Below, piece after piece: positions 1 through 64,000 of a stretch of 64,000 nt of DNA (position 1 is its first letter; each line of letters opens with the position of its first letter). The stretch spans positions 62,001 through 126,000 of the forward strand of contig SHZZ01000003.1 in assembly GCA_009692005.1 (NCBI GenBank), given 5' to 3'. The notes under the pieces were generated by a model. It had not been told where the DNA came from and searched no databases. It saw nothing but the letters and a program-made list of their open reading frames with translations. Both the position numbers and the translations under genes were made by a program. The DNA comes from Gemmataceae bacterium. GTDB taxonomy: Bacteria > Planctomycetota > Planctomycetia > Gemmatales > Gemmataceae.

Positions 1-893
1 AGAGCGGCTGGCAGGAAAGAACCCCCGCTGCCGCATACGATCGCCGCGCGGGTCACCTGTTGCCCAGGGTTCCCCACCAAGGCCGCGGTGGCAAGACCGA
101 GTGCAGATTTGCCCAGTTTAGCCACGCTGGACAAGGTGCTCCCTGGAGGAAGGTCACCCACCACTCCTTCTCCCCGTGGCAATGTTTTGCCCTGCAAAAG
201 GAACAAGTCAAAAGCGGGTTCCTCGTAAGGGTGGTTTTTGCGCAAAGCTTGCACAACTTCAGGCAATTTCTCTTCCGGGCAGACCATTTCGAGCCGTTCC
301 TCCGAGACGAACTCGCGCCTGCCCTTTTGGCCAACCACGGGGCTGGCAGCGTCCTCGCCAAAAAAAGTGCCAGTACCCGGCAGGCGAAAGCTGCATTCCC
401 GATAGTTGCCAATCACTCCGGCGCCGGCTTGAAACATTGCCGCCGCCAATGCCTCTACATTTTCTTTGGGAACAAAAGTCGTGACTTTAATTTCCCGGTA
501 GCCAGACAAAGTGACCAAGGGGGCCATCGAGGTCAAACCAAACATGGCGCCCAGGGATTCATTGATTCCCCCCTTGGCGTTATCCCAGCGGGTGTGGGGG
601 GAATAAACCGCGATGCCTTTTCCCGCCAGCCTCCAGAGGATTTCTCCCTCGAGTGTTTTGGTCGTGATCTCCTTCAGAGGTTTGAAAGGCAATGGGTGAT
701 GGGTGACGATCAAATTGCAGCCATTTGTAATCGCTTCCCCGGCTACATCCTTTGTCAGTGAGAGGCAAGTAAGCGCCTTGGCAACACCGATGGCGGGATC
801 ACCAAGCAACAAACCGGTGTTATCCCAGTCCGCCGCCAGGGAATTTTCCAGGCGCAAATCGAACCAAAGCAAAATGTCGGCCAGGATGGTCAT
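1..893 (-). CDS. Nif3/YqfO-family dinuclear metal protein (GTP cyclohydrolase I type 2-like), 3' end off the window
   Basis: Translated by hand from the ATG at 893; the frame stays open to base 1, so about 297 residues are present and the C-terminus is missing. The N-terminal half has the family hallmarks: DNTGLLLGD near residue 24, the metal-binding VTHHPLPFK near residue 63, and HTRWDNAKGGIN near residue 99. A middle block with NHPYEEPAFD is the CutA/PII-like insertion of long Nif3/YqfO proteins, and AIVCGSGG near the edge begins the second half of the metal site. The family binds two metal ions; its physiological reaction is unsettled despite the GTP cyclohydrolase label. The start sits 10 bases after the stop of the upstream haem protein, and its Shine-Dalgarno TAGGA overlaps that stop, so the two are probably co-transcribed. 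Confidence 0.88.
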   Translation of the reverse strand, partial: MTILADILLWFDLRLENSLAADWDNTGLLLGDPAIGVAKALTCLSLTKDVAGEAITNGCNLIVTHHPLPFKPLKEITTKTLEGEILWRLAGKGIAVYSPHTRWDNAKGGINESLGAMFGLTSMAPLVTLSGYREIKVTTFVPKENVEALAAAMFQAGAGVIGNYRECSFRLPGTGTFFGEDAASPVVGQKGRREFVSEERLEMVCPEEKLPEVVQALRKNHPYEEPAFDLFLLQGKTLPRGEGVVGDLPPGSTLSSVAKLGKSALGLATAALVGNPGQQVTRAAIVCGSGGSFLPAA

Positions 894-903
894 GAAAGCT
901 TTC

Positions 904-3900
904 CTAGGGCATGCCGGTAAACTGGCCAAGAAACGCGAGCAGGTGGGCCATTTCTCCAGGTGACAACTGTGTTTCTAGCCCGTCCGGCATGAGAGACTTA
1001 CTTGTGTTTTGAATCAGCTCCACCTGGTTGCGCAAGATGGTGTCTTCGGCGTTGTCGCCCCTGCGCAAGGTAATGGCTGTGCCTGTTTCCGCCGAGATGA
1101 TTCCGGAAAAAGTCCTGCCCTGGCGAGTTTCCAACAGATAATTGACATAGCGAGGATCGACTTCCCGGCTAGGGTCGAGGAGGGAAGTAAGAAGATAATC
1201 TCTTCCTTTGCCTCGGATAGCGGCCAAAAGATCGGGGCCCACCTGAAAGCCGATGCCATCCAGCCGGTGGCAAGTGGCGCAATTTTTCTGGAACAGCGCC
1301 CTGCCCTTGGCCACATCACCTTTTTCTTCTTTCCCCTTCAAATAGGCATCGACGATTTGTTTTCTCGGACTGGCAATGCCCGAACTCAGCAACCTGGCCA
1401 CCTTCTCTTTCAGCACCGGATCTTTCAACAATTTCAATTGCTCCAGTCGGGGTGGGTCCACTTGGGAAGGGGGCAATGTTCCTTTTTCCATGGCCAACAC
1501 CAGAGCGCCAATTCGCTCCGTTCGGGCGAAAAGAACCTCCAATGCTTCCCGGCGCAGGGTGGGGCTGAGACCAGCCCAGGCAGTCAAAACAATATCGCCA
1601 ACTTCCCTTTTGTTAAAAAGCGTTAGGGCCTGCAAGGCGGCGGTTTGCACAGCAGGAGGAGCTTTGGCGCTCAAAAGGTCCGGCGCGGCATTTGCAATGA
1701 GGGGGAATGGACCCCAGGCAAGGAAACGCACCGCCTCGACTCGCCTGGGAACGGTTTGCTTTTCCGATTTGGCCAGCTCCAAGGTGCGCTTGAACTGGGG
1801 GACAAACTTTTCCAGCACTTGCCTGGCGGGGCTGCTCAATCCCTTTTCCCAAAGTGAATGAAAATCCCGACCGCTGGAGGAATAACCCTGGGCAATCCCC
1901 TGCAGCACCAGCGATTGGCTGGCCAGACTTCCTTCCAGACCGACTACCCTGGCCAAGGTTTGGGCCAACTCCGCTTCCGTCAGAGTGGCGCCAGCGCTGG
2001 CGCCCAGGCGGCTGAGAAAAACCTCGGCGCCCGGTACTCCAGCCGTTTTGAAATCCGCATCGGTCAACAACGCGTGCAATAAATCGACACCTGTCCCGGC
2101 GCTGGAACTCAGGATAGCGGTTTGCATCCACCTGTCGGCGCCATCGCGGAGAGCAATCTTTTTCAAGTAGGGTGTGGCCTGCGTGGGTTTCATACTGCCA
2201 AGCGACAGGGCGGTTTGAAACCGCACCTGCAAGGAATCATCATCGGCCAGTTGGCCAACTCGCAGAGCAACCTTTTCAGAGGTTGCCAGATGTTTCTCGG
2301 ACAGGCGGATCCCCTGGCAGCGGACTGCCAAGGAGGGATCTGCAAGGGCTTGAATAATCAAGGCCTCGTCCATGGCGCCGAGCCCAGCCAGAGTGCAATA
2401 GGAATGAATCCGCGCATATTCCCGCGAGGAACCCCTGGCTATTTGCTTGAGAACATCCAGCGCATCCTGGCGGTTTTGTTCCACGAGCAACTGCTGGGCC
2501 AGGATCCGCCGGGCAGGATTGGGTGATTCCAACTCCTGAGCCAGCGATTTTCCCTCGCCCGCTAGATGGGGAAACGGCTTGGCTTTCGGATTTTTATCGG
2601 GGGTAATGCGCCAAATTCGCCCCTTCCCTTGCGTGTGCAGGGGGAGAACCTTTTTCATGTCATCGGGAAGTGACAAAGGCGTTTCAATGACTTCGCGATA
2701 AAAATCGAGCAGGAGAATGGAGCCATCCAGGCAGAAATTCAAATGTACCGGGCGGAACCAGTTGTCCGTGGAGGCGAGAAATTCCCGGTTCGGATTCCCA
2801 CGCTTGGAGGAAAAAGTGACTCCCTTGGGTTCAATCACATCCCGCAGGAGAAGATTGTTGGCCGGCTCGCAAATGATAATGCTGTTCTGAAACTCGGGTG
2901 GAACAGCCTCGGTGTTCAATAACAACGGGCTGCAAGAGGAAGTGGAAAACCCGCCGGGCACGAGTTCGGTGGAGGCAAAGCGCTTGGCGTCGGCGCTGCC
3001 TTTTCTCCGGCTGGTTCGCTCCACCCGCCAGGCTTCAAACGGGCTTATACGAAAGACCTTGCACGCGGAGCCATGCTCGGGAATATCCAGAGCCACCGTG
3101 CTGGCGGGGAGAAACGGATTCCGCCTCAGGTACTCATCAGGGATAACGATGGCCCGGAGGTGATTGCTGTTGGTGGCGGTGAACCAATGCCCCTGAGTAT
3201 CCATGGTGAGACCATACTGCCCGCCGCCGGAGACAGGTTCCAAGCTCCCTGGCACATCGGGGCGGAAACGAATTCCCCTGCCCCTCAAGGGAACCGGGCC
3301 CCATTTGACATTGCCCGGGTCGGTGATGGAACCGCCATCGCTGCCGGCCACCGCGTGGACGGTGTTATCCAGCCCCCAGCGGAAGCTGTTCAGCATCTGC
3401 TGAATATTGTAAGTGTGGAAGCCGGTGTAAAGGACTTTGCGTTCATCGGCCACGCCATCGCCATTGGTGTCGCGCAAGAAAAGTAAATCGGGGGCATTGG
3501 CCACCAAAAGGCCGTCCTTCCAGGGAAACACGCCCGTGGGCAGGCGCAAATTGCTGGCAAACACACTGGAGGTTTCGTAAAAACCATCGGCATCTTTGTC
3601 TTCCAGTAGGCGAATTCTCCCGGAGTTGACTTCACCTGTACCCACCCCGCCATTGGGGTACCCGGACATCTCCGCGACGAACAATCGGCCGCGGTGATCT
3701 TCCGCGCAGGCGACCGGGTCGATCACCAGAGGTTCCTGGCAAGCAAGGGAGATTTTGAAACCGGGTTCAATCTGGAAGGTGCCAAGTTCATCCTTGGCAG
3801 ATAGCGGGCCGGGATTGGCCAGCCCTTTCGCTTGCTCTTGGCAGACCGCGCAAAGCCCAGCGAAACACCCTGCAAAGAGAAGAAAAGCCAGCGTGTTCAA

Positions 3901-3912
3901 CAACCGTTGCAT
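904..3912 (-). CDS. PVC-type haem-binding protein: membrane-bound dehydrogenase-like beta-propeller, HEAT region, C-terminal c-haem domain
   Basis: 1002 residues with a secretion signal (hydrophobic residues 5-24). Residues about 40-440 form a propeller-like domain with repeated D-x-D-G calcium-type loops (DKDADGFYE, DTNGDGVAD), as in the planctomycete TIGR02604 family. Residues about 450-840 look like HEAT/ARM helices. The C-terminus carries the PVC haem-binding domain (TIGR02603-like): CATCH at residues 878-882 and later LMPDGL, whose Met could be the distal ligand. Proteins of this build are abundant in planctomycetes and are thought to oxidise sugars or polysaccharide fragments in the periplasm; the substrate is unknown. 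Divergent from the C1 cluster, with only 57 bases between the two starts. Confidence 0.9.
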   Translation of the reverse strand: MQRLLNTLAFLLFAGCFAGLCAVCQEQAKGLANPGPLSAKDELGTFQIEPGFKISLACQEPLVIDPVACAEDHRGRLFVAEMSGYPNGGVGTGEVNSGRIRLLEDKDADGFYETSSVFASNLRLPTGVFPWKDGLLVANAPDLLFLRDTNGDGVADERKVLYTGFHTYNIQQMLNSFRWGLDNTVHAVAGSDGGSITDPGNVKWGPVPLRGRGIRFRPDVPGSLEPVSGGGQYGLTMDTQGHWFTATNSNHLRAIVIPDEYLRRNPFLPASTVALDIPEHGSACKVFRISPFEAWRVERTSRRKGSADAKRFASTELVPGGFSTSSCSPLLLNTEAVPPEFQNSIIICEPANNLLLRDVIEPKGVTFSSKRGNPNREFLASTDNWFRPVHLNFCLDGSILLLDFYREVIETPLSLPDDMKKVLPLHTQGKGRIWRITPDKNPKAKPFPHLAGEGKSLAQELESPNPARRILAQQLLVEQNRQDALDVLKQIARGSSREYARIHSYCTLAGLGAMDEALIIQALADPSLAVRCQGIRLSEKHLATSEKVALRVGQLADDDSLQVRFQTALSLGSMKPTQATPYLKKIALRDGADRWMQTAILSSSAGTGVDLLHALLTDADFKTAGVPGAEVFLSRLGASAGATLTEAELAQTLARVVGLEGSLASQSLVLQGIAQGYSSSGRDFHSLWEKGLSSPARQVLEKFVPQFKRTLELAKSEKQTVPRRVEAVRFLAWGPFPLIANAAPDLLSAKAPPAVQTAALQALTLFNKREVGDIVLTAWAGLSPTLRREALEVLFARTERIGALVLAMEKGTLPPSQVDPPRLEQLKLLKDPVLKEKVARLLSSGIASPRKQIVDAYLKGKEEKGDVAKGRALFQKNCATCHRLDGIGFQVGPDLLAAIRGKGRDYLLTSLLDPSREVDPRYVNYLLETRQGRTFSGIISAETGTAITLRRGDNAEDTILRNQVELIQNTSKSLMPDGLETQLSPGEMAHLLAFLGQFTGMP

Positions 3913-3969
3913 AGGGCCCTCAATTCCCGGTCCTTCAAAAAAAGCTCGTCCCTTATTAAACTGTTTGGA

Positions 3970-5145
3970 ATGACCGAGAACAACCCATTAACTGAGGAAA
4001 CCTCAATTGTGGCGCTGGGCGCCAGCGCGCGGGCCTTGGCCTGGTCGGCGATGCGGGCAGGGTTTTCTCCCTGGACCCTCGATTTATTCCAGGACCTGGA
4101 CCTGGCCCGGTTTTCACCGGGTTTGAAATTTATCCAAGGCAGGCCTGGCAACATTCTGAAGCAGTTGAAACAGGCCCCGGCAGGGCCATTGGTTTACACA
4201 GGCGGCCTGGAAAACCAACCAAGGCTCTTAAAGAGAATTCAAAAATCCCGCCCGGTTTGGGGGATCACTGGCGATTGCCTGAAAAAATTGCGCGACCCCT
4301 ATGGAAATAAGCTCTCATTGGAACAGGCTGGGTTGTTGGCGCCGCAACGCCTGCACCTTTCCCAGAATCCGACTGACAGTTGTCAATGGCTGGTTAAACC
4401 CAAACGCCACGCTGGCGGGAATGAAATTACCCCCCGGCCACATTCCTTACATTCTACTTTACAGAGTAAAAATGAATTTTTCCTGGAAGAGTGGATAGAG
4501 GGAGAATCGCGAAGCGCAGTATTCCTGCTGGGGGCCAGCCGGGCGGAACTTCTCGGGGTTACCTGCCAAATGACTGGGTGGGGCTGCTTCCATGCTTCCA
4601 CCTTTCAGTATTCCGGATCGATCGGCCCGGTTGAACCCTTGGCCAATGAAAAAGCCGACCTGCTGTGGTTGGGGAAAATCCTGTCAGTAGAAATGGGCGG
4701 GCGTGGCCTGGTGGGGGTCGACTATGTCCTGCGCCAGGGGCGCGCCGTCGTTATCGAAATCAACCCGCGCTATTCCGCTTCGGTCGAAATCCTGGAGTGG
4801 AGTAGCGGCAAGCCCTATTTCCTGCTCCATGCGCGGGAGTTTTCCCAGGTCAACGCAATCCCCAGCGGTTTTTCAAAGGTTCAAGGGATTCTGGGCAAAG
4901 GGATTTACTTTGCACCGCAGGACTTGGTTTTTCCGGAAACAGGTCCGTGGGAATCGGGGAGTTCTCCCTTCGAGTTTCCTGCTTTCGCGGATATTCCCTG
5001 GCCGGGAGTATGCCATCAGGCGGGCGCGCCAGTGATCACGGCTTTTGCCCGGGGTCAATCGGTGGCAGAAGTCAGGAATATTCTCGAAAAAACCGCCCAG
5101 GAACTGGACAATTGTTTTTTTCCCAATGGAACAGTCCTCAGATGA
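3970..5145 (+). CDS. ATP-grasp protein of the H4MPT-linked C1 cluster (OrfY-like)
   Basis: 391 residues from the ATG at 3970; an upstream extension exists in frame but overlaps the divergent haem gene and is not family-like. The fold is ATP-grasp: a pre-ATP-grasp N-terminus (VALGASARALAWSAMRAG), WLVKPKRHAGG as the ATP-binding strand and loop near residue 140, FLEEWIEGESRSAVFL as the hinge, and GVDYVLRQGRAVVIEINPRYSAS as the Mg2+-binding block (E and N of EINPR). Bacterial H4MPT clusters contain such a protein (OrfY in Methylobacterium, carboligase-related), required for C1 metabolism but of unproven reaction; an amide or glutamyl ligase step in H4MPT or methylofuran side-chain assembly is a reasonable inference. 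First gene of a plus-strand run into mch. Shine-Dalgarno is weak. Confidence 0.85.
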   Translation: MTENNPLTEETSIVALGASARALAWSAMRAGFSPWTLDLFQDLDLARFSPGLKFIQGRPGNILKQLKQAPAGPLVYTGGLENQPRLLKRIQKSRPVWGITGDCLKKLRDPYGNKLSLEQAGLLAPQRLHLSQNPTDSCQWLVKPKRHAGGNEITPRPHSLHSTLQSKNEFFLEEWIEGESRSAVFLLGASRAELLGVTCQMTGWGCFHASTFQYSGSIGPVEPLANEKADLLWLGKILSVEMGGRGLVGVDYVLRQGRAVVIEINPRYSASVEILEWSSGKPYFLLHAREFSQVNAIPSGFSKVQGILGKGIYFAPQDLVFPETGPWESGSSPFEFPAFADIPWPGVCHQAGAPVITAFARGQSVAEVRNILEKTAQELDNCFFPNGTVLR

Positions 5146-5176
5146 GAACGACAACCCAAGGCGTGCTGTAAACACC

Positions 5177-6133
5177 ATGAGTGCAACGATGGGATTGAAT
5201 GAGAAAGCCCGGCGGATTTGCGATCAGTCCGCTGAGCAGGCCAAGGAACTGAGGATCGAGGTGATTCAATCACCTGAAGGGGCCCGCTTGCTGGACTTTG
5301 GCGTCAAGGCGCAAGGGTCCATTGAGGCAGGACTGGAGTTGGCAAAAATCTGCATGGGCGGAATGGGCGTGGCGGAGTTGGTTCCCAGCCATTTGCAGGG
5401 TTGGGACGGCCCGGCAATCCAGGTTCGCACGAATCACCCAGTGGCAGCCTGCCTGGCATCGCAATACGCGGGATGGAAAATCCAGGGGACTAAATTTTTC
5501 GCCATGGGCTCGGGCCCCATGCGCGCCTGCTACGCCAAGGAGGAAATATTCAACACAGTCGGGGGAAAAGAAACCCCGGGCTTTGCCGTGGGGGTGCTGG
5601 AGACGGGAACACTTCCCGGTGCCGAGGTCATCGCCCAACTGGGTGAAAAGCTGCAACTGGCGCCAGAGAAAATCACACTTTGCCTGGCGGCCACGAGTTC
5701 GGTGGCCGGTGCCGTTCAAATCGCGGCGCGCAGCGTGGAAACGGCCCTGCACAAATTACATGAACTCGGTTTTCCCGTTCACACCATTCAGGAAGGGACG
5801 GGCTGGGCGCCCTTGCCCCCGCCGACGCCGGATTTTATCCAGGCCATTGGCCGGACCAACGACGCCATTCTCTTTGGCGGCCTGGTTCACCTGTGGGTCA
5901 ACTGCGAGGATGATCTCATTGGGCAAATAGGGTCGAAGGCGCCGTCGAACCAATCGGGGGATTACGGGGCTCCCTTTGGCGAGGTTTTTTCCCGCGCCGG
6001 GGGCGACTTTTACAAAATCGATCCTCTGCTGTTCTCTCCCGCCCGGGTCGTCTTCAACAATTTGAAGACAGGCAAGGTTTTTGCCTTTGGGGAATTGAAC
6101 CCGCAATTGCTGCGAAAATCCTGGCCTTGGTAA
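5177..6133 (+). CDS. mch: Methenyltetrahydromethanopterin cyclohydrolase
   Basis: 318 residues from the ATG at 5177, close to the usual length for bacterial Mch. It interconverts methenyl-H4MPT and N5-formyl-H4MPT in the cytoplasm, the middle step of the H4MPT formaldehyde-oxidation route. Recognisable stretches are LDFGVKAQGSIEAGLELAKICMGG near residue 30, the central AMGSGPMRACYAKEEIF, and GRTNDAILFGG in the second half, all typical of the family. The reading frame is open further upstream and overlaps the end of the ATP-grasp gene; ATGs at 5126 and 5189 are alternatives. 5177 was chosen for family length, but no good Shine-Dalgarno is close (AAGG lies about 15 bases away), so translation may be coupled to the upstream gene, 31 bases before. 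Confidence 0.95.
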   Translation: MSATMGLNEKARRICDQSAEQAKELRIEVIQSPEGARLLDFGVKAQGSIEAGLELAKICMGGMGVAELVPSHLQGWDGPAIQVRTNHPVAACLASQYAGWKIQGTKFFAMGSGPMRACYAKEEIFNTVGGKETPGFAVGVLETGTLPGAEVIAQLGEKLQLAPEKITLCLAATSSVAGAVQIAARSVETALHKLHELGFPVHTIQEGTGWAPLPPPTPDFIQAIGRTNDAILFGGLVHLWVNCEDDLIGQIGSKAPSNQSGDYGAPFGEVFSRAGGDFYKIDPLLFSPARVVFNNLKTGKVFAFGELNPQLLRKSWPW

Positions 6134-6157
6134 CTCTTTTCACTCTGGGTTCAATCC

Positions 6158-7021
6158 ATGCATTTGTCTATTTTGGGAGACCGTGAAGGCTGGCATGCCC
6201 GCGACCTGGAAAGGGCGGCGCGTTCCCGTGGGCACGAGGCTTTGCATCTCGATTTCCAATTACTCGGCCACGGGCTGGCCTGTGACTGGGAAAAACCCCA
6301 AACCGATGGGCTAATCGTCCGCACCATGCCAGCCGGGTCGCTCGAGCAGGTTGTGTTTCGCATGGATTTGCTGGCCGCGTGGGAACGCCTGGGGATCCGG
6401 GTGGTCAACCGGCCCAAGGCGCTGGAAGCGGCCATCGACAAATTTCTGTCGCTGGAATTGCTGCACCGAGAAGGGTTGCCAGTCCCCCCGACCATTGGAT
6501 GCCAGGATTTGACTTCGGCCATGCTGGCCTTTGATCGCCTGGGCCGGGATGTGGTGGTGAAGCCCCTATTCGGCTCAGAAGGTCGTGGCATGGTGCGCAT
6601 CCAGGATGAGCAAATCGCCTGGCGGGTGTGCCATTCCATTTCCCGTACCGGCAGTGTAATTTACCTGCAAAAGTTTGTGGAAAATCCGGGCTGGGATCTG
6701 CGACTGTTTGTGCTGGGCCACCGGGTGTTGGGTGGAATGAAACGCCTGGCAGTCAACGGCGACTGGCGGACCAATGTCGCCCAGGGGGGAAAAGCAGAGT
6801 TCTATCCGCCCCAGAGGGAAGAATGCGGACTTGCCGTTCGCGCCGCCCGGGCAGTGGGCGCCGAATTGGCCGGCATCGACCTTCTGCGTGCGCAATCGGG
6901 CGACTGGTATGTTTTGGAAGTGAACGCGGTCCCGGGCTGGCGGGCCTTTTCCAAAGTCACAGAAATCGATGTCGCTTTAGAAATCGTGAAGTACCTGGAA
7001 ACCGGCAGGAAGGAAAATTGA
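6158..7021 (+). CDS. RimK-like ATP-grasp ligase of the H4MPT cluster (Orf17-like)
   Basis: 287 residues. The N-terminal pre-ATP-grasp domain is followed by DVVVKPLFGSEGRGMVRI near residue 130 (ATP lysine and glycine-rich loop), YLQKFVENPGWDLRLFVLG (hinge and RimK-type D-x-R), and AGIDLLRA...WYVLEVNAVPGW near residue 245, which supplies the E and N metal ligands. RimK/MptN/CofF-type enzymes add glutamate to an acid acceptor, so glutamyl addition to a pterin or furan cofactor is plausible; the corresponding Methylobacterium protein (Orf17) is needed for the C1 pathway. It follows mch by 24 bases and its stop overlaps the possible TTG at 7018 of the next gene. Confidence 0.85.
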   Translation: MHLSILGDREGWHARDLERAARSRGHEALHLDFQLLGHGLACDWEKPQTDGLIVRTMPAGSLEQVVFRMDLLAAWERLGIRVVNRPKALEAAIDKFLSLELLHREGLPVPPTIGCQDLTSAMLAFDRLGRDVVVKPLFGSEGRGMVRIQDEQIAWRVCHSISRTGSVIYLQKFVENPGWDLRLFVLGHRVLGGMKRLAVNGDWRTNVAQGGKAEFYPPQREECGLAVRAARAVGAELAGIDLLRAQSGDWYVLEVNAVPGWRAFSKVTEIDVALEIVKYLETGRKEN

Positions 7022-7026
7022 CTTTG
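7010..7026 (+). promoter_or_regulatory. Shine-Dalgarno and TTG start of the Orf5-like gene
   Basis: AAGGA at 7010-7014 lies 9 bases before TTG at 7024 and only 3 before the alternative in-frame TTG at 7018. The first ATG in this frame (7060) would remove residues just before the conserved CitG-type ACMWEACARKAGN motif, so a TTG start is preferred. Confidence 0.55.
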
Positions 7027-7920
7027 GACCAACTGGGGTTATTCGCGCAAACCGCCTGCATGTGGGAAGCCTGCGCCCGCAAAGCGGGGAATGTCCATCC
7101 TCTGGCAAGTTTTGAAAGCCTTCACTTTACTCAGTTCCTGACCAGCGCGGCGGCGATTGCACCGGTCATGCAAAAAGCCCCTTCCCGCCCAGTGGGGGAA
7201 ACCATTCTCGCAGCAGTTCAGGCTACCCGTGATCTGGTGGGGGCAAATACCAACCTGGGAATCATTTTGCTGCTGACGCCCTTGGCGGCGGTAGAAAACG
7301 GTTTAAGTCTCAGCAGTGAAATCACCCAGGTGTTGCAAAATCTTACCAGCGCCGACGCTGCCAACGCGTATCAAGCCATCCGCCTGGCAAACCCGGGCGG
7401 CCTGGGCACAGTTCCCCAAGGGGATGTGCGAGGCCAGCCCCCGGGATCCTTGCTAGAAGCGATGCGCCTGGCCGCCGATCGCGACCTGATTGCCAGGCAA
7501 TACGCCTTTGAGTTTCGGGATATTTTTCAGGATGCCCTGCCCACTCTCGGCGGGAGTTTAGAACTTACAGGTTCTTTGGAAGGATCAATTATCTTTACTC
7601 ATCTGCATTTGATGAGCCGTTATCCGGATTCACTGATTGAAAGAAAGCGGGGGAAAACCGAAGCAGAGGAAAGCGCCGAGCGGGCCAAGGAGGTTCTGGC
7701 GCGCCAGTGGCCCTTGAAGGAAGCGGGGTGGGACGAATTCCGGGCCCTGGACCGCTGGTTGCGCGAAGTGGGAAACCAAAGAAACCCCGGCGCCACCGCC
7801 GACTTGGTTTGCGCCACACTCTTTGCCGCCCTGCGCTTGGGGCAACTTTCACTCCCTTTGCGTTTTCCCTGGACCCACGGCATGGAGCGGGCCCTACGCC
7901 GAGCCGCCCCAACGGTTTGA
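7024..7920 (+). CDS. CitG/MptG-like triphosphoribosyl-dephospho-CoA synthase family protein (Orf5-like) of the H4MPT cluster
   Basis: 298 residues from TTG at 7024. The family signature is at the N-terminus: CMWEACARKAGNVHP, then GANTNLGIILLLTPLA near residue 75 (CitG proteins have a similar N-T-H/N-x-G motif) and LANPGGLGTV. CitG condenses ATP with dephospho-CoA; this diverged branch accompanies H4MPT genes (Orf5 in Methylobacterium), and an ATP- or phosphoribosyl-dependent step in cofactor synthesis is the usual inference, still unproven. The start overlaps the end of the RimK-like gene. The C-terminal stretch near residue 275 (ATADLVCATLFAALRLG) contains the family's late conserved Asp region. 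It ends 61 bases before the pterin synthase homologue. Confidence 0.85.
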   Translation: MDQLGLFAQTACMWEACARKAGNVHPLASFESLHFTQFLTSAAAIAPVMQKAPSRPVGETILAAVQATRDLVGANTNLGIILLLTPLAAVENGLSLSSEITQVLQNLTSADAANAYQAIRLANPGGLGTVPQGDVRGQPPGSLLEAMRLAADRDLIARQYAFEFRDIFQDALPTLGGSLELTGSLEGSIIFTHLHLMSRYPDSLIERKRGKTEAEESAERAKEVLARQWPLKEAGWDEFRALDRWLREVGNQRNPGATADLVCATLFAALRLGQLSLPLRFPWTHGMERALRRAAPTV

Positions 7921-7981
7921 ACCAAGTTTCCTTTAGTTTGCTAAAATCACTTTAGAACCTATTTCTTTCCCATGGGGCGCC

Positions 7982-8476
7982 ATGTCCACTGAACGCTATC
8001 AGGTGCGGGTCACCAAAGATCATTTGATTTTCAGCTCAGGCCACTTCATCACCTATGAAGGGAATCAGTGTGAAAGGTTGCACGGGCACAATTACCGCAC
8101 TGCGGTGGAGGTCGAAGGCCCGCTCGATCCGAACCATTATGTTTTTGATTTTATTGCCCTCAAGCGCCGGACCCAGGAAATCACGGCGGATTTGGACCAT
8201 CGGATGATGCTGCCCCGAAACAACTCGGTCATTTCGGTTCAGGAAAAAGGGAACCGTGTGGAAGTCCGCTACAAGGAAAAGGAGTGGATATTTCCTTTGG
8301 AAGACTGCGTTATTCTGCCAATTGAAAACACCACGGCGGAGCAACTCGCCCGCTACATAGCCGGCCGGTTGGCGGATGCCCTGTGGAGCCAACATCAATA
8401 CCGCCCGGAATATTTGCGCGTGGAGGTGGAGGAATGCCTCGGGCAGTCGGCGCAGTGCGAGATGCGTTTACCCTAA
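7982..8476 (+). CDS. 6-pyruvoyl-tetrahydropterin synthase family protein
   Basis: 164 residues. Zinc ligands are the classical three histidines: H21 in SSGHF and H34, H36 in LHGHNY; the family's catalytic cysteine is at C30 (CERLHGH). DLDHRMML near residue 79 and VEECLGQSA near the C-terminus match the family's D-H and E positions. PTPS/QueD enzymes act on dihydroneopterin triphosphate. Because the gene directly follows mch and the Orf17/Orf5-like genes, a role in the pterin half of H4MPT synthesis is more likely than queuosine, though QueD activity cannot be excluded by eye. The insert between residues 80 and 120 (RVEVRYKEKEWIFP) is longer than in standard QueD. Its 3' end overlaps the convergent HisA-like gene by 9 bases. 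Confidence 0.9.
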   Translation: MSTERYQVRVTKDHLIFSSGHFITYEGNQCERLHGHNYRTAVEVEGPLDPNHYVFDFIALKRRTQEITADLDHRMMLPRNNSVISVQEKGNRVEVRYKEKEWIFPLEDCVILPIENTTAEQLARYIAGRLADALWSQHQYRPEYLRVEVEECLGQSAQCEMRLP

Positions 8477-9193
8477 AGCGGAAAAATCACTTGGGTGGAT
8501 GCTAAGGTCATGCAACGCAGAGGCCATTACCACGCCATCCACGCCGGCAGCCTGAGCCAGTGATAAGTCCTGGGCGCTCTTTACCCCGCCGCCCGCGAAA
8601 ACTTGAATCCCGGGAAATTGCCCTTTCAAACGGGAGCACAATTCCAACGAGCCCAACCCCGCGCCCATGCCCACACGAGCGACATCCAGAACAAGAAATT
8701 GCCTTACACCCATGCTCGCCGCCTTCTCCACGATTTCCCATGGGGTTTCGCAATCCCAACCGGCATGCCGGACCATCGGCTGGCCATTGCGCAAATCGAG
8801 GGAAAAGGTCAGGCGGTGGGAAAATTCGGCCAAGGCAGGCGCTAAACCCCGCGGATCGCTCCAGGTTTCGTACCCCGCGATGAGTTGACAGGGTTTCACC
8901 GGTTCCAAGAAACGAAGCGATTCCAGATCCTTGGCTCCTGCATCTAGCCACAACTTACATCCTAATTCTTTTATTTCGTGAAAAATATCGATGCAGGGAT
9001 CGCACCCGGCCAGGGCGTCCAAGTCTGCAACATAAAGATCGTCAATTCCCAGGCTTTGGAAAGCCTGGGCCACGATTATGGGATGGGCGCTGGATGCCAG
9101 GCGGGAAACGACCGGCCGATAATTTTCCCTTCTGCCGCCCACGCCTCGAACCACCTGCCCTTGCAGCAGGTCCATGGCCGCGATCAATTTCAT
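8468..9193 (-). CDS. HisA-like TIM-barrel protein linked to the H4MPT cluster
   Basis: 241 residues from the ATG at 9193. A longer reading frame runs upstream to 9613, but that part is antisense-like sequence within the pseudouridine synthase. The N-terminus IAAMDLLQGQVVRGVGGRRENYRP has the HisA catalytic Asp on strand 1 and the extended R-G-x-R-x-x-Y-R-P motif of the HisA-related group (COG1411 by recall) that travels with H4MPT genes. The second acidic site lies in FLVLDVARVG near residue 165, and the C-terminal phosphate-binding glycines are VFAGGGVKSAQD. True HisA is a histidine enzyme, but no his genes are nearby, so a cofactor-biosynthesis role is inferred. The start codon overlaps the preceding stop (ATGA at 9190-9193). 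Confidence 0.85.
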   Translation of the reverse strand: MKLIAAMDLLQGQVVRGVGGRRENYRPVVSRLASSAHPIIVAQAFQSLGIDDLYVADLDALAGCDPCIDIFHEIKELGCKLWLDAGAKDLESLRFLEPVKPCQLIAGYETWSDPRGLAPALAEFSHRLTFSLDLRNGQPMVRHAGWDCETPWEIVEKAASMGVRQFLVLDVARVGMGAGLGSLELCSRLKGQFPGIQVFAGGGVKSAQDLSLAQAAGVDGVVMASALHDLSIHPSDFSALG

Positions 9194-9942
9194 GGCGCGC
9201 CCTTTCGCTCCGGGATTTCCCCAGGTTCGGTTGCCGCCGCCAATTCCTTGGCCCAAGGAGGCCAGTAACCAGGCAGTTCCGCGGTCACCATTACCGGGGC
9301 ATACTGAATCGGGTGGTAAAAACCTAGCCGCCAGGAGTGCAAACCGACAGCCCCAAGGGGGATATCCCCGTTGGACCATTCTCGTGTCGAACCGTAAAGG
9401 TGGTCTCCCAAGACCGGCATTTCCCTGCTGGAGGCCTGAAGGCGGATTTGATGCATGCGTCCGGTTTGCAAAAGAATGGAAAACAGGGCCAGTCCATCCT
9501 GTTGGCCCAGTAAACGCACCTCCAGGCTGGCGGGCCGGGCCCCTTCCACTCCTGCCGTGCAACATTCTCCTCGCGCCTGGCCCGGGATCTTTCTTACCTG
9601 ATCTAGCCAGCAACTCCAGCCCAGGAATGATGCGGGGTCCACTTGCCCTTCCAAAAGGGCCAGGTATTCTTTGCGCACTTCGCGAAGTCGAAATTGCTCA
9701 GCAATGCGAGCCGCGGCCTTGCTGCTTTTTGCCAGGTAATGCGCGCCGGAAACCGGTCGGTCCAACCGGTGCGGGATCCCCAAATAGGGCCGCCCCTTTT
9801 TTCCGTACTTTACAATTAAATAATCTCTGGCCCAGGATTCCAAAGAAGGAATCGCCTCCGGGGCCTGCGAAGGCAAACCTGCGGGCTTCCACAAAACCAA
9901 GTTGTGGTTGTCCTCAAAAAGTATGTCGGGTGTTAAAGACAC
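9190..9942 (-). CDS. RluA-family pseudouridine synthase
   Basis: 250 residues from GTG at 9942; a TTG at 9954 is the alternative and would add four residues. The RluA pattern is clear: ILFEDNHNLVLWKPAGLPSQ near residue 6, then HRLDRPVSG with the catalytic Asp near residue 57, KEYLALLEG, and LQTGRMHQIRLQASSREMPVLGDHLYG near residue 160. There is no S4 RNA-binding domain at the N-terminus. The enzyme isomerises uridine in rRNA or tRNA; the exact site cannot be read from sequence. It lies just after the S41 protease and is translationally coupled to the HisA-like gene through a 4-base overlap, so the three are probably one transcript. Confidence 0.9.
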   Translation of the reverse strand: MSLTPDILFEDNHNLVLWKPAGLPSQAPEAIPSLESWARDYLIVKYGKKGRPYLGIPHRLDRPVSGAHYLAKSSKAAARIAEQFRLREVRKEYLALLEGQVDPASFLGWSCWLDQVRKIPGQARGECCTAGVEGARPASLEVRLLGQQDGLALFSILLQTGRMHQIRLQASSREMPVLGDHLYGSTREWSNGDIPLGAVGLHSWRLGFYHPIQYAPVMVTAELPGYWPPWAKELAAATEPGEIPERKGAP

Positions 9943-9957
9943 GCTCCGCCCCAAATT

Positions 9958-11325
9958 TCAGCCAACGGGCGGAATCAAATTCCCCAAGGCCGTCTTTTCC
10001 GCCTTACCCTTGATATATTCCACCGCCTTTTGCAGCACCCGGTCGACAAAAGGCTTTTTCCCCTTCTCCTTGGGGTTCTCCTTTGTCTCCCGCAGGATGT
10101 CCCGGTCAGCGCGATCCATCATGTACTCCAGCCGTTCCTCGTCCTTGAGAACGACTTCAAAATCCGGGTCGGGTTTCACCCCCCATTCGTCCGAATCTTT
10201 GCTTTCAGGAAAGCGGTGAATGTTTTTCCCGCTTGGCCGCCAATAGCTTGCAGTGGTGAGTTTCAGGGCGCTGGCTTTGTTCTCCATATCGATGAGGTTT
10301 TGTACGCTGCCTTTGCCAAAACTTCTCTCGCCCACGATTATGGCTCGGTTGTTATCCTGCAAGCAGGCAGCGAGAATTTCGCTGGCGCTGGCGCTGTAAC
10401 GGTTGATCAGCACCGCAATGGGATATTTTTCAGCCGGCAGCAAAAAAGTCCCTTCCGGCTTGGCCTCGATCACATCCTCGGGTTGAAAGCGGCTGCGGGT
10501 GCTGACGATTTTTCCCTCAGTGAGGAAAAAGTCCGCGATCTCCACTGCCGAGCGCAGCAACCCGCCCGGGTTGTTTCGCAAGTCGATGATCAACCCTTTC
10601 ATCCCTTCTTTTTGCAGCTCCACCAGAACCTGGCGCACTTCCGCTGAGGCCGTCTCCGAGAAGGTGATAATGCGCAGGTAGCCAATCTTACTTTCCCGGT
10701 CGAGGAAAACATCCCAATCCTTGTTGCTTTTCCGCTTATCCCCACGGACACTTTGCACCTTGATGATGGCCCTGAGGACGACCACCTCCAACGGTACCTT
10801 TCCCCCTTCATGCAAAACAGTCAGGGAGATGGGGGTATCCGGGTCGCCCTGGATCATATCCACGGCTTCGTCCATGCGCATGCCTTCGGTTGTTTTGCCA
10901 TCGATTTTCAGAATGGCGTCACCAGCAAGAATACCGGCCTCGTAAGCCGGGGACCCGGCCATGGGACTTATGACGGTAAGTTGACCTCGGTTGGCCCGAT
11001 CATAACCAACTTCAATGCCAATGCCGCCAAATTTTCCCTTGCTCGAACGATTGAATTGTCGCAAGTCGCGTTTGTTAATAAAGGAAGAATGTGGGTCAAG
11101 CCTTTCCAACCCGCCATTGATCATATCCTCGACTAATTTTCTTTCGCCCTCAGGAGAAACTTCCTTGACATAGCGGTTGCGGACCTCGTGGAGAACATCC
11201 ACCACTAGCCTGACGAGTTCATAATCCCGGTCATTTTCCCTGGAAGGCGCCGTGGACACGACGGATAGCCCCAGCAGGGAGACGCCGACTATTCCCAAAA
11301 TCCAGGCTAAATTTCTTCGCGACAT
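9958..11325 (-). CDS. ctpA: S41-family carboxyl-terminal processing protease
   Basis: 455 residues from the ATG at 11325, preceded by GAGG. A single N-terminal hydrophobic segment (residues 5-22) anchors or exports the protein. A PDZ domain covers about residues 95-180 (KFGGIGIEVGYD ... SPAYEAGILAGDAILKIDGK). The catalytic part has GLIIDLRNNPGG near residue 245, the Ser nucleophile in NRYSASASEILA and the general-base Lys in GERSFGKGSVQ. CtpA-type enzymes trim or degrade periplasmic proteins from their C-termini. The C-terminal 60 residues form a charged helical tail. It heads the minus-strand run protease, pseudouridine synthase, HisA-like protein. Confidence 0.93.
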   Translation of the reverse strand: MSRRNLAWILGIVGVSLLGLSVVSTAPSRENDRDYELVRLVVDVLHEVRNRYVKEVSPEGERKLVEDMINGGLERLDPHSSFINKRDLRQFNRSSKGKFGGIGIEVGYDRANRGQLTVISPMAGSPAYEAGILAGDAILKIDGKTTEGMRMDEAVDMIQGDPDTPISLTVLHEGGKVPLEVVVLRAIIKVQSVRGDKRKSNKDWDVFLDRESKIGYLRIITFSETASAEVRQVLVELQKEGMKGLIIDLRNNPGGLLRSAVEIADFFLTEGKIVSTRSRFQPEDVIEAKPEGTFLLPAEKYPIAVLINRYSASASEILAACLQDNNRAIIVGERSFGKGSVQNLIDMENKASALKLTTASYWRPSGKNIHRFPESKDSDEWGVKPDPDFEVVLKDEERLEYMMDRADRDILRETKENPKEKGKKPFVDRVLQKAVEYIKGKAEKTALGNLIPPVG

Positions 11326-11477
11326 CGAGGGAACCTCAAGAGAAAAAGCCAATCAAAACCAGGGGATTACCTGGCTGGATAGAGAATTGTAGCCAAGAAC
11401 CGGTGAAAAAGGGGAGGGGAGAATACTCGGGAAATTTGGGCTGGAAAAAATTAAACTGGGTACAAGGGCTTATTTAG

Positions 11478-11506
11478 TTGACAGGGTTAACCAATCCGCC
11501 TATCTT
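11478..11506 (+). promoter_or_regulatory. Sigma-70-type promoter for the TIGR03000 gene
   Basis: TTGACA at 11478-11483 is a perfect -35 box; 17 bases later TATCTT at 11501-11506 matches the -10 at 4 of 6 positions. It lies 76 bases before the start at 11582, in a gene-free, AT-rich stretch. Confidence 0.65.
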
Positions 11507-11581
11507 GTGAAATCAGTAGAGTTCACTTGCGGTGTAATAGGAAATTTTCCCTATTCCCCCTAATTGTTTGAGGAGTCTTAC

Positions 11582-12184
11582 ATGTATAGCGTTGTCTTGG
11601 CCACCATGATGGCAACCAGCACCAATACCCCAGATTGCTGGAAAAAATATTGCTCCCCTCCCCCCAGGGTTTATAGCTGTGGCGGGTGCAATGGGTGCTA
11701 TGGGTACACCTATTCTTATTATCGACCGGTTTCCTATGTTGCTTACTCCTGCTACGGCTGCAGGGGCGTGCCCGTGGTGACCTATTCCTGCGCTGGCTGC
11801 TTTGGCGGGGTGCCACAATACAGACCAGTTACTCCGCCTCCTTTTCAAACGCCAATGCCCAAGGCTCCTCAAGCGACACCCAAGCCCGCGTTACCTTCTC
11901 CAAGCCAATCCTCAAGCAACTCGAACCAGGCGACCGTGGTTTTCAAAGCGCCCCTGGACATTCAGATTTCCCTGGGTGAAATCTTGATTCAACGGTCTTC
12001 TGAAGAGGAAGTGCATGTCACTCCCGCTTTGGAAAATGGAAAAAACTACAGCTACTCCTTCAAAGCCACCCGCAAGGGTGATGATTCTGAGGTTTCTGTT
12101 ACCAAGAAAGTGGAAGTGAAACCGGGCGCGACCGTGGTCGTGGAATTCCGGGAATTCCCCACCATCAGCACTGTAGCCCGTTAA
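11582..12184 (+). CDS. Cys/Tyr-rich envelope protein with C-terminal TIGR03000-type domain
   Basis: 200 residues from the ATG at 11582, with GAGGAG upstream. Residues about 15-75 are rich in Cys, Gly and Tyr and contain three spaced YSCxGC units (YSCGGC, YSCYGC, YSCAGC). A Pro/Ser/Gln-rich linker follows (residues 80-115). The C-terminal 80 residues (VVFKAPLDIQISLGE through KPGATVVVEFREF) match the planctomycete TIGR03000 pattern, an Ig-like beta module often seen in several copies per genome. No function is established; an envelope or cell-surface role is inferred from the composition. A clear promoter and an intrinsic terminator bracket it, so it is a single-gene transcript. Confidence 0.85.
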   Translation: MYSVVLATMMATSTNTPDCWKKYCSPPPRVYSCGGCNGCYGYTYSYYRPVSYVAYSCYGCRGVPVVTYSCAGCFGGVPQYRPVTPPPFQTPMPKAPQATPKPALPSPSQSSSNSNQATVVFKAPLDIQISLGEILIQRSSEEEVHVTPALENGKNYSYSFKATRKGDDSEVSVTKKVEVKPGATVVVEFREFPTISTVAR

Positions 12185-12201
12185 TCGCTGTAGATTTCAG
12201 G

Positions 12202-12234
12202 GGCCGGCCTCAGGCAATGAGGCCGGCCTTTTTT
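12202..12234 (+). terminator. Intrinsic terminator after the TIGR03000 gene
   Basis: A perfect 11-bp GC-rich stem (GGCCGGCCTCA / TGAGGCCGGCC) with loop GGCAA, followed by six T at 12229-12234. It overlaps the last bases of the convergent Nudix-MBL gene. Confidence 0.92.
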
Positions 12235-13735
12235 ATTCCACGAGTTCCCAACTCTCCTGACCGCCATCACTCAGGCAACGAACCTGGCCCTCTTCCAATA
12301 ACTTGATAAGCCCGCCCTGGACTTGTTTACTTGCCGCCGGAAGCAAGGGGGAAGACAGTCCGCGGTAAATGTCCTTGGCCAGAATGGCCACAGTGGCCCG
12401 GCCCCGGGAAAGCCGTTCCAACAAGGCCTGTTCCCGCTTTTCCCGATGTTCAAGTCCCTTGAGGATTTCCTCCCGTACCAAGAGTGTGGGAGGCCCGTGA
12501 AAGGGAAACAACATTTTCGCCTCAAGCTCCAGCGCCTTCTTCAGTGAATTCAGGTATGTGGCCAGATGACCTTCGGGCGGGCCAACCACAATGCTAGTCA
12601 CAGTGGAAACCAAATCTCCAGCCACCAGGCAACCGCTTTGCTCATTGAAAAATATTAAATGGCCAGGGGCATGGCCGGGGGTGTGAATTACGCGCCAATT
12701 CCTCCAGGCGCCATTGGGTAATTCCAATACCTCCCCATCCTGGAGCGTTCGGGAAATCGTTACGGTGTTTTTCAGCAATTGACGGGTAAGCTCATGCGCC
12801 CAGACCGGGACTTTTTCCTTTTCACCAAGATATCTCGCCTGAGAGACATGATCGGGATGATGGTGGGTTAGAAGAATGGCCGCCAACCTGTGGCCCTGAT
12901 TTTTTCTGGCTTGAAGGGCATTGTCAATCGCAGCCAGACCCGATTCATCCAAGGGCCCTGGGTCAACAAGGAAAAAATCCTCCCTGCCCAGGAGGTAGAC
13001 ATTTCCCGCCTGGGGCATTCCAGGGCCTGGGCAAACCACCGGCACAAGCTGAACATCTGGATAAAAGCGGATAGGGTCCTTTTGGGAATCGATGCGATCG
13101 ACGCGCTCTTGCAACTGACCTGGCCAAGAGCCATGGGGATAACCGGCAAGAAAATCCGTCAGAGACAAGACGGGAGGCGAGAGAAGGCAGTTCCCTTGTT
13201 CCCAAAGTTGGATAAATTCCCGGGGAGTATTCCACTGGGCCTTTTGTAGTTCACCGGTGAAAATTTCGATCGATTGCCCGGCGGGCAATTGGCAGAGAAA
13301 GAACCAGGTTTGGAAGCGCAGGGGGGAAAAAATCGGGGTGACATAAACTCCCGCAGGAAGAAAATCGCTTGAACAAATCCGCAATTTTTCCTCTTCGAGA
13401 ATTTCTCGAAAGCTGATCTTCCCTTCCAGTAATTGTTTTCGCGCGGCTTGAAGCGATGGGTTGGCAACGGGGCAACTGCCCTCGCTTCCGCGGGCGATCA
13501 GCACTCCGGTTTCCTCGAATAATTCCCTGGCCGCCGCCACCCGAGCCGTGTCCCAGGCGGAATCCCCTGGCGCCAGTTGCTTGTCCTGAACATCCACCTT
13601 GCCGCCTGGAAAGGCGTAAAACCCCGGCAGGAATTTCATCTGATTGGATCGCTGCACGAGCAGGACTTTGTCACCGCCATCCGGGGAATGGAGAATTACG
13701 GCGGCGGCAGGACGAGGTTCACCCGAGGGGATCAT
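12233..13735 (-). CDS. Nudix hydrolase / metallo-beta-lactamase fusion protein
   Basis: 500 residues. Residues about 8-200 are a Nudix domain (AAAVILHSPDGG, FPGGKVD, and the Nudix box ending ARELFEETGVL). Residues about 225-430 are an MBL-fold hydrolase of the LACTB2/glyoxalase-II type: THHHPDH metal-binding motif, HTPGHAPGHL, LVAGDLVST and PFHGPP. The last 80 residues have the helical, winged-helix look of LACTB2 C-termini. Fusing a nucleotide or CoA-diphosphate hydrolase to an MBL enzyme suggests sequential cleavage of one substrate, for example an activated thioester or oligonucleotide; this is inference. It follows the response regulator by 32 bases and ends inside the terminator of the convergent gene. 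Confidence 0.88.
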   Translation of the reverse strand: MIPSGEPRPAAAVILHSPDGGDKVLLVQRSNQMKFLPGFYAFPGGKVDVQDKQLAPGDSAWDTARVAAARELFEETGVLIARGSEGSCPVANPSLQAARKQLLEGKISFREILEEEKLRICSSDFLPAGVYVTPIFSPLRFQTWFFLCQLPAGQSIEIFTGELQKAQWNTPREFIQLWEQGNCLLSPPVLSLTDFLAGYPHGSWPGQLQERVDRIDSQKDPIRFYPDVQLVPVVCPGPGMPQAGNVYLLGREDFFLVDPGPLDESGLAAIDNALQARKNQGHRLAAILLTHHHPDHVSQARYLGEKEKVPVWAHELTRQLLKNTVTISRTLQDGEVLELPNGAWRNWRVIHTPGHAPGHLIFFNEQSGCLVAGDLVSTVTSIVVGPPEGHLATYLNSLKKALELEAKMLFPFHGPPTLLVREEILKGLEHREKREQALLERLSRGRATVAILAKDIYRGLSSPLLPAASKQVQGGLIKLLEEGQVRCLSDGGQESWELVE

Positions 13736-13767
13736 GCCCAGCCCCGTTTCCCAGAAAGGCGAACAGG

Positions 13768-14160
13768 TTATTCAGGTTGCTTATCGGGTGACGGAACCTG
13801 GAAGGCTTTTTGAACCGCCTCCAGCATTTCATTCATGGAAAATGGTTTCCGCAAATAACTGACTACTCCGAGATATTCCGCGTAGGCCTTGTGGCGCTGA
13901 CCTTCATTGGCTGTCATCATGATAAAGGGAGGGACATCGGGTTTCCCGCGAAAATGTTCCAACACCGGATAGCCGCCCATCCGCGGCATCATCATGTCCA
14001 GGATCACCAGATCGGGCCGTTGATTGTAGATTTGCTGCCTGCCTTGCACGCCGTCGCGAGCCTGCAATACCTTGTACCCCTGTTTCTCCAGGATCAAACG
14101 CAGACCTTCGTTTAGTTCTTGATCGTCATCGACCACCAAAATGGTCTTGGCATCGGACAT
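13768..14160 (-). CDS. Single-domain response regulator (receiver only)
   Basis: 130 residues from the ATG at 14160, preceded by GGAGT with good spacing; an in-frame upstream start would add eight residues without a ribosome site. The receiver residues are complete: acidic DDD at 11-13, phospho-acceptor D55 in VILDMMMP, Thr in MMTANEG and Lys in LRKPFS. No output domain follows, so it acts as a phosphotransfer element or through protein contacts. No kinase adjoins it; the nearest in the window is the c-haem sensor kinase at 21.6-23.4 kb. Downstream, 32 bases away, is the Nudix-MBL gene. Confidence 0.92.
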   Translation of the reverse strand: MSDAKTILVVDDDQELNEGLRLILEKQGYKVLQARDGVQGRQQIYNQRPDLVILDMMMPRMGGYPVLEHFRGKPDVPPFIMMTANEGQRHKAYAEYLGVVSYLRKPFSMNEMLEAVQKAFQVPSPDKQPE

Positions 14161-14344
14161 TGACTTCACTCCGTGCATTGGCAAGGAAAACCGGCAGGTG
14201 GGTTTAGGTTAGCAAGGTTTTCATCGAGTTACAAGGCAAGGGAAAAAACTGCTATAGATTCCTCGTTGCTGCCGACCGTGCAATCCTTAACATGACTTGG
14301 TCCTTTACTTACCAACCCATCCAAGGAATCAAGAGCGGGGTTTT

Positions 14345-15208
14345 ATGCGCTTTGCGGTTCTTGCCAGCGGCAGCAGCGGCAATTGTTCCCTGGTGGATAA
14401 TGGCGAGTCGGCCTTCCTGATTGACGCAGGCATCGGCCCCAGATCGCTGGAAAAAACTCTCGCCGCCATCGGCACTCCACTCGACCGCGTTCAAGGCTTG
14501 GTATTAACACACACCCATGCCGATCACTGGAATATTCGCACCATTTCCCTTTGTCTAAAAAATAACATTCCCTGGTGGTGCCATCCCCTGCACGGGCGGG
14601 AGCTTGCGCGAGTGGCGCCATTTCAGGAATTGCAAGCCGCGGGCCTGGTGCGCCATTATCAAGGGAACCCTTTTGAAACCCGCCCGGGATGGAACTGGCG
14701 GCCAATTCCTTTGGCTCACGATGCCAGCGCCACCCATGGTTTCCTGTTGCGCGTGCAAACCCAAATGGGAAACCCACGGTCCATTGGCTACCTCGCCGAC
14801 TTGGGTTCCTGGAATGATGAAACACTGGAGATCATGAAAAGCCTCGATTTGCTGGCTCTCGAGTTCAATCACGATCCTGCCATGCAAATCCAAAGCAGCC
14901 GCCCCCCCTTTTTGATTTCCCGCATCATGGGAGACCGCGGCCACCTTTCCAACCAGCAGGGGAAAACTTTTCTTTCCCGCCTGGGAACCCTGGCCTTGCC
15001 CAGGCACCTGGTGCAAATTCATTTGAGTGAAATGTGCAATCTCCCTGAACTGGCGCGAACAGCCGCCTTGGAAGCTCTGGACAAAGCGGGAGCCGACACC
15101 CAGGTGCATACGGCAACGGGAAAGTACCCTGCCCTGGTGGTGAACCTGTTGGAAAAATCGCTCTTTGCCCGGACCAGGCGGGCAACCGCGCCTGAAACCG
15201 CTTTTTAA
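14345..15208 (+). CDS. WalJ/YycJ-like MBL-fold metallo-hydrolase
   Basis: 287 residues from the ATG at 14345; an in-frame TTG at 14297 would add 16 residues unlike the family. It begins MRFAVLASGSSGNCSLVDNG, the signature of YycJ/WalJ proteins, and carries HTHADHW for metal binding near residue 59. Later LALEFNHD, RGHLSNQQG and IHLSEMCN line up with the family's metal ligands and C-terminal His. Homologues are proposed exonucleases linked to DNA repair and cell-wall control, usually beside WalK/WalR, but no such pair is here. A 57-residue gene follows 10 bases later. Confidence 0.87.
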   Translation: MRFAVLASGSSGNCSLVDNGESAFLIDAGIGPRSLEKTLAAIGTPLDRVQGLVLTHTHADHWNIRTISLCLKNNIPWWCHPLHGRELARVAPFQELQAAGLVRHYQGNPFETRPGWNWRPIPLAHDASATHGFLLRVQTQMGNPRSIGYLADLGSWNDETLEIMKSLDLLALEFNHDPAMQIQSSRPPFLISRIMGDRGHLSNQQGKTFLSRLGTLALPRHLVQIHLSEMCNLPELARTAALEALDKAGADTQVHTATGKYPALVVNLLEKSLFARTRRATAPETAF

Positions 15209-15218
15209 GGAACACAGG

Positions 15219-15392
15219 ATGACGACCGAACAACTCTTGGCCAAGCTGTATGAATTGAGAAAAGATTTCCAGGACGAAGAGGAATGTCCGGAATACCTGG
15301 CTTTGCACCATGCCTTCTTGTTCATTTCCTACAACATGGATGCCTTCAAGAAATATTGCAAGGAAGCCCTGGGGGAAAAACAGGATAAATAG
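15219..15392 (+). CDS. Small acidic protein of unknown function
   Basis: 57 residues from the ATG at 15219, with AAGG eight bases upstream. The sequence is helical and charged (EQLLAKLYELRKDFQDEEECPEYLA) with two Cys (in EEECPE and KKYCKE), and it has no signal peptide. It lies 10 bases after the WalJ-like gene and is probably translated from the same message. No known family is recognised; the tidy spacing, ribosome site and amino-acid composition argue that it is real. Confidence 0.6.
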   Translation: MTTEQLLAKLYELRKDFQDEEECPEYLALHHAFLFISYNMDAFKKYCKEALGEKQDK

Positions 15393-15553
15393 CCGCCCCG
15401 GATCACCCTGTCTGCCCGGCTCACCATTTTTTCCCCTTTTTTCTGCCAATTTCCCCCTGGACAAACCCTCTCTGGCAAGGCATAGAGCCCCCTTGGAATT
15501 TTCTCCCCGGTTCCCTTGGGGAAGGGTGGGGATTATTGATGGGGGATTCTTTT

Positions 15554-16069
15554 ATGATTATTCGAAAGGCGCTCCTGGTTTGTTGCCTGACCGGGCTTAC
15601 TGCCCTGGACTCTTGGGGCGAACCCACTCCGGCCAACACTTCAGCGGCCAAACCCGCCGCCTGGTGGAACCCGTTCGGCTCAAAGAAGGACGGCGCCGCC
15701 GAGGTGGAAGTCAAAGACAAGGAATCGATTCAAAAATCCGTGGCTGGCGAACAGCACCGCAAGATCCTGGCCCGTGAGGAAAAGGCCTACTTCCGCAGGT
15801 TGGAAGCATGCGACCGTCTGATGCAAATTGCCATTAAGAAGAACGACATGGAAACCCAGACCAAGATCCTTTCCTTGCAGGAAAGGATTCAACAGGTCTA
15901 CTCGCGGAAGACGGCAAATCTGCCGGTGCCGGCGCAATACCCCGCGACGCCCAACCTGGAATCACCTGAGGACTTGAAATCCGAAGCGCTCAAACTGCTG
16001 GGTCCCGATGCCGGGGAAACCGGTAATATTCTCAGCCCGGCGGACAGAAAAGGCGGAAACCAGCCATGA
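15554..16069 (+). CDS. Secreted protein of unknown function
   Basis: 171 residues from ATG at 15554; an ATG at 15539 would add five residues. An N-terminal signal peptide (MIIRKALLVCCLTGLTALDSWG) is followed by an Ala/Pro stretch, then a helical, charged middle (residues about 60-130: QHRKILAREEKAYFRRLEACDRLM) that could form a coiled coil, and a Pro-rich tail. No family is recognised. The stop overlaps the start of the lipoprotein gene (ATGA), so the two are co-translated and their products probably work together at the envelope. Confidence 0.7.
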   Translation: MIIRKALLVCCLTGLTALDSWGEPTPANTSAAKPAAWWNPFGSKKDGAAEVEVKDKESIQKSVAGEQHRKILAREEKAYFRRLEACDRLMQIAIKKNDMETQTKILSLQERIQQVYSRKTANLPVPAQYPATPNLESPEDLKSEALKLLGPDAGETGNILSPADRKGGNQP

Positions 16070-16314
16070 AGAAAACCATCCTGACTCTTTGCCTCTGCAC
16101 TTTGGGACTGACGGGCTGCGTCACGCTGCCCGAATGGGACCAGGCCCCATCCAAACAAGAGGTGGAAAAGACTCGCGGTTTGGGGAATGATAAAATCCCC
16201 GTAACGGTGGAGCAAATCACCGAGGAAAACTCCGCCAGGCAATTGATTCAACTGACAGAGGAAATCAGCCGAGCTGAACGCGAGCCGGTGTTATCCTCGC
16301 CGGAAAACAACTAG
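16066..16314 (+). CDS. Small lipoprotein
   Basis: 82 residues. The signal peptide MKKTILTLCLCTLGLTGC ends in a lipobox (LTGC, lipidated Cys at 18), so the mature protein is about 65 residues, hydrophilic and acidic, with probable helices (EQITEENSARQLIQLTEE). Translation is coupled to the secreted protein upstream by a 4-base overlap. An intrinsic terminator 38 bases after the stop closes the unit. No known family is recognised. Confidence 0.75.
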   Translation: MKKTILTLCLCTLGLTGCVTLPEWDQAPSKQEVEKTRGLGNDKIPVTVEQITEENSARQLIQLTEEISRAEREPVLSSPENN

Positions 16315-16351
16315 GCGCCCAAGCTTCCTTCAACTGATACTTATTATTTGC

Positions 16352-16377
16352 ACCCGGTGCGCAAGCGCCGGGTTTTT
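16352..16377 (+). terminator. Intrinsic terminator after the lipoprotein gene
   Basis: A 9-bp stem (ACCCGGTGC / GCGCCGGGT, one G-T pair) with GCAA tetraloop, followed by TTTTT. It ends the two-gene secreted protein-lipoprotein unit. Confidence 0.85.
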
Positions 16378-16469
16378 CTTTTGCAGGCTGAAGCCTGGCG
16401 TTTCCAGAAGGAAAACGACGGGGCCGCGAGGCTTTTTTGCCCGGCAGAGGTAAGATCTTCCCGCCAGGA

Positions 16470-18098
16470 TTACATGGAACCGGGTTTTTCCGTAAATCCT
16501 TCCAGACGCTGGCTGCGCATCGGCTGGCGGAGTTTGACCAGGCTGCGGGCCTCGATCTGGCGGATTCGTTCCCGCGTGATCCCATAAGTCCGCGCCACTT
16601 CCTCCAAGGTCCTTGGATAGCCGTCCAGCAAGCCAAAACGCATCTCGATCACTTCCCTTTCCCTGGGTGTCAGGGAGCGCAACACCTCTTGCACGCGATC
16701 GCGAAGAAGGTGGTGATCCGCGGAAATTCCTGGATTGCGAATATTTGGATCGTCGAGAAAATCTTCCAGTGCCCGCTCTCCGTCCCCGCCATAGGGCTCA
16801 TGAAGGCTCACTGGGTTCCGCGACACCATTCGCAAGGAATGCGTCTCTTCGGGCGTCACTCCCACGACCTTGGCGATTTCCTCAATCGTTGGCTCTTTCC
16901 CGGTTTTGATTACCAGTTCTCCGCGAACCCTTTCAACGGCAGCCAGGGTGCCAACCTGATGGCAGGGAACACGGATTGTGCGGGCATGATCGGCCAAAGA
17001 CCGGGTGATGCCCTGACGGATCCACCAGGTGGCATAAGTCCCGAATTTATATCCCAGGCGGTATTCATACTTGTCCACTGCTCGCATCAGGCCGCGGTTC
17101 CCTTCCTGTATCAGGTCGGAAAAAGCCAGGCCGCGCGTGCGATAGCGCTTGGCAATGGAAACCACCAACCGCAAGTTTCCCTCGGCAAGATCTTTGCGGG
17201 AAGTACGGAATAGTTCGCGCCGAGCCAGGATGACTTTCACCAATTCAACCAGTTTTTCGCCGGAGGATCCCGTTTCCAGGGCGCAAATCCGAAGTTCCTT
17301 GGCAGCCCGAGTTCGTTTTTCCTGGTCGGCTCGGGAGCGATGACCCGACCTCATTTGCCCGGATAACTCTTCCATGTTCTTGGCCCGTTGAGCCAAATCA
17401 TTCACCCACAGGTCGAGATGATCCACGCGCGGGGCAAGTTCCTCGGCCAGAACCACACCCTTGCGGATCTTTCGCCAGATCGACTGCTCGAGGCGTTTTT
17501 TCACCCCTGGAGAAGTCGAGCGACACAGGGCCAGAAATTCCCGGTTTCCATCCAGGACTACCCGGCGAAGCGTGGGCAAATGGTGAGGAATTCGCGCCAG
17601 AATTTTTTCCCGGGTCAGGCCCAAAGTCGCGATCACATCGATGTTTGGATCGATGGGAATTTCGCCCAATTGAATTTTTTGAAAGAGTTCGACCACCCGC
17701 TGCAGGTTGAGCAAATTGGACAAGGCGGCCTTGCGGTAACGGGCGCGGTTCCTTTCCAAAGTCTTTGCCATGGCAATTTCTTGGTCGCGGGAAAGAAGGG
17801 GAATAGCCCCCATTTGTTTCAAGTAAAGGCCCAAGGAATCGTCCGCGCCATGCCCGCTCTCCCCCGAAGGAGAATCATCGGATTCGGCCTCGGACTTCAA
17901 AGCGTGTTTCCGTGGAGGGGATTCGCTGTGTTTGGGAAAATCCCTGGCTGGGGAATTCCCGGGTGCAGGCTGACGCAAAACGCGAGAGCCTTTTTTGGGA
18001 TCGAGGTCCTTGTCAAAAGGGGTTTTACCAGGTTTTTTTTTGAACCCGGAATTTTTTAAGGGAGAGTTGAATCGGAACGGGTTTTTGGGTTTACTCAT
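16470..18098 (-). CDS. rpoD: RpoD-type primary-like sigma-70 factor
   Basis: 542 residues from ATG at 18098, with AAGGA 8 bases upstream. A basic, low-complexity N-terminus of about 85 residues precedes region 1.2 ([22 protein letters not shown]). A spacer rich in helices follows, then region 2 ([53 protein letters not shown]), region 3 ([16 protein letters not shown]) and region 4 ([35 protein letters not shown]). Regions 2.3-2.4 and 4.2 are complete, so it recognises ordinary -35/-10 promoters. Planctomycetes often carry several RpoD paralogues, so whether this is the housekeeping one is undecided. It stands alone on the minus strand. Confidence 0.92.
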
Positions 18099-18154
18099 GG
18101 AAAAAATCCTTGGGTCCAAGAAACCAGGGGCAAATCGCTCTCACACCTTTATTG

Positions 18155-18168
18155 TATACATTTGTATA
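18155..18168. promoter_or_regulatory. Short palindrome upstream of the sigma-factor gene, possible operator
   Basis: TATACA and TGTATA form perfect 6-bp arms separated by TT, 57 bases before the sigma-factor start and in the divergent region shared with the DUF1549 gene. It could be a binding site or part of an AT-rich promoter; no -35 box in a convincing position was found. Confidence 0.3.
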
Positions 18169-18342
18169 GTCATTGAGCTTCCGTTTCCTACTACCCATTA
18201 CCAATCAACCAATTTTAGGTGGACTGGTTCCTACTTGATCAATCAAAATGAACTGAATGGAACTTTTTTCCCAAATTACTTCCGCTTGCGATGGATTTAA
18301 TCCCCCTAAGGCCATTTATTCCTTCTCGATGGGTGTATTCTC

Positions 18343-20655
18343 ATGATGAGATTCTGTTTCTTAGTCGTTTTAGGTCTCCTTTGGTTTTCCCTCCAGGGCC
18401 CGGCTTTTTTCCAAAATCCGTTACCCGAACCAGATATCGATCCCAAGGACCGCCTTCATTGGGCCTTCATACCGCCTCAAAAACAGGTAATACCAGCCCT
18501 GGCCGGACCCCAGGAGAACCTCCAACCTATTGACTATTTCCTTCTTGAAAAACTTCGCGCCAGCAAGCTGGATTTTTCACCCCAGGCCAGCAAGACAACA
18601 TTAATTCGGAGATTGTTTCTCGATCTAACCGGATTGCCACCTTCTCCTCAAGAGGTCGAGCAATTCCTGAACGACCGCTCACCAGATGCCTATGGGCGGT
18701 TGGTTGAAAAACTTTTGGCGTCGCCACATTATGGCGAGCGCTGGGGACATTATTGGCTCGACCTCGTCCGCTACGCGGAAACCAATGGATATGAACTGGA
18801 TCAGGAACGCCCTCAGGCCTGGCGATTCCGGGACTATGTGGTCCGCAGTTTCAACCAGGATCTGCCCTACCCGCAATTTTTGCTGGATCAGGTTGCGGGA
18901 GACCTGTTGGCAAAGAGCTTGCTTCTTCCCAAGGAAGAATTGAGCGCAGGGATTCAACGGAACCCGCGCATTGAGGACGGCCTGATAGCGGCGGGGTTTC
19001 TCCGCTGCGGCCCCACGCATGTGGTAAGCGGCAACCTGGACCCGGATCAATTGCGGCAGGAAGTTCTAACTGAAATGGCCACCTCGATCGGCAGCGTTTT
19101 CATGGGCCTAACCATTGGTTGCGCCCGCTGCCATGACCACAAATTCGATCCAGTTTCCCAAGTGGATTATTACCGGTTGCAAGCCTTTGTCGGCGCCACT
19201 TATTTCACCGACGCAGAAATGTCTTCCACCAAGGTAAAAAAAACCGCAGAAGAGGAAATGACACGCTGGAAAAAACAGACCGCACCGCTGAAAAAAACCG
19301 TGGAGGCCTTGGAATTCGCTGTCCAGGCGCGACTGGTCAAAGTCAAGATTGACAATCTCGAACCGGGAGCCAAGGCGGCATGGAACACCGACCCCAAGCA
19401 GCGCACCCTGGAGCAGCACAAGATAACCGGCCTCACACAGCAACTGGTAAAAGTCACCTGGGACGAGATAGTGGAAGCGCTGCCGGCCAAGCAAAAATCC
19501 GAACGAGACAGTCTGAAAAAGAAGATTCATGAACTGGAAAGGCGAAAGCCCCAGGGGTCAGCCATGGCCCCGACGGTCTTTGACAGGGGAACTCCAAGTA
19601 CGGCATTTTTGAAAAGGGGAAATCCCAAAAACAAAGGAGCCCTGGTTCCCCCGGGGTATCCCCGGGTATTACTCGGCGCGGGGGTCACCCAAAAATTCTC
19701 CAGTGAGTTAACCCGGATCGACCTGGCCCGCTGGCTTACCAGCCCAAATAATCCGCTGACCTTCAGGGTATTCGTCAACCGCATTTGGCTGCAAATGTTC
19801 GGTTCGGGGCTGGTTTCCAGTCCAGGCGATTTTGGCATTCGCACGAAACAACCGATGCATCTTCCACTACTGGACTGGCTGGTTCAGGATTTTCTGGAAT
19901 CCGGGGGATCGGTCAAACGCCTTCACCGGCAAATCGTTTTGTCGCGAGCCTATCGCCAGGAATCCAAAAATGAATCTCCCCTTGGCCTGCAAGTTGACCC
20001 GGGGAATTCCCTCCTTTGGCGGATGAACCGCAAACGCCTGGACGCCGAATTCCTCCGCGATTCAATTTTGACCGTCAGCGGCTCGTTTTCCTCCCGCATG
20101 GCAGGGTACGCGGTCCGCTCCCCGTTGGAGCCCGAGGTCTACGACTTAATATTCACCGAAAGCGAACCGGTGGGTTTATGGCCCACCTCCCCCGATGAAA
20201 CGGAACATCATCGCCGCAGTATTTACCTTTTCAACAAGCGCAATGTGCGGCTGCCCTTGCTGGAGGCGTTTGACCAGCCCGACACGCTTAATCCCTGCCC
20301 GGTGCGCAACACCTCCACCCATTCCTTGCAAGCGCTGACCTTGATGAACGGGCCGTTTTCCCGGGAAATGTCGGTGAAATTCGCCAAGCGAGTAATGCGC
20401 GATGGGGGATCCAAGCAAGGAAAACAAATCGAACTGGCATGGATGCTGGCCTTTTCCCGGATGCCGGAAGAAGAGGAATCGGCTCTGGCCCGACAATTTT
20501 TGCAAAACCAAGAAGTGCTTTTGCGGAACCAGCCCTCTCTTGGCAACGCCCCAGCCAAGGCGCCAGGCCCGGATTTTTCCACACCGCAATTCCAGGCGCT
20601 GGCCGACCTTTGCCTGGCGCTTATAAATGCCAGCGAGTTTGTTTACCGCCCCTGA
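18343..20655 (+). CDS. DUF1549/DUF1553 planctomycete secreted protein
   Basis: 770 residues with an N-terminal signal (MMRFCFLVVLGLLWFSLQG). DUF1549 covers residues about 60-270 (IDYFLLEKLRASKLDFSP, RRLFLDLTGLPPSPQEV, HYWLDLVRYAETNGYE, and CARCHDHKFDPVSQVDYY, which contains a CxxCH motif at about residue 262). A charged coiled spacer follows at 295-415, then DUF1553 at about 460-740 (LARWLTSPNNPLTFRVFVNRIW, GDFGIRTKQPMHLPLLDWL, DAEFLRDSILTVSG, MNGPFSREMS). The usual N-terminal cytochrome-like module is absent. Such proteins normally sit beside a DUF1501 partner; here the DUF1501 gene is 26 kb away. The function is unknown, presumably periplasmic oxidation or polysaccharide use. A PfkB kinase follows 20 bases later. 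Confidence 0.9.
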   Translation: MMRFCFLVVLGLLWFSLQGPAFFQNPLPEPDIDPKDRLHWAFIPPQKQVIPALAGPQENLQPIDYFLLEKLRASKLDFSPQASKTTLIRRLFLDLTGLPPSPQEVEQFLNDRSPDAYGRLVEKLLASPHYGERWGHYWLDLVRYAETNGYELDQERPQAWRFRDYVVRSFNQDLPYPQFLLDQVAGDLLAKSLLLPKEELSAGIQRNPRIEDGLIAAGFLRCGPTHVVSGNLDPDQLRQEVLTEMATSIGSVFMGLTIGCARCHDHKFDPVSQVDYYRLQAFVGATYFTDAEMSSTKVKKTAEEEMTRWKKQTAPLKKTVEALEFAVQARLVKVKIDNLEPGAKAAWNTDPKQRTLEQHKITGLTQQLVKVTWDEIVEALPAKQKSERDSLKKKIHELERRKPQGSAMAPTVFDRGTPSTAFLKRGNPKNKGALVPPGYPRVLLGAGVTQKFSSELTRIDLARWLTSPNNPLTFRVFVNRIWLQMFGSGLVSSPGDFGIRTKQPMHLPLLDWLVQDFLESGGSVKRLHRQIVLSRAYRQESKNESPLGLQVDPGNSLLWRMNRKRLDAEFLRDSILTVSGSFSSRMAGYAVRSPLEPEVYDLIFTESEPVGLWPTSPDETEHHRRSIYLFNKRNVRLPLLEAFDQPDTLNPCPVRNTSTHSLQALTLMNGPFSREMSVKFAKRVMRDGGSKQGKQIELAWMLAFSRMPEEEESALARQFLQNQEVLLRNQPSLGNAPAKAPGPDFSTPQFQALADLCLALINASEFVYRP

Positions 20656-20675
20656 TCAGAATCCCGCTTGGCGCC

Positions 20676-21605
20676 ATGAAAAACAATTTCGACATCCTGG
20701 GCCTCGGTTGCACTGCAATTGATTACCTGCTGCGCGTGCCCCATTGGCCGGAAAAAGACTGCAAACTTCAGCTCAGCCATTTCGATAAACAATGCGGCGG
20801 GTTGACGGCCAACGCCCTGGTGGCGGCGGCCAGGCTGGGGGCCAGGTGCGCTTTTGCCGGTCAATTGGGCGCTGACCCTGAGTCCATGTTCGTTCAAGAA
20901 GTGTTGCAAACCGAGGGCGTTTCAACCACTCTCGCACGCAGGGACTTGTCGGCCAAGCCGATTCAATCCTTTATTCTGGTGGATGAATCGAGCAACACCC
21001 GAACCATTCTTTTTCATTTGGATGGGGCGGCGGGGGCGGCAGCGGATTCCCCAACTGAAGAGGCAATTCAATCAGCCAAGGTTTTGTTCGTCGATCATTA
21101 TGGAATTGAGGGGATGATCCGGGCAGCCAAGATCGCCCGGGCCAAGGGAATTCCCGTGGTGGCGGACTTGGAACGAGATGAATTTTCAGGGTTTTCGGAA
21201 CTGCTTACTCTGGTGGACCATCTAGTGTTGTCCCTTAAATTCGCCAGAAAACTAACCGGCTTGGAATCTCCACAGGAAGTTGTCCGGGCCCTGAAAAACC
21301 CTGGAAACTCCGTGGTAGTCACAGGCGGCGAGGACGGGTGCTGGTGGCAACAAAACCATCAAGAGGTTTCTCACCTGCCGGCTTTTCCCTGCACCGTTGT
21401 CGACACTACCGGCTGCGGCGATGTTTTCCATGGCGCCTACGCCGCCATGCTGGCCAAGGGGCTGGAAATGAAAGAGCGGCTGCTGGTGGCATCGGCGGCA
21501 GCGGCAATAAAAGCCGGTTTTCCAGGAGCGCAACGGGGCGCGCCAACCAGGTCTCAAACTGCGGCTTTTCTCAAAAGCCACGGACTGGATATTCCCGGAC
21601 TGTAA
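20676..21605 (+). CDS. PfkB-family carbohydrate kinase
   Basis: 309 residues from the ATG at 20676. The N-terminal LGLGCTAIDYLLRVPHWP and the GGLTANALVAAARLGARCAFAGQLG signature identify the ribokinase/PfkB fold, with the catalytic Asp in DTTGCGDVFHGAYAAML near residue 250 (the canonical motif has Ala where this has Cys). It phosphorylates a sugar or nucleoside, substrate unknown. It follows the DUF1549/1553 gene by 20 bases and probably shares its transcript, and it ends one base before the convergent histidine kinase. Confidence 0.88.
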   Translation: MKNNFDILGLGCTAIDYLLRVPHWPEKDCKLQLSHFDKQCGGLTANALVAAARLGARCAFAGQLGADPESMFVQEVLQTEGVSTTLARRDLSAKPIQSFILVDESSNTRTILFHLDGAAGAAADSPTEEAIQSAKVLFVDHYGIEGMIRAAKIARAKGIPVVADLERDEFSGFSELLTLVDHLVLSLKFARKLTGLESPQEVVRALKNPGNSVVVTGGEDGCWWQQNHQEVSHLPAFPCTVVDTTGCGDVFHGAYAAMLAKGLEMKERLLVASAAAAIKAGFPGAQRGAPTRSQTAAFLKSHGLDIPGL

Positions 21606-21606
21606 G

Positions 21607-23382
21607 TCATTCCCGCGAAGGGTGCGGAGGAAAATCGGGGACCGGGCCTCCCAACCCGCCGGGTGCGTTCCCAGATTCCTCGGGAACTAAAGGTTCCGGC
21701 ACGGCCGTATCCACGCGCCTGGCTTTTGACAAATCCACCACCCCATAGGAAAGGTCGATTTCCAATCTCGGCTCGGCGCTGAGTTCAAAAGGAAGAACCA
21801 CGGTAAAGGTGCTGCCTCGTCCCACCTCGCTCTGCAGGGAAACCTCTCCCCCCAAAAGCTTGGTCAGTTCCCGCACGATGGAAAGTCCCAGGCCCGTGCC
21901 GGCGTGTTCTCGCGTTAATGTGCCTCCCGCCTGGCGGAACTTCTCAAACACCATTTCCTGTTCCTCGGGTGCGATGCCAACACCGGTGTCGTTGACAGTA
22001 ACCCGCAGGTTGTTGCCATCGGGTTCAGCCTTGAGGGTAACGCGGCCCCCCTCGGGCGTGAACTTGATGGCGTTGGAAATGAGGTTGGCAAGAATCTGCT
22101 GAAATTTGCGGCGGTCCTGGCGCAAAGCCCTGATGCCAGGTGCAAGAGCGGAGCGCAGATCGATATTCTTTTTTTCGGCCAAGGGCCTGGCCATGGTGAA
22201 GATTCCCTCGACAACATCATCGAGTTTAAATTCGGCGATGCTGATTTCCATTTTCCCAGCTTCGATCTTGGCCAGGTCGAGAATGTCATTGATCAGAGTT
22301 AAAAGTTGGTCGCCAGAGCCCCGGATATTTCCGGCCCAGCGGTGGTGCTTATCCACGATGCCCTGGCTGTTCAAAAGCAGATCACTGAAGCCAAGGATGG
22401 AGTTCAGCGGGGTGCGCAATTCATGCGACATCTTGGCGAGAAAATCGCTTTTCAGTCGGTTCGATTCAAACAGCGCCAAGTTGGCTTGCGCCAGTTCGTC
22501 CACTTTGCGGTCAAGGTCGGTGTTCACCCGTTTAAGCCGGTCTTGCATCGACACGAGGTTGCGCAACATGCGGTTGAAGGCATGGCTAAGGTCCTCGAAC
22601 TCGTCGCCGGTCTGGATATCGCTCCGCACATTCAACTCCCCGGAACTGATGGCGTCGCTGACTTCTTTCAAGTGTTTAACCGGCTTGACGATCACATACC
22701 GGACAATCAGGTAACTCCCCACCATGCTGAGAAAAGCAGTGATAAAGGCGGTTGAAATCAGAATGGCGCGATTGATGTGCAACTGTTTTTCAATGGAGTC
22801 GAAGGGGATGTCAACATCGATCTGGATCATGGCAATGAGGTCGTTTTCCTTCAGACCGGCCTGCCTGACGCCATGACATCCCAGGCAGGCATTGGAGGCG
22901 CGCACAGCAGCGTAGTAATGATTCAGCGAGCGCGAGAGGAATAGTTTGTTCTCTTCGTTTTTTTCCGGATTGTTGAGGAACTCTTGAAGCTGATTGTTGC
23001 TGTAGGGGTCGTCCGGCTTGTTTTCCGCCTTGGTGGCGTTGGGCAAGATCAAGCGGTAACGGTAATCCTGCAGCGCGCGGGGCCAGGTTTTTTCCCATTG
23101 TTTTCGGAAATCGGCCAGTGCGCGGGAAGTATCCGGCGACACGGGAGGCGGGCCCTTGGGCCCACCCGGTTTGCAAACCGTCAACAAGATATGGTCGACG
23201 ACTTGGTTGACCAGCAGACGGCAAGTGGTGGGCACCTGCTCATAGGCCAAGTGCTCAGTCTGGTAGGCATAAAAGTAGAAGCTAGAGGATATTAGGAGTA
23301 GAATGAAGCCGCCAAATAGGAACCGGCATTTTCTTTCCAGGCTGGTTTCACCTAACAACCTTTTGAAGGCCCGGTAGGACAT
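21607..23382 (-). CDS. Membrane sensor histidine kinase with a periplasmic c-haem motif
   Basis: 591 residues. Transmembrane helices at about 22-40 and 205-231 enclose a periplasmic domain of about 165 residues that resembles DUF3365-type sensors and contains CLGCH at 166-170, a single c-type haem-binding site. A HAMP linker follows (PVKHLKEVSDAISSGELNVRSD, about 233-285), then a coiled coil, the HisKA phospho-acceptor H320 in MSHELRTPLNSILGFSD, the N box NLISNAIKFTP, the G1 box NDTGVGIAPEE and the G2 box GTGLGLSIVREL. The haem probably senses redox state, oxygen or a small gas. The last 60 residues are Pro/Gly-rich. No receiver domain is attached and no response regulator adjoins it. Confidence 0.92.
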   Translation of the reverse strand: MSYRAFKRLLGETSLERKCRFLFGGFILLLISSSFYFYAYQTEHLAYEQVPTTCRLLVNQVVDHILLTVCKPGGPKGPPPVSPDTSRALADFRKQWEKTWPRALQDYRYRLILPNATKAENKPDDPYSNNQLQEFLNNPEKNEENKLFLSRSLNHYYAAVRASNACLGCHGVRQAGLKENDLIAMIQIDVDIPFDSIEKQLHINRAILISTAFITAFLSMVGSYLIVRYVIVKPVKHLKEVSDAISSGELNVRSDIQTGDEFEDLSHAFNRMLRNLVSMQDRLKRVNTDLDRKVDELAQANLALFESNRLKSDFLAKMSHELRTPLNSILGFSDLLLNSQGIVDKHHRWAGNIRGSGDQLLTLINDILDLAKIEAGKMEISIAEFKLDDVVEGIFTMARPLAEKKNIDLRSALAPGIRALRQDRRKFQQILANLISNAIKFTPEGGRVTLKAEPDGNNLRVTVNDTGVGIAPEEQEMVFEKFRQAGGTLTREHAGTGLGLSIVRELTKLLGGEVSLQSEVGRGSTFTVVLPFELSAEPRLEIDLSYGVVDLSKARRVDTAVPEPLVPEESGNAPGGLGGPVPDFPPHPSRE

Positions 23383-23515
23383 GGAGAACCTCGCCTTTTA
23401 AGCTAAATACACGACTGCCACATATCGCACCGATCGATTTGCCAACTTGCTAGTTTCCAAACGAGACTTCATTGGACACGGTGATTAACTCTTCTTGCCA
23501 ATTCCCTTTAGATCC

Positions 23516-23568
23516 TTTGCCAAGCTCAGCGCCAAGGCAAAGGGTGAAGGGCTATTCACCTTGGCAAA
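23516..23568. repeat. Nested inverted repeat between mutM and the sensor-kinase gene
   Basis: Outer arms TTTGCCAAG (23516-23524) and CTTGGCAAA (23560-23568) pair over 9 bp. Inside is a hairpin GGTGAA / TTCACC (23543-23548, 23555-23560), with one base shared with the outer arm, and GCCAAGGC fits an alternative fold. There is no T-run on either strand, so it is not a simple terminator. Confidence 0.5.
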
Positions 23569-23596
23569 CCAAAAAACCGCCCTCCACGAAAGCATT

Positions 23597-24436
23597 TTAA
23601 CTTCTTCCTTTAGGACTGGGTTGACAAATCGGACAATAATGCGCCGACCGACCTGCCAGGACAATACGCTCAACCGCCTTGCTACAGACCGGGCAGGCTT
23701 CCCCTTCCCTGCCATAAACCTGAAACTCGTTTTGAAACCCTCCTTTCAGCCCCGTGCCGCCAACATAGTTTCTCAAGGTGGATCCCCGGTGGGAAATGGC
23801 CCGCGTGAGAACCCTCTGCACTGCCTTCAACAATTTTTCCACATCCTCCCGGCTCAGAGATTTGCCTTTTTTTCGAGGATGCAACCGTGATTCAAAGAGA
23901 GATTCATCGGCGTAAATGTTGCCCACACCGGCCAGAATTTCCTGGTCCAACAAAAGGTTTTTCACCGGCCTTTGGCTGTTTTGCAGTTTTTCCTGAAAAT
24001 ATTCAGGTGATGCCTCCCAGGGTTCCAGCCCGAGTTTCATTGAGCAAAAATAACTTGCCAGTTCCTCAGCGCTTGCAAAGAGTTCCAGCCAGCCAAATCG
24101 CCGGATATCCCGGTAGCGCAACTCCTTTTCCACCCCGGCCAATTCCATTCTCAAGTGCGTGTGGCTTTCCACTCCTTCCCGGGCATTCATAACCTTCAGT
24201 TGCCCGGTCATTCCCAAATGAACCAGCAAACATCTCCCGGAGGCCAGTTCCAGGATGATCCACTTCCCTCTTCGGCGGACTGCGGAAAACTGGTCCCCTT
24301 CCAGGGTGAGGATCCAACGGCCGATCTTCCCCGACCGCAGTTTCTTTTTCCCCGCTAGTACCCCGCCAATAGACTGTCCCATCAACAGCGGGCGCAAGTC
24401 CCTTACCACGGTTTCTACTTCTGGCAGTTCAGGCAA
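23597..24436 (-). CDS. mutM: Formamidopyrimidine-DNA glycosylase
   Basis: 279 residues beginning at TTG 24436. The mature enzyme must start with proline, and the frame reads (TTG)PELPEVETVVRDL, so this TTG is the only plausible start; a longer ORF runs upstream to 24619 but has no role. The N-terminal PELPEVE supplies P2 and E3 (catalytic), KWIILELASGRCLLVHLGMTGQL covers the conserved Lys and beta-sandwich, and GVGNIYADESLFESRLHP is the helix-two-turns-helix. A C-terminal zinc finger (CPVC ... CPIC) completes a normal-length protein. It removes oxidised purines such as 8-oxoguanine. Divergent from trpB. Confidence 0.95.
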   Translation of the reverse strand: MPELPEVETVVRDLRPLLMGQSIGGVLAGKKKLRSGKIGRWILTLEGDQFSAVRRRGKWIILELASGRCLLVHLGMTGQLKVMNAREGVESHTHLRMELAGVEKELRYRDIRRFGWLELFASAEELASYFCSMKLGLEPWEASPEYFQEKLQNSQRPVKNLLLDQEILAGVGNIYADESLFESRLHPRKKGKSLSREDVEKLLKAVQRVLTRAISHRGSTLRNYVGGTGLKGGFQNEFQVYGREGEACPVCSKAVERIVLAGRSAHYCPICQPSPKGRS

Positions 24437-24449
24437 AAGATACTCTCCC
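24434..24449 (-). promoter_or_regulatory. Shine-Dalgarno and TTG start of mutM
   Basis: GGGAGA lies seven bases before the TTG that precedes the obligatory Pro-Glu N-terminus. It decides a start that an ATG-only gene finder would place wrongly. Confidence 0.8.
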
Positions 24450-24518
24450 AAAAAAAGGAACGGAACGGAATTATAGTTCTCCTCAAGCAAGGATCCAAGA
24501 ATCCTTTCAGCCTTTTTG

Positions 24519-24547
24519 TTGACCCTTTCCAACCCTCTGCCTAATTT
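24519..24547 (+). promoter_or_regulatory. Candidate promoter for trpBA
   Basis: TTGACC (5 of 6 to the -35 consensus), 17 bases, then TAATTT (3 of 6 to the -10). It ends 40 bases before trpB. Weak -10, so tentative. Confidence 0.35.
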
Positions 24548-24587
24548 GACCACATGACTTTTTCGAGAGTTTTCTGGAACGAATATC

Positions 24588-25796
24588 ATGGCACCCCCCT
24601 TGCAAACCCTTCCCGACATGAGCGGCCGCTTCGGGCCCTATGGCGGGCGCTTCGTTCCAGAAACCTTGATGGCAGCCTTGCATGAACTGACATGTGAATA
24701 CGAAAAAGCCAGGCAAGACCCTGCCTTTCAGAAAGAATTCCAGCGCTATTTGCATGAATATGTTGGTCGGCCATCGCTGCTCTATTTTGCCTCCCGGCTG
24801 ACCCAGGAGGCGGGTGGCGCCCGCATTTTCCTCAAGCGGGAGGACATGAACCACACCGGGGCCCACAAGATCAATAACTGCATGGGGCAAGCGCTGTTGG
24901 CCCGGCGCATGGGGAAAAAACGGATCATCGCCGAGACCGGCGCCGGACAGCATGGCGTCGCCACCGCCACCGCTTGCGCCCTCTTTGGCCTTCCCTGCAG
25001 GGTTTACATGGGCGAGGAAGATGTCCGCCGGCAGAAACTGAATGTATTCAAGATGCGGGCCATGGGGGCGGAAGTTGCCAGCGTCACCTCGGGAAGTAAA
25101 ACCCTGCGCGACGCCATTAACGAGGCTCTGCGCGATTGGATGGCGACGGTGGGTGAGACGCATTACATCCTGGGCAGCGTGGTCGGGCCGCACCCTTTTC
25201 CCTGGATGGTCCGCGAATTTCAGGCGGTCATTGGCGAGGAATCACGGCAGCAATGCTTGGAAAAAACGGGCAAGCTGCCCAACGCCGTCGTCGCCTGCGT
25301 CGGGGGCGGGAGCAATTCCGCCGGCATGTTTTTTCCTTTCATCAACGACCCCGGGGTCCAACTTATTGGAGTGGAAGCGGGGGGCAGAAGCCACCAGCCA
25401 GGGGAACACGCGGCCACGCTATCGCTGGGGCAGCCGGGCATATTGCACGGCACTTTTAGTTATGTTTTGCAGGATGCCGACGGCCAGACCGCCGGGGTGC
25501 ACTCGATTTCGGCAGGGTTGGATTACCCCGGGGTGGGGCCGGAACATGGCTACTGGAAAGATCAAGGCCGGGTGAGCTACACCAGCGTCAACGACGATGC
25601 CGCCCTGAAGGCTTTCACTCTTTGTTCCCGCCTGGAGGGAATTCTGCCGGCGCTGGAAACCGCCCACGCGCTGGTGGAAGCCTTGCGCCTGGCCTCCACC
25701 ATGAAACCTGAGGAAACTGTTTTGGTTTGTTTTTCAGGCCGAGGCGACAAGGACTGTCACGAAGTGGCCAGGCTTCAAGGCGAAAACATTGAATAA
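24588..25796 (+). CDS. trpB: Tryptophan synthase beta subunit
   Basis: 402 residues, normal length. It joins indole and serine to make tryptophan with PLP. Conserved elements: [16 protein letters not shown] at residue 13, the PLP lysine in [16 protein letters not shown] near 90, [27 protein letters not shown] (phosphate-binding glycines near 240), GVEAGG and FSGRGDKD at the C-terminus. All belong to the TrpB1 type that pairs with TrpA. The partner trpA follows 26 bases later. Confidence 0.98.
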
Positions 25797-25822
25797 TTCA
25801 CCACGGCAGCAAGGGATGCTCC

Positions 25823-26647
25823 ATGAACCCAATTGACGCGCTTTTCGCGGAGTTGAAAAAAGCCGGGCGGAAGGCCTTCATGCCTTTTATTACCGCGGGC
25901 GACCCGGACCTGGCCGCGACGGTGGAAACGATTTGCGCCCTGGCGGACGCTGGCGCCGACTTGGTCGAAATCGGGTTTCCCTACAGCGACCCCATCGCCG
26001 ACGGCCCTGTGATACAGGCTTCCTACACCCGCGCGTTGGAAAAAGGGTTAAAGGTTCAGGACATTTTTCTAGCCACAGCCCAGGCGCGAGCCCGGCTTGA
26101 TAATAAGGGAAAAGCCCTCCCCTTCGTGGCGATGGTCTCGGCCAGCATACTTCACCGCTTTGGCCAGGCAGCCTTTTACCTTCAGGCCAAAAACTCCGGT
26201 TTCAGCGGGCTTATCGTGCCAGACCTGCCTGCGGAGGAATCGGCCAATATTGCCAGCGCCTTGAAAATTCAGGGGCTGCATCTGGTGCAACTGGTAACAC
26301 CCAACACGCCCCGCGAACGCGCCAGGCAAATTGTTCAGGCCAGTTCAGGGTTTGTTTATTGCGTGAGTGTTTCGGGCATCACGGGCGAACGCGACATGAT
26401 CCCGGCGCAGCTCATCAGCCAGTTGCAATGGCTGCGGGAGGAAACCCGGTTGCCGCTTTGTGTCGGTTTCGGCGTGAGCAAACCGGCCCACGCCGCCTTG
26501 TTAAGGCAACATGTGGATGGGGTCATCGTTGGCAGCGCCCTGGTCAGGCTTTTGGCGCCCGATGGCCAGCGGACCCTGATTCAATCCCTTCAAGAAATCA
26601 AGCTTTTGTCGCGGGGCATCCGCTCTGCGCTCGATCTTCCTTCCTAG
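25823..26647 (+). CDS. trpA: Tryptophan synthase alpha subunit
   Basis: 274 residues. It splits indole-3-glycerol phosphate and passes indole to TrpB. Catalytic Glu is in GADLVEIGFPYSDP near residue 49 and Asp in PYSDPIADGPVIQ near 60. Phosphate-binding loops are CVSVSGITGERDMIP near residue 180 and VGFGVSKPAHAALL; VDGVIVGSALV is near the C-terminus. Spacing to trpB is 26 bases, to the downstream methyltransferase gene 10 bases, so the three form an operon. No other trp gene is in the window. Confidence 0.98.
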   Translation: MNPIDALFAELKKAGRKAFMPFITAGDPDLAATVETICALADAGADLVEIGFPYSDPIADGPVIQASYTRALEKGLKVQDIFLATAQARARLDNKGKALPFVAMVSASILHRFGQAAFYLQAKNSGFSGLIVPDLPAEESANIASALKIQGLHLVQLVTPNTPRERARQIVQASSGFVYCVSVSGITGERDMIPAQLISQLQWLREETRLPLCVGFGVSKPAHAALLRQHVDGVIVGSALVRLLAPDGQRTLIQSLQEIKLLSRGIRSALDLPS

Positions 26648-26657
26648 CCGAGGATCC

Positions 26658-27428
26658 ATGGAACACAAACGCCGAAAGATCGAACGGGAGTTTGGCGTTC
26701 CGATCGGGGGGGAGATTTTGGAACCACAGTTCTGGACCCGCACCGCGATAAAGGATCTCCCCAAGGAGGGCCCCCTGCCCCTGAAGGAAATTTTTGGCCG
26801 AGAGGCGCCTTTGATCGTTGACGCGGGTTGCGGCAACGGCAGGTTTTTGATCGGGCAGGCGGTATGGAACCCAGGGACCGATTATCTCGGCGCCGACATC
26901 CTCCCAGTGGTTATCCGTTACGCCACCCGCCGGGCTAACCAAAGGGGGTTAACCAACCTGCGTTTCCTGGTCGGAGATGGAATTGGCTTCGCGCAAAACC
27001 TCCTTCCCAAAGGCCGGGTTTCCCAGTTTCATTGTTATCATCCGCAGCCTTACCATGATCCCAGGCGGGCCTTGGAACGCATGATCAACCCTCGGTTCCT
27101 TTCCCTGGTTCACCAGTCACTCGTTCCTGGGGGAGAGTTTTTTATTCAGACCGACAGCCAGGCTTACTGGAAATACATTCAGGGGATCATTGGGAAGTTT
27201 TTTGAATTTCAGGAAAGGGTCGGCTGCTGGCCCGACGCGCCCAAAGGAAGAACCCGGCGAGAGATCCTGGCGCTCAGGCGGGGATTCCGAGTTTTCCGCG
27301 GGAAGGGAATCCGCAGGGACGCTCTTACCCCTGAGGACTTGAGCCGCTTGGAAACCACCCTGCCCTTGCCCAACTTCATCACCGAGCCAGAGGTTCAACA
27401 CCTCGACCGGGCGGAGCGGGAAGAATAA
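26658..27428 (+). CDS. trmB: TrmB-like tRNA (guanine-N7-)-methyltransferase, divergent
   Basis: 256 residues. The SAM site is clear: LIVDAGCGNGRFLIG near residue 54 and DYLGADILP for the acidic ribose contact. Where TrmB has the F-P-D-P-W-x-K motif this protein reads HCYHPQPYHDPRRALERM, and the C-terminal half has an extra segment (GRTRREILALRRGFRVFRG). TrmB makes m7G46 in tRNA. Substrate assignment is therefore tentative: it belongs to the Methyltransf_4 superfamily, but it may be a planctomycete paralogue. It follows trpA by 10 bases and ends before a hairpin terminator. Confidence 0.7.
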   Translation: MEHKRRKIEREFGVPIGGEILEPQFWTRTAIKDLPKEGPLPLKEIFGREAPLIVDAGCGNGRFLIGQAVWNPGTDYLGADILPVVIRYATRRANQRGLTNLRFLVGDGIGFAQNLLPKGRVSQFHCYHPQPYHDPRRALERMINPRFLSLVHQSLVPGGEFFIQTDSQAYWKYIQGIIGKFFEFQERVGCWPDAPKGRTRREILALRRGFRVFRGKGIRRDALTPEDLSRLETTLPLPNFITEPEVQHLDRAEREE

Positions 27429-27456
27429 AGCGAGTTTTTCTATTCTCATCGGATGC

Positions 27457-27495
27457 GCCAGCGACGGGAATTCAATCCTTAGGTCGCTGGCTTTT
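27457..27495 (+). terminator. Probable terminator after the trpBA-trmB operon
   Basis: A perfect 9-bp stem GCCAGCGAC / GTCGCTGGC with a 17-base loop, followed by TTTT. It lies between the convergent trmB and topA genes. Confidence 0.6.
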
Positions 27496-27522
27496 CCGAT
27501 ACAGATGGGAACCAGGAGGTTC

Positions 27523-30126
27523 CTATTTTGCCGGGCCAGGGAATTGAAGTTTTTCGGCGATTTCCGGGTCTAGCTGCTTGGTGCCTTTGCACTTGGGATA
27601 ATTGTTGCAGCCCAGGAAAAACCCGCGCTTACCCGGCCGAATCTTCATCGGTCCATCGCACTCGGGGCAAAGGTCCGTAACTTCGATCTGGGGAATTTCC
27701 TTCTTGGGCCGAGGAGGAAACATGGCATCGACTTTTTCCTTGAGTTCCTCGGGAATAGGCTTGGCATTGCGGCACTTGGGATAAGCGGCGCAGCCGAGGA
27801 AGGGGCCACGGGGACCGCGACGCACAGCCATGGGCCCGCCACACTTGTCGCAAGCAACACCCAAATCCATCGGTTGCATTGGGTTGCCCTGGGCATCCAC
27901 ATCCTTGGCGTTTTTGCACTTCGGGTAACCGGAACAAGCGAGGAAAGGCCCGCGACTGCCTTCCCGCATGACCATGGCCTTGCCGCACTTTTCACACTTG
28001 TGCTCCGTGACTTGCGAGGTCACCACCGGTTTGCCTTCCGCATCAAAATTCATGGTCGTCGTGCATTCGGGATATCCTGAACAGCCCAGGAACGCGCCGG
28101 TGCGGCCCGTCCTTTGCATCATCTGTTTTCCGCAAATCGGGCAATTATGATCGGTAGGAATGGCTTTCTCCCTGGCTTCCTCGCCTTCGGCTCGCTTGAT
28201 GTAATTACATTCGGGGTAGCCGGAGCACCCGAAAAACCTTCCCCTGCGGCTAAACCGCTGGATGATTTCCTTGCCGCACTGCGGGCACTTCTCCATGGCC
28301 CCGGGCATTTTTTCCTTGGCCTCGTTCATCGATCCTGAGAAGGGCCCGTAAAAATCGTCGAGGACCTGGTTGCGGGGAATTTCCCTGGTTTCAATCTGGT
28401 CGAGTTCTTCTTCCATGTGACTGGTAAATTTCAAGTCCATGACCTTGGGAAAGTATTCCACCAGCAGGTCGGTGACTTTCATGCCAGTTTCCGTGGCGAA
28501 AAACCGCCTTTCCTTCAACTCGACATATTCCCTTTCTTGAATTTTGCTGAGAATGGCGGCATAGGTGCTGGGCCGGCCAATGCCCTCTTTTTCCAGCATC
28601 TTCACCAGGCTGGCCTCGTTATATCGCGGGGGCGGCTGGGTAAAGTGCTGACTGGACAGCAAATTCAAAAGGTCGAGCTTTTGTTTTTCCTCCAGGTGGG
28701 GCAAGAAGGAATCTTCTTGTTTACCCAATGGGGGAAGCACTTTTCGGTAGCCGGGGAACTTGAGGATTTTTCCCTGCGCTTTAAACAGGCCCTGGCCCGC
28801 GGTTATTTCCACTTGCGTGACCGAAAACAAAGCTGGGGTCATCTGGCTGGCGACAAAGCGATTGTAAATCAAGGCATACAGCCTGGCCTGGTCGGATGGC
28901 AGGTGGTTGGCCACCATTTCCGGAGTGTAAGCCAGGTCGGTGGGGCGAATGGCCTCGTGAGCCTCCTGCGCGCTTTTCCCAGAAGTATAGCGGTTCGGTT
29001 TCTCGGGAAGGTATTTATCCCCATGGGCATTTTGAATGTGGTCCCGGCAGGATTTCAAAGCATCTTCCGACACGCGAGTGCTGTCGGTTCGCATGTAGGT
29101 GATCAAGGCCACCTGGCCTTCGCCGGCCAATTCCACGCCTTGATAAAGCGCCTGGGCCACGCCCATGGTTTTTTTTGCGGTGAACCTCAGTCGAATGCTG
29201 GCCTGCTGCTGCAAAGAACTAGTAGTAAATGGGGGCTGGGATCTTTCTTCCCGATCTTTCTGTTCCAGGCGAGAAACCTTGAACTCAGAACTATGCAGGC
29301 GGGTGGCAATTTCCAGGGTGGCGGTTTCTGAAGCGGAGGAAAACTTCTGCCCGTCCCATTCGGCCAATTCGGCCTGAAAGGCCCCTTCCGCCAGAGTTTT
29401 ATCCGCAGTTTTTTCCTGGACTTCACCGGTTTCCGTGTCCTGCTCCAGATCTTCATCCTTTTCCTGGCCGTCTTTTTTCACCGTCACCGTGGCTTTGGCC
29501 CCGCCAGAACCCATCCTGGACAGCGATGCCAAAATTTTCCAATATTCCTGCGACTGGAACTTCTGAATCTCCCGTTCCCGTTCGACAATAAGACGCACAG
29601 CCACGGATTGCACCCGGCCGGCGCTCATCTCTTTGGCCAATACACGGCTGAGAAGCGGGCTGAGGTTGTAGCCCACCACCCGGTCGAGGAAACGGCGAGC
29701 CTCCTGGGCGTTCACCCGATCCATATTGATTTCCGACGGATGGTTGAAGGCTTCGGTTACAGCCTTGCGGGTGATTTCATTGAAGGTTACCCGGCGTGTT
29801 TTCTTTGGATTAAGCCCGAGGGACTCGCTGAGGTGCCAGGCAATTGCCTCGCCTTCGCGGTCGGGGTCAGGCGCCAAGTAAATGGTATCGCATTTGGAAG
29901 CGAGTTTCTTGAGCACCGCCAATTCTTCTTTACGGTCGGCAAGGTTGCGGTAGGTGGGAATCCACCCCCCCTCGATATCGATGCCGAATTTGCTTTTTGG
30001 CAGGTCGCGAACATGGCCCTTGCTGGCTGCGACCTCGAAATCTGGCCCAAGGTACTTTTGAATAGTTTTGGCCTTGGCCGGGGATTCCACAATAACCAGG
30101 CTTTTCTTCTTCTTTTTTGGTGGCAC
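27523..30126 (-). CDS. topA: DNA topoisomerase I with five C-terminal zinc-finger repeats
   Basis: 867 residues from GTG at 30126. The Toprim start is KSLVIVESPAKAKTIQKYLG, with DPDREGEAIAWHL near residue 100 (metal/acid pair), and the catalytic Tyr in ITYMRTDSTRV near residue 325. The type IA core runs to about residue 575. The C-terminus then has five zinc fingers, each with a C-x-x-C and a C-x(5)-C pair (CPQC, CPIC, CEKC, CDKC, CPEC starts). The enzyme relaxes negative supercoils and anchors on DNA through the fingers. The N-terminus is lysine-rich (PPKKKKK). It is alone on the minus strand. Confidence 0.95.
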   Translation of the reverse strand: MPPKKKKKSLVIVESPAKAKTIQKYLGPDFEVAASKGHVRDLPKSKFGIDIEGGWIPTYRNLADRKEELAVLKKLASKCDTIYLAPDPDREGEAIAWHLSESLGLNPKKTRRVTFNEITRKAVTEAFNHPSEINMDRVNAQEARRFLDRVVGYNLSPLLSRVLAKEMSAGRVQSVAVRLIVEREREIQKFQSQEYWKILASLSRMGSGGAKATVTVKKDGQEKDEDLEQDTETGEVQEKTADKTLAEGAFQAELAEWDGQKFSSASETATLEIATRLHSSEFKVSRLEQKDREERSQPPFTTSSLQQQASIRLRFTAKKTMGVAQALYQGVELAGEGQVALITYMRTDSTRVSEDALKSCRDHIQNAHGDKYLPEKPNRYTSGKSAQEAHEAIRPTDLAYTPEMVANHLPSDQARLYALIYNRFVASQMTPALFSVTQVEITAGQGLFKAQGKILKFPGYRKVLPPLGKQEDSFLPHLEEKQKLDLLNLLSSQHFTQPPPRYNEASLVKMLEKEGIGRPSTYAAILSKIQEREYVELKERRFFATETGMKVTDLLVEYFPKVMDLKFTSHMEEELDQIETREIPRNQVLDDFYGPFSGSMNEAKEKMPGAMEKCPQCGKEIIQRFSRRGRFFGCSGYPECNYIKRAEGEEAREKAIPTDHNCPICGKQMMQRTGRTGAFLGCSGYPECTTTMNFDAEGKPVVTSQVTEHKCEKCGKAMVMREGSRGPFLACSGYPKCKNAKDVDAQGNPMQPMDLGVACDKCGGPMAVRRGPRGPFLGCAAYPKCRNAKPIPEELKEKVDAMFPPRPKKEIPQIEVTDLCPECDGPMKIRPGKRGFFLGCNNYPKCKGTKQLDPEIAEKLQFPGPAK

Positions 30127-30139
30127 CCTGCCATCTCCT
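30124..30139 (-). promoter_or_regulatory. Shine-Dalgarno and GTG start of topA
   Basis: AGGAG eight bases upstream of GTG at 30126, giving a normal TopA N-terminus. A TTG further upstream (30174) lacks a ribosome site. Confidence 0.7.
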
Positions 30140-30235
30140 GGGAAACTATTTTGGGGACAAAAAACAACTGGCAAAAAACCGCCCGGCGGATAAGTTGAGG
30201 TTGTATGGAAAGGCGAAGAGGCTACAATCCCACTT

Positions 30236-30264
30236 TTGCCAGGCTATTGCTATTAACCCATAAT
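30236..30264 (+). promoter_or_regulatory. Sigma-70-type promoter for the PpiD-like gene
   Basis: TTGCCA (5 of 6) and CATAAT (5 of 6) separated by 17 bases, ending 73 bases before the start at 30338. The divergent topA gene starts 110 bases away. Confidence 0.6.
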
Positions 30265-30337
30265 ATAGGGGGAACCCAGGTGTCAAGCCCCTACCTGGTT
30301 TTTCAACAGGCTACATTTACCCAAAAGGATCCGGTTC

Positions 30338-33022
30338 ATGGCCTTCAATCCCTTTGAAAAATTCCGGAAACACCAACGAACCCTGATGGCGTTTGCCGCC
30401 ATTATTTGCATGTTTGTTTTCATCTTCTCCTTCGGCCAGGGAGATTTTTTCCAATCTCTGCAAGATTGGCTGGCGAATAAAGCCCGGCCCACGGAATTGG
30501 TCGCCACCCTTTATAACCAGCCCATTCATGAAGTGGATGTGGAAAAGCAAATCCGCCTAAGGGACATGGCCAACAACTTCATGGTGCGCACGGCCGAGGT
30601 GGGCGCGCAACTGGCCATGAATGAATTTGAAAAGCAGCAAAAAGAATTCAAGGAAGGCCAGGAGAATCCCCTCGGACGGGTCATGCAAGGTTGGGGCATG
30701 CGTAGAAATCCTTTTTTCGCCCAGCAAATGCGCCTGCCCCCTGGCTGGCAGCTGATGAGCATCAATAATGATTTGAGTTTCCTTACCGCGCAACTCGCTC
30801 TGGTCAAAAACCCCGACCAGGTCCGGCCCATCGAAACTCTCTCCACCGCTTTGGCCTTTGAACTTTGGGAAGCCACCGCGCGAATTCGCGGCGCCGAGGA
30901 ACTCTACTTCGGCGGCACCAGGTCAATTGATGATTCCCTCGATCATTTGGTCTGGCAAAAGCTCGCCGACAAATTGGACATTCACCTGAACGACCAAGAT
31001 ATTCGCAGAGCCGTCAATCGCGAAGCCGCCAACCAGGAAATCTGGCCAGAAGGCGCGCCTCTGCGCATTGTTCCCACCTTTGAAGGCATGTCGCAAAACG
31101 GCCTCCTTAGTGAAAGCGAATTGCTAGAAGCCCTGCGAAATGAGTTCCAGGTTTTGTTGGCCAAAGAAACCTACCTGGGCGAGACGCCAGGCGTCCGAGG
31201 CATTCGGGATTTAAAAGAACCCCGGCAGCCCTTTGGCAACGCCTCCACGCCTTCCCCCTTTGAGTTTTTCCAATTCTATAAAGACCAACGCTCCAGCCTG
31301 GGCGTCCTCTTTTTACCGGTTAGCGTGGATTCCTTCCTCAGCCAGATAAAAGAGGAACCGACCGAGAAAGAACTCGAAAGTTTCTTCAACGCCTTCAAGG
31401 ATAATGAGGAAAACCCCGCCTCTGACCGGCCAGGATTCAAAAAGGCCAGGCGCATCCGGGTGGAATACGCCACAGCGCGCCCGGACTCCCCAGTTTTCCG
31501 CAAGAAAGCCCAGGTCAATGCCCTGGCCCCTCAGATCATGCGGACCCTGGCTTTCACCCAGGCCATACCCCCTGGCACCGGCCTTGGCGGCGCCTTCGGG
31601 ACCATCCTGCCGGGATTCAGCCAGGAACCGATGTACCAGGAGTACAAGTTTTACAAAGAGTCGCGAGCTTCCTGGTTCGAGCCGCCGTTCACTTCTAGTG
31701 AAACCCTGCATGAACAAAGTCTGCAGCACGCCACCCTGGCCACGGCCTTGGTCGGCCAGATCGCGGGAACTGCTCAAACACGAGGCCCGGTTTTCCTTGC
31801 CCTGGCCACATACCCCGGCGGCGCACTGGCCCATGAATCCGCCGTCCGTTTGAAAGTGATTTCGTCCACGGTTCTGGCCTGCGCCACCACCAACCCCTAC
31901 GCAGCCATTACCCTGCCCTTCCCGTATGTCCCTGCGGCGCTTCCCATGGAAGCGGTGTTGGGGAATTTGTTTGAGAAGTACCTGGATATCAGTGCGCCGC
32001 GCATGTTGCGGGAAAGCCTGGCCCTGTTTGACACCGATTTGGGTAAAAGCCGGGCCAAACCCAAGGAAGCGGAGCAGGTGGTGGCCAAGGGCGCCAGCGT
32101 TTACGGTTTAGAAGTCCATTCGTGCAAAAGCCCCAGCGCCTTTTTTGAAATTGGCAGCGACCCAGCCCTGGCCGAATTGAAGAAATCGTTCCAGGAAACT
32201 TACAAGGATGCCCCGCAAGTTCCGGAGTTTTTCCAACTGTTTTTCCAGGGCATTGGAACTTACGACGCCTTGCGCTGGTCCCCCGAGGACCGCATTTTTC
32301 AAAACGACCCAGGCCGCTGGATATTCGCCAAAGAACCGTATTTGGTCTGGCGAGCCGAAGATCTTTCCGCCGCGGACCGGACTTTCGCTGAGGCCAAACC
32401 CTTGGTCCTGCGGGCCTGGAAGCTGCAAAAGGCAAGGAAACTAGCCCGCGAACAAGCGGAGAAAATCGTCGCGGAGGCCAAAAAGAAAACCTGGCCAGCC
32501 AATTACAACGACCTGGTGAGAGAGGCCAAAGGGTTCTTGACCGCCGCCCTGCCGGGAAAGAAAGATTCTGACCTGAAAGAGCTCAACGGGATTACCAAGC
32601 TCAACCCTGTGCCCACAACCTCGCCGGGGCAAGCCAGAACCTATCAACCCTACCGGGTTCCCACGGACATCCTGCCCTACCCACGGATGAATTTCACCGA
32701 TCAGATCCTGACCTTGAACAAGCCTGGTGATTCTTTACTGATGCGCGACTATCCAGAAACCACTTATTACGCCGCCATCCTTCTGGCCCGGGCCGAACCG
32801 AGCCCCATGGAGTTCAAAAAGGTCTTCGAAAACGCCTCGATCAAGGCCAAGGAGCCCGACTCCTTGTGGCAACTGTTTGTTGAACAATACAGCCGGGATT
32901 TGCGTAATGAATTGATGCGGAAACTGCGGCTGGAGGCATCTTCTAAACTGGATGACAACGGCAGAATCTCCATTCCAGACAAAGTGCGCAACCGCGCCAC
33001 CCGTTCCGACGAAGGCAGCTAA
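30338..33022 (+). CDS. Large membrane-anchored periplasmic protein, PpiD/SurA-like
   Basis: 894 residues with one N-terminal helix (LMAFAAIICMFVFIFSFG, about 16-33) and a long soluble part. The N-terminus MAFNPFEKFRKHQRTLMAFAAI resembles the family of planctomycete proteins annotated as SurA/PpiD-type chaperones with a single membrane anchor. No complete parvulin domain can be recognised: the SurA-like helices (residues about 60-280) are present but the prolyl isomerase loops are not. It probably acts as a periplasmic folding factor, by analogy only. AAGGA precedes the start and a good promoter lies 73 bases upstream. It meets hflX tail to tail with a four-base overlap. Confidence 0.65.
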   Translation: MAFNPFEKFRKHQRTLMAFAAIICMFVFIFSFGQGDFFQSLQDWLANKARPTELVATLYNQPIHEVDVEKQIRLRDMANNFMVRTAEVGAQLAMNEFEKQQKEFKEGQENPLGRVMQGWGMRRNPFFAQQMRLPPGWQLMSINNDLSFLTAQLALVKNPDQVRPIETLSTALAFELWEATARIRGAEELYFGGTRSIDDSLDHLVWQKLADKLDIHLNDQDIRRAVNREAANQEIWPEGAPLRIVPTFEGMSQNGLLSESELLEALRNEFQVLLAKETYLGETPGVRGIRDLKEPRQPFGNASTPSPFEFFQFYKDQRSSLGVLFLPVSVDSFLSQIKEEPTEKELESFFNAFKDNEENPASDRPGFKKARRIRVEYATARPDSPVFRKKAQVNALAPQIMRTLAFTQAIPPGTGLGGAFGTILPGFSQEPMYQEYKFYKESRASWFEPPFTSSETLHEQSLQHATLATALVGQIAGTAQTRGPVFLALATYPGGALAHESAVRLKVISSTVLACATTNPYAAITLPFPYVPAALPMEAVLGNLFEKYLDISAPRMLRESLALFDTDLGKSRAKPKEAEQVVAKGASVYGLEVHSCKSPSAFFEIGSDPALAELKKSFQETYKDAPQVPEFFQLFFQGIGTYDALRWSPEDRIFQNDPGRWIFAKEPYLVWRAEDLSAADRTFAEAKPLVLRAWKLQKARKLAREQAEKIVAEAKKKTWPANYNDLVREAKGFLTAALPGKKDSDLKELNGITKLNPVPTTSPGQARTYQPYRVPTDILPYPRMNFTDQILTLNKPGDSLLMRDYPETTYYAAILLARAEPSPMEFKKVFENASIKAKEPDSLWQLFVEQYSRDLRNELMRKLRLEASSKLDDNGRISIPDKVRNRATRSDEGS

Positions 33023-34317
33023 TTCGTCTTGGCCGTGTCTTCCAGGCAAGTGATCCGCACATCCTCGGCGGCAAGCTTGTGGACCAGGTGTTTGGGAATG
33101 GAACAAGTCACCAGGGCCTTGTCGTCGCGGAATTCCTGCCGCAGAATTTCCGTATGCGAAGCGAGGAAAGCTAACACCTTTCCATTTCCAGCGGGAATCT
33201 CCAGACTAACTTTGGAAAACTCGTTGCTCAAAGCAGTGACGACAATCTCGCGCAATTGTTCCAGTCCGGTTTTTTTGGCGGCGCTGATGGCCACCGACCT
33301 GGGATGCCGCGCCGCCAGCGACTGAAGAATCGAAGGGTCGGCCACGCGGTCGGCCTTGTTCAAAACCAGCAAGGTTGGTTTCTCCTCGCAGTCGAGTTCC
33401 TGAAGTACTTTTTTCACCGCGTCAATGTGTTTGGCCACATCGGGATTGGAAGCATCCACCACATGAAGCAACAAGCGCGCTTGCCTGGTTTCTTCCAAAG
33501 TTGCCTTGAAGGAAGCCACCAGGTGATGGGGTAAATCGCGGATAAACCCGACGGTATCGCTGAGAAGGACCTTTCCCCAGCCGGGGATGTGCCATTTGCG
33601 CGTGCGGGTGTCCAGGGTGGAAAAAAGTTTATCCTCCACACCCATATTGGCGCCGGTCAGGGAGTTCATGAGCGTGCTTTTGCCGGCGTTGGTGTAACCC
33701 ACCAGGGACAGAGTGTATTCACTGGCGCGGGAACGGACTTCGCGTTCCTTGCGCGATTGGATTTCGCGCAGTTTGGTTTTAAGGTCGCTAATGCGTTTCC
33801 CGACCAGCCGGCGGTCTTCTTCCAACTGGGTTTCCCCAGGACCACGCATGCCAATGCCACCTTCCATGCGCGACAGGTGCGTCCACATTTTCTTTAACCT
33901 GGGCAAGGCGTATTCCAACTGTGCCAGCTCCACCTGCAGGCGCGCCTCCACCGTTCTGGCCCGAGTGGCAAAAATATCCAGGATCAATTCGCTTCGGTCG
34001 AGGACTTTCACCCCGGTGGTTTTCTCCAGATTGCGAATCTGCGCTGGAGAAAGATCGTTATCAAACAAAATCACATCGGCGCCGGTGAGCTCCACCAGGT
34101 TTTGTAATTCTTCGAGTTTACCCTTGCCGATGTACGTCGCCGGCACGATGTACTGCCGTTTTTGGGTGAGTTCCCCCAAAACAGTGGCGCCTGCCGTGTA
34201 AGCCAAACCCCGGAGCTCTTCGAAGGGGTCAGCGCCAAATGGTTTATCGGGCAGAGACACCGAAACCAGCACTGCTTTTTCGCGGGAAACAGTTAATTCT
34301 TCGCGAGCCAGTTCCAA
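33019..34317 (-). CDS. hflX: GTPase HflX
   Basis: 432 residues from TTG at 34317; a GTG at 34347 is the alternative but the only ribosome site (GGAGG) lies downstream of it, so the later TTG is preferred. The N-terminal HflX domain (LRGLAYTAGATVLGELTQ, YIGKGKLEEL) is followed by the helical linker with GMRGPGETQLEEDRRL, and the G domain: GYTNAGKST (P loop), DTRTRKW, DTVGFIRDLPHHL (G3) and NKADRV (G4). HflX binds ribosomes and rescues stalled 70S particles under stress. Stands alone, divergent from aceE. Confidence 0.93.
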   Translation of the reverse strand: MELAREELTVSREKAVLVSVSLPDKPFGADPFEELRGLAYTAGATVLGELTQKRQYIVPATYIGKGKLEELQNLVELTGADVILFDNDLSPAQIRNLEKTTGVKVLDRSELILDIFATRARTVEARLQVELAQLEYALPRLKKMWTHLSRMEGGIGMRGPGETQLEEDRRLVGKRISDLKTKLREIQSRKEREVRSRASEYTLSLVGYTNAGKSTLMNSLTGANMGVEDKLFSTLDTRTRKWHIPGWGKVLLSDTVGFIRDLPHHLVASFKATLEETRQARLLLHVVDASNPDVAKHIDAVKKVLQELDCEEKPTLLVLNKADRVADPSILQSLAARHPRSVAISAAKKTGLEQLREIVVTALSNEFSKVSLEIPAGNGKVLAFLASHTEILRQEFRDDKALVTCSIPKHLVHKLAAEDVRITCLEDTAKTN

Positions 34318-34644
34318 GACCTGTGTGCAACCTCCAAGAAAAATCACTGGGTTAGCCGACTACAGTATTATAGGCCCGTTGGCCTGGATTCTTAAGAGCA
34401 TTTTTTTCAGGATTCAAATTCCAAAGTACCGGTCCGGTTTTGCTACTTGAGGGTGACCCTTTTTCGCTCTCACGGAGCTTGTTGGCATGGGAATCAAGTG
34501 TGGATCGAAAGGCAACGGCATCCTCAGGAACCTGGGCAAGGTGGTCTATCCCAGATTTCACGGAACCATAGAATAAAACTCTTGGGGAATGGGGTCCCCT
34601 GCCAGCCGGTAAGATTCCGGAAATCCAGGTTGGGGTTAAAGGTT
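34318..34644. other. Gene-free divergent region between hflX and aceE
   Basis: About 327 bases. Contains the probable promoters for both genes, but no box pair could be fixed with confidence. An in-frame extension of aceE runs through it and is considered non-coding. Confidence 0.5.
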
Positions 34645-37359
34645 ATGACGGGAAAAAGTGGTGTCGCGGGTTCCACCGCTGTTTTTGAAACCACCCCTGT
34701 TCCAAAAGATATCGACAGTTTGGAAACCCGGGAGTGGGTCGACTCCCTTGATTCCGTTTTGCAAACCAGCGGCGTCGATCGCGCTGAGTATTTGCTGACG
34801 CAACTCCGGCTCAAAGCTCAAACCAGCGGGGTGCAAATCCCCTTCACCGCCAACACTCCCTACATCAACACCATCCCGCCGGGAAGGCAGCCGGAATACC
34901 CGGGCGACCGGGAACTGGAAAGAAAAATCAAAAGTCTAGTCCGCTGGAATGCCATGGCCATGGTCGTCCAGGCTAACGAGGCGGATGGCACCCTGGGCGG
35001 ACACATCTCCACCTTCGCATCATGCGCCACTTTGTATGAAGTAGGATTCAATCATTTTTTCCGCGGGCCGGAAGCGCCCGGCGGCGGCGACATGATTTAC
35101 TTCCAAGGCCATGCTTCCCCAGGCATGTATTCCCGCGCTTTTTTGGAAGGCCGCCTGAGCGAACAGCAACTGAAGAACTTCCGCAGGGAACTCGCCGACG
35201 GAGGCGGGCTTTCCTCATACCCCCACCCCTGGCTAATGCCCCACTTTTGGCAATTCCCCACCGTGTCCATGGGACTGGGGCCGATCACCAGCATTTACCA
35301 GGCACGCTTCAACAGGTACCTGCACAACCGCGGCATCAAGGATACATCCAACAGGAAAATCTGGTGTTTCCTCGGCGATGGGGAATGCGATGAGCCGGAA
35401 ACGCTCGGCGCCATCACCCTGGGATCCAGGGAATACCTCGACAACCTCATCTTTGTTATCAACTGCAACCTGCAACGGCTCGATGGGCCGGTGCGCGGGA
35501 ACGGCAAAATCATCCAAGAGTTGGAAGCGGCGTTTCGCGGCGCGGGCTGGAATGTCATTAAGGCCATTTGGGGCAGCGAGTGGGATCCTCTACTGGCCCG
35601 CGACCGGGCCGGCATTCTAGTGCATCGCATGAATGAAGCGGTTGATGGCGAATACCAGAAGTACGCCGTGGAGAATGGCGCCTACCTGAGAGAACACTTT
35701 TTTGGAAAGTACCCTGAACTACGGCAATTGGTGGACAATTATTCCGATGAGGAACTGACCAAACTTCGCCGTGGCGGACATGACCCAATCAAGGTTCACG
35801 CCGCCTACAAGGCTGCGGTGGAACACAAGGGGTCACCCACGGTCATCTTGGTAAAAACCGTAAAAGGTTACGGCCTGGGCGAGGCTGGTGAAGGAATGAA
35901 CATCACCCATCAGCAGAAAAAGCTGAAAGCCAAGCATTTGCTCGATTTTCGCGACCGCTTCAACCTGCCATTCTCCGATGAGGATGTCAGCAAGGCCCGG
36001 TTTTTCCTGCCTCCTTCAGACAGCCCGGAAATTCAATATTTGCAAGAAAGACGCAAGGTGCTTGGGGGCTACCTGCCTTCCCGCAAGTCGGCTGCGCCAT
36101 CACTGCCTGCTCCGGCCGATTCCTTCGTGGCACGGTACGAGGCAGGTAGCGGCAACAAGTCCCCATCCACCACCGGGGTTTTTGTCGATATGCTCGGGTG
36201 TTTCCTCAAGGATAAAACCCTGGGGAAGCACATCGTCCCCATTATTCCCGACGAAGGCCGCACCTTTGGCATGGACCCTTTCTTTACCACCTTCAAGATT
36301 TATTCCCATATCGGCCAGCTTTATGAACCGGTAGATTCCAAAATGGCGGTCACCTACCGTGAAGCCAAGGACGGGCAGATATTGGAAGAGGGGATAACGG
36401 AAGCGGGCGCCATGTCGTCCTTCATCGCCGCGGGGACCTCGCACTCCACTCATGGGGTGCAGATGATTCCCTTTTACATTTACTACTCCATGTTCGGGTT
36501 CCAGCGAATTGGCGACTTGGCCTGGGCCGCCGCCGACTTGCGCACCCGGGGCTTCATGCTCGGCGCCACCGCCGGGCGGACAACCCTGAATGGAGAAGGC
36601 TTGCAGCATGAAGACGGCCACAGCCACTTGATTGCCTCAACCATTCCCAACCTGATCACTTACGACCCCGCCTTCGCCTTTGAATTGGCGGTGATTCTGC
36701 AAGACGGCATCAAGAGAATGGTCGAGAAGCAAGAAGACATTTTCTATTACATCACGCTGTACAACGACAACTACCCCATGCTGCCCATGCCGAAGGGGTC
36801 GCGTGAAGGGATTCTCAACGGGATGTACAAGGTTTTGACTTCACCCATCGAATGCAAGGGCGAGGCCAAGGCTCACCTGTTTGGCAGCGGCCCCATATTG
36901 CCCCTGGCCATGGGGGCGCAAACACTCCTGGCGGAAAAATTTTCCATCGCGTCCGATGTCTGGAGCGTCACCAGCTATCGGGAATTAAGGCGGCAGGCCC
37001 TGGATGTCGAACGGTGGAATTTCCTGCACGCTGGGGAAAAGCCCAGGACCTCATTCGTGGAAAACGCGCTGGCGGAGGAGAAGGGTGTTTTTATAGCCGC
37101 CTCCGACCACCTGCGGGCCGTGCCAGAAATGATCACCCGCTGGGTTCCCGGTGGACTTTTCCCCCTGGGCACCGACGGGTTCGGCCGCAGCGACACCCGG
37201 GCGGCCTTGCGAAGGCATTTTGAAATGGATGCCGAATGCATCGCCCTGGCAGCCATTTACCAGCTTTTCCGCCAGGGACTGGTCAAGAAATCGGTGATGA
37301 CCGCCGCCATGAAAACCCTGGAGATCAACCCGGAAAAGATCAACCCCATGCACGCTTGA
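34645..37359 (+). CDS. aceE: Pyruvate dehydrogenase E1 component, homodimeric AceE type
   Basis: 904 residues from ATG at 34645; the in-frame extension to 34447 is discarded as it lacks family sequence. The thiamine-diphosphate motif is GDGECDEPETLGAITLG ... VINCNLQRLDGPVRGN near residue 245, and the AceE-type middle and C-terminal domains follow (DEGRTFGMDPFF, GEGLQHEDGHSH, RELRRQALDVERWN). It decarboxylates pyruvate and transfers the acetyl group to lipoyl-E2. The family usually has about 890 residues. First gene of the aceE-aceF-lpd operon; aceF begins 59 bases later. Confidence 0.96.
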   Translation: MTGKSGVAGSTAVFETTPVPKDIDSLETREWVDSLDSVLQTSGVDRAEYLLTQLRLKAQTSGVQIPFTANTPYINTIPPGRQPEYPGDRELERKIKSLVRWNAMAMVVQANEADGTLGGHISTFASCATLYEVGFNHFFRGPEAPGGGDMIYFQGHASPGMYSRAFLEGRLSEQQLKNFRRELADGGGLSSYPHPWLMPHFWQFPTVSMGLGPITSIYQARFNRYLHNRGIKDTSNRKIWCFLGDGECDEPETLGAITLGSREYLDNLIFVINCNLQRLDGPVRGNGKIIQELEAAFRGAGWNVIKAIWGSEWDPLLARDRAGILVHRMNEAVDGEYQKYAVENGAYLREHFFGKYPELRQLVDNYSDEELTKLRRGGHDPIKVHAAYKAAVEHKGSPTVILVKTVKGYGLGEAGEGMNITHQQKKLKAKHLLDFRDRFNLPFSDEDVSKARFFLPPSDSPEIQYLQERRKVLGGYLPSRKSAAPSLPAPADSFVARYEAGSGNKSPSTTGVFVDMLGCFLKDKTLGKHIVPIIPDEGRTFGMDPFFTTFKIYSHIGQLYEPVDSKMAVTYREAKDGQILEEGITEAGAMSSFIAAGTSHSTHGVQMIPFYIYYSMFGFQRIGDLAWAAADLRTRGFMLGATAGRTTLNGEGLQHEDGHSHLIASTIPNLITYDPAFAFELAVILQDGIKRMVEKQEDIFYYITLYNDNYPMLPMPKGSREGILNGMYKVLTSPIECKGEAKAHLFGSGPILPLAMGAQTLLAEKFSIASDVWSVTSYRELRRQALDVERWNFLHAGEKPRTSFVENALAEEKGVFIAASDHLRAVPEMITRWVPGGLFPLGTDGFGRSDTRAALRRHFEMDAECIALAAIYQLFRQGLVKKSVMTAAMKTLEINPEKINPMHA

Positions 37360-37418
37360 AAAGCCAACCGGGCAATTGCCGTTTTCTTTTTTCATGACTA
37401 ATCAAGGATTGCAACAAG

Positions 37419-38669
37419 ATGGCCATTGAAGTCAAGCTTCCCGCACTCAAAGAAAATGTGGAGATTGTCGAAGTCAACGCAGTCAAGGTCTGCGTGGGCG
37501 ACTTGATAGCCAAAGATCAATCGCTGCTGGAGGTGCAGGCAGACAAGGCAGCGCTGGAAGTGCCCTCGCCGATTCCGGGAAAAGTGGCGCAAATCCTCGT
37601 GAAGACCGGGGACCAGGTCAAAATCGGCCAGGTGATTTTTGTTTTGGAAAGCGTCGGCGCCACTGCTGTAATTGCGCCAGGCCAACCCAGCGCACCCGCT
37701 CCTTCAGGGGCCAAGGAACCCGCCCCAGCGCCGGTGGCTCCCGTTGCGCCCAGCCCAAGCCCCGCAAACACGGTCAAGGAGGAAACCAAGGCCAAGGGAA
37801 AAATCATCCCCGCTGGGCCTTCCACCCGCCGACTGGCAAGAGAACTTCTAGTTGACCTGGCCCAGGTGCCTGGCAGCGGCCGTCATGGCCGGGTGGTTGA
37901 AGAGGATGTCAGGACTTTCACCAAGGGGCCGGGCGCCGCGGGGCCAACAGCAGTTCCTCCCCTGCCCCGTTTCGAAGACTTTGGCCCCATCGAACGGCAG
38001 AATATGTCCGGCATTCGCCGGGCCACCGCCAAGCAAATGAACTTGTCCTGGAGCGTGGTTCCCCATGTCACACAGCACGACCTGGCCGATATCACGGATT
38101 TCGAGCATTTCCGTAAGAGCGAAACGAAAGGGCCCAAGCTCACTATCACCGCCGTGGCGCTCAAAGCCGTCGCCATCCTTCTCAAGGAATACCCAGTTTT
38201 CAACAGCAGCGTGGACATGGCCAACCATCAAATCGTCTACAAGAAATTCATCAACATTGGGGTTGCGGTCGATACGGAAATAGGCCTGCTGGTGCCGGTG
38301 TTGCGCGATGTGAACCAAAAGAGCATTGTGGAAATCGCCACGGAATTAACGGCCTTGGCCGAGAAGGCGAGGCAAAAGAAACTGGACGGCAAAGACCTTT
38401 CCGGCGGCACCTTCACGGTTACCAACCTGGGAAGTATCGGCGGCACGGGATTTACCCCAATTGTCAATTACCCCGAGGTGGCCATCCTGGGATTATCTCG
38501 CGGCCGCTTGCAGCCCGTGGTGCATCATGGTGAAATTGTGCCCCGCCTGATTCTTCCCCTTTCGCTTTCCTATGACCACCGGGTCATTGACGGTGCAGCG
38601 GCGGCGCGCTTCACCCGCCGCCTTGCCGACATGCTGGAAAACCCTTACCAGTTGCTCCTGCACGCCTGA
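37419..38669 (+). CDS. aceF: Pyruvate dehydrogenase E2, dihydrolipoyllysine acetyltransferase
   Basis: 416 residues with one lipoyl domain (residues about 2-78; lipoyl Lys43 in QADKAALEV, in place of the usual E-x-DKA), a Pro/Ala linker, an E3-binding domain near residues 130-170 (GPSTRRLARELLVDLAQV), and the catalytic domain from about 190. The catalytic H and D are in SYDHRVIDGAAAARF near residue 387. It transfers acetyl from lipoate to CoA. The single lipoyl domain is lean next to an AceE-type E1, whose E2 often carries two or three. The gene is followed by lpd 49 bases later. Confidence 0.95.
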   Translation: MAIEVKLPALKENVEIVEVNAVKVCVGDLIAKDQSLLEVQADKAALEVPSPIPGKVAQILVKTGDQVKIGQVIFVLESVGATAVIAPGQPSAPAPSGAKEPAPAPVAPVAPSPSPANTVKEETKAKGKIIPAGPSTRRLARELLVDLAQVPGSGRHGRVVEEDVRTFTKGPGAAGPTAVPPLPRFEDFGPIERQNMSGIRRATAKQMNLSWSVVPHVTQHDLADITDFEHFRKSETKGPKLTITAVALKAVAILLKEYPVFNSSVDMANHQIVYKKFINIGVAVDTEIGLLVPVLRDVNQKSIVEIATELTALAEKARQKKLDGKDLSGGTFTVTNLGSIGGTGFTPIVNYPEVAILGLSRGRLQPVVHHGEIVPRLILPLSLSYDHRVIDGAAAARFTRRLADMLENPYQLLLHA

Positions 38670-38718
38670 TGAATTTTTCCTGTTCCCCTGGTTCCTCCAT
38701 GACATTTCAAGGACCCAA

Positions 38719-40131
38719 ATGATGGCGCAAACTCACGAAACACAACTGGCGGTCTTGGGCGCGGGGCCCGGTGGCTATGCCGCCGCCTTCCTCGCCGCCG
38801 ATCTTGGCATGAATGTCACCCTGATCGACCTGGGGCCCAAGCCGGGCGGCACCTGCCTCAATGTCGGGTGCATTCCCTCCAAGGCCCTTCTGCATGTGGC
38901 CAGGCTGATTCATGACGCCAAGGAAGCCGCCCAATTTGGCGTAAAATTCGGCGATGCAAAAATCGACATCAACCAGGTGCGGGCCCATGTTCAAGGAGTG
39001 GTCAGCACTCTCTCCAGCAATTTGGGGAAACTTTCCGACTCGAGAAAAATCACTCACCTCCAGGGGAAAGGCCGTTTCACCGGACCTAACTCCATTGAGG
39101 TGGAAGGAAAAGGGGCGGTGCAGTTCAAGCATTGCATTATTGCCACGGGATCGATGCCTGCGCGCCCCCCGGCCTTCAACCTCAACACTCCCAGGATAAT
39201 GGACTCCACCGGCGCGTTGAAGTTAGAAGAAGTGCCAGGAAAACTCCTGGTGGTGGGTGGCGGGTACATCGGCCTGGAACTCGGCTTTGTTTACGCTTCA
39301 TTGGGCAGCCAGGTCACCGTGGTGGAAATGACCGACGGGCTGCTGCCCGGCGCCGACCGCGATCTGGTGATCCCATTACACAACCGGCTTAAAGGAATGT
39401 TCCACAAGATCCTTTTGAAAACCAAAGTGGCCAAGGTGGAAGACCTTGGGCGAGGAATCCGCGCCACACTGGAAGGGCCCGAGGTGGAGGATAAAGAGCC
39501 GATCTTCGACCGCGTGCTGGTGTCGGTTGGCCGCAGGCCAAACACCGCCGACATGGGCCTGGAGACAGCAGGTATCATCGTCAATGCAAAGGGATTTATT
39601 CCCGTGGACGGCCAAAGGCGCACGAGTGTGAAACATATATTTGCGGTGGGTGATGCCGCGGGCGACCCCATGCTGGCGCACAAGGCCAGTTATGAAGGAA
39701 AGGTGGCGGTGGAAGCAATTAATGGGGAACCGGCGCTTTATGATGTGCGCGCAGTGCCCGCCGTGGTGTTCACCGATCCGGAAATAGCCTGGTGCGGGCT
39801 GACAGAAACCGAAGCACAGGCGCAAGGGTTGGAAATCAAGCGTGTCCGTTTCGCCTGGGCCGGGTCGGGTCGGGCCATGACCCGCAAGCGGACGGAAGGA
39901 TTGACCAAGCTCCTGGTCGACCCCAAGACCGAGCAGATTCTTGGAGTTGGGATTGTCGGGGTGGATGCCGGAGAAATGATAGGCGAAGCCATGCTGGCCA
40001 TAGAAATGGGCGCATGCGCCCGCGATCTGGCCATGACCATGCATGCGCATCCGACATTGTCGGAAACGCTCATGGAGGCGGCGGAGTCGATCTACGGCCA
40101 CCCAACCCACGCCATGGGGAAAAAGAAATAG
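38719..40131 (+). CDS. lpd: Dihydrolipoamide dehydrogenase (E3)
   Basis: 470 residues from ATG at 38719, with AAGGA five bases upstream; ATG at 38722 would fit equally. The FAD-binding GAGPGGYAAAFLAADLG is near residue 13, the redox disulfide is in GGTCLNVGCIPSKALLH near 42-50, and the NAD site is VVGGGYIGLELGFVYASLGS near 178. The C-terminal interface histidine is in HAHPTLSETLMEAA near 445. It reoxidises dihydrolipoyl E2 using NAD. A long in-frame extension into aceF is not used. Third gene of the PDH operon. Confidence 0.96.
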   Translation: MMAQTHETQLAVLGAGPGGYAAAFLAADLGMNVTLIDLGPKPGGTCLNVGCIPSKALLHVARLIHDAKEAAQFGVKFGDAKIDINQVRAHVQGVVSTLSSNLGKLSDSRKITHLQGKGRFTGPNSIEVEGKGAVQFKHCIIATGSMPARPPAFNLNTPRIMDSTGALKLEEVPGKLLVVGGGYIGLELGFVYASLGSQVTVVEMTDGLLPGADRDLVIPLHNRLKGMFHKILLKTKVAKVEDLGRGIRATLEGPEVEDKEPIFDRVLVSVGRRPNTADMGLETAGIIVNAKGFIPVDGQRRTSVKHIFAVGDAAGDPMLAHKASYEGKVAVEAINGEPALYDVRAVPAVVFTDPEIAWCGLTETEAQAQGLEIKRVRFAWAGSGRAMTRKRTEGLTKLLVDPKTEQILGVGIVGVDAGEMIGEAMLAIEMGACARDLAMTMHAHPTLSETLMEAAESIYGHPTHAMGKKK

Positions 40132-40183
40132 CCGCTGCGATTACGCAGGCTAATTCAAGGCACATCATTATTTGCAATTGCAG

Positions 40184-40876
40184 TTATTTAGGAAACAAGT
40201 CCGGGCCTTCTGATTTGCCCTTGGGGGCTGGCGGACTCGTTTTTTCCCTGGCGGGTTTCGCCGTCTCTTCCGCTTTCGTCCCCAGTTTGAACAAGTTCGG
40301 AATCGAGAAGAACGGGTTGCCGCCCGGTTCGCGGGCTGCCGGTTTTTTCCCAGGTGAATTCACTGGAATGGACTTGGGCGTTGGCAGTGCAGGGAACGGT
40401 GCCGCCAAGGGCGGTTCTTTCCCTTCCAAAGAGGTTGGATTCTTGGGCGGAGAGCGGTACCCAGCCAGGTTGTATTGCAAAAGGGAACTGCGGGCTTGAA
40501 TGCGGACCCGCATGGATAAGTCTTGGGCCAGAGATTTTTCCAGCGCCTGCCCAACAGTGATTGACACCGGACGGATTTTCCCCAGTGATGCCGCCGCTTC
40601 CGCCCGCACCGACGGCTTGGCATCGTTGTTCAGAGCTTGAATGAGGGTGGTTAAAATATCGGGATAGGTGGCGACATCAAATTGGCGCAACTCAGCAGCC
40701 GCATCAGCGCGTTTGTTTTCATCCCCCGATGATTTCAACAGGAGAATCAGTTCGGGAACGCGCTCGGCGGGGTTTTTCACCGGCCGTTTGCCAAAGATCC
40801 CCAACCCGGAGGCAGCCTGGGAAGGGAAAGCACTAGCTGCTCCCAACATGAGGAACAGGAAAAAACGGCTATCCAT
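40184..40876 (-). CDS. Secreted HEAT-repeat protein
   Basis: 230 residues from ATG at 40876, with GGGAGG upstream and a signal peptide (SRFFLFLMLGAASAFPSQA). Residues about 40-140 hold HEAT-like helices in two or three repeats (NKRADAAAELRQF, KPSVRAEAAASLGKI, SMRVRIQARSSLL), and the last 85 residues are Pro/Lys-rich and disordered-looking. HEAT repeats mediate protein contacts, partner unknown. Convergent with lpd, 52 bases apart; a 307-base gene-free stretch lies upstream. Confidence 0.75.
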   Translation of the reverse strand: MDSRFFLFLMLGAASAFPSQAASGLGIFGKRPVKNPAERVPELILLLKSSGDENKRADAAAELRQFDVATYPDILTTLIQALNNDAKPSVRAEAAASLGKIRPVSITVGQALEKSLAQDLSMRVRIQARSSLLQYNLAGYRSPPKNPTSLEGKEPPLAAPFPALPTPKSIPVNSPGKKPAAREPGGNPFFSIPNLFKLGTKAEETAKPAREKTSPPAPKGKSEGPDLFPK

Positions 40877-41183
40877 CCCGCCTCCCTGGCGAAACAACCA
40901 CAAAACTCGTGCCACCGTGCCACGAGAGTTAAAATCGGCTAAAAAGGGGGTTTCATGGGATAAAAACCTACTCTTCTCTGGTCCAAGAAGTGGAAACCCA
41001 TCCTACGAATGGCACACTTTGACACCCACCCGTTCAACCTTGCCGAAAGCATCGGTTAGGAAATTTGGGATTTTAACTTCCGGCTTTTATCGCGCCAAGT
41101 TATGCCAGTATCTTCTTTGGGTTCCGCTCTCCCGGGGTTAAGATGCCCCCCTGGATTTCTTGATCATGCGGGGAGAATTTTCC
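40877..41183. other. Gene-free divergent region
   Basis: About 307 bases between the HEAT gene and the oxidoreductase. It contains TTGACA at 41019-41024 but no -10 at the right spacing, and a short inverted repeat CTCGTG / CACGAG near 40900-40930. No convincing regulatory element. Confidence 0.4.
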
Positions 41184-42212
41184 ATGGTGCGAATTGGACT
41201 GGCTGGCATTGGTTTCATGGGCATGATCCATTACTTGGGCAGCCAGAGGGTCAAAGGCGCCAAGGTGACGGCCCTATCCAGCCGGGATGAAAAAAAGCTG
41301 TCTGGCGATTGGCGGGGCATCCAGGGAAACTTCGGCCCCCCTGGGGCCAAAATGAACCTGAATAAAATCAAAAAGTACCAGCGCTACGAGGACATGCTCG
41401 CAGACCCTGATATCGACCTTATCGATATTTGCACCCCCACGCACCTGCACCCCGGCATGGCCATCGCTGCCCTAAAGGCGGGCAAGCATGTGCTGGTGGA
41501 AAAGTGCATCGCCCTGAACACTAAAGAAGCCGATGCCATGGTTCGCGCTGCCAAGACTTCTGGCAAACTGCTGATGGTGGCGCATGTGCTCCCCTTTTTC
41601 CCCGAGTTCGCTTTTTTGGAAAATGTGATCCGCACGGAAAAATACGGCCGACTGCTGGCGGCCCATTTTGTCCGGGTGATCTCCCAGCCCGATTGGTCGG
41701 GAGATATAGGCGACAGTGGCAAAACCGGCGGCCCCGCCATCGACCTCCATATCCATGACACCCATTTCATCGGCCTGATTGCCGGGGTGCCCGGAAGAGT
41801 GTTTTCCAATGGCCTGGCCAACCCCGATGGCAGCGTGCAGTTTCTCTCAACGCAATATCTTTATGGCGACAATGGCCCGGTCATTACCTGCGATAGCGGC
41901 GCCCTGGCTATGAAAGGCAGGCCCTTCGCCCATGGTTTCGAAGTCTACCTGGAAAAAGCCACCCTCGTTTATCATTCCTCCAGCCAACCTCTAACCGTGT
42001 TTACTCAGGATGGAAAATCCCATACTCCCAAGCTGGCAGGCAGCGGCGATCCCATTGAAGCCTTTACGCGGGAAATTCAAGCAGCGGTTAATGGGGTGCG
42101 GGATGGGATGGAACCACCCTTGTTGAGCGGACAACTGGCGCGGGATGCCCTGGTCCTTTGCCATAAGGAATGCCAGTCGGTGTTGAAGGGGAAAATGGTT
42201 CTGGTGGGATAA
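41184..42212 (+). CDS. Gfo/Idh/MocA-family NAD(P)-dependent oxidoreductase
   Basis: 342 residues from ATG at 41184, with GGGGAG eight bases upstream; in-frame ATG and TTG codons further up (41160-41166) lack that site. The Rossmann motif is RIGLAGIGFMGMIHYLG at the N-terminus, the conserved loop is VLVEKCIALNTKEADAMV near residue 105 (EKC replaces EKP), and the catalytic histidine region is GGPAIDLHIHDTHFIGL near 190. Such enzymes oxidise or reduce sugars or inositols; planctomycetes carry many. Substrate unknown. No operon partner. Confidence 0.85.
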   Translation: MVRIGLAGIGFMGMIHYLGSQRVKGAKVTALSSRDEKKLSGDWRGIQGNFGPPGAKMNLNKIKKYQRYEDMLADPDIDLIDICTPTHLHPGMAIAALKAGKHVLVEKCIALNTKEADAMVRAAKTSGKLLMVAHVLPFFPEFAFLENVIRTEKYGRLLAAHFVRVISQPDWSGDIGDSGKTGGPAIDLHIHDTHFIGLIAGVPGRVFSNGLANPDGSVQFLSTQYLYGDNGPVITCDSGALAMKGRPFAHGFEVYLEKATLVYHSSSQPLTVFTQDGKSHTPKLAGSGDPIEAFTREIQAAVNGVRDGMEPPLLSGQLARDALVLCHKECQSVLKGKMVLVG

Positions 42213-42446
42213 TGAAGTGTCCTTGTCCTGGGTGGTTCCACCTTTGCTTTAACCAGCGTTCTGCTTTGTCGACAGGTTCCTTACAAAGGGGAAAATGCCC
42301 CGACTCTTTATTATTAAACACTTCCAAGCGCTTGCCTGCTTTGCCCAAATCCCCTTGTGAATAAATCCCGAAAGTTTTCCTTAATTATCAAAGTTTCACT
42401 TTCCGATGAATGGAAGGAATTCCATGGGGTCGCGGGGAGGGGAATC

Positions 42447-43220
42447 ATGAAATCGTCAAGGACTTGCAGAGGTTGGTTTTTTCCCAAGCTGGCCTGGGTG
42501 GCGGGGCTCTTGAGCCTGTCCGGTTGTTGCTACAGCGGCGGGCCGTTTATCCGCGAGCCGCTCCCCGAGTATCAACTGATTTCCCAAGAGATCCCCCAGG
42601 AAAACAAAGGGCAAGTGGCCATCTTTTTCATCCAGGATGGCGACATCCTCGACTGCGATGGCTTTAGGGAATTGAATGCCCAGGTGCGCGCTTGCGGCTA
42701 TCGGCAAACCTATTTTGGTTTTTTGCACCACGCAGGCCATTTTGCCGAGGAAATCAAGGCCCTGCATGAGAAAAATCCAACCATCAAAATAGTTCTCGCT
42801 GGCCACGGGTTGGGCGCCGCGGGCGCCAAGCATGTTTTGGAACAAGTTTCGCCTATCCCTGTGGATCTGGTATTTCTCTGCGACAGCCCCGAGTGGCTAA
42901 TTGAAAAAAACCGTTGTGAAAATGCGAGCAAACTACTGGCGGTGCCCGAATTCCATGTTCAAAAAGTGGGTCATGTCGGGGATTGCGAAGATTGTCCGAA
43001 ATACGCCAGAGTCAAGAAGCATCAAACTTCAACTGAAGAAGGCTCGCTTTTGCTGACGGAACTCGGGTTGCTTGCGAGCCAAGGACAGGGCGGAAAAGTG
43101 AAAGCAGCCCCGAGCCAAGCTGAGAAAGAGGAATGGGATTTTCTCGAACTCGCGCCTGCTCCCAAGGAGAAAGTAAATCTTCTTGAAGCGAAGCCAGTTT
43201 TTGAGAAGAAGGCGAAGTAA
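42447..43220 (+). CDS. Lipoprotein with degenerate alpha/beta-hydrolase-like domain
   Basis: 257 residues from ATG at 42447, preceded by GGGAGG; an in-frame start at 42357 would place a signal peptide in mid-protein. A lipobox LSGC at residues 24-27 ends the signal peptide. From residue 56 the order beta strand, loop, strand and the elbow VLAGHGLGAAGAKHV (119-123 is GHGLG) resembles a lipase-type fold, but the nucleophile Ser is replaced by Gly, so classical hydrolysis is unlikely. The C-terminal 60 residues are charged and disordered-looking. It meets the FAH-family gene end to end without a gap. No family name can be given. Confidence 0.65.
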   Translation: MKSSRTCRGWFFPKLAWVAGLLSLSGCCYSGGPFIREPLPEYQLISQEIPQENKGQVAIFFIQDGDILDCDGFRELNAQVRACGYRQTYFGFLHHAGHFAEEIKALHEKNPTIKIVLAGHGLGAAGAKHVLEQVSPIPVDLVFLCDSPEWLIEKNRCENASKLLAVPEFHVQKVGHVGDCEDCPKYARVKKHQTSTEEGSLLLTELGLLASQGQGGKVKAAPSQAEKEEWDFLELAPAPKEKVNLLEAKPVFEKKAK

Positions 43221-44084
43221 TCAACCCAGCACACAAGGGTTTTTCAACAAGCCCAAGGAATCGATTTCCACCTCGACCATGTCCCCTGCCTTGAGGAACA
43301 CCGGGGGCTTTCTGGCCATGCCAACCCCGGGCGGAGTGCCAGTGAAAATCAAATCCCCGGGCAGAAGCGTGAACACTTTTGACAGGTAAGCCAGAATTTC
43401 CCCGGGGGAAAAAATCAACTGCGAGGTGCTGCTGTCTTGCATGGTCTGGCCATTGAGCCTGAGGCGAATTCCCAGGTTCATGGGGTTGGGCACTTCATCG
43501 CAAGTGACAAGGTGTGGCCCGCAAGGCGCGAAGGTGTCAAAGGTTTTGCCGATCATCCACTGTTTGCCGTCTTTTTCCAGTTGCCAATCGCGGGCGGAAA
43601 CATCGTGTCCCACGGTGTACCCGGCCAAGTACCCCATGGCCTCGCTGGCGGATAGATTTTTCCCTTTCTTCCCCACGACCAAAACCAGTTCTGCTTCATA
43701 ATCAACTTTGGAACTGACGGGCGGGAGGAGAATCGGCTGCCCACTGCCAACTAATGCGGTTTGGTATTTGCTAAAGATAATCGGTTCCCGAGGAATCGCC
43801 GCGCCGGCTTCTTCCGCGTGATCGCGGTAGTTCAAGCCAATACAAATAATCTTGTTGGGATTGGGAACCGGCGCCTCGAGAGAAACCTCTTCCGGGGAAA
43901 GCTTTACCGCTTTGGGGTTATTCAAAATGGCCTGGGCCTTGGCCAACCCTTCTTGGCCCATTTCCAAAAGGCATTTCACACCAAGGGGCAGCGAAGAATC
44001 GGTGCTGTTCAAATCAATGTAATTTCCCTGGTGAAACAACGCCGCCCGGGATCCCTGGCTAGTCTTAATAGTGGCAAGACGCAT
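43221..44084 (-). CDS. Fumarylacetoacetate hydrolase family protein
   Basis: 287 residues. The family fold appears in the C-terminal 210 residues: NPNKIICIGLNYRDHAEEAG near 78, PIIFSKYQTALVGSG, the metal-binding Glu in VDYEAELVLVVGKKG near 127-131, HDVSARDWQ near 160 and LTGTPPG-like FTGTPPGVGMARKP near 250. These enzymes split C-C bonds of acylpyruvates or 2-oxo acids with Mg2+; the substrate is not given by sequence. Start ATG at 44084 with GGAAAG upstream. It lies 60 bases downstream of hpnD and may be read from the same transcript. Confidence 0.9.
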   Translation of the reverse strand: MRLATIKTSQGSRAALFHQGNYIDLNSTDSSLPLGVKCLLEMGQEGLAKAQAILNNPKAVKLSPEEVSLEAPVPNPNKIICIGLNYRDHAEEAGAAIPREPIIFSKYQTALVGSGQPILLPPVSSKVDYEAELVLVVGKKGKNLSASEAMGYLAGYTVGHDVSARDWQLEKDGKQWMIGKTFDTFAPCGPHLVTCDEVPNPMNLGIRLRLNGQTMQDSSTSQLIFSPGEILAYLSKVFTLLPGDLIFTGTPPGVGMARKPPVFLKAGDMVEVEIDSLGLLKNPCVLG

Positions 44085-44144
44085 TTTCTTTCCCCCTGGT
44101 TTTGGTTCCCATCAGAATACGATTCCTCAAGCAGCCAGCAACCG

Positions 44145-45029
44145 TCATTTTCCCAGCCAGGCGACCAAGAAAGCTCGGAACGCCAGAGAAATTTTCTTCG
44201 CCCCGGACAAGCTTACCCGGCGATCAAAGACATCGAAGTGGGATTTTTCCATGGAGTCGAGCAAGGCTTGATAGGTATTCAAAAGGGAAAGGAAAATGGC
44301 GCGGCCAGAACGGCTCAAGAAAGGCAGCAATTGCCTCCCCTTGGCATAATATTCCCGGGCCCGAGCGGTTTGAAAGCGCATCAGGTCCTCGAAGGACCGG
44401 TCACGCGAGCCAACCATGAGCTTGGCTTCGCTGTACCCGAATTGAGCCAATTCATCGAGGGGGAGATAAACTCTTCCCCGGCGGGCATCCTCGCCAAGGT
44501 CGCGCAAAATGTTGGTCAGTTGCAGTGCGATGCCCGCAGCCTCGGCAAAGGGCAAGGCCTCTTCTCCATGGAATTCCCAAATGTGGATGCAAGACAACCC
44601 CACCACCGACGCCACTTTGAAGCAATACCTATACAGGGAAGAAAAATCGTGATAGCGATGGCAATGAAGGTCCATGGCAACCCCTTCCAAGGCATCGAAG
44701 AGGTATTCATGGGGAACCTTACAAGAGCCAACCATTTCATGAAAGGCGGGATGAATGGGGTGGGAGAACTCCCCCGCCAGCGCCAAGGCCGTGGCCTTTT
44801 TCCAATCCGCAAGCTGAGCTTGCTTAACTTCGACAGGAAGATCACTGTCGGCAAGGTCGTCTGTGATCCTCAAGAAGGAGTAGAGGGCGCACATGGCCTG
44901 CCTTTTTTTTGCAGGCAGGAGGAAAAAGGACAGGAAGAAGTTACCGGCGTTTTTCTTGGCGATAGCCCGGCAAAGACGCTGGGAGTCCCGTAAGGGAACC
45001 GAAGCAGTGATCTTTCCCGGTTTATTCAT
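44145..45029 (-). CDS. hpnD: Presqualene diphosphate synthase HpnD-type
   Basis: 294 residues. Two Asp-rich motifs of the squalene/phytoene synthase family are present: RITDDLADSD near residue 55 and NILRDLGEDARRGRVYLP near 170, with SFFLLPAKKRQAMCALYSF in the N-terminal part. In the HpnC/D/E pathway this enzyme condenses two farnesyl diphosphates to presqualene diphosphate. The family also includes phytoene synthases, but the neighbouring hpnC supports squalene. It starts 12 bases after hpnC ends. HpnE, the third enzyme, is not in the window. Confidence 0.88.
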   Translation of the reverse strand: MNKPGKITASVPLRDSQRLCRAIAKKNAGNFFLSFFLLPAKKRQAMCALYSFLRITDDLADSDLPVEVKQAQLADWKKATALALAGEFSHPIHPAFHEMVGSCKVPHEYLFDALEGVAMDLHCHRYHDFSSLYRYCFKVASVVGLSCIHIWEFHGEEALPFAEAAGIALQLTNILRDLGEDARRGRVYLPLDELAQFGYSEAKLMVGSRDRSFEDLMRFQTARAREYYAKGRQLLPFLSRSGRAIFLSLLNTYQALLDSMEKSHFDVFDRRVSLSGAKKISLAFRAFLVAWLGK

Positions 45030-45041
45030 GGGAAGACATTT

Positions 45042-45971
45042 TCAGCAAAAGGAAGAAATCCAGGATGGAAAGTGGCGCCAAAACACTTTGGCAAGTATTA
45101 CGCCCTTGTCCAAATGAGACAAGCGGGGGCGAGATTCCCACACGCGGAAATTCAGCTTGCGAATTTTCTCCAGCACCGCGCGGCCTCCCTCGATGAACAA
45201 ACCCAAGTCTATCCTGCGAGCCACCGGCGCCAGGTGGATCAAGTTTTGCCCCCTTTGAAACAAAGCTTCGGCACGACCCACCAGGTCTTCCATTAACGAA
45301 GCAAAGGCGGGATTTTGTCTGCGGGCCAAAAGGTCTTCCCGGGTGTAACCCCAATAGTTGCGCAAATCGGCGGGAAGGTAAATCCGTCCGATGTCGGCAT
45401 CGCGAGCCACATCCTGCCAAAAATTCGCCAGCTGCAACCCCGTGCAAATCGCATCCGAATAGCTGTCACTGGCTCCGTCCGCGCAACCCCACAACCTGAG
45501 AACCAGCCGACCGACTGGGTTGGCCGAGTTTTGGCAATATCCCAGCAACTGCTCATAGGTTTGATATTCATGGATCAACTGATCTTGCTCAAAGGCAAAA
45601 ATCAAATTGCGAAAAGGCTGGATGGGGATTTGAAATTCCCTCACCGTGGGCCGGAGGGCGACAAAAACCGGGTGTCTGGCTTCGCCGTGAAAACACTTCT
45701 CCAGTTCCTTGCGCCACCAGCGAAGGAGTTCCAGAGCCTCGGCGGGAGAAACGGATTGATCGCCGAGGTCGTCGGCCCACCGGCAAAATGAATAAACTGC
45801 TTCAAAGTGTGGCACCAAAGGCCGGGGCATCAGGCAGGAGATTACGCTGAAGTTTTCATAATTGCCACGAGTGAAACGGGAACAAAAATTTCTCGCCTGG
45901 CCCAAGGATGGAACCAGGTGGTTCCCTTGCGGGCCATAGCGCCTCAGCCATTTTTGAAAATCCACTGGCAT
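45042..45971 (-). CDS. hpnC: Hydroxysqualene synthase HpnC-type
   Basis: 309 residues from ATG at 45971. The alternative TTG at 46019 lies inside the terminator hairpin of csrA, so it is rejected. Asp-rich motifs are RWADDLGDQ near residue 75 and NFWQDVARDADIGRIYLP near 185. Y-SFCRWADD is the conserved substrate helix. HpnC converts presqualene diphosphate to hydroxysqualene. The pair hpnC-hpnD is translated from one minus-strand message, 12 bases apart. Planctomycetes such as Gemmata use this route to supply squalene for sterols or hopanoids. Confidence 0.88.
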   Translation of the reverse strand: MPVDFQKWLRRYGPQGNHLVPSLGQARNFCSRFTRGNYENFSVISCLMPRPLVPHFEAVYSFCRWADDLGDQSVSPAEALELLRWWRKELEKCFHGEARHPVFVALRPTVREFQIPIQPFRNLIFAFEQDQLIHEYQTYEQLLGYCQNSANPVGRLVLRLWGCADGASDSYSDAICTGLQLANFWQDVARDADIGRIYLPADLRNYWGYTREDLLARRQNPAFASLMEDLVGRAEALFQRGQNLIHLAPVARRIDLGLFIEGGRAVLEKIRKLNFRVWESRPRLSHLDKGVILAKVFWRHFPSWISSFC

Positions 45972-46006
45972 GAAAAAATTGTAGCCAGCTTGGGAAATAA
46001 AGGGCC

Positions 46007-46045
46007 TTAAAAACACCAAGGGCCCTGGAAAACCAGGGCCCTTGG
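46007..46045 (-). terminator. Intrinsic terminator after csrA
   Basis: A perfect 13-bp stem (arms at 46016-46028 and 46033-46045) with AAAA loop on the plus strand; on the minus strand it is followed by TGTTTTTAA. It separates csrA from hpnC. There is also a T-run on the plus-strand side, so it may stop transcription in both directions. Confidence 0.85.
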
Positions 46046-46061
46046 AAAGATTTTTTCCGAA

Positions 46062-46262
46062 TTAGTGAGGCACTGCGGACTGATCGATGCTCAGTGGCGC
46101 TTCACCTGGCTTGGTGGGGAGTAATTCCTGACGGTAGATCGGCACATCGCGAGGAGCTTCAATTCCCAGTCGGATTTTACCCCGGTCGATATCCACCACC
46201 GTGATACAAATATTCTCCCCTATGAATATTTTCTCGCCTAGTTTTCTGCTGAGGACCAGCAT
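46062..46262 (-). CDS. csrA: Carbon storage regulator CsrA
   Basis: 66 residues from ATG at 46262, with GGAGG upstream; an in-frame start six residues upstream is not used because the family begins MLVLSRKLGEKI. The protein MLVLSRKLGEKIFIGENICITVVDI-type start and the RNA-binding GIEAPRDVPIYRQEL segment are intact. CsrA dimers bind GGA motifs in mRNA leaders. A strong terminator closes it. It is a single gene on the minus strand, upstream of hpnC. Confidence 0.95.
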   Translation of the reverse strand: MLVLSRKLGEKIFIGENICITVVDIDRGKIRLGIEAPRDVPIYRQELLPTKPGEAPLSIDQSAVPH

Positions 46263-46865
46263 CTCACAACCCTCCTGCATGCAAACTCAAAGTTGTTTAG
46301 CTTTTTTGATTCTACGCCATAAACGCAAATTCCCGTGGGAGAAGAAGGGGTAAAACACTGTCCGCGCCCTGCCGTGGCCATGATTAGGCGGCATAAATGG
46401 AATAACCGGAACTAAATGGTAGGGTTTAAAAAAGGAAATCTGAAGAGGAAAGGGAACTGTTTGGGGAAAAAAACCTAGTTGCCCCAGGGCCCAACGACAT
46501 GAATATTCCGATCACAATCGCAACCAGGGGGTGGCGCCTTGATTATGGAAAGTAGCTGAAAAATGCCCTTTGGTTGATTACTTTCGGCTTAATGGGCCGG
46601 TTCTTTCAGCCCAGCCCGAAGGGATGGTGATAGGGCCCCAAACTGTCCTTGTCATGGAGAGGAGTTCAGGAAGAACCATTCATTAATTACGATTCTGGTG
46701 AGAATGTCTGACCGGCCACCGATTGCCAACCAAATCTCCAGGCAGAGCCAACATTCCCAAATCGTTCACGAATTTTTCCCTCCAGGCAGTTAGTTTCCTT
46801 GGCAGACTATGCCGAATATGTTAAATAATTAATTATGGATACAGCAAACCTACCCAGGACCACGC
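46263..46865. other. Long gene-free stretch between csrA and the DUF1501 gene
   Basis: About 600 bases, AT-richer than the genes. It must contain the csrA promoter (leftward) and that of the DUF1501 gene (rightward). No ORF of note and no RNA gene could be recognised; a small RNA cannot be excluded. Confidence 0.5.
46799..46826 (+). promoter_or_regulatory. Candidate promoter for the DUF1501 gene
   Basis: TTGGCA (5 of 6) and TTAAAT (4 of 6) with a 16-base spacer, 39 bases before the start, in an AT-rich run. Confidence 0.35.
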
Positions 46866-48314
46866 ATGGGCGCTTTTCCCGCTAATTTGATTCACCCAAA
46901 ATGCAATCGTAGGCAGGCGATTCAGGCAGGCGCCGTTGGCCTGGTGGGAATGGGAATGAACCATTTGAGTTCCCTACGCGCCGCTCCCATGGGAAAATCC
47001 AAAGTACGGGCTAAATCCGTGGTTTACATTTTCCTGTCGGGCGGCCTTTCCCAAATCGACAGTTTTGACCCTAAGCCCGACGCCCCGGAAATGATCCGCG
47101 GCGAATTCAAACCCATTCAAACCAAAACACCAGGCCTTTATGTCTGCGAACATTTGCCACTCTTGGCGGCTCGCAGCAATAAATGGTCCCTGCTGCGATC
47201 CTTGACCCACCCAAGCAACGATCATTCTGCCGGGCACCAGATCATGCTCAGCGGGCGGGCCGACCTTCCGCCGGGCTTTGATCGCAACAAACCCAAAAAC
47301 AGCGATTGGCCAGCCATAGTATCCGTTGCTGGGTACCATTGCCCTTCGAGAAACAACCTGCCTCCCGCAGTCGTTTTACCTGATCGGAATGTGCACAACA
47401 GCGGCAGGGTAATTCCTGGGCAGTTCGGCGGGCAAATGGGCAGCCGTTACGACCCCTGGTTCATTGAAGCTGCCTCCTTCGACCCACGCGGGTATGGCGC
47501 CTTTCCTGAATTTGATTTTGACCACCAAGAACGGCCGCACACCGGGAAGCCAAGGGCTTTCCAGATACCCAACTTAACCATCCCCGATTTCCTGCTCAAC
47601 GGCAGGATGGAAAACCGGGTTCAGTTGATGAAGGCCCTGGAAGGCCAGTTGAAAAACCAAGAATCCAACGCCAGCTTTCAGCAATTTGACCGCTACCACC
47701 AAGGCGCCTTGTCGCTTTTGGCCGACCAAAAAGTCCGCCGTTGTTTCGACCTCTCCCGTGAACCAGCCAGAAAACTGGAACGCTACGGGCAGAACGCTTT
47801 TGGCTGGTCCCTATTGATGGCCCGAAACCTTGTTGAAACAGGTGTTTCCCTGGTCCAAGTCAACCTGGGAAACAATGAAACCTGGGACACGCATGGCAAC
47901 GCCTTTCCCCATTTGAAGGAAAAACTTTTCCCTCCAACGGATAAGTCTCTGTCGGCGTTTCTCGACGACATGGAAGAATCCGGGCTGTTAAACCAAACTC
48001 TGATCGTCATGGCTGGGGAATTCGGTCGCACTCCCAAAATCAGTTCCTTGCCCAATGACTATAAACTTCCCGGGCGCGATCACTGGGGCGCGGTGCAAAG
48101 CGTTTTCTTCGCTGGTGGCGGCATCCCTGGAGGTTTGGTGGTTGGCAGTTCCGACAAAACCGGAGGCTACCCCGCCACGGAACCACATACTCCCGAGAAT
48201 TTCGCCGCTACTATTTACAACGCCCTCGGCATCCCCAACGAAGCGGTCTGGTTCGATTCCACCCAGCGACCTTCCAATATCTACCACGGCACGCCTATCC
48301 CGGCCTTTTCCTGA
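46866..48314 (+). CDS. DUF1501 secreted protein (sulfatase/phosphatase-fold)
   Basis: 482 residues. The N-terminus has a twin-arginine-type signal (NRRQAIQAGAVGLVGMGMN), then the DUF1501 pattern: VVYIFLSGGLSQIDSFDPKP (metal-binding region, D), PEMIRGEFKPIQT, HSAGHQIMLSGR, WDTHGNAF near residue 340, MAGEFGRTPKI near 380, and GRDHWG near 400. DUF1501 belongs to the alkaline-phosphatase superfamily and in planctomycetes is usually encoded next to a DUF1549/1553 protein; here that partner is 26 kb away. The function is unknown, periplasmic. A gamma-glutamyltransferase follows. Confidence 0.9.
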   Translation: MGAFPANLIHPKCNRRQAIQAGAVGLVGMGMNHLSSLRAAPMGKSKVRAKSVVYIFLSGGLSQIDSFDPKPDAPEMIRGEFKPIQTKTPGLYVCEHLPLLAARSNKWSLLRSLTHPSNDHSAGHQIMLSGRADLPPGFDRNKPKNSDWPAIVSVAGYHCPSRNNLPPAVVLPDRNVHNSGRVIPGQFGGQMGSRYDPWFIEAASFDPRGYGAFPEFDFDHQERPHTGKPRAFQIPNLTIPDFLLNGRMENRVQLMKALEGQLKNQESNASFQQFDRYHQGALSLLADQKVRRCFDLSREPARKLERYGQNAFGWSLLMARNLVETGVSLVQVNLGNNETWDTHGNAFPHLKEKLFPPTDKSLSAFLDDMEESGLLNQTLIVMAGEFGRTPKISSLPNDYKLPGRDHWGAVQSVFFAGGGIPGGLVVGSSDKTGGYPATEPHTPENFAATIYNALGIPNEAVWFDSTQRPSNIYHGTPIPAFS

Positions 48315-48416
48315 TCTCATCGCAAACACTCCACAAGAAGAGAAATTTCATTCACCATCTCCCCTGGGGTGGATAAGATGGAAAAAAGCATTGGCCATTC
48401 AAATAAGGAAATAAAC

Positions 48417-50096
48417 ATGCCAAGAGCACGAGGTTTATTGATCCTCACGGGATTACTGATTCTTGTTTCACCCGTTCCTTCCCGCGCTGAGGTGAACAGC
48501 TTTTCCAAGGGGCTAGTGGTTTCGGTATCGGAAAAAGCATCCCAGGCAGGGTTGGAAATTCTCAAGCAGGGTGGCAATGCTGTTGACGCTGCCATTGCCA
48601 CTGCCTTTGCACTGGCGGTAACTCACCCGGCAGCGGGAAACATCGGCGGCGGCGGGTTTATGGTGGTGCATCCAGGCGGGGCAAACTTACCAACGGTTTT
48701 TGAATACCGCGAGGCCGCGCCCTTGAAAGCCCACCGTACCGTCTATTCACCGGACGATGGCATGTATTCCCACAAAGTTCCCGGCGTGCCAGGAACCGTC
48801 CGCGGCATGGGTCTTGCCCACCAGCGCTTTGGCACTCTGCCCTGGAAGGATTTGCTTCAGCCAGCAATCCGCCTGGCCGGCCAAGGTTTTCCTGTTAGCA
48901 AAGAATTGGCCTCGTCGTTGAATGGTTTGCTAGCCACCTCGAAAGATTTCCTGGAATTGCAAAAGGTGTTTGCCCCGCCCAATAGGAATGGCAAGTGGAA
49001 GGCGGGCGATCTCCTAAGGCAAAACGACCTGGCTCGCACCTTGGAGAGAATCGCCCAACATGGGCCGGAGGAATTTTATACGGGGGAAACCGCGCGCCTG
49101 ATCGAGCAGGAGATGATCCGCGGCAAAGGGCTGATTTCCCGGGAAGACCTGGCCAATTACCAGGCCCATGAAAGGAAGCCCATTGCCATTCCTTACCGCG
49201 GCCATGTTGTTTACGCGCCGCCTTTACCCAGTTCCGGCGGCCATACCCTGGGTCTGATGCTCAACATCCTGGATGGAGCGGATTTGAAAAAACATGGACG
49301 CTGGTCGCATCAAACCAAGCACCTGCTTCTGGAAACCATGCGCCGCGCCTTTCTGGAACGGGCCAGGCACCTCGGCGACCAGGGTTTCACCGATATCCCC
49401 CATTTCCTGCTGGAAAAAACTTTTGCCAAAAGCCTGCACGCTAGCATCGACGACGACAAGGCTACTCCCAGCAAATCTCTCGCCCCGGAGATTCCCATTT
49501 CCCCAGAAAGTGACAATACCACGCACTTCTCTGTTGCCGACGCCAAGGGCATGGCCGTGAGCAACACCTACACCCTTGAGCGGAGTTACGGGAGCAAGGT
49601 CGTGGTGACAGGCGCGGGGTTCTTGCTCAACAATGAAATGCTCGATTTCAACTGGTTTCCCGGAACGACCACCAATTCTGGAAGGATCGGCAGCGAAGCC
49701 AACACTATTGCGCCAAGAAAAAAAATGCTTAGTTCCATGACTCCCGTGATCGTGACAAAAAACGGCCAGGCCTTTTTAGTCACCGGCAGCCCAGGCGGCA
49801 GGACCATCATCAACACCGTTTTGCAGGTCGTAATCAATGTGATAGATTTCGACATGACAATTCAACAAGCGGTCGATTCGCCCCGGTTGCATCATCAATG
49901 GCTGCCGGATAAATCCAAATTTGAAGACATGAAGGGAAAGGCCTACCAGGAATCGCTGAAGAAACTCCAGAGCATGGGGCACGAAATGTCCGGCGGGCCG
50001 CAGGGTGACGCCCATTCCATTCTGATCGACCCTTCAACGCGAAAATTAATCCCGGGCTTAGACCAGCGAATTGAAGGCGGCCTGGCAGGATACTGA
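48417..50096 (+). CDS. ggt: Gamma-glutamyltransferase
   Basis: 559 residues from ATG at 48417, with AAGGA seven bases upstream. A signal peptide (residues 1-24) exports it. The family autoprocesses between two subunits at a Thr; here NTTHFSVADAKGMAVS near residue 365 holds that Thr. GGNAVDAAIATAFALAVTHPAAGNIGGGGFM near residue 50 is the other hallmark, and MTPVIV and GSPGGRTIINTVLQV near 445 and 460 complete the site. It cleaves gamma-glutamyl bonds such as in glutathione. A separation of 102 bases from the DUF1501 gene leaves room for its own promoter. Confidence 0.93.
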   Translation: MPRARGLLILTGLLILVSPVPSRAEVNSFSKGLVVSVSEKASQAGLEILKQGGNAVDAAIATAFALAVTHPAAGNIGGGGFMVVHPGGANLPTVFEYREAAPLKAHRTVYSPDDGMYSHKVPGVPGTVRGMGLAHQRFGTLPWKDLLQPAIRLAGQGFPVSKELASSLNGLLATSKDFLELQKVFAPPNRNGKWKAGDLLRQNDLARTLERIAQHGPEEFYTGETARLIEQEMIRGKGLISREDLANYQAHERKPIAIPYRGHVVYAPPLPSSGGHTLGLMLNILDGADLKKHGRWSHQTKHLLLETMRRAFLERARHLGDQGFTDIPHFLLEKTFAKSLHASIDDDKATPSKSLAPEIPISPESDNTTHFSVADAKGMAVSNTYTLERSYGSKVVVTGAGFLLNNEMLDFNWFPGTTTNSGRIGSEANTIAPRKKMLSSMTPVIVTKNGQAFLVTGSPGGRTIINTVLQVVINVIDFDMTIQQAVDSPRLHHQWLPDKSKFEDMKGKAYQESLKKLQSMGHEMSGGPQGDAHSILIDPSTRKLIPGLDQRIEGGLAGY

Positions 50097-50116
50097 AAGC
50101 CCTTGTGGAAGAGTTC

Positions 50117-51121
50117 ATGGAAACCCGCAAAATGATGCGCGTCACTTATTGGGGAACCACCGGAAGTATACCGACGCCGCTGTCGCCCCAGGAAGCCAAA
50201 GCCAAAGTCGTGGAATGCCTGCGGCTGGTTTTGGCCCAGCCAAAGCCTTCGCCTTTGGAATCGGCCAATAACATTCAAAGCCTGGTGGAACGCCGTACGC
50301 CCTTTTTCACCCACTCCACCTTTGGAGGGAACACCACCTGCGTGGAAGTGGAAACCGCGGATGTCTTGGCGATCCTGGACGCCGGGACTGGCGCCCGTGT
50401 GCTAGGCTTGGACATGGAAAAACGCCAGGCCGCCGACAACGGCAAAGGAATCGTAGGGCATATTTTTTTAAGCCATATGCATTTCGACCACCTGACCGGG
50501 CTGCCCTTCTGCCAACCCTTATACAACCCGGCCAATCATTTCACGGTGTGGGGCCACCCGGACCTCCTGGACATTTTTCAGCAATTCCTGAAACAAAAAG
50601 CCAAATGGGCCAGGGCAATTTTCCCACCCGTTCTGGAAAAGCTTCAAGGGATAAAAGAAATCAAACCCATAAGCCCTGGAGACAAAATCAAGCTGGGAAA
50701 AACCACGGTCCGCGCCATTTCCTTGAACCACCTGGGGGGATCGCAAGGGTACCGTTTCGATGCCCAGGGAAAGTCATTCGTCTTTGCCACGGACCATGAA
50801 ATGATTAATGGGCCTGACAAAAAACTGGCGCGCTTTGCCCAAGATGCTGATTTGCTTTACCTCGATGCCCAATATTCGCTGAGTGAATACGAAGGAAGCA
50901 TAAGTAGCCAAAGGCCCGGAAAAAAGGGTTGGGGCCACTCGCCAATGGAATGGGCTTTAGAAACCGCCCTGATGGCGCGGGCCAAGGAACTGCACCTGGG
51001 GCATAGGGAACCAGATCGGTTGGATACCGATTTAGCTCAGATCGAAAAAAGGCTGGCCGGCATGGGAGGAACGAAAGTCCGGGTGGCAATTCCCTGGGAA
51101 GGGATGGAAGTCAAGATCTAG
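50117..51121 (+). CDS. MBL-fold phosphodiesterase-like hydrolase
   Basis: 334 residues from ATG at 50117; a GTG at 50105 and ATGs at 50132/50135 are alternatives. The phosphoribosyl cyclic phosphodiesterase-like layout is clear: WGTTGSIPTP, THSTFGGNTTCVEVE near residue 66, LDAGTGARVLG, LSHMHFDHLTGLPF near 120 (metal ligands), FATDHEM near 225, and the C-terminal LHLGHREPDR His. This family includes PhnP-type and Atsa-type phosphodiesterases. The actual substrate is unknown. It follows ggt by 20 bases and may share its transcript. Confidence 0.82.
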   Translation: METRKMMRVTYWGTTGSIPTPLSPQEAKAKVVECLRLVLAQPKPSPLESANNIQSLVERRTPFFTHSTFGGNTTCVEVETADVLAILDAGTGARVLGLDMEKRQAADNGKGIVGHIFLSHMHFDHLTGLPFCQPLYNPANHFTVWGHPDLLDIFQQFLKQKAKWARAIFPPVLEKLQGIKEIKPISPGDKIKLGKTTVRAISLNHLGGSQGYRFDAQGKSFVFATDHEMINGPDKKLARFAQDADLLYLDAQYSLSEYEGSISSQRPGKKGWGHSPMEWALETALMARAKELHLGHREPDRLDTDLAQIEKRLAGMGGTKVRVAIPWEGMEVKI

Positions 51122-51320
51122 ATCTAGAACCGCCCATCCGTTTCATTTACTTTGCTCTTTGCATATTTAACTTCCTAACCGTTCCACATTCCCGTACTTT
51201 GCAAATGGCCTTGCCCACTTCCTCGGAATTTTGGTTAACTCTCTTTTCAATGTAAATCCTGGGGATGAAATTCCCTCTTGAGCCCAGTTCCGGCAAGGGA
51301 ATACCGGAACAAAGGAACGG

Positions 51321-52583
51321 ATGCCATATCCCATGACGCCATTGGCTCACCTCACCCAGACCCTGCAACAAAATGGACTGGTCAAGTTCCTGGCGCACTT
51401 CGTCAAGGAATATCCGGAATGCCACCTGAAAGACCTGACCATGGAAACCATGGGTCCTGGCAGGCAGGTGCAAATTCACGGGAAGACGCTAATCAATTTT
51501 GGCAGTGATAGTTTTTTGGGCCTGGACCAGGACCCGCGGGTGCAAGAAGCCTTGCACGAAGGGATTCGCAAATGGGGAACGCATAATGGAACCTCACGCG
51601 CCTTCGCCTCCGTGGAGGCTAATATCCGGGCCGAGGAAAAGTTGGCTTCCTGGCTGGGAACCGAAGCGGTCTTAATTTACCCCTCGGTAACGCTGGCGAA
51701 CTTGGGCGCGATCCCCGGGCTGGTGGGAAAACCCGATTTGCTCGTGGTGGATCAGCACGCGCACAATTCCATTCAGGAAGGAGCGCGAATCGCCAAGGCC
51801 AACGGGACGCGAGTTTTGTTTTTCGAGAATTGCGACCCTATGGGGTTGTCGAAGACGCTGGAGCAGGCTGGAAAATACCGCCTGGCAGTGGTTGCCATCG
51901 ATGGGGTTTACAGCATGTCCGGCGTGATTCCTCCCTTGAAGGAAATCAACCAGGTCTGTTTGAACCGCAACGCGGTTCTTTATGTGGACGACGCGCATGC
52001 CACCGCCGTGCTGGGAACTCAAGGTCGGGGCACCGTGTTGGATGCGGTGGGAAATTACGACAATACTCTGGTGGTCGGCTCATTATCAAAGGGGTTTTCC
52101 TGCCTGGGTGGCTTCGTCGGTTGCACGGGGGAAATGAAAACTCTTTTGAAAATGCGGTCCAACACTTACATTTTTGGCGGCCCGGTGGGGCCGCCTTACC
52201 TGGAAGCGATTTGCGCCGTCTGTGATATTCTCACTTCGGGCGAATATCTTCTCATCTTGGAAAATCTTCGCAGGAACCAGCGAGAATTAGTTTACGGGTT
52301 AAAAAACCTGGGCTTAAATGTCCTGGGGGGGGAAACCCCCATCGTTTCCATTGTTTCAGGCGACGAGACGAACACCCTGAAGGCGGGAAAAATGCTTTTT
52401 GACCAGGGCTATTATGTTCAATCGGTGATTTTCCCCGCCGTGCCTTATCACAGTGGCGTGCTGCGAGTTCAGGTCAACGCCAATCACGAATTGGCTGCGG
52501 TACAAGGCCTGGTGCAGGCATTTGCCAAGGTCACGCGGGACATCCCCTTTCCCGACCTGGAACCGGCCCGCCAGGCGATATAA
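51321..52583 (+). CDS. Alpha-oxoamine synthase (KBL/AONS/SPT-type PLP enzyme)
   Basis: 420 residues; AAAGGAA precedes the ATG. Conserved elements: NFGSDSFLGLDQDPRV near residue 55, GTHNGTSRAFASVEAN near 90, DQHAHNSIQEGARIA near 147, VDDAHATAVLG near 220 (PLP Asp and His), and the Schiff-base Lys in VGSLSKGFSCLGGF near 255. The family joins an amino acid to an acyl thioester with loss of CO2 (biotin, heme, sphingolipid or threonine breakdown). An acyl carrier protein gene lies 15 bases away on the opposite strand, which hints that the acyl donor could be ACP-bound, as in some biotin-like or sphingolipid-like pathways. Confidence 0.88.
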   Translation: MPYPMTPLAHLTQTLQQNGLVKFLAHFVKEYPECHLKDLTMETMGPGRQVQIHGKTLINFGSDSFLGLDQDPRVQEALHEGIRKWGTHNGTSRAFASVEANIRAEEKLASWLGTEAVLIYPSVTLANLGAIPGLVGKPDLLVVDQHAHNSIQEGARIAKANGTRVLFFENCDPMGLSKTLEQAGKYRLAVVAIDGVYSMSGVIPPLKEINQVCLNRNAVLYVDDAHATAVLGTQGRGTVLDAVGNYDNTLVVGSLSKGFSCLGGFVGCTGEMKTLLKMRSNTYIFGGPVGPPYLEAICAVCDILTSGEYLLILENLRRNQRELVYGLKNLGLNVLGGETPIVSIVSGDETNTLKAGKMLFDQGYYVQSVIFPAVPYHSGVLRVQVNANHELAAVQGLVQAFAKVTRDIPFPDLEPARQAI

Positions 52584-52598
52584 ACCCAGCCACACCTT

Positions 52599-52862
52599 TC
52601 AGGCCGCCTCCGACCTTTTTTTTGGCAACTTACTTTCCAGCAAGTCCAGCAGGCTGCCCACGGTTAAAAGCGAACCCAGCTCTCCCTGGGATAGATGGAT
52701 TTTGAATTGCCTTTCCACCTGAGAAATGACGCTGACAAAATCCACGGAATCGAGCCCCAAATCGCCGCGCAAGTTGGCCGAGTCATTCAATCCCGCGGGC
52801 TGGACTCCCAGTTCGTTTTCCATGATTGTTGCCAGGGCGCAGCGAATAGAATCTCGGTTCAT
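52599..52862 (-). CDS. Acyl carrier protein
   Basis: 87 residues. The 4'-phosphopantetheine attachment Ser is in LGLDSVDFVSVIS near residue 38, within the helix order typical of ACPs; the last 20 residues form a basic tail (LLESKLPKKRSEAA). It differs from a primary-metabolism AcpP (which reads DSLD), so it is likely a dedicated carrier. It lies 15 bases from the convergent alpha-oxoamine synthase and 34 bases downstream of a secreted-protein gene on its own strand. Confidence 0.88.
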   Translation of the reverse strand: MNRDSIRCALATIMENELGVQPAGLNDSANLRGDLGLDSVDFVSVISQVERQFKIHLSQGELGSLLTVGSLLDLLESKLPKKRSEAA

Positions 52863-52896
52863 TATGTCTCCAAAAACACTCTCTGTTGATTGAACA

Positions 52897-53580
52897 TTAG
52901 TTGCGCTGCAAATGGATCATTTCCATGTCGATCTTGTGGCCATCTTCGGTCCACATTTGCCGGACTAATCGGTCGGAACCGTCAAACCAAAGTTCGGTAT
53001 TCACCCGGGTGAGGAGGCGATAGCGGTTCACATTCACTTGCTGGCCGGCAAGGGTAACCGCCGCCTGGCCCAGGAATTGGATGTTTCCTTCCACATCCTT
53101 GCCTGTGTCGGCATCGAGCAAGGGGATGGCCCCTTTGCGCCGGTTTGGGTCGGAGGGGAGTTTCCAAAAAGTAGTGGTCCAGGCGTCGCCGCGACCGATT
53201 CTTTCCTGATTGCCAGCCCGAATCCGCAAGCCAGGACCATCGCGAGTGGCCAAAACGGAATAGCGCGCGCCGTTATCATTCGATACCGATTCCAGGCGCA
53301 GAATGGCTCCGTCCTTCCAGGTTTCCTTACCCCGGTAGCTATAGCGGTAATTGAAGAAGAGGAAGGAACTGATTTTCAAATCGGTTTCCATCGTGGCAGT
53401 CAGAGAGGCGTCTTCATTTTTATCGATGATCAGATTCATTTCGCCGGCAGGTTTGCCATCCACCGACACGCGGAATTTGCGAGTTTCCGTTTCCCCGGCA
53501 AAGCTGGGGAGGAAAAAAGCCAGCAAAGCAAACAATGCTCCCTGGAATTTACCAGGGATGCAGAGGTAGTTTCCTTCCAT
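52897..53580 (-). CDS. Secreted beta-rich protein (DUF6134-like)
   Basis: 227 residues from ATG at 53580 (AGGA upstream), with a signal peptide (FQGALFALLAFFLPSFAG). The rest is mostly beta strands (FRVSVDGKPAGEMNLII, YRYSYRGKETWKDGAI) and resembles the secreted DUF6134/DUF3108-type family, whose members look like small lipid- or polymer-binding beta barrels; the assignment is by pattern and uncertain. It stands between lactate permease (103 bases upstream) and the ACP gene (34 bases downstream) on the same strand. Confidence 0.6.
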   Translation of the reverse strand: MEGNYLCIPGKFQGALFALLAFFLPSFAGETETRKFRVSVDGKPAGEMNLIIDKNEDASLTATMETDLKISSFLFFNYRYSYRGKETWKDGAILRLESVSNDNGARYSVLATRDGPGLRIRAGNQERIGRGDAWTTTFWKLPSDPNRRKGAIPLLDADTGKDVEGNIQFLGQAAVTLAGQQVNVNRYRLLTRVNTELWFDGSDRLVRQMWTEDGHKIDMEMIHLQRN

Positions 53581-53683
53581 GGAGTTCCTCTCTGGGGCAA
53601 GGGAAAGGCGACGATCCGAGAGAATTACATATCATTTTGCCTGATTTTGGCCAAGGCGTATTACGGGGAATAGTTGCGGCAGT

Positions 53684-55462
53684 TTAGGGAGTATACCCTG
53701 GCACCAGTAAATTGAAGGGAGGCACATAGGCCTGGATTACCGTGAGCAAACCCACTACCGCGGCCAAAAATATACTGTGCCAGACCACCCCTTTAAATAT
53801 GTCTGCTTCACGCCCCACCAACCCGGTGGCCGAGGTTGCCACCACGATGCTTTGAGCATCGATCATTTTCCCCATAACCCCGCCGGTGCTGTTGGCGGTG
53901 CAAATCAAGACTTGGGCTTGGTCCAGGCTGAGTTGGGTAATGGCGCCATCGGAATAAATTTGTGAGGCGGTGATTTTTTGCAGGCTGCCAAACAAGGCAT
54001 TGCTGCCGGCATCGGTCCCGGTTAGGAAGACACCAAGCCAACCGAGGATGGCGGCGAAGAACGGATAAAAAATTCCCGTCTGTGCAAAAGCCACACCCAA
54101 GGTCGCGTCCATGCCCGCGTAACGGGTCAAATAACTGAATCCCAACATGAACATGATAGTGGGAATGGGAATCGCCATTTGCCTTAGAGTTTGCTTCAAA
54201 ACCAGGGCGCAATCGCCGACCCTCATACCCAAAAACGGGATGGAAACCAAAGCCGCAAGCAACACGCTGGTCCCGCCAGCGGTCAACCAGGAACAATGAA
54301 AAACAGCGCCTTCGGGTTTTTGCTCGCCGAGAGATGGGTCGTGCAGTTTTGCATCCCGGATAATTTCCTTATCGAGGAAGGGGATGGCGATGGGATAGGT
54401 GCTTTGCAATCCCGGAGCAAAAACCACCGGTTCCTTGACCTCCCTTTGTTTCACCAAGCCAGCCAAGAGCAGGAAAAAGGACATAAGCAGGTAAGGCAGC
54501 CAGGCCATAAAAATGGCGCCAGCGGCTGGGCCTTTTTTCGGCTGGGAATCGGCAGGCCTTGAAGTCCCATCGGGATAAAGTAAAACCCGCGGATGCCAGA
54601 CTTTCAGAAATACCGCCGTGGCCACCAACGAGAATATGCCACCCCCAATATCCGTCATGGGGTAAAGGACCAAACCAGGCACATGGTCGTGCATGGTGGC
54701 AAAGAGATATTGAAAGCCAGCAAAAGATCCGCCCGATACGAGTAATGCCGGCCAGACTTCCAGCACCTTGCGCCATGGGCACATGCAACCAACCATGTAC
54801 GCGGGAATAACCAATGAAAGGAGAGGCAGTTGGTGGCCGGCCATGGTGCTTAAGGTTTCGGTGGGAATGCCGGTCACCCCTGTCAGGGTGATTAACGGCG
54901 TGCCCAATCCGCCGTAGGCCACGGGTGAAGTGTTCGCCAGCAGACACAGAATTGCCGCCTGGATCGGTTTGAACCCCAAGCCGACAAGGATGGCGGCGCA
55001 TATGGCCACGGGTGTTCCGGCGCCGGCCGCCCCTTCCAGAAACGCCCCAAATGAAAAGCCAATTAAAATCGCCTGCAAGCGGGCGTCGTCCGAAAGCCCA
55101 GCCACCGACTGGCGCAATATTTCAAATTTCCCTGATTGCACCGTCATGTTGTAAAGGAGCATGGCGCAAAAGACGGTCCAGCCAATGGGAAGGAACCCGA
55201 AGGCCGCCCCATGGACAAAGGCCATGCAGGTGACCCCGATAGGCGTGCCGTAAATCCCAATGGCGATAACCCCAGCGCAGACCGTGGCGCCAGCGCCCGC
55301 CAGCGGCGCGGCCCAGCGTTTGACCACCAGCAGCCAAAACAAAACGGCCACCGGCAAAAACGCCAACACCGTCGACCACAATCCGGACCACGGGAGCATT
55401 CCCGCCAAGGGGTCAACCCGTTGCGTGTAACTCACTGCCCATAAGGAAAAAGTTGGCAACAT
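53684..55462 (-). CDS. lldP: L-lactate permease
   Basis: 592 residues. About a dozen transmembrane helices are visible, beginning with STVLAFLPVAVLFWLLVV and continuing to the C-terminus. Family-specific segments are SFGAFLEGAAGAGTPVAICAAILVGLGF near residue 135, NTSPVAYGGLGTPLITL near 175, GVFLTGTDAGSNALFGSLQ near 475 and CTANSTGGVMGKMIDAQSIVVA near 520. It imports lactate or glycolate in symport with protons. No lactate dehydrogenase gene is nearby. The start at 55462 gives the usual N-terminus. Confidence 0.95.
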   Translation of the reverse strand: MLPTFSLWAVSYTQRVDPLAGMLPWSGLWSTVLAFLPVAVLFWLLVVKRWAAPLAGAGATVCAGVIAIGIYGTPIGVTCMAFVHGAAFGFLPIGWTVFCAMLLYNMTVQSGKFEILRQSVAGLSDDARLQAILIGFSFGAFLEGAAGAGTPVAICAAILVGLGFKPIQAAILCLLANTSPVAYGGLGTPLITLTGVTGIPTETLSTMAGHQLPLLSLVIPAYMVGCMCPWRKVLEVWPALLVSGGSFAGFQYLFATMHDHVPGLVLYPMTDIGGGIFSLVATAVFLKVWHPRVLLYPDGTSRPADSQPKKGPAAGAIFMAWLPYLLMSFFLLLAGLVKQREVKEPVVFAPGLQSTYPIAIPFLDKEIIRDAKLHDPSLGEQKPEGAVFHCSWLTAGGTSVLLAALVSIPFLGMRVGDCALVLKQTLRQMAIPIPTIMFMLGFSYLTRYAGMDATLGVAFAQTGIFYPFFAAILGWLGVFLTGTDAGSNALFGSLQKITASQIYSDGAITQLSLDQAQVLICTANSTGGVMGKMIDAQSIVVATSATGLVGREADIFKGVVWHSIFLAAVVGLLTVIQAYVPPFNLLVPGYTP

Positions 55463-55810
55463 TCAGGCGCCGGCCCATGTTCAGGAAATAAGCGAATTGC
55501 TGGATTGTAATGACCCATCAAGCCAATGCAAGCAAATGCTCGAGTTCTTGAGAGAGAACCCAAGGATCCTCCCAGCGCCTTTTTTGTTCTCGAATGCGTC
55601 AGGAGGGAATGGGTTGGCTTTGTGATCGCGGGCAGATTGAACTTCAGTCGCCACCTCACACTGAGCCGGCCGCATGGGCAACGGCCAATAAAATCTGATA
55701 TTACCAAAGTCCCCTGCTGCACCCCGGTGCTTGATTTATCCGGTATTTTCTTGAGGATGAGTTTATTCCATTCCAAGATGGATGGGCTGTGATTACCTGG
55801 GAAGGAAGCG
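55463..55810. other. Gene-free region between lldP and cbiQ
   Basis: About 348 bases. Because the plus-strand gene is a cobalt-type transporter, a B12 riboswitch was looked for; no recognisable B12-box core was found. No other structured element stands out. Confidence 0.45.
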
Positions 55811-56578
55811 ATGACTCTCGAACTGGAAAGCGCCAATTATCAATTTTCGCCCCTGGCCGGGTTCGACCCGCGCTGGAAACTGTTGGGATTTTCACTGGCG
55901 ATTTTCCTGACTGCTCTTATTAACTCCCCTTTTGCCGCCACTTTTGCTTTCCTTCTCTACTTGGTCCTCCTTTTCCAAGTCTGTCCCTTTCCCAGTTGGC
56001 GCAACCCAAAATTAGCCTGGGTGGCGCTTGGCCTGTTGCTCTTTTCCCTTCCGGCTCCCCTGCTGGCCACGGGCCAGCCATTGAAATCCTTTAGCGGTCT
56101 GGCCATCACCCGGGAAGGAATCTCTCTGGGCGCCATGCTTTTTTTCAAGGGTCTGGCCATTGCCTGTCTGGGCTTGTGCCTCGTCGGGTCGCAATCCCAC
56201 CACGACTTGATCCGGGGGCTGCAAGGGTTGGGGGTGCCTGCAAAAATCGCCTCCGTCTTTTGGCTTTTCATACGCTACCTGGATCTCATCCTGGAAGAGT
56301 TCAAGCGCATGCGCGTCGCCTTGGCCGGAAAGGGCTACCGCCCGAAGAATTTTCTCCAGCATGCCTGGCAGCTTTCCCGCCTTTCGGGAAATCTCCTCAT
56401 CAGGGCCATGGATCATTCCAACCATGTTTCCATGGCGGTGCTGGCGCGCGGTTTCCAGGGATCTTTCCACTCCCTGGATGGGTTTCAATCCTCCAGAAAA
56501 GATGGCCTGCTCTTCATTTTTCTCCTGTTGACCGGATTGGGCATCCTGGCTTTGGACCGGGGAGTGTTCCTCCCATGA
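55811..56578 (+). CDS. cbiQ: Energy-coupling factor T component CbiQ-type
   Basis: 255 residues, four to six membrane helices (LLGFSLAIFLTALI, AATFAFLLYLVLLF, SLGAMLFFKGLAIACLGL, LIFLLLTGLGILAL-like end). The coupling region has GKGYRPKNF near residue 175 and VLARGFQG near 212; the first lacks the canonical A-R-G, the second keeps it. The T subunit joins substrate-binding S component to ATPases. No S component (CbiM/CbiN) is adjacent, so the substrate (cobalt, nickel or another) is not fixed. It overlaps the ATPase gene by four bases. Confidence 0.85.
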   Translation: MTLELESANYQFSPLAGFDPRWKLLGFSLAIFLTALINSPFAATFAFLLYLVLLFQVCPFPSWRNPKLAWVALGLLLFSLPAPLLATGQPLKSFSGLAITREGISLGAMLFFKGLAIACLGLCLVGSQSHHDLIRGLQGLGVPAKIASVFWLFIRYLDLILEEFKRMRVALAGKGYRPKNFLQHAWQLSRLSGNLLIRAMDHSNHVSMAVLARGFQGSFHSLDGFQSSRKDGLLFIFLLLTGLGILALDRGVFLP

Positions 56579-57330
56579 GCATCGGGAATACCTTAATTGA
56601 TATCCGTGAATTGCAACACTCCTACGCCAACGGCACAGTTTCGCTACAGGGAATTGACTTGAGGATCGCCCAAGGGGAATCGGTGGCCTTGGTCGGGCCG
56701 AACGGCGCCGGAAAAACCAGCCTCTTCCTCTGCCTGGCCGGGCTAGTGCCTTTCAAGGCCAGGCAATTTCACATCGGTGAAATCAACGCTCTGGAAGGGG
56801 GAAACCGCAAAAAACTGGCGGCCAAAGCCGCCCTGCTTTTTCAAGATAGCGATGACCAATTGGTCTGCCCCACCGTGGAGGAGGATGTGGCCTTTGGTCC
56901 GCTCAACCTTGGCGCAACGCCCGAAGAGGCCCGACGCCGAGCTTTGGCCGCGCTTTCCCAGGTCGGGTTGCTTCACATCAAGGACCGGGTTCCTCACCGC
57001 CTATCCGGCGGAGAAAAAAGGCGCGTGGCGCTCGCCGGGCTGCTGGCCATGAATCCAGATATTCTTCTCCTCGACGAGCCATCGCAATTCCTCGACCACA
57101 GGTCCCGCCGGGCCTTGATTCGCATCCTCAAGGAAAACGAACACCCGAAGTTGATCGCCACCCATGATTTTGAACTGGCCCTGGAAATCTGTTCGCGGGT
57201 AATTGTTCTCGACCAGGGTAAAGTCGTGGCAGACGGGCCAATACGCGAAATTTTTGCCAACAAGGAACTGCTGGAAGCGCATGGATTGGAACAGCCCCCA
57301 TCCCTGGGCGGAAACCACTTGCCCTCGTAG
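56575..57330 (+). CDS. cbiO: Energy-coupling factor ATPase CbiO-type
   Basis: 251 residues. Walker A is GPNGAGKTS near residue 42, the Q loop is LLFQDSDDQLVCPTVEEDVAFGP near 84-105 (typical of CbiO/EcfA), the signature LSGGEKRRVALAG near 143, Walker B ILLLDEPSQFLD and H loop ATHDFE. It powers the ECF transporter with CbiQ, starting at the ATGA overlap with it. As with CbiQ, no S component is next to it. Confidence 0.92.
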   Translation: MSIGNTLIDIRELQHSYANGTVSLQGIDLRIAQGESVALVGPNGAGKTSLFLCLAGLVPFKARQFHIGEINALEGGNRKKLAAKAALLFQDSDDQLVCPTVEEDVAFGPLNLGATPEEARRRALAALSQVGLLHIKDRVPHRLSGGEKRRVALAGLLAMNPDILLLDEPSQFLDHRSRRALIRILKENEHPKLIATHDFELALEICSRVIVLDQGKVVADGPIREIFANKELLEAHGLEQPPSLGGNHLPS

Positions 57331-57423
57331 GGTTGCTTTTTTAAGGAGCGCGCAACCAGGGTTACAGTCTGGGATTGTCGAAGGGGATCGGCCCCATGCA
57401 GTGAAAAACATCAAATTGGGATT

Positions 57424-59577
57424 TCATTTGCCCCGGTTGGTAACCTGAATAAATTCCTTGCCAGCAGCTTTTTGAAATTTCCAGACCCAATCAAAGCGGG
57501 TGACATCTTCAGAATTACTAAAGGTCAGTTTGACCGGACGAGGGTAAATCATCCCCAAGGCTTGGGGAATATCCAATTGCCGCAATACACCAAGAAAGGT
57601 TGGCCCCTGGCGGTGCGAGGAGGGAAGGTCGTGAAGTTCCAAGCTTTGCACATCCCCATCCAACAGAGCAGCATAGAGAGCAATGCCGGCCATTTCCCCG
57701 TTGCCTTTCAAGTGAATGGGAGTTCCAGAAAAGGCCTTGTCTTCTTTTAAGGCGCGGATTCCTTGCAAAGTGTCCCAAACGCGCAAGCTATCAAGGGTGT
57801 GGCCCAAAAGCGCCAGCCGCCGCTTTAACTGGTAACTTTGCGGCTTGCCCTCCAGCAGAAATTCGTCGGACCATTTCCTTCTGCCAATGCCTCGAGGCGT
57901 AATCACTAGCCGGACTTCTCCTGGCGCCAGTGAAATATTTTTCCCTTCTCCTGCTGCTTTTTCCTCGCTTTTACTTTCCCCAGCAATCCACTTTTGCAAG
58001 AAGGGATCTGTTTTTTGCAAAAACCCGTTCCAGCCCGCTTCATCCACAACTTCCACGCTCAGGGTTTTTGCCTTTTCCTCCAGCGCCGATGATAGGACAA
58101 AAATTTCCAGGCTGATTCCAGCCTCACTGGTAAATTCAAATGTCCGCAGTCGAAGATCCCCTGCGGTCTTTTCACCCGTCTTTGCCAACCTGGGCTTTGA
58201 GGAATCCACAGCCCAGTTTCTGAAAGGAATTCTTTCGAGAGCGGCAATCGTTTTTTGCCGCATCGCAGCAATCTCTTTGTCCGAAATTTTCCCGGGGATT
58301 TCCCAGCGCGCAGGCTGAACGAAATGGTCATGGAGAGTGGAATTGATTTCTCCCGCGGGCAGACTGGAGAACACTTGCAGTTCCTTGGGGGAAAACTTCT
58401 TCGTCATTTCTCCCGCAGGCTTGGTGTTATCCCCTTTTAACCAGCGGTTCATCCAGGCATTGATGCCTGCTCGCAATTCCACCGTGTCGACATGATCCCC
58501 CTTGGTCTCCAACAAATCAAACTTCCCTTCCGCCCCTTGCAGGGCATAAATCTTTTTCACTTCTTCCGCCATGCGGCGGTAACCCGGCACGGGGAAGATC
58601 GGGTCTGCATCGCTGTTTCCCAACAGCACTGGGCGGGGAGAACAAAGGGCAATCAACTGCGTGAAATCCCACTGGTACAAGTTGATGAAGAACATGCAAT
58701 CGCAATGGCCGGTGATCACTCCCTTTTTGAAACGGGGAGCAACTCCCTTCACCAGGTGAGCATGCAAGTCGGCAATACCGGCCACGGGAGCAGCGCACTG
58801 AATTCTTTCATCGGCCGCGGCAATCCACCACGAAGTGGCCCCGCCGCCGCTGCGACCCGTTACTCCAAGCTTGCTTCCATCCACTTCCTCCCGCGATTGC
58901 AAATAGTCCAGGGCGCGCATGGCGTTCCAGCACTCCACACCGGCCGGCGTGTAGCCAAGCGATTGCCACCACCACATCCCGCGGTTGTAAGTTCCATGAT
59001 GAATCCCCTGGATCTCCCCCAATTGCAAGGTGTCCAGCGCCAGGCAGACATAACCATTCTGGGCAAACCAAACCGGGTGATATTGGTAATGAACCTTGCT
59101 GCCATAAGACACCTGGATTTTTTTTCCATCCACGATTTCCTGCTGCACGACATTGCCATGGCCGCAAACATAGAGAATGGCGGGGATTTTTCCCTTCTGG
59201 TTTTTGGGCCGGTACAAATTGCCGGTTACATAAAGCCCGGGGAAAGATTGGAAGTGCACTTTTTCCACGAGAAAATCACCCGCGTCAACTATCCCGGTGA
59301 TCTGAGGTTTCAGGGGAGTCTTCACCGGCAAGGGCCACAAGCCCAGCATTTCCAAATACTGCCGCCGCATCTCTTCCTTTCCCTTGAGCCAATCCTCCTG
59401 GGTCCGGATTCCTGCAAACGATTTATCCTGAATCTTCTTCACCTGGCTGGCTATAAAGCGGTCCCGAACTTCGTCCCCTTTTTTCCCAGGAGTTTCATCC
59501 CATGCCTGGGAAAAGGAAAGGCAGGAAATTGCCGTCAGGAAAATGGCCGCCAGGGGTTTAATTACAGAGATAGTCAT
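57424..59577 (-). CDS. Large secreted alpha/beta-hydrolase (acetyl xylan esterase-like)
   Basis: 717 residues from ATG at 59577 with GGGAA upstream and a signal peptide (KPLAAIFLTAISCLSFSQA). The N-terminal hydrolase domain has the nucleophile Ser243 in GVTGRSGGGATSWW, the acid in NSDADPIFP and His in TKGDHVDT, and is like the large bacterial acyl/xylan esterase families. The C-terminal half (residues about 430-700) looks like a second alpha/beta-hydrolase fold in which the elbow (KGNGEMAGIALYAAL) has lost the Ser. It probably deacylates polysaccharide outside the cytoplasm. The gene is alone on the minus strand. Confidence 0.8.
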   Translation of the reverse strand: MTISVIKPLAAIFLTAISCLSFSQAWDETPGKKGDEVRDRFIASQVKKIQDKSFAGIRTQEDWLKGKEEMRRQYLEMLGLWPLPVKTPLKPQITGIVDAGDFLVEKVHFQSFPGLYVTGNLYRPKNQKGKIPAILYVCGHGNVVQQEIVDGKKIQVSYGSKVHYQYHPVWFAQNGYVCLALDTLQLGEIQGIHHGTYNRGMWWWQSLGYTPAGVECWNAMRALDYLQSREEVDGSKLGVTGRSGGGATSWWIAAADERIQCAAPVAGIADLHAHLVKGVAPRFKKGVITGHCDCMFFINLYQWDFTQLIALCSPRPVLLGNSDADPIFPVPGYRRMAEEVKKIYALQGAEGKFDLLETKGDHVDTVELRAGINAWMNRWLKGDNTKPAGEMTKKFSPKELQVFSSLPAGEINSTLHDHFVQPARWEIPGKISDKEIAAMRQKTIAALERIPFRNWAVDSSKPRLAKTGEKTAGDLRLRTFEFTSEAGISLEIFVLSSALEEKAKTLSVEVVDEAGWNGFLQKTDPFLQKWIAGESKSEEKAAGEGKNISLAPGEVRLVITPRGIGRRKWSDEFLLEGKPQSYQLKRRLALLGHTLDSLRVWDTLQGIRALKEDKAFSGTPIHLKGNGEMAGIALYAALLDGDVQSLELHDLPSSHRQGPTFLGVLRQLDIPQALGMIYPRPVKLTFSNSEDVTRFDWVWKFQKAAGKEFIQVTNRGK

Positions 59578-59763
59578 TGGTTTTTCCCAGCGAAGGTTTA
59601 TGGCAGGTGATTTGATCGTAAGCAACCAGGGAAGCCGGGGCAATGAAAAAGCAACCCCGCCTGCCTATCCATTTTTGCCCTTGCCAAGAAACAAAACTAT
59701 CACTTCCATTTCCAAGCGATTACCATATTTGCTGATTTCCTTGGCTGGAAAAGGACTTGCTTC

Positions 59764-60879
59764 ATGCCCGCTGTGCCAAAAACCCTGGAAGAAATTCCTT
59801 CCCCTTCCCTACTTTTTTTCGTGGAAGAGATCGCTCACAATTTAAAGACGGCGCTAGATTGGGTTGGCAACAACCCTGATCGCCTGCGCCTTCATGTCAA
59901 AACGCACAAGTGCCCTGAGATTATTAAGGGGCAAATCGCCAAGGGAATCACCCGATTCAAAACCGCAACCCTGGCCGAGGCGGAAATGGCAGCCAAGGCC
60001 GGCGCCAGCGATGTCCTCATCGCCTTCCCCATGGTCGGCCCGAATATTTCTCTCCTGGTCTCCTTGATCAAAAGCCACCCAGGCACGGCATTTTCAGTCA
60101 CCGTGGATCATCCAGAAGCGGCGCAGGCCCTGGGGGGGGCGCTTCATGGCGCGGGCTTGGCCATCAGTGTCCTGCTTGATATCGACATGGGGATGAAACG
60201 CACCGGCTTTCCTGCTGGCCATGATGCCATTCACTTTTACAGAACCATGGCTCTCACTCCTGGGTTAAAGCCCATTGGCTTTCACACCTACGACGGCCAT
60301 AACCAGCACGAAAGTTTGGAAGATAGAAAAAAAGAGCTGCAGCCTTATTGGGACAAGGTGATTGAAATGAAAAGGAAGCTGGATGACGGCGGTTTCCCGG
60401 TGCACCGGATCGTCGCGGGAGGCACGCCCACTTTTGCCTTGTACAAAGAATTTCCCCTTCCAGGGCTGGAATGTTCCCCCGGCACGATTGTCTTGCACGA
60501 TTTTGGGTACGGCAACCGCTTCAAGGAGTTGGCGCCCTTTAAATACGGCGCGGGGCTGTTGACCCGCGTCATTAGCAAACCCGCCGCCGGTCGCCTCACC
60601 ACCGATTTGGGGTACAAGGCCGTATCAGGGGATCAGCCGCCCGGGAAGCGCTGCATTTTTCCCCATAACCCAGACTTGGAACCAGTCGGGCACAGCGAAG
60701 AACATTTGATGTTAAGTCATCCCAACCCGGACTCCTTTCGCTTGGGGGAACCTTTGCTGGCTATTCCGACGCACATTTGCCCAACGGTAGCCCTGCACCA
60801 ATGGGCCTACGCCATCAGCAATGGCGAAGTCAAGGGGATGTGGGAAATCACCGGGCGGTATCGGGGCCTGCAAGGATAA
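59764..60879 (+). CDS. D-threonine aldolase-like PLP enzyme (DSD1/alanine-racemase fold)
   Basis: 371 residues. The PLP Lys46 is in [13 protein letters not shown], typical of D-threonine aldolase and D-serine dehydratase, and the fold III barrel continues with [12 protein letters not shown] near residue 140 and [12 protein letters not shown] near 180. Near the C-terminus HSEEHLML and [13 protein letters not shown] supply the metal-binding His and Cys of the DSD1-like domain. The enzyme could split D-threonine or a D-beta-hydroxy amino acid. It is followed by a promoter and pyrH. Confidence 0.87.
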
Positions 60880-60887
60880 AAACAGTT

Positions 60888-60916
60888 TTGGCCAATCGGC
60901 CGATGCCTCCTATAAT
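60888..60916 (+). promoter_or_regulatory. Promoter for pyrH-frr
   Basis: TTGGCC (4 of 6) and a perfect TATAAT at 60911-60916, separated by 17 bases; the start of pyrH is 34 bases further on. It begins nine bases after the end of the D-threonine-aldolase-like gene. Confidence 0.6.
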
Positions 60917-60949
60917 CGCTGTAATCCTTCACCGCAGGAAAGGCATTTC

Positions 60950-61696
60950 ATGAATTCCGACAGCACCGAAATTTCCCTGGCGCCGAAATACCAACGGGTA
61001 GTATTGAAATTGAGCGGTGAAGGTTTTTGCCAAGCCGGGAAATCCGGCATCAGCATTGATGAAACTTTAAACATTGCCCGTCAGGCGAAGCGAATCGTTT
61101 CGCGCGGGGTGCAATTGGCCATCGTCGTTGGTGCGGGGAATATCTTGCGCGGGGCGCAGTTCAGCGCCGGGGGCGAGGTGATCAAGGAAGCATCAGCCCA
61201 CTACATGGGAATGCTAGCCACGGTGTTGAACGGCATGGCCTTGCAAGAAGCGCTGGAAAGCTTGAATTGCGAAACACGCCTGCAAACAGCGCTGCGCATG
61301 GAAACGGTGGCGGAGCCTTACATTCGTCGCCGCTGCATCCGCCATTTGGAAAAAGGCCGCATCGTGATCCTGGCCGGCGGCACGGGCAACCCCTTTGTCA
61401 CCACCGACACCGCCGCCGCCTTGCGAGCCCGGGAATTGTCCGCCAACATACTGCTCAAGGCTACGAGAGTTGACGGCGTTTACAGCGAGGACCCGGAACA
61501 CAATCCGCACGCCCTACGGTATGAAAAATTGACTTTTTCCCAGGTGCTGCGAGATAATCTGCGGGTCATGGACATGGCAGCGATCAGCCTGTGCCGCGAA
61601 GGCCGCATGCCCATCCTGGTTTTTAATTTCAAATCGGAAGGCAACATTGAACGGGCCATCGCAGGCCACACCATTGGAACCCTGGTTAGCGAATGA
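60950..61696 (+). CDS. pyrH: UMP kinase
   Basis: 248 residues from ATG at 60950, with AGGAAAGG upstream; an in-frame reading frame begins at 60821 but lies in the previous gene. The amino-acid-kinase fold shows [10 protein letters not shown] near residue 20, [14 protein letters not shown] near 60, [16 protein letters not shown], and [18 protein letters not shown] near 143 with [13 protein letters not shown]. It phosphorylates UMP to UDP and is essential. frr follows 31 bases later, an arrangement common in bacteria. Confidence 0.97.
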
Positions 61697-61727
61697 TTTT
61701 GTTTTACCTTGGCGAGGATTTTCCCCA

Positions 61728-62288
61728 ATGACTAAAGACCAAATCTTGAAGGACACCCGCGAGCGAATGGAAAAGGCTCTGGCGGTTTTCATCGACGAGC
61801 TGAAGGGATTGCGCACCGGCCGGGCCACCCCGGCGCTTGTGGATAACATCAAGATCGATTATTACGGGTCGCCAACCCCGATGAAGCAACTTGCCCAGGT
61901 CAGCGTTCCCGACCCGCAACAGCTCCTCATCAAACCTTTCGACGCCACCAGTTTGAAAGATATCGAAAAGGCCATCCGCACCAGCGATTTGGGCATGTCG
62001 CCGAATAATGACGGGAAAGTAATCCGCTTGCAAATCCCGTCGATGAGCGGTGAGCAAAGACAGAAAATGGCGGGGCGCATCAAAAAAATGGCAGAGGACG
62101 CCAAAGTCGCTTGTAGAAATATCCGTCGTGATGGCAACAAGCATTTCGAAGTGGCGGAAAAAGAAAAAACCATGACCGAGGATGAACGCGACAAGGGCAA
62201 GGAAGAAGTGCAAACCGCCTTGAAGCGTTCCGAGGATAAAATCACCGAGCTGGGCGACAAGAAAACTAAAGAAATCATGGAACAGTAA
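61728..62288 (+). CDS. frr: Ribosome recycling factor
   Basis: 186 residues, normal length. The N-terminal helix is MTKDQILKDTRERMEKALAVF, followed by ELKGLRTGRATPALVDNIKIDYYGSPTPMKQLA and the interdomain DPQQLLIKPFD, and the long C-terminal helices carry RRDGNKHFEVAEKE. It splits post-termination ribosomes together with EF-G. GAGG lies upstream of the ATG. It shares the pyrH promoter. A hairpin lies just after its stop. Confidence 0.97.
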   Translation: MTKDQILKDTRERMEKALAVFIDELKGLRTGRATPALVDNIKIDYYGSPTPMKQLAQVSVPDPQQLLIKPFDATSLKDIEKAIRTSDLGMSPNNDGKVIRLQIPSMSGEQRQKMAGRIKKMAEDAKVACRNIRRDGNKHFEVAEKEKTMTEDERDKGKEEVQTALKRSEDKITELGDKKTKEIMEQ

Positions 62289-62313
62289 GCTAATCGCCCG
62301 GAATAACGAAAAC

Positions 62314-62341
62314 GCCGTTCCGGTCAGGCCTCCGGAACGGC
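62314..62341 (+). terminator. Hairpin after frr, possible weak terminator
   Basis: A perfect 10-bp stem GCCGTTCCGG / CCGGAACGGC with an eight-base loop, but followed by ATTGCC rather than a T-run. It ends 24 bases before the ATPase start. Confidence 0.45.
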
Positions 62342-62365
62342 ATTGCCATTTACCCCCGGCAAATT

Positions 62366-64000
62366 ATGCGGTCTCTTCATGAAATCCAGGTTCATTTCCC
62401 TTCCCACCGTGAAAACGGTTTGGAAGAGGGAGAGGTTTTTCGTAGTCGGGAAAGGTACGGCCCGAATCAACTCACCCCCCTGCCGACACCATCCCCCTGG
62501 ACCAGTTTCCTGGAAAAATTCGACGAACCCATAATCAAAATCCTCCTCTTCGCTGCCGTCCTTTCCTTCTTCATTGAACTCTTTCAAGCGCAATCGAAAA
62601 ATTACGCCTGGGTTGGCATCGGTTTGTTGGCCGGGATTCTGGGGCCGAACCTATTAGTTCCCGTTTTCCGCAAGTTGGCTCCCGCCTTTCTGGCATTTTT
62701 CGCCCTGCCCCTTTTTTTCCTCGGGCTCGCTTCCGGACATCCGTCTTTCGAAGGGTTAGCGGTCATGGCAGCGGTAATTCTTGCCACCGGCGTTGCCTTC
62801 CTCAGTGAGTGGAAAAGTAGCAGGGAATTCCAGAAACTCAACGCCAACAAGGATTCGATCCAGGTCAAAACCATTCGATCGGGAAAATTCCACAAGTTGA
62901 AACTGGAAGACCTGGTCGTTGGGGACCTAGTGCTGTTGGAAACTGGGGACGAAGTCCCTGCCGATGGAAGGGTCATCCAGGGTCATGAATTATCCATTGA
63001 CCAATCCCTCCTCACAGGAGAATCGGAGCCTGCTGAAAAAAACATTCAAGGCGAGGCTCAGTCCCCAGGGGCTGAAAACCCCTCCTGCTTGTACCGGGGC
63101 ACGCAGGTGATAAGCGGCATGGGACGGATGACGATTTGCGCCACTGGCGATGCCACGGAGATTGGCCAAATCGCGCTGCGCCTGGGCCACCCAGAACTTC
63201 AAGGTAACGCGGGAGGAATGGAATCCCGAATTCTCAAAAAAATGGCCATGCGCCAAGAAACGACACCTCTGCAAGAAAAACTGGCGGTCCTGGCCGCCTG
63301 GATCAGCAAGGTGGGCTATGCCGCTGCAAGCTTGATTCTGCTTTCCCTTTTTATCCGCGGGGCCTTTTTCACTTCACCAAGGGAAGTCTTCTTCCCCGCC
63401 ACTCTTGACGAGTTTTTCCTCGTCGCGAGCAATTGCGTTGACTACTTCCTTTACATGATCATTATTATCGTCGTTGCCGTGCCCGAGGGGTTGCCCATGA
63501 GCGTGACAATTTCCCTGGCCATGGCCATGCGGAAAATGACCCGGAACAAATCGCTGGTCAGGCAATTGATGGCCTGTGAAACCATCGGGTCGGCCACAGT
63601 AATTTGTACCGATAAGACCGGCACCATGACGGAAAACCGCATGGCGGTTCAAGGCTGGATTTCGCCCTGTGTTCCGGATATTCAACCCGGGGAAATTCCT
63701 CCCGAGGCCGGGTTATGCCAGGGAAAGGTGCCGCAAAATCCCCTGGCCTGGATTGCCTTTAATTCCGCGGTCAACTCCACAGCCCACCTCGAGGAAAAGG
63801 ACGGCAAGGTCATCCCGGCGGGGAACAGCACTGAGGCTTCCCTGCTGCTCTGGTTAAGGAAATCGGGAATTGATTACCGGGTCTTCCGCGCCAGCCATCC
63901 CCACACCCGCCTGTCGCAGTTCTCGTCCGAGAAGAAAATCATGGACTCCACGGTAAAAGTGGAAGAACACTTTGCGCGCCTGGTCAAGGGCGCACCGGAG
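62366..64000 (+). CDS. P-type calcium-transporting ATPase, 5' part (cut by the window edge)
   Basis: About 545 residues are present and the C-terminus lies beyond the edge. The start ATG at 62366 lacks a clear ribosome site. The order is that of P2 ATPases: an N-terminal cation-ATPase region with two helices (residues about 50-145), actuator domain with LLTGESEPAEK near 215, a membrane pair with VDYFLYMIIIIVVAVPEGLPMSVTISLAMAM near 360 (PEGLP ion-binding motif), and the phosphorylation site ICTDKTGTMTENRM near 415 (Asp in DKTGT). The PEGL motif and general order suit plasma-membrane-type Ca2+ pumps. It belongs to a new transcription unit after frr or is read through from it. Confidence 0.9.
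   Translation, partial: MRSLHEIQVHFPSHRENGLEEGEVFRSRERYGPNQLTPLPTPSPWTSFLEKFDEPIIKILLFAAVLSFFIELFQAQSKNYAWVGIGLLAGILGPNLLVPVFRKLAPAFLAFFALPLFFLGLASGHPSFEGLAVMAAVILATGVAFLSEWKSSREFQKLNANKDSIQVKTIRSGKFHKLKLEDLVVGDLVLLETGDEVPADGRVIQGHELSIDQSLLTGESEPAEKNIQGEAQSPGAENPSCLYRGTQVISGMGRMTICATGDATEIGQIALRLGHPELQGNAGGMESRILKKMAMRQETTPLQEKLAVLAAWISKVGYAAASLILLSLFIRGAFFTSPREVFFPATLDEFFLVASNCVDYFLYMIIIIVVAVPEGLPMSVTISLAMAMRKMTRNKSLVRQLMACETIGSATVICTDKTGTMTENRMAVQGWISPCVPDIQPGEIPPEAGLCQGKVPQNPLAWIAFNSAVNSTAHLEEKDGKVIPAGNSTEASLLLWLRKSGIDYRVFRASHPHTRLSQFSSEKKIMDSTVKVEEHFARLVKGAPE

Follow-up and report, generated by a model that had tools for sequence, protein, structure and literature searches.

Gene content of the locus

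The window, a stretch of 64,000 nucleotides from a Gemmataceae bacterium, was checked for open reading frames. As a preliminary description had proposed, six genes lie together in it, with a HisA-like gene on the opposite strand, and 6/6 open reading frames are intact at the positions listed in Table 1. The five genes of the forward strand are separated by 31, 24, -4 (an overlap) and 61 bases. The Orf7 gene has a TTG start and overlaps the MyfB gene; the Orf17 gene is convergent with the PTPS gene, with a 3' overlap of 9 bases. An RluA-type gene immediately precedes the Orf17 gene on the same strand. Three of the names first given to these genes were incorrect: the RimK-like protein is Orf5, the CitG-like protein is Orf7 and the HisA-like protein is Orf17 (PMC8141765; gene order in PMC3615186).

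Table 1 Genes of the cluster, with their positions in the window and the family models that they match
Gene product	Positions	Strand	Family match
MyfA/OrfY-type ATP-grasp_3 ligase	3970-5145	+	PF02655, 65 bits
Mch, methenyl-H4MPT cyclohydrolase	5177-6133	+	TIGR03120, 387.7 bits (cut-off 228.8); PF02289, E 1e-115
MyfB/Orf5-type RimK/MptN-like ATP-grasp ligase	6158-7021	+	PF08443, 114.7 bits
Orf7, CitG-superfamily protein	7018-7920	+	PF01874, 220 bits
PTPS-family protein	7982-8476	+	PF01242, 80 bits; CERLHGH motif
Orf17, HisA/HisF-like TIM-barrel protein	8468-9193	-	PF00977, 109 bits

Conservation of the island

Judged by gene content and order, this six-gene set is a planctomycete form of the island already known from bacteria for the C1 coenzymes H4MPT and methylofuran. 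It unites mch with orfY, orf5, orf7 and orf17; as in Methylorubrum, Methylosinus and Azospirillum, the genes run orfY-mch-orf5-orf7-X-orf17, the last of them in reverse orientation. The position X is occupied by fae in Azospirillum and Phyllobacterium, whereas the PTPS gene takes this place in the planctomycetes; the published bacterial order is mch-orf5-orf7-fae-fae-orf17 (PMC3615186). All six genes were found in identical order and on identical strands on six named planctomycete contigs. As the order recurs in planctomycetes and Alphaproteobacteria, the arrangement is not a matter of chance. The proposed link with H4MPT-dependent C1 metabolism is borne out by the island order shared by planctomycetes, Azospirillum and Phyllobacterium. 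The compact arrangement with two ligases, which had been considered special, is the usual bacterial order and also occurs outside the Gemmataceae genome.

In contrast to the proteobacterial island, fae and mtdB of the Gemmataceae bacterium are neighbours on a different contig, and fhcA/B and MfnB are found elsewhere. Family searches located fae (two copies), mtdB, fhcA, fhcB, MfnB and RFAP synthase elsewhere in the Gemmataceae genome, the RFAP synthase match reaching 78.5 bits, below the cut-off of 113.5. In a phylogenetic profile of 149 planctomycete genomes, orthologues of mch, OrfY (MyfA), Orf7 and Orf17 were present in exactly the same 14 genomes, which span 10 genera and are phylogenetically non-independent. 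The MyfA orthologues of these genomes have E-values below 1e-45, the next-best match being at 4e-10. All 14 mch-containing genomes also possess fae, mtdB, fhcA, MfnB and RFAP synthase. The preliminary description had suggested an analysis of co-occurrence with fae, mtdB and fhc, and had regarded a lack of these three, or the regular presence of homologues in genomes without H4MPT enzymes, as evidence against its view. Neither was observed: the former genes are all present in the Gemmataceae genome, and OrfY, Orf7 and Orf17 are restricted to mch-containing planctomycetes.

Predicted genes of the methylofuran branch

Methylofuran is the formyl carrier of Fhc. In proteobacteria, OrfY (MyfA) and Orf5 (MyfB) were demonstrated by mutants, assays and LC-MS to be methylofuran glutamate ligases building its polyglutamate, and Orf17 was found to be essential for methylofuran (PMC8141765). 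The view that only mch has a firmly known function is thus too narrow, and the statement that the other steps are largely unassigned holds for the reactions of Orf7 and Orf17 but not for the roles of MyfA and MyfB.

The planctomycete MyfA carries an ATP-grasp_3 domain, is located upstream of mch and resembles the ATP-grasp protein encoded before mch in Phyllobacterium and Azoarcus (25.5-25.7% identity, ~380 aa). MyfB, a RimK-type ATP-grasp protein encoded next to mch and Orf7, shows 33.6-33.8% identity to the product of the gene that follows mch in the same two genera. Both proteins match the proteobacterial ligases in family, island position and co-occurrence with fhc, although the identities are low (~26% and ~34%). 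By analogy, MyfA is predicted to be a glutamate ligase acting on the methylofuran side chain, and MyfB the poly-glutamate ligase of methylofuran.

Orf17 is the PF00977 protein of the island, with 29% identity to its Phyllobacterium counterpart. It shares with HisA (ProFAR isomerase) the TIM-barrel family, a glycine-rich phosphate motif and both HisA-type aspartates (D8 and D133). Unlike HisA, it occurs only together with mch, shares 25% identity with the HisA encoded in its own genome and scores 77.8 bits with the HisA model TIGR00007, under the cut-off of 228.95. Since a separate HisA is present and this cut-off is missed, Orf17 was rejected as the HisA of the genome.

PTPS and the absence of FolB

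The PTPS of the Gemmataceae bacterium exhibits the motif CERLHGH, and CER[LV]HGH is present in 10/10 aligned orthologues. ExxHGH is the motif of PTPS-III, and CExxHGH that of I/III hybrids (PMC5041015). The nearest solved structures (3lze, 1y13, 2a0s, 3m0n) belong to the Plasmodium-type PTPS group, and the family search yielded no FolB candidate in the Gemmataceae genome. On account of the motif, these structures and the missing FolB, the island PTPS probably makes 6-hydroxymethyl-dihydropterin in place of FolB. In these three features it resembles PTPS-III, the FolB replacement of Plasmodium and bacteria (COG0720), from which it differs in retaining the QueD-type cysteine and in its linkage to the H4MPT island and Orf7.

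The only mch-containing genomes that lack an island-type PTPS, G061 and G130, both have FolB, while six mch-containing genomes have both FolB and PTPS. In Azoarcus and Paraburkholderia, folB lies inside the H4MPT clusters. A Phyllobacterium protein annotated as dihydroneopterin aldolase was dropped as support, as it belongs to the amino-acid-kinase family.

Orf7, a CitG-like protein

Orf7 is 42% identical to the Orf7 of Phyllobacterium, and the best 80 matches in a contig scan were all from planctomycetes. It belongs to the same Pfam family as E. coli CitG, with which it shares the core residues E17, K22, G24, N77, G81 and D204 and the motif RNPGxxAD. However, the CitG motifs PGLVDR and NTHKG read PGNVHP and NTNLG in Orf7, and its scores with the CitG and MdcB equivalogs (26.2 and 24.3 bits) are a tenth of the cut-offs (272 and 282). 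On these grounds, Orf7 was rejected as a true CitG. The island contains no genes for citrate lyase or malonate decarboxylase. The AF2 model of Orf7 (pLDDT 89.8) has as its best PDB match 3h9p, a CitG-like protein of Archaeoglobus fulgidus, with a TM-score of 0.80-0.82 by target, 25-26% identity and a profile E-value of 5e-30; 3h9p differs in having a shorter N-terminus and is named merely putative.

CitG forms an alpha-ribosyl bond from ATP, and we know of no gene assigned to the ribosylation step of H4MPT synthesis. By analogy, it is about an even call that Orf7 uses ATP or PRPP as a donor to make the glycosidic linkage between alpha-ribose and ribitol in the methanopterin arm. The broader proposal, that Orf7 and its archaeal relatives (3h9p) constitute the missing alpha-ribosyltransferase of this arm, with a CitG-like enzyme having been recruited to act on a pterin and the planctomycete partner being a PTPS that provides this pterin instead of dihydroneopterin aldolase, is tentative and falls slightly short of an even chance. 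The literature searched contained no published role of Orf7 or CitG in methanopterin synthesis, although an earlier assignment may have escaped us.

Alternative assignments

As the best NCBIfam model for MyfB is MptN (223.3 bits) and MyfA shows a weak similarity to MfnD (22 bits), MyfB could be an MptN-type ligase that glutamylates H4MPT to a sarcinapterin-like coenzyme, with MyfA catalysing an MfnD-type step. This is quite unlikely: neither score reaches its equivalog cut-off (350 and 400), relatives carry separate MfnD-like genes, and Orf5, in the equivalent position, makes methylofuran polyglutamate although it is itself 33% identical to MptN (PMC8141765). A role of Orf17 in the synthesis of H4MPT or histidine rather than methylofuran might be suggested by its HisA/HisF fold with retained catalytic-type aspartates and by its M. 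jannaschii homologue MJ0703, for which PMC8141765 cites an earlier proposal of a role in H4MPT synthesis, but it is very improbable. The orf17 mutant of Methylorubrum kept methenyl-dH4MPT, lost methylofuran and could be complemented (PMC8141765); a separate HisA (L247) is present in the Gemmataceae genome, and MfnD-like and MfnF genes adjoin the Orf17 gene in genomes G061 and G064 and, by annotation, in Azospirillum. A QueD or biopterin enzyme lying beside the island by chance would be in keeping with the cysteine of CxxxHGH in the PTPS and its 69.6 bits with the QueD model TIGR03367. This reading is very improbable, as the cut-off of 89.25 is missed, the genome has its own QueD-type gene (L246, motif CRHLHGH), and the island PTPS combines the PTPS-III glutamate with a pairing with Orf7 across families and the absence of FolB from the genome.

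The assignment of Orf7 to the pterin branch is more exposed, as Orf7 could serve the methylofuran branch like its neighbour MyfB, with the polyglutamate tail or the phosphorylated furan, for example, as its substrate instead of the pterin. The Orf7 gene starts inside the MyfB gene, MfnB is present in every mch-containing genome, and Orf7 adjoins MyfB in 35 of the 69 usable planctomycete loci, so that the neighbourhood alone cannot distinguish between the two branches. On the other hand, PTPS follows Orf7 in 17 of the 34 loci without a neighbouring MyfB, and the Orf7-PTPS pair is also kept apart from mch and MyfB and is fused into one open reading frame in genome G133. In four archaeal control genomes, CitG-family and RFAP synthase matches were found in 4/4 and MfnB in 2/4, with Haloferax and Sulfolobus having the first two and no MfnB match. 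This archaeal argument is weakened by Haloferax volcanii, which has the CitG-like and RFAP-synthase-like genes yet is believed to use tetrahydrofolate (PMC8305020). On balance, a role of Orf7 in the methylofuran branch seems rather unlikely.

Proposed roles of the island

Taken as a whole, the scheme in which the planctomycete island makes methylofuran and methanopterin and uses them in formaldehyde oxidation is probable. What is observed is orthology in gene order, together with co-occurrence across genomes, the motifs and the absence of FolB; all activities in the Gemmataceae organism, including the reaction of Orf7, are inferred. Mch would interconvert methenyl-dH4MPT and formyl-dH4MPT in formaldehyde oxidation. 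MyfA would add the second glutamate to methylofuran, MyfB would lengthen its polyglutamate tail, and Orf17 would have an early role in the assembly of its core. As FolB is missing, PTPS would supply 6-hydroxymethyl-7,8-dihydropterin, from which the pterin ring derives, and Orf7 may then add the ribosyl moiety of the methanopterin arm, which is the least certain step of the proposal.

The island itself and its ordinary arrangement are already known; the functions proposed for PTPS and Orf7 are new. Planctomycete diversity splits genes that are held in a fixed order in proteobacteria, and their separation hints at which coenzyme each unassigned gene serves. The ribosylation step of H4MPT synthesis thereby becomes directly testable in a tractable methylotroph.

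Gene order and naming of the island

Reading of ORFs in the window showed that six intact genes fill the island (table). The five forward-strand genes are spaced, in order, by 31, 24, -4 and 61 bases, and the convergent gene of the HisA-like Orf17 overlaps by 9 bases at the 3' end. Upstream of Orf17 on the reverse strand lie an RluA-type pseudouridine synthase gene (PF00849), immediately before it, and an S41 peptidase gene.

Island genes, their surroundings and related loci (island genes assigned with Pfam/NCBIfam; L, DNA stretch read from a genome; G, planctomycete genome)
Feature	Location	Strand	Assignment
Large gene upstream of island	window 904-3912	-	DUF7133 domain, HEAT repeats, C-terminal cytochrome c domain
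Island	window 3970-9193		six ORFs
OrfY	first island gene	+	ATP-grasp_3
mch	second island gene	+	Mch, 387.7 bits (cut-off 228.8)
Orf5 (MyfB)	third island gene	+	RimK-type ATP-grasp
Orf7	fourth island gene	+	CitG family
PTPS	fifth island gene	+	PTPS family
Orf17	sixth island gene, convergent	-	HisA/HisF family
fhcA and fhcB, window's genome	L074:9253-13681		adjoin histone-deacetylase-family gene (PF00850)
Second fae homologue, window's genome	L076:5705-6349		more distant; near N-acetylglutamate synthase-type gene
Two neighbouring Fae-domain matches, G051	L029 (G051:C193:14219-16107)		each in a long open frame (488 aa, 496 aa)
Orf7-PTPS ORF, G133	L068:8517-9938		uninterrupted, 473 aa
Phyllobacterium "dihydroneopterin aldolase" adjoining MfnB	L259:13955-14590		amino-acid-kinase-family protein (MfnE-like); likely annotation error

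In the methylotroph nomenclature, the RimK/MptN-like ligase is Orf5 and the PF00977 protein is Orf17 (PMC8141765), and Methylosinus carries an mch-orf5-orf7-fae-fae-orf17 island (PMC3615186). The RimK-like protein is therefore Orf5 (MyfB), the CitG-like protein Orf7, and the HisA-like protein Orf17. The preliminary description was right about the island, which is well conserved, and about its H4MPT frame, but mislabelled three genes: it named Orf5 and Orf7 as RimK/Orf17 and CitG/Orf5, and did not label the HisA-like gene as Orf17.

Plasmid pT1293c of Phyllobacterium carries, in order, genes for RFAP synthase, mtdB, ATP-grasp, mch, RimK, a CitG-family protein, fae, a HisA-like protein (opposite strand) and an MfnF-like protein. 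Azospirillum brasilense p2 exhibits the same order, with an ATP-grasp gene separating the last two. Identities between the window and Phyllobacterium counterparts are 25.5% (OrfY), 42% (Mch), 34% (Orf5), 42% (Orf7) and 29% (Orf17). The window thus has the common bacterial order, except that PTPS occupies the place of the proteobacterial fae.

The steps had been described as largely unassigned, which is out of date for two genes and partly for Orf17. In methylotrophs, deletion of orfY, orf5 or orf17 abolishes methylofuran; Glu0/Glu1 forms build up in the orfY mutant and the Glu2 form in the orf5 mutant, overexpression of Orf5 extends the tail to 40 glutamate residues, and the purified protein synthesises polyglutamate. 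The names MyfA (OrfY) and MyfB (Orf5) derive from these results. The orf17 mutant lacks methylofuran and retains methenyl-dH4MPT (PMC8141765).

Distribution of the C1 genes

The proposed H4MPT link held when fae, mtdB and fhc were sought in the window's genome, which contains two fae copies, one adjoined by an mtdB-type gene, and fhcA (760 bits) with an adjacent fhcB (516 bits); fhcC and fhcD were not seen among the ORFs tested near these two. MfnB is present, and the RFAP-synthase homologue is weak (78.5 bits, below the cut-off of 113.5).

Of the 149 planctomycete genomes compared, 14 carry mch. This count overstates independence, since the 14 come from only 10 genera and 7 families and share ancestry, though no exception was observed. 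The genome-wide profile, covering mch, the CitG family (Orf7), OrfY and Orf17, returned exactly the same 14 genomes for CitG-family proteins above the cut-off, for OrfY orthologues (E-value gap from 1e-45 to 4e-10) and for Orf17 orthologues (gap from 1e-46 to 1e-20, with ordinary HisA-type proteins from there). At these thresholds, none of the three was found in the mch-negative planctomycetes; the objection foreseen in the preliminary description, regular occurrence in genomes lacking H4MPT enzymes, did not arise in this set. Fae domains occur without a detected H4MPT pathway in G051, an 84% complete genome lacking mch.

Orf17

D8 and D133, the positions of the catalytic acid/base pair of HisA, are kept throughout an alignment of 16 sequences, one of which is the HisA encoded in the window's genome; Orf17 shares 25% identity with that HisA. 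Given the fold, a natural guess is that Orf17 may isomerise a phosphorylated precursor in an aldose-ketose-type reaction. In G061 and G064, Orf17 and an MfnD-like ATP-grasp gene point away from each other, and MfnF comes after the latter; MfnF is also near Orf17 in G133, and MfnB lies within about 0.8-4 kb of Orf17 in G117, G148 and G064. The Azospirillum gene adjoins an ATP-grasp gene and an MfnF-like gene. This neighbourhood would fit an early role in methylofuran assembly, in agreement with the published inference.

Orf7

Judged by its sequence, Orf7 is a member of the CitG family but not CitG, since it scores 26 bits with the CitG equivalog (cut-off 272) and 24 bits with that of MdcB (cut-off 282), and blastp against E. 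coli CitG returned nothing at 1e-3. The alignment shows a common core (E17, K22, G24, N77, G81, D204 and RNPGxxAD), whereas PGLVDR and NTHKG of E. coli CitG correspond to PGNVHP and NTNLG in Orf7, the latter being common to proteobacterial Orf7 proteins. The AlphaFold2 model (pLDDT 89.8) matches 3h9p from Archaeoglobus fulgidus, annotated as putative CitG (TM-score 0.80-0.82 by target).

The reaction of CitG uses ATP to make an alpha-ribosyl bond, and an alpha-ribosyl-ribitol bond is part of methanopterin. Orf7 would form the latter bond by similar chemistry, and we give roughly even chances to its being the ribosyl transferase of the methanopterin arm, in the pterin branch. As Methylorubrum dH4MPT lacks only phosphate and hydroxyglutarate (PMC8141765), this bond is still needed. 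The proposal is based on the PTPS neighbourhood, on the single ORF holding both domains in G133, and on the archaeal distribution of the CitG family, which follows RFAP synthase: in the named control genomes, both occur in four archaea, and MfnB only in the two methanogens among them. Of the 13 other mch-positive genomes, five carry the Orf7-PTPS pair at a great distance from mch. Within the G133 ORF an ATG stands where PTPS begins, so that separate starts and a single protein are both possible. Against the pterin branch, Orf7 tends equally to adjoin MyfB (69 usable planctomycete loci: MyfB and PTPS 23, MyfB only 12, PTPS only 17, neither 17), and Haloferax, thought to use folate (PMC8305020), is a further weak point.

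PTPS as a predicted replacement of FolB

The closest solved structures to the island PTPS (3lze, 1y13, 2a0s and 3m0n, with E-values of roughly 1e-32 to 1e-34) are of the Plasmodium PTPS type, followed by QueD-like structures at 8e-14 or weaker. All 10 aligned island-type orthologues exhibit CER[LV]HGH, in which ExxHGH of PTPS-III and CxxxHGH of QueD are combined; this combination has been published as a I/III hybrid signature (PMC5041015). In the PTPS cousins of mch-negative planctomycetes, ExxHGH without the Cys was present in the four sequences read.

No FolB candidate was found in the window's genome, rated 100% complete, which has a separate QueD-type gene (motif CRHLHGH, L246). Of the 14 mch-positive genomes, six lack FolB, every one with PTPS, six have both, and the two without island-type PTPS (G061 and G130) have FolB. 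FolB is absent from 28 of 30 mch-negative genomes with a PTPS cousin vs 64 of 105 others (Fisher p = 0.0006). In Azoarcus and Paraburkholderia, folB lies inside the H4MPT cluster, that of Azoarcus being confirmed as PF02152. The simplest reading of these sequence comparisons is that the island PTPS is a predicted FolB-replacing enzyme, a supported prediction and one useful product of the analysis. The novelty of the island is modest; its main yield is this prediction, together with a sharper question about Orf7.
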